From contig CP070771.1 of the NCBI GenBank assembly GCA_020345785.1, forward strand, positions 1,193,429 to 1,200,588: a stretch of 7,160 nucleotides of DNA. The letters run 5' to 3'. Both the position numbers and the translations under genes were made by a program. The notes beneath the pieces were generated by a model. That model was given only the letters and a program-made list of their open reading frames with translations, made no database searches and was not told the origin of the DNA. Shown here piece after piece: positions 1-7,160 of the stretch (positions are counted from its first letter, which is position 1; each line of letters opens with the position of its first letter). The stretch comes from Desulfobacterales bacterium (GTDB lineage: Bacteria; Desulfobacterota; Desulfobacteria; Desulfobacterales; JAFDCJ01).

Positions 1-2
1 TT

Positions 3-485
3 ATCGACCGGTTTTATCAGGTGGTCTATCCTCAATTCGGGTTTAGAGATCAAGCAGCAAACGATAAGGAGATCCCTCTCCAGGAGCAGGTTTTGATTTT
101 GCATTACATGATGGCCCGGGAAATTCCGTCCCCGGCCGGCCACTGGATATCGTACCGGGAGATTCCCGGTGCAGCGTTTTATTTCGGCGCATTTGTAAAA
201 CGGGCGGTGGAGCCCTTCAAAAAGGTATTCAGCAACAATATGGCCGGATTTGCCAAGGCCGCACAGAAGCTGAAGGCGACAGAAATTGATAGCGGTGATG
301 CGGCTTTTGAATTCAGGGTTCTGCCGGCCGTATCCCTGCAGCTGATTCTGTGGGGCGGCGACGATGAATTTCCGGCCGAGGCCAACATTCTATTTGATAA
401 AAACATCGGTCAGATCCTCTCGCCGGAAGATGTGGCATGGCTGGCGGGTATGGTGGTGTATCGGCTGATGGCGCTGGCGCGCTGA
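3..485 (+). CDS. DUF3786 domain protein, C-terminal part (5' end outside window)
   Basis: The reading frame is open from the left edge (position 3) to TGA at 483-485, giving 160 codons without a start that must be real; the GTG at 21 is internal to the conserved region and has no ribosome binding site, so the gene very probably begins upstream. The protein matches the DUF3786 pattern as I know it: a segment reading QVLILHYMMA, then GHWISYREIPG, an aromatic stretch AAFYFGAFV, a helix rich in Lys/Ala, and near the end SLQLILWGGDDEFPAEA followed by NILFD. DUF3786 proteins are soluble, about 200 residues long, and occur in Desulfobacterota and other anaerobes; their biochemical function is not established. 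No signal peptide or membrane segment is visible in the part present. The gene is followed by 510 bp of non-coding DNA, so it is the last gene of its transcript. Family assignment is fairly secure; function is unknown. Confidence 0.8.
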   Translation: MDRFYQVVYPQFGFRDQAANDKEIPLQEQVLILHYMMAREIPSPAGHWISYREIPGAAFYFGAFVKRAVEPFKKVFSNNMAGFAKAAQKLKATEIDSGDAAFEFRVLPAVSLQLILWGGDDEFPAEANILFDKNIGQILSPEDVAWLAGMVVYRLMALAR

Positions 486-506
486 GGGAGAATCGGTGGG
501 GTAGCA

Positions 507-530
507 ATTCCAAGGCTTTGTTGTTGGAAT
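507..530. other. Small AT-rich hairpin after the DUF3786 gene
   Basis: ATTCCAA at 507-513 is perfectly complementary to TTGGAAT at 524-530, with a 10-nt loop. It lies 21 bp after the stop codon of the DUF3786 gene. No U-run follows, and the stem is weak, so it is not a typical intrinsic terminator. The arm uses the same ATTCCAA word as the larger inverted repeat just downstream, and may be a decayed piece of the same repeat family. Confidence 0.4.
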
Positions 531-549
531 ATCCGGGGCAAATCAAGCC

Positions 550-770
550 ATAAAAACTCCAAATTCCAAGCACCAAATCTCAAACAAATCCCAATAACCA
601 AAATTCCAAATTTCAAACAGATGATCTTTTCACGATCGTGCCCAATAACCTCATTATCCTCGAATAGGGTCTACGAAGCAATGCGATAGAACTGCCGTGA
701 ATGTTTTGGTTATTGAAAATTGGAATTTGAGATTTAATTGTAATTTGGTGCTTGGAATTTGGAATTTTAT
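550..770. repeat. 221-bp imperfect inverted-repeat element with AT-rich arms
   Basis: The left arm (about 550-617) and right arm (about 704-770) are reverse complements with indels. Two perfect blocks fix the alignment: the 20-mer at 559-578 (CCAAATTCCAAGCACCAAAT) is the exact complement of 743-762, and the 12-mer at 592-603 (CAATAACCAAAA) is the exact complement of 704-715. The blocks occur in the same order in both arms but are 13 bp apart on the left and 27 bp apart on the right, so the arms have diverged by insertion or deletion. The ~85-bp centre is unrelated unique DNA with a 10-bp palindrome. No transposase is encoded. Within each arm, words such as CCAAATTCC and CAAAT recur, giving a low-complexity, C/A-biased strand. 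It may be a MITE-like or REP-like dispersed element; I cannot tell from one copy. The 210 bp after it (771-980) contain no gene I would defend. Confidence 0.8.
631..640. other. Perfect 10-bp palindrome CACGATCGTG
   Basis: CACGATCGTG equals its own reverse complement and sits in the centre of the 221-bp inverted-repeat element. It could be a dimeric regulator's site, a cruciform centre, or chance; it does not extend beyond 5 bp per half. It is over 350 bp from the next start codon. Confidence 0.35.
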
Positions 771-981
771 TGTCTTACGAAAACGTTCGATGCAACTGGT
801 TGAGAGTTTACTTTGATGTTATTCCACCCCGATTGACTGCCTCCACCAACCATTTCCTTGAAAATCCCCTTCAGCTCTGGTATCTTCTTGACATCCGGCA
901 TTTTGCTGATGAATATGTGAATACTCGAATTGATTCATTTTAACCCATTTCTGGGATAAACTGACGATAAGATTCTATTCC

Positions 982-986
982 GGAGG
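982..986 (+). promoter_or_regulatory. Ribosome binding site that supports a TTG start at 996
   Basis: GGAGG at 982-986 lies 9 nt before TTG at 996-998. This is an ideal Shine-Dalgarno sequence and spacing, and the next in-frame ATG is many codons further on (1089) without such a site. It is the main reason for choosing the uncommon TTG as initiation codon of the 1393-residue protein. I see no convincing -35/-10 pair in the preceding 100 bp. Confidence 0.75.
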
Positions 987-995
987 TCGCCACTT

Positions 996-3900
996 TTGAA
1001 AGTAAAATCCAAAGCCCTCGAGGTCAACTTGGCCGATTATCATGTTGACGTGACAATTGATGCCAAGTATTCCATCTTGCAGGAGGTAATGTCTAAATAT
1101 TACGGCTTGTTGGAAGGATTGAATACATTTCTAAAAGAGCTGTCTCATCCCTACCTTAATTGGCGGTTTGTTGTTACGGAGGCCCGTAAATATGCGCTGG
1201 AATATTTTCATTTGCTCAAGAAACATCCCGGGGGACCCGAGGCCGCCCGACTGTTGGTCGATATTTTTATCCGAGCATTGGAAGAGTGCAAAGAAGATGA
1301 GGTAAAAAGAGATTCGGTCGACAACATCTTGTTGTTTATTCAGAAAGCAATTAACGATTCCGGACGGAGATTTGAAAATTTTCAGCCGATCATCGATGCC
1401 GCTCTTGAAAAGATCCACCGTCTCCCAGATCACCTCTTTTCTTTATTTGTAAGAAGCTATTATGGGATTAACCGTTTGGCGCGCGCTTATCTGAGCAGTT
1501 CGGGACGGGCCGACACGAATTTCAGAACCTTAAATCTTTTGCTGATCAAATATTATGACCACATTTACGGTTACTGGCTCGAAGTGGAAGATCCCCAGAT
1601 CTGGTTTGAAAAAGAAACGGATATGAACTTCGCTGGAGACCAATTCGCTGAATTTTTTAAACCTATATCCCATCATCAGCTCAATGAATGGCAGGTCCAG
1701 CTTAAATCGAGGATGAAGGATCAGTCGATCGATTCAAGGGAAATGTTGTTACGGTTGCTGGAACTTCCCGGTTTCGGACAGATTGTAGAGACCTACCGCC
1801 AAATTCCGCGTCAACTGTTGCGAAAATTTGATAATAAAGGACGTAGTCACCACCTTAAATTAATTTTCCTTTTTCGAATCATGAATCTCAGGGGATTAGC
1901 CCTTATCCACGAGGAAACGCTGCGGGATATCAACCAGACCCTGACCTGGATTATCGAGAACGAAAATTATCGCAATATCGAGTACCTGATCCGCAAAACC
2001 TTTACCATCCTTAAAGAACAAACCCGCATGTATCCAGCAACAGCATTGAATTGCGTGCTGAACATGGGCAAAGGTGTCTTCAAAACCGATGAAATCGATC
2101 TGGTTAATTTTTTTATCAATGGCGTTATCGATCTGGGTTTTCAGGCGCCCATGCTTCAGGGCGTGGATAATGAATGGCAAATTAGAGTCAACAGCACCCA
2201 TATTCAGAATGTCAGAACCTGGCTGGAGCTGATTGAGGTCAACCCGAAATGGTCAACCCGATTGCTATCCGGCTTGATTATCCATCTTTCGATCTGTGGT
2301 GTCTTTATAAAAGATATTGATCTTTTTCCCCGTGATATCACCCGTTTTTTAGACAGCAATATCGAACCGGTTTTTAATCTTGCCAAACAGCTCACCCGGC
2401 TTCTTCCGGCTTTCTTTAATGATATCGGTGCCGAAGGAAAATTAAGAGACATATCCACCCGGATCGATGAGATCACGCATCGCCGGGACAGACTTATCCA
2501 TTTTCTACGAAAACAGAGCCACGTTGAAAGCAGCAACCGGATCGTGTCGTTTATGGAGGCCACCCTGCATTTCTGGCAGACTCGCGACAAAACCCCTTTG
2601 GTACCTTATATTCCTCCTTCGATCTATGATGAAATCGATACCAGAGGACCTTTTATCGACGGCGTCCATAAGATTTACTCTCACTTGGCAGATCAAGGCG
2701 TCAAACTTCTTCATGATTTACTGACCCTTTCTGAAAAAAAAATAGAAAGCCTGATGGACCAGATTGCCGATGTCCCGGATGTTGATCGGGAACGCGTCTT
2801 TTTATCCATTGCGTTTTATAAATTGCTCCATCAAAAATACAGGTTTGATTACCATGAGCTGAAAGGTTATATTACCCAGTTGCGCACCGAAGCCCTGCCG
2901 GAATTAAATCGAGTAGAAAAAGCGCTGGCGGAACCTGACATCAAAATCAGGCTATTTATGCTGTTGGATTATCTTGAAAAACTAAAAAATATTATTACCT
3001 CCGATCAGTCATTTGAAATTAAAGAAAATATATATAAGAAAAGACATATCACGATTGATATCCCCTCCATGTACGGCAGTTATCACGAGATGAAATTTGA
3101 CTGCCTGGGGCTCACATTTCGACTGGAAGCCCTGGTGAATGTGCTGCTCGAAGAACTTATTCGAGATATTGATCTGAGCTTGATAACCAAAGCCACCTTT
3201 TATCAGATTTACAGCCTTTTGAGGCTGTTTGATAAAGCAATGAAGCTGGACGGGATATCATCGGTTGAATTTGAGCGACAACTGGAATTTTTAGCCCATT
3301 CGCTGGAAGTCAAAGGATTTACCCAGACTCAGTATCTGGATATATTTAAAGGCTTCGCCCTGGCGGTCAAAAACATTATCCACGATTATTTTCACAATAT
3401 TCACGGCCAGAACCTCAACCGCATCCTATCACAGCTTTCCGCCGATCAGATCCTGCCGAAATTTCTTCCCAGAGAGCAGCTGGATGATAGTGAGAAACTG
3501 GATCACCGGGTGTCCGAAATGTTTTTCCGGGAGCAAATTGCACTGTCTCTGGGACTGCAGCAACTTGATTTGTTTTTGAGCAAAATCCTGACCACCCTGT
3601 TCCAGCAATCCTATAAATTGCCGAAAGATCTCCTGCACCAACTGCTGCTGTACGACCCTCAAAATGCCATGACCCCGATCCACTCCGCCAGGAGTCGGGT
3701 GACCGGCATCATTCACCTGGGTAACAAGGGGCTCAACCTGGTCAAATTGAAAAATTTCGGGTTTCCCGTGCCGCCCGGATTTATCATCACGACCGAAGTC
3801 TTTCGCTGCCGCCGGGTCATTGCCAGCTATCCGCCGGCGACTGAAAATTTTAAGGAGCAGGTCGCCCAGAATATCGCTAAATTGGAAAAAATAACCGACA

Positions 3901-5177
3901 AAAAATTTGGCGATCCCAAGAACCCCCTGCTGTTATCGGTGCGCAGCGGCTCTTCGATTTCCCAACCCGGCATGATGGATACCCTGCTGGACGTGGGCAA
4001 CAACGAAGAAATTACCGCCGGAATCGCCGCCATAACCGGCAACGCCTGGTTTGCCTGGGACAATTACCGCCGGTTTCTGCAATGTTATGGAATGGCATTC
4101 GGACTCAAACGCGATGATTTCGATGCGATTATCAGTGAACAGAAAACCAAGCAGGGAATTCCCTACAAAAGAGAATTCACGGGCGAGCAAATGAGGCAGG
4201 TGGCTTTGATGTACAAAGCCCTGATTCAGGATTCGGGGGTTGAAATTTTGGAAACCCCGTTTGAACAGCTCTACATGGCGATTAAGAGCGTTTTGGATTC
4301 ATGGGAATCCGCCAAGGCCGGTGCTTACCGTCAAATTATGGGAATTTCAGACGACTGGGGTACCGCCGTTACGGTTCAGACAATGGTGTACGGTAATATC
4401 TCTCAAGAATCCGGCTCCGGGGTCATATTTACCCACAATCCCAGGTGGACTGGAGACACCCTAAAATTGTGGGGCGACTTCACCATCGGCAATCAAGGCG
4501 AGGATGTTGTCTCCGGGTTGGTCAGAACCAATCCCGTATCGATATTTCAGCAGGAAATTGAAATGCGGGCTACAGATATCACGCTGGAAACCCATTTCCC
4601 GAAAATTTATCATGCCTTAAAAGAATGGGCGCATGATCTCATTGACGAGAAAAAATGGAGTCCTCAGGAAATGGAATTTACCTTTGAAAGCCCGGCGGTA
4701 AAAGATTTGTATCTGCTTCAAACCCGTGATCTGGCCATCCGTGAGCGCAAAAAAGCACTGACCTTTGACTTTAAAAATAAAAACGAAGCTGTCTATCTGG
4801 GGCATGGGATCGGTGTGAGCGGCGGTGCGATGAGCGGACGACTGGTGTTTAGTCTTAAAGAGATTGAAGAATGGCGCATCAATGAACCGGAAACCAGATT
4901 AATACTTGCCAGAGCCGATACCGTGCCGGATGATATTCGAGAAATTCATGCCGCCGACGGATTGCTGACAGCCAAGGGCGGATTGACATCCCACGCGGCT
5001 GTGGTGGCACACCGGCTTGGCAAAACCTGTATTGTGGGGTGCGGCGATCTGATTTGTGATGAGCGGAAAAAAAGCTGTTCCTTCAATCAGACAGTTGTCA
5101 ACTCCGGCGATTATATCAGCATTGACGGCCAGGAAGGATCGGTCTTTGGAGGATTAATCAAGGTGAAGGAAACCTGA
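996..5177 (+). CDS. PPDK-like ATP-grasp/phosphohistidine protein with ~900-residue unknown N-terminal region, no PEP/pyruvate barrel
   Basis: Seen: 1393 residues from TTG. Residues ~905-1250 follow the PPDK ATP-binding region: LGNKGLNL (Lys911 matches the ATP-site Lys near PPDK position 22), SVRSGSS with Arg983, PGMMDTLL 991-998, WDNYRRF 1021-1027, DDWGTAV 1119-1125, SGSGVIFTHNP 1139-1149, GNQGEDVVSG 1165-1174, EMEFT 1225-1229 and LLQTR 1240-1244. Residues ~1269-1393 are the swivelling domain with GGLTSHAAVVAHR; His1333 is the predicted phosphorylated residue. The protein ends there, so the C-terminal TIM barrel that binds PEP/pyruvate in PPDK (normally ~870 residues in total) is missing. Residues 1-~900 look mainly helical and soluble, with no motif I recognise, no signal peptide and no membrane segment. 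Family knowledge: glucan water dikinase and rifampicin phosphotransferase also combine ATP-grasp and His domains with a different acceptor module. Inference: ATP-dependent autophosphorylation of His1333, then transfer to an unknown acceptor, perhaps bound by the N-terminal region. A regulatory or PEP-sensing role is an alternative. Domain calls are secure; substrate is unknown. Confidence 0.9.
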   Translation: MKVKSKALEVNLADYHVDVTIDAKYSILQEVMSKYYGLLEGLNTFLKELSHPYLNWRFVVTEARKYALEYFHLLKKHPGGPEAARLLVDIFIRALEECKEDEVKRDSVDNILLFIQKAINDSGRRFENFQPIIDAALEKIHRLPDHLFSLFVRSYYGINRLARAYLSSSGRADTNFRTLNLLLIKYYDHIYGYWLEVEDPQIWFEKETDMNFAGDQFAEFFKPISHHQLNEWQVQLKSRMKDQSIDSREMLLRLLELPGFGQIVETYRQIPRQLLRKFDNKGRSHHLKLIFLFRIMNLRGLALIHEETLRDINQTLTWIIENENYRNIEYLIRKTFTILKEQTRMYPATALNCVLNMGKGVFKTDEIDLVNFFINGVIDLGFQAPMLQGVDNEWQIRVNSTHIQNVRTWLELIEVNPKWSTRLLSGLIIHLSICGVFIKDIDLFPRDITRFLDSNIEPVFNLAKQLTRLLPAFFNDIGAEGKLRDISTRIDEITHRRDRLIHFLRKQSHVESSNRIVSFMEATLHFWQTRDKTPLVPYIPPSIYDEIDTRGPFIDGVHKIYSHLADQGVKLLHDLLTLSEKKIESLMDQIADVPDVDRERVFLSIAFYKLLHQKYRFDYHELKGYITQLRTEALPELNRVEKALAEPDIKIRLFMLLDYLEKLKNIITSDQSFEIKENIYKKRHITIDIPSMYGSYHEMKFDCLGLTFRLEALVNVLLEELIRDIDLSLITKATFYQIYSLLRLFDKAMKLDGISSVEFERQLEFLAHSLEVKGFTQTQYLDIFKGFALAVKNIIHDYFHNIHGQNLNRILSQLSADQILPKFLPREQLDDSEKLDHRVSEMFFREQIALSLGLQQLDLFLSKILTTLFQQSYKLPKDLLHQLLLYDPQNAMTPIHSARSRVTGIIHLGNKGLNLVKLKNFGFPVPPGFIITTEVFRCRRVIASYPPATENFKEQVAQNIAKLEKITDKKFGDPKNPLLLSVRSGSSISQPGMMDTLLDVGNNEEITAGIAAITGNAWFAWDNYRRFLQCYGMAFGLKRDDFDAIISEQKTKQGIPYKREFTGEQMRQVALMYKALIQDSGVEILETPFEQLYMAIKSVLDSWESAKAGAYRQIMGISDDWGTAVTVQTMVYGNISQESGSGVIFTHNPRWTGDTLKLWGDFTIGNQGEDVVSGLVRTNPVSIFQQEIEMRATDITLETHFPKIYHALKEWAHDLIDEKKWSPQEMEFTFESPAVKDLYLLQTRDLAIRERKKALTFDFKNKNEAVYLGHGIGVSGGAMSGRLVFSLKEIEEWRINEPETRLILARADTVPDDIREIHAADGLLTAKGGLTSHAAVVAHRLGKTCIVGCGDLICDERKKSCSFNQTVVNSGDYISIDGQEGSVFGGLIKVKET

Positions 5178-5178
5178 T

Positions 5179-5234
5179 GGGTGCCGGGTTGCGGGTTGCG
5201 TGTTGCGTGGTTCGGGTTGCGGGTTGCGGGATGC
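5179..5234 (+). repeat. Phased G-rich heptanucleotide array starting at the stop codon
   Basis: Eight consecutive 7-bp units run in perfect register: GGGTGCC, GGGTTGC, GGGTTGC, GTGTTGC, GTGGTTC, GGGTTGC, GGGTTGC, GGGATGC. The first unit begins 2 nt after the TGA of the dikinase-like gene, so the array forms the start of its 3' untranslated region. Decay continues to about 5261 with GGTTGAGGGTTCAGAGG. All units are G-rich on the + strand. The six GGG runs fall in two groups of three with 4-nt loops, separated by 18 nt, so a G-quadruplex with one long loop is conceivable. Heptanucleotide tandem repeats are known in other bacteria (for example the STRR repeats of filamentous cyanobacteria); their role is unclear. 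Confidence 0.85.
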
Positions 5235-5315
5235 GAGTGTCTTAGGTTGAGGGTTCAGAGGCAAGCTGGAATTGAATAATGAATATTGAAAATTGAATAT
5301 TTGTGGATGTCGCTC

Positions 5316-5336
5316 GCGCAGCGCAGGCGCTTGCGC
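5316..5336. other. GC-rich hairpin between the dikinase-like and GAPDH genes
   Basis: GCGCAGCG at 5316-5323 pairs with CGCT at 5328-5331 and GCGC at 5333-5336, with a 4-nt loop (CAGG) and one bulged T at 5332, giving 8 base pairs that are mostly G-C. No U-run follows directly (a TTTT comes 18 nt later), so it is not a clean intrinsic terminator, but it could stall polymerase or protect a 3' end. It stands out from the AT-rich DNA on both sides. Confidence 0.5.
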
Positions 5337-5398
5337 CGCGTGTTGCTCGGTCACTTTTATGAGAGTTGCTATTAAAAAAGATCCGCCAGAGGCTTACC

Positions 5399-5432
5399 TT
5401 AAATATTCAATGGTCAATCTTAAATATTCAAT
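5399..5432 (+). promoter_or_regulatory. Two 13-bp direct repeats 21 bp apart upstream of the GAPDH gene
   Basis: TTAAATATTCAAT occurs exactly at 5399-5411 and again at 5420-5432, a spacing of 21 bp (two helical turns), so both copies face the same side of the DNA. The second copy ends 11 bp before the ribosome binding site. The arrangement suits a pair of operator sites for a regulator, or overlapping promoter elements, but it also forms one arm of a repeat element and may simply come from that. No clear -35/-10 pair could be fixed here. Confidence 0.4.
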
Positions 5433-5443
5433 CCTAAGAAGAT

Positions 5444-5449
5444 GGGAGG
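5444..5449 (+). promoter_or_regulatory. Ribosome binding site that selects ATG 5459 for the GAPDH gene
   Basis: GGGAGG at 5444-5449 directly abuts the first in-frame ATG (5450), is only 3 nt before the second (5453), and is 9 nt before the third (5459). Only the third has usable spacing, so the protein is predicted to start with MTNAGSSG and have 418 rather than 421 residues. Confidence 0.7.
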
Positions 5450-5458
5450 ATGATGGAC

Positions 5459-6715
5459 ATGACAAATGCCGGTAGCTCTGGGTTGAAACTTGGCGTCAAC
5501 GGCTTTGGCCGGATCGGTAAACTGACATTATGGCACCATGTCGCGCGTAAATACTTTCATGAAATCGTTGTCAACATCGGCCGCCAGGTAGGTACATCTA
5601 TCGAGGATATCGCGCACTATGTTGAGAGAGATTCGACCTATGGTTGGCTGCATGGATATATTTACGGCCACAAAGGGCAGCCGGTTATCAGTGATCTGAA
5701 TGAAGCCGACGGTTCGATGGTCATTGACGGCACCAAAGTTTGTTTCTTAAGAAAGCATCGGGATCCGGCCGAAATCGGTTGGGATCAACATGATGTGCGG
5801 CTGGTGGTCGATACGACCGGTCAATTTCTGGATCCGAACCTGGGATTGGACAACGCGAAGGAAACCATCAGAGGTCATCTGGCCTGCGGGGCGGATAAAG
5901 TAATTATTTCCGCCCCCTTTAAGCCCAAGGACAAAAGCGCCCCCACACCGGAGGATGCCGTCACGACCGTGATGGGAATTAATACCAATGATTATGATCC
6001 CAGACGTCACAAAATCATATCCAATGCCTCATGTACCACCACCTGTTTGGCACATATGATGAAACCTCTGATTGATGCCTTTGGTCCCAAAAAAATAATG
6101 TCTGCATCGATGGCAACAGTGCATGCCGCCACAGGTTCCCAGGAAGTATTGGATCGGCTGCCCAAATCCGGCAAAACCGATTTGCGCAAGAACAGAAGTA
6201 TTATGAATAACATCATCCTTACCACCACGGGAGCCGCCAGAGCGCTCAGATTGGTTATACCTGAAATGGAAGAAATTGCATTTATTGCTGAATCGGTAAG
6301 AATTCCCACCAGCACCGGATCGCTGATTATTCTTGTGATCAATTTACAGGAAGAACCGGGAGGGGAATATGTCCGCAGAGAAACGATCAACGATATCTAC
6401 CGGCAGGCTGCTGCCGACAGCCCGGAAGGCTATCTGTATTACACGGAGAAACAGAACGTATCCGGAGATATCATCGGCATGCCGCGGGTGGCCGCAACCA
6501 TTGAAGGTGCCGAAACGCACAGTCGGACCGCCGAGGCAACCATTGATCTTGCCAATATACCGGGGCTGCAGACAAATCTGCATTCTGATTCAGGAGGGAC
6601 GGTGGTCAGAATACCGGTAACCCAAGCAGTCATATACGGCTGGTACGACAACGAAATGGGAAGTTACGTCAACATGCTTGGCGATCGAACGGTGTCGGTC
6701 GCTGAACTTATGTAA
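5459..6715 (+). CDS. gap: Glyceraldehyde-3-phosphate dehydrogenase, long divergent form
   Basis: A cytosolic enzyme expected to oxidise glyceraldehyde 3-phosphate with phosphate and NAD(P) to 1,3-bisphosphoglycerate, or the reverse in gluconeogenesis. Seen, numbered from ATG 5459: Rossmann motif GVNGFGRIG at 12-20; catalytic Cys192 in SNASCTTTC (the usual form is SNASCTTNC); general-base His222 in ATVHAATG; TTTGAARA before the substrate site; Arg281 in VRIPT, matching the phosphate-binding Arg of the family; WYDNEMG at 395-401 near the C-terminus. Length is 418 residues against about 335 for ordinary GAPDH, the excess spread over several loops; Cys-His spacing is 30 rather than 27. Odd: after the second beta strand the usual Asn-Asp is replaced by Asn39-Ile40-Gly41-Arg42, so the Asp that favours NAD over NADP is absent. 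Related long GAPDH-like enzymes exist in other bacteria. The gene follows the dikinase-like gene by 281 bp in the same direction and probably has its own promoter. Fold and catalytic residues are clear; cofactor and physiological direction are not. Confidence 0.92.
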   Translation: MTNAGSSGLKLGVNGFGRIGKLTLWHHVARKYFHEIVVNIGRQVGTSIEDIAHYVERDSTYGWLHGYIYGHKGQPVISDLNEADGSMVIDGTKVCFLRKHRDPAEIGWDQHDVRLVVDTTGQFLDPNLGLDNAKETIRGHLACGADKVIISAPFKPKDKSAPTPEDAVTTVMGINTNDYDPRRHKIISNASCTTTCLAHMMKPLIDAFGPKKIMSASMATVHAATGSQEVLDRLPKSGKTDLRKNRSIMNNIILTTTGAARALRLVIPEMEEIAFIAESVRIPTSTGSLIILVINLQEEPGGEYVRRETINDIYRQAAADSPEGYLYYTEKQNVSGDIIGMPRVAATIEGAETHSRTAEATIDLANIPGLQTNLHSDSGGTVVRIPVTQAVIYGWYDNEMGSYVNMLGDRTVSVAELM

Positions 6716-6736
6716 GCGTCAATTTTTTGTGACGCT
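6715..6736. other. Hairpin between convergent GAPDH and ABM genes
   Basis: AGCGTCA at 6715-6721 is perfectly complementary to TGACGCT at 6730-6736, with an 8-nt loop containing six T residues. It starts at the last base of the GAPDH stop codon and ends 8 bp before the stop of the convergent gene, so it lies at the 3' end of both transcripts. No U-run follows the stem on either strand, so a role as a bidirectional terminator is only a possibility. Confidence 0.45.
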
Positions 6737-6744
6737 GTCTATCG

Positions 6745-7041
6745 TCATTCTGAAAATCCGTAATGGAATATTTCGTAGTGAGTCTCCCCGCCCAACAGTG
6801 CATCGATTTTCTTCTGAACCTTATTTCGGTCCTCGCTTTGCAGCCATTTTTTCCAGTCCTCCGATGACTGCCATGTGCTGATGACCAGAAATTCTTCAGG
6901 ATTATCCATACTTCTCAATGTTTCGCCCGTAATGTAGCCTTCCTGTGTCGCAGCGGATGCCCGCATTTGCCGGAAAAGCGGAATCATTTGTCTGGCCTTG
7001 TCTTGTGGGACTCTGCGTTTAATTAGAATTTTTACCGCCAT
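6745..7041 (-). CDS. Small ABM-fold (antibiotic biosynthesis monooxygenase-like) protein
   Basis: A 98-residue soluble protein. The pattern fits the dimeric alpha+beta-barrel (ABM) superfamily: first strand AVKILIKRRV at 2-11, a helix PQDKARQMIPLFRQMRA with the Pro-x-x-x-Ala start, the GYITGETLR turn and strand at 35-43, NPEEFLVISTWQS at 47-59, the helix SEDWKKWLQS at 60-69, and a final strand HYEIFHYG at 88-95. Members range from quinol monooxygenases and haem-degrading IsdG-type enzymes to proteins without known activity; I do not see the full Asn-Trp-His set of haem-degrading members, so no reaction is claimed. The ATG at 7039-7041 has AAAGGAG 6 nt upstream and a promoter candidate close by. 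It is transcribed toward the GAPDH gene, with 29 bp between the two stop codons. It appears to be a single-gene unit within the window. Confidence 0.82.
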   Translation of the reverse strand: MAVKILIKRRVPQDKARQMIPLFRQMRASAATQEGYITGETLRSMDNPEEFLVISTWQSSEDWKKWLQSEDRNKVQKKIDALLGGETHYEIFHYGFSE

Positions 7042-7047
7042 GTTGTT

Positions 7048-7054
7048 CTCCTTT
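7048..7054 (-). promoter_or_regulatory. Ribosome binding site of the ABM-fold gene
   Basis: On the - strand AAAGGAG (7054 to 7048) precedes ATG 7041 by 6 nt. It is a near-consensus Shine-Dalgarno sequence and confirms the start. Confidence 0.8.
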
Positions 7055-7087
7055 AAAAATGGATCTTATTGAAGATGAAGTTAGCTT

Positions 7088-7116
7088 ATATTAATACCAC
7101 CGCTACCGATGGTCAA
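7088..7116 (-). promoter_or_regulatory. Candidate sigma-70 promoter of the ABM-fold gene
   Basis: On the - strand TTGACC (7116-7111) is followed after exactly 17 bp by TAATAT (7093-7088). The -35 box matches the consensus in 5 of 6 positions and the -10 box in 4 of 6. A start a few bases on would give a leader of about 40 nt before the ATG at 7041. Confidence 0.5.
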
Positions 7117-7128
7117 GCTTTAAAATAA

Positions 7129-7160
7129 GGTTCAGGGTTCAGAGGTTCAGAGGTTCAGGG
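7129..7160 (+). repeat. GGTTCAG repeats running off the right edge
   Basis: Four copies of GGTTCAG occur at 7129-7135, 7136-7142, 7144-7150 and 7152-7158, the last two each preceded by an extra A, so the period is 7 then 8. The array continues beyond the window. It shares the exact 11-mer GGGTTCAGAGG with 5251-5261 (here 7135-7145), linking it to the heptamer array after the dikinase-like gene. The G-rich strand is again the + strand. Confidence 0.75.

Follow-up and report, generated by a model that had tools for sequence, protein, structure and literature searches.

Glucan water dikinase transfers phosphate to an acceptor other than pyruvate and combines a carbohydrate-binding N-terminus with a C-terminal ATP-grasp. 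In rifampin phosphotransferase (RPH), an ATP-grasp and a swivelling His domain likewise serve a further acceptor domain which lies between the two (PMC4844700). The two-component dikinase HpeHI applies the same logic to a different acceptor and is split across two proteins and acts on aromatic compounds (PMC12167813). VadK (Rv1127c) is a relative of PPDK (EC 2.7.9.1) composed of an ATP-grasp and a His domain without the barrel; it is reported to autophosphorylate, to interact with enzymes of the methylcitrate cycle and to adjust the flux through that cycle (PMC13400623).

Here we analyse a stretch of 7,160 nucleotides from a Desulfobacterales genome (the window), containing the gene of a dikinase-like protein. 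Its product is confirmed to consist of an N-terminal part of about 905 residues that matches no known sequence family, followed by a PPDK-type ATP-grasp and a phosphohistidine domain, without the PEP/pyruvate barrel. Both domains share order and catalytic residues with PPDK, which has the barrel but not the additional N-terminal residues. The proposed use of a non-pyruvate acceptor recalls glucan water dikinase, although no carbohydrate-binding Pfam domain was found in the 1393-residue protein. VadK has the same two domains and likewise no barrel, but it measures about 50.5 kDa, without the N-terminal region, and belongs to the methylcitrate cycle (PMC13400623), whereas the genetic link here is to glyceraldehyde-3-phosphate dehydrogenase (GAPDH). 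Unlike in RPH, the candidate acceptor region is N-terminal, and residues 908-1392 follow the PPDK domain order end to end with no RPH-like acceptor domain inserted (phmmer). The reading in the earlier note is partly supported: the dikinase-type module without a PEP/pyruvate site stands, as does the accompanying N-terminal region of no known family, but barrel-less dikinases as such are already known through VadK (PMC13400623), and what is new is the variant with an N-terminal region and a GAPDH pairing. Among the titles listed by the literature search, none treats the dikinase-like protein together with GAPDH. No tie to this family was traced for the PPDK genes mentioned for Desulfotignum (PMC4046663).

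The ATP-grasp and phosphohistidine module

In Pfam, PPDK_N matches best over residues 950-1253 (E 1.3e-30), while residues 1302-1381 match the PEP-utilizers mobile domain (E 3.9e-18); PF02896, the barrel, has no hit in the 1393 residues, and the protein ends only 12 residues past the mobile domain. With phmmer, residues 908-1392 align with chain positions 18-513 of the C. symbiosum PPDK 1kbl (E 6.6e-90), and His1333 pairs with chain position 454, which we take to be His455 of the literature. Conservation was counted over sequences no shorter than 1300 aa: 239 of the 240 proteins listed, 152 translations from the loci and the window protein, 392 in total and 386 of them distinct. K911, R983, E1227, Q1242, R1244 and H1333 are identical in 386/386 and E1225 in 385/386. 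The landmarks of the ATP half-reaction and the missing barrel, both pointed out before, thus stand, and loss of His1333, sought as contrary evidence, occurs in 0/386 homologues.

The module scores 402.8 bits on the NCBIfam PPDK model TIGR01828 (cut-off 843.45) against 87.6 and 78.3 bits on the PEP synthase models NF005057 (cut-off 598) and TIGR01418 (739.75), and the top PPDK match in the PDB reaches 305.9 bits against 62.8 for the top PEPS match (phmmer). While all three model scores are below cut-off, these values identify the module as PPDK type rather than PEPS type. Also below cut-off are NF004531, a 534-position 'PPDK' model that presumably covers the Rv1127c type (314.6 versus 456 bits), and the rifampin phosphotransferase model NF041857 (38.5 versus 999). 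The predicted structure of residues 200-1393 matches 1kbl (Foldseek E 2.0e-31, rmsd 3.0, 34% identity) far more closely than 2r82 (rmsd 14.7); we take 1kbl to represent the conformation in which the His domain has left the ATP site. The same model weakly matches HpeI (9goj, E 3.4e-4).

The TTG start (table 1) is supported by a conserved tail motif, SKALxxNL (S5 in 377, A7 in 383, L8 in 381 and N11 in 376 of 386 homologues), lying upstream of the start in the public record of the same protein, which has 1362 aa and begins MSKYYG at residue 32 of our frame. Of 7993 candidates scored, 1305 proteins reach E<=1e-3 (the best 120 being listed), and the frame spans 1368-1590 aa in 80 of the 84 positive genomes, those of G005, G069, G117 and G139 being shortened by contig ends or a split gene. 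When the C-terminal module alone served as query, the matches listed included 120 proteins of 361-849 aa, which we read as cut-off copies of the family, collectively from contig extent and 'partial' labels. Rfam gave no match anywhere in the window, and an anti-phage defence role was set aside, PADLOC returning a single weak row (E 0.0099). In one relative (L004), a member of the DUF3786 ORF cluster has CODH/ACS-type genes on one side and the dikinase gene on the other.

Table 1. Features of the window, numbered from its first nucleotide
Feature	Positions	Strand	Remarks
DUF3786 protein gene, upstream neighbour	3..485	+	5' end beyond window; context only
Probable Shine-Dalgarno, ggaggt	982..987	+	8 bases upstream of TTG
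Dikinase-like protein gene	996..5177	+	TTG start, 1393 aa
All-helical N-terminal region, residues 1-905	996..3710	+	modelled as a solenoid (AlphaFold2, residues 1-930)
Conserved N-terminal tail motif SKALEVNL, residues 5-12	1008..1031	+	S5, A7, L8, N11 kept in 376-383/386 homologues
Conserved block, residues 389-509	2160..2522	+	15 positions invariant in 386/386: G389 N399 H402 W409 D440 P471 G478 E480 G481 R484 T488 D491 R505 K506 H509
Conserved block, residues 682-700	3039..3095	+	between two strands; 11 invariant positions: K682 R683 H684 I689 P690 S691 Y693 G694 Y696 E698 K700
PPDK-type ATP-grasp domain, about residues 908-1253	3717..4754	+	Pfam, phmmer, Foldseek
Phosphohistidine (swivel) domain, residues 1302-1381	4899..5138	+	His1333 codon at 4992-4994
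Gap2, divergent GAPDH-like partner	5450..6715	+	421 aa; Cys195, His225, Arg284, Asn401

Family members carry the public names 'pyruvate,orthophosphate dikinase' and 'phosphoenolpyruvate synthase', which, judged by domain content, are unsupported. These names, together with the PPDK-like ATP half, would imply a PEP-forming enzyme in which a new N-terminal pyruvate site replaces the barrel, and one carrier, G018, indeed has no barrel match at all. Nevertheless, 15 of 16 genomes contain a further frame that combines PF01326 with the barrel PF02896, G018 has a GTP-type PEPCK, four named genomes each possess a PPDK-size barrel-bearing frame (913-1013 aa), and the genetic link is to GAPDH; we regard PEP formation as highly improbable, and these other PEP sources rule out the dikinase as the sole one in the 16 genomes. 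A barrel encoded separately beside the gene had been named as contrary evidence. When the barrels of two PPDKs were searched by blastp and tblastn against 165 neighbourhood loci (with flanks of 2 kb or more on either side in just 91/160), two loci (L038, L137) matched, through ORFs of 587 and 811 aa that exceed the length of a barrel alone, and the remainder gave none.

The N-terminal region

Searches of Pfam, NCBIfam and the PDB sequences gave nothing significant for the N-terminal region, Pfam being empty over residues 1-900, in line with the previous expectation of no known family. It models as an alpha-solenoid (AlphaFold2, residues 1-930, mean pLDDT 85.4), and fold searches with this model returned generic HEAT/importin-like solenoids only. 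Among the 386 homologues, 34 N-terminal positions are invariant; 25 of these belong to the set RKHDENQSTYWC and 26 fall within the two blocks of table 1, which could form a candidate acceptor site. The stretch 682-692 has pLDDT < 50.

The solenoid may also be viewed from a regulatory perspective. The protein might be a VadK-like kinase or scaffold for GAPDH, in which autophosphorylation of His1333 would report the ATP/AMP/PPi state while the solenoid, by binding the divergent and perhaps also the canonical GAPDH, would adjust flux or direction. We consider this a reasonable possibility: the predicted fold suits it, VadK itself is reported to autophosphorylate and to tune methylcitrate-cycle flux (PMC13400623), the dikinase gene lies between two GAPDH genes in some loci, and in L127 genes for PTS EIIA, RapZ and EIIA-man are close by. 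However, the strictly conserved, charged and flexible loop KRHIxxDIPSxYG suggests catalysis rather than docking, and VadK, at about 50.5 kDa, is too small for such an N-terminal region. The idea of a carbon-status sensor, raised in the earlier note, may also hold.

A divergent GAPDH partner and its genomic context

The best clue to function is the adjoining GAPDH partner, overlooked in the earlier note. Gap2, the next gene after the dikinase gene in the window, scores 327.8 bits on the type I GAPDH model TIGR01534, below the cut-off of 367.2, as do three relatives (335.3, 344.1 and 340.2). The catalytic Cys and His and the substrate-binding Arg (C195, H225, R284) are present in 92/92 GAPDH-like sequences chosen, like 40 canonical ones, on identity and length. 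After the second strand, all 40 canonical sequences have Asp, which we take to be the NAD-type residue, whereas the 92 have Glu (43), Gln (22), Asp (11) or others (16); the preceding residue is Asn throughout the canonical set (40/40) and Arg throughout the GAPDH-like set (92/92). An NADP-type Gap2, proposed from loss of the Asp, was dropped as these mixed counts decide nothing.

Of 297 Desulfobacterota genomes sampled, 84 carry the dikinase, 85 carry Gap2 and 83 carry both, so that Gap2 accompanies 83 of 84 dikinases (Fisher p 2.2e-70, a value that ignores shared ancestry, from one sampled phylum and with genome completeness not given). In 64 of the 83, Gap2 starts at most 4.5 kb downstream of the dikinase N-terminal match, about 1.5 kb of this distance being taken by the C-terminal module. 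The two genes might be merely co-inherited within branches of one phylum without shared function, given that related genomes share genes by descent and that the counts are uncorrected for phylogeny. This is unlikely, since the genes stay close in two arrangements (53 on the same strand, 11 convergent) and 19/83 genomes retain both without placing them side by side in the assembly, including G018 and G199, in which the two genes lie 2.4 Mb apart on one contig. The order gap-dikinase-gap2-pgk-tpi occurs in 8/55 loci, that of L127 being named through Pfam; five of the 165 loci (L045, L057, L068, L069, L098), whose main gene the simple gene caller missed, were excluded from the neighbourhood count.

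In three of the 28 dikinase-positive genomes searched (G032, G231 and G069), no PF02800 protein other than Gap2 was found. PGK is present in 30/30 genomes searched (29 dikinase carriers plus G138, outside the positive list), which rules out PGK loss as an explanation for the dikinase. In six small genomes (G231, G104, G132, G293, G184, G159; 1.6-2.0 Mb) the dikinase is one of just two PF01326 proteins found, and thus seems unlikely to be an optional extra. AprA exceeds its cut-off in 60/84 dikinase-positive and 57/213 other genomes; sulfate reduction as the source of AMP and PPi was discarded, this association being far weaker than the GAPDH pairing. For CODH/ACS (PF03598, at our own cut-off of E<1e-40) the counts are 65/84 and 120/213, which do not amount to a strict link.

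A proposed histidine phosphotransferase at the GAPDH step

We tentatively propose, with a probability of roughly 0.45, that this member of the dikinase superfamily is active as a histidine phosphotransferase and serves the GAPDH step, with gluconeogenesis as the likeliest setting. ATP would phosphorylate His1333, Pi taking part as it does in PPDK, to yield AMP and PPi, or the reverse, after which the His domain would swing to a putative N-terminal acceptor site to which residues 389-509 and the flexible loop 682-700 would both contribute. The acceptor would be a compound at the glyceraldehyde-3-P/1,3-bisphosphoglycerate/3-phosphoglycerate node that is also handled by the partner GAPDH, and the solenoid may dock this partner; either a metabolite such as 3-phosphoglycerate or GAPDH itself may receive the phosphate, and the gluconeogenic direction is likewise a supposition. 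In favour are the conserved ATP-site and His residues with PPDK- rather than PEPS-type scores, the closeness of the 200-1393 model to 1kbl rather than 2r82, the protein's own cluster of invariant polar residues in the N-terminal region (34 invariant positions), the near one-to-one and mostly adjacent Gap2, the five-gene order, the genomes with Gap2 as the sole GAPDH found, and the alternative PEP sources. On the other hand, the PGK of every genome searched makes 1,3-bisphosphoglycerate obtainable without the dikinase, the solenoid fits a scaffold equally well, the Fisher value ignores kinship in a single phylum, and sulfate reduction and CODH/ACS genes are associated too, though more weakly.

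In a more specific and rather doubtful form, the enzyme would be a 3-phosphoglycerate dikinase, converting ATP to AMP via phospho-His1333 and making 1,3-bisphosphoglycerate at the N-terminal site for handover to the docked divergent GAPDH. If so, it would represent a second, more strongly driven entry to gluconeogenesis beside PGK or, run backwards, a means of generating ATP at the GAPDH step out of AMP and PPi.

The public PPDK and PEP synthase names can lead metabolic models to miscount PEP-forming enzymes in the organisms that carry this gene. The near one-to-one pairing with Gap2 makes the role of the dikinase testable and hints at an undescribed phosphate-transfer step: that role would be either an extra reaction at a classic crossroads of sugar metabolism or phosphohistidine control of that crossroads.

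The dikinase-type module

The reading frame of the dikinase is real and the PPDK landmark residues assigned to it earlier are correct. Residues 908-1392 match PPDK through the end of the His domain, after which the protein ends, in agreement with the claim that the PEP/pyruvate barrel is missing; the sequence alignment pairs them with positions 18-513 of the C. symbiosum PPDK structure 1kbl (E 6.6e-90). HMM scores place the protein closer to PPDK than to PEP synthase, and under the curated cut-off for both. K911, R983, E1227, Q1242, R1244 and H1333 are identical in 386/386 distinct homologues with a length of 1300 aa or more, so that the loss of His1333 in most homologues contemplated by the earlier note is not seen, and E1225 is kept in 385/386. 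Because it was built from the window, 152 locus translations and the best 120 of each of two search lists (239 proteins), this set is biased to relatives of both queries. As a start, the TTG at 996 is preferable to that of the public record of the same protein (P0001), which begins at residue 32 and misses the conserved SKALxxNL tail (window 996-1088).

In an Olavius endosymbiont (L052) the dikinase gene carries an in-frame TAG at ~12755, reflecting assembly error, decay or readthrough. Partial relatives labelled Spirochaetales and Deferribacteres (P0265, P0359) are among the matches listed in the C-terminal-module search.

Features of the window
Feature	Position	Strand	Remarks
DUF3786 protein	3-485		
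Inverted repeat	545-619 and 702-776		before dikinase gene; arms of 75 nt with 73% complementarity and many TTGGAATTT units
Dikinase	996-5177	+	1393 aa
Short tandem GGGTTGC-like repeats	5185-5235		dikinase-GAPDH intergenic
Gap2	5450-6715	+	421 residues
Small antibiotic-biosynthesis-monooxygenase (ABM) domain protein	6745-7041	-	

Several close relatives have a member of the ABM protein's ORF cluster in the vicinity of the GAPDH gene, and in locus L004 one of the DUF3786-protein cluster is flanked by CODH/ACS-type genes on one side and by the dikinase gene on the other.

The GAPDH partner

The earlier note overlooked the gene directly after the dikinase, which encodes a divergent GAPDH (Gap2) paired with it in 83 genomes. 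Among 297 Desulfobacterota genomes, the dikinase N-terminus (E<=1e-3) occurs in 84, Gap2 (E<=1e-90, our choice to exclude canonical GAPDH) in 85 and both in 83, the exceptions being G117 (dikinase on a 3.5-kb contig), G009 (GAPDH fragment, 262 aa) and G082. For 64 of these 83 genomes, no more than 4.5 kb separates the N-terminal match from the start of Gap2 downstream, with both genes on one strand in 53 and convergent in 11. The other 19 have the pair on separate contigs (17 genomes) or at a distance of 2.4 Mb (2 genomes); a few loci have an intervening ORF (L149, L152). Across the 160 neighbourhood loci with a called main gene, a same-strand GAPDH gene follows within 700 bases in 86; 27 have less than 2 kb of downstream DNA, with GAPDH absent from it, 14 have 2 kb or more but lack a GAPDH match, and 33 place GAPDH elsewhere, including convergent cases and loci showing canonical GAPDH only. 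The order gap - dikinase - gap2 - pgk - tpi is found in 8/55 loci (L125, L127, L135, L137, L143, L150, L151, L154; families assigned by Pfam for L127). In L167-L169 and L171-L174, whose dikinases are akin to Thermodesulfobacterium and Caldimicrobium proteins, the dikinase gene and gap2 overlap or are separated by at most 14 bases. A canonical-type GAPDH upstream of the dikinase in L171 (8661-9662) has a drifting active site (SSCISNAAT vs ASCTTNCLA in others).

Gap2 is ~85 residues longer than canonical GAPDH. The WYDNE-motif Asn, the substrate Arg and both catalytic residues (Cys and His) are retained in all 92 chosen relatives. An invariant Arg precedes the NAD-type Asp column, whose counts (Glu 43, Gln 22, Asp 11, others 16) are compatible with either NAD or NADP preference. 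In three of 28 genomes searched (G032, G231, G069), Gap2 should be the working GAPDH, since this divergent, ~410-aa protein is the sole PF02800 member found there; the other 25 hold at least one more.

The N-terminal region

Residues 1-905 gave no significant sequence match in Pfam, NCBIfam or PDB, bearing out their earlier description as unfamiliar, and a PDB search with a 71-sequence profile likewise returned nothing significant. That this region accompanies the dikinase module also holds: open frames measure 1368-1590 aa in the 84 positive genomes, apart from four at contig ends or with a split gene (G005, G069, G117, G139). AlphaFold2 predicts residues 1-930 as nearly all-helical and mostly confident (mean pLDDT 85.4). 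Foldseek and VIA-align matched this model to HEAT/importin-like or designed repeat structures only, and therefore the fold gives no function. The 34 positions of residues 1-905 invariant in the 386 sequences are unevenly distributed, with 15 in residues 389-509 and 11 in 682-700. The latter block sits between two strands of the model, and 682-692 is one of its four segments with pLDDT <50. Charged, strictly conserved and predicted to be flexible, this loop could resemble an acceptor site.

Possible roles

The dikinase is probably not the source of PEP, because 15/16 genomes searched hold another frame with PF01326 plus barrel and the sixteenth, G018, a carrier of the dikinase with no PF02896 match anywhere in its genome, has a GTP-type PEPCK. 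Replacement of PGK is rejected, PGK being found in 30/30 genomes searched. Sulfate reduction (60/84 dikinase-positive genomes) and CODH/ACS (65/84) are associated, not obligate. In four small genomes (G032, G104, G132, G231) the PGK match and the PF01326 match of a PEPS-size barrel gene start ~4 kb apart.

There are published precedents both for dikinases that serve other acceptors (RPH, HpeHI) and for ones that lack the barrel, as here (VadK, Rv1127c), and this architecture with a GAPDH partner is absent from titles in the open-licence literature searched. The VadK report shows that a PPDK relative without barrel can autophosphorylate and proposes action via protein contacts (PMC13400623). 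The rival reading, somewhat less likely than the catalytic one, is a regulatory kinase of the VadK type with GAPDH as its target. The proposed catalytic mechanism is based on intact charging residues, the missing barrel, the N-terminal invariant cluster and the near one-to-one GAPDH partner. ATP and Pi would charge His1333, and the His domain would then swing to an acceptor site in the N-terminal region; the acceptor would belong to the triose-phosphate node and the direction would be gluconeogenic. We give a somewhat less than even chance, about 0.45, that the dikinase is an active histidine phosphotransferase at the triose-phosphate/GAPDH step.
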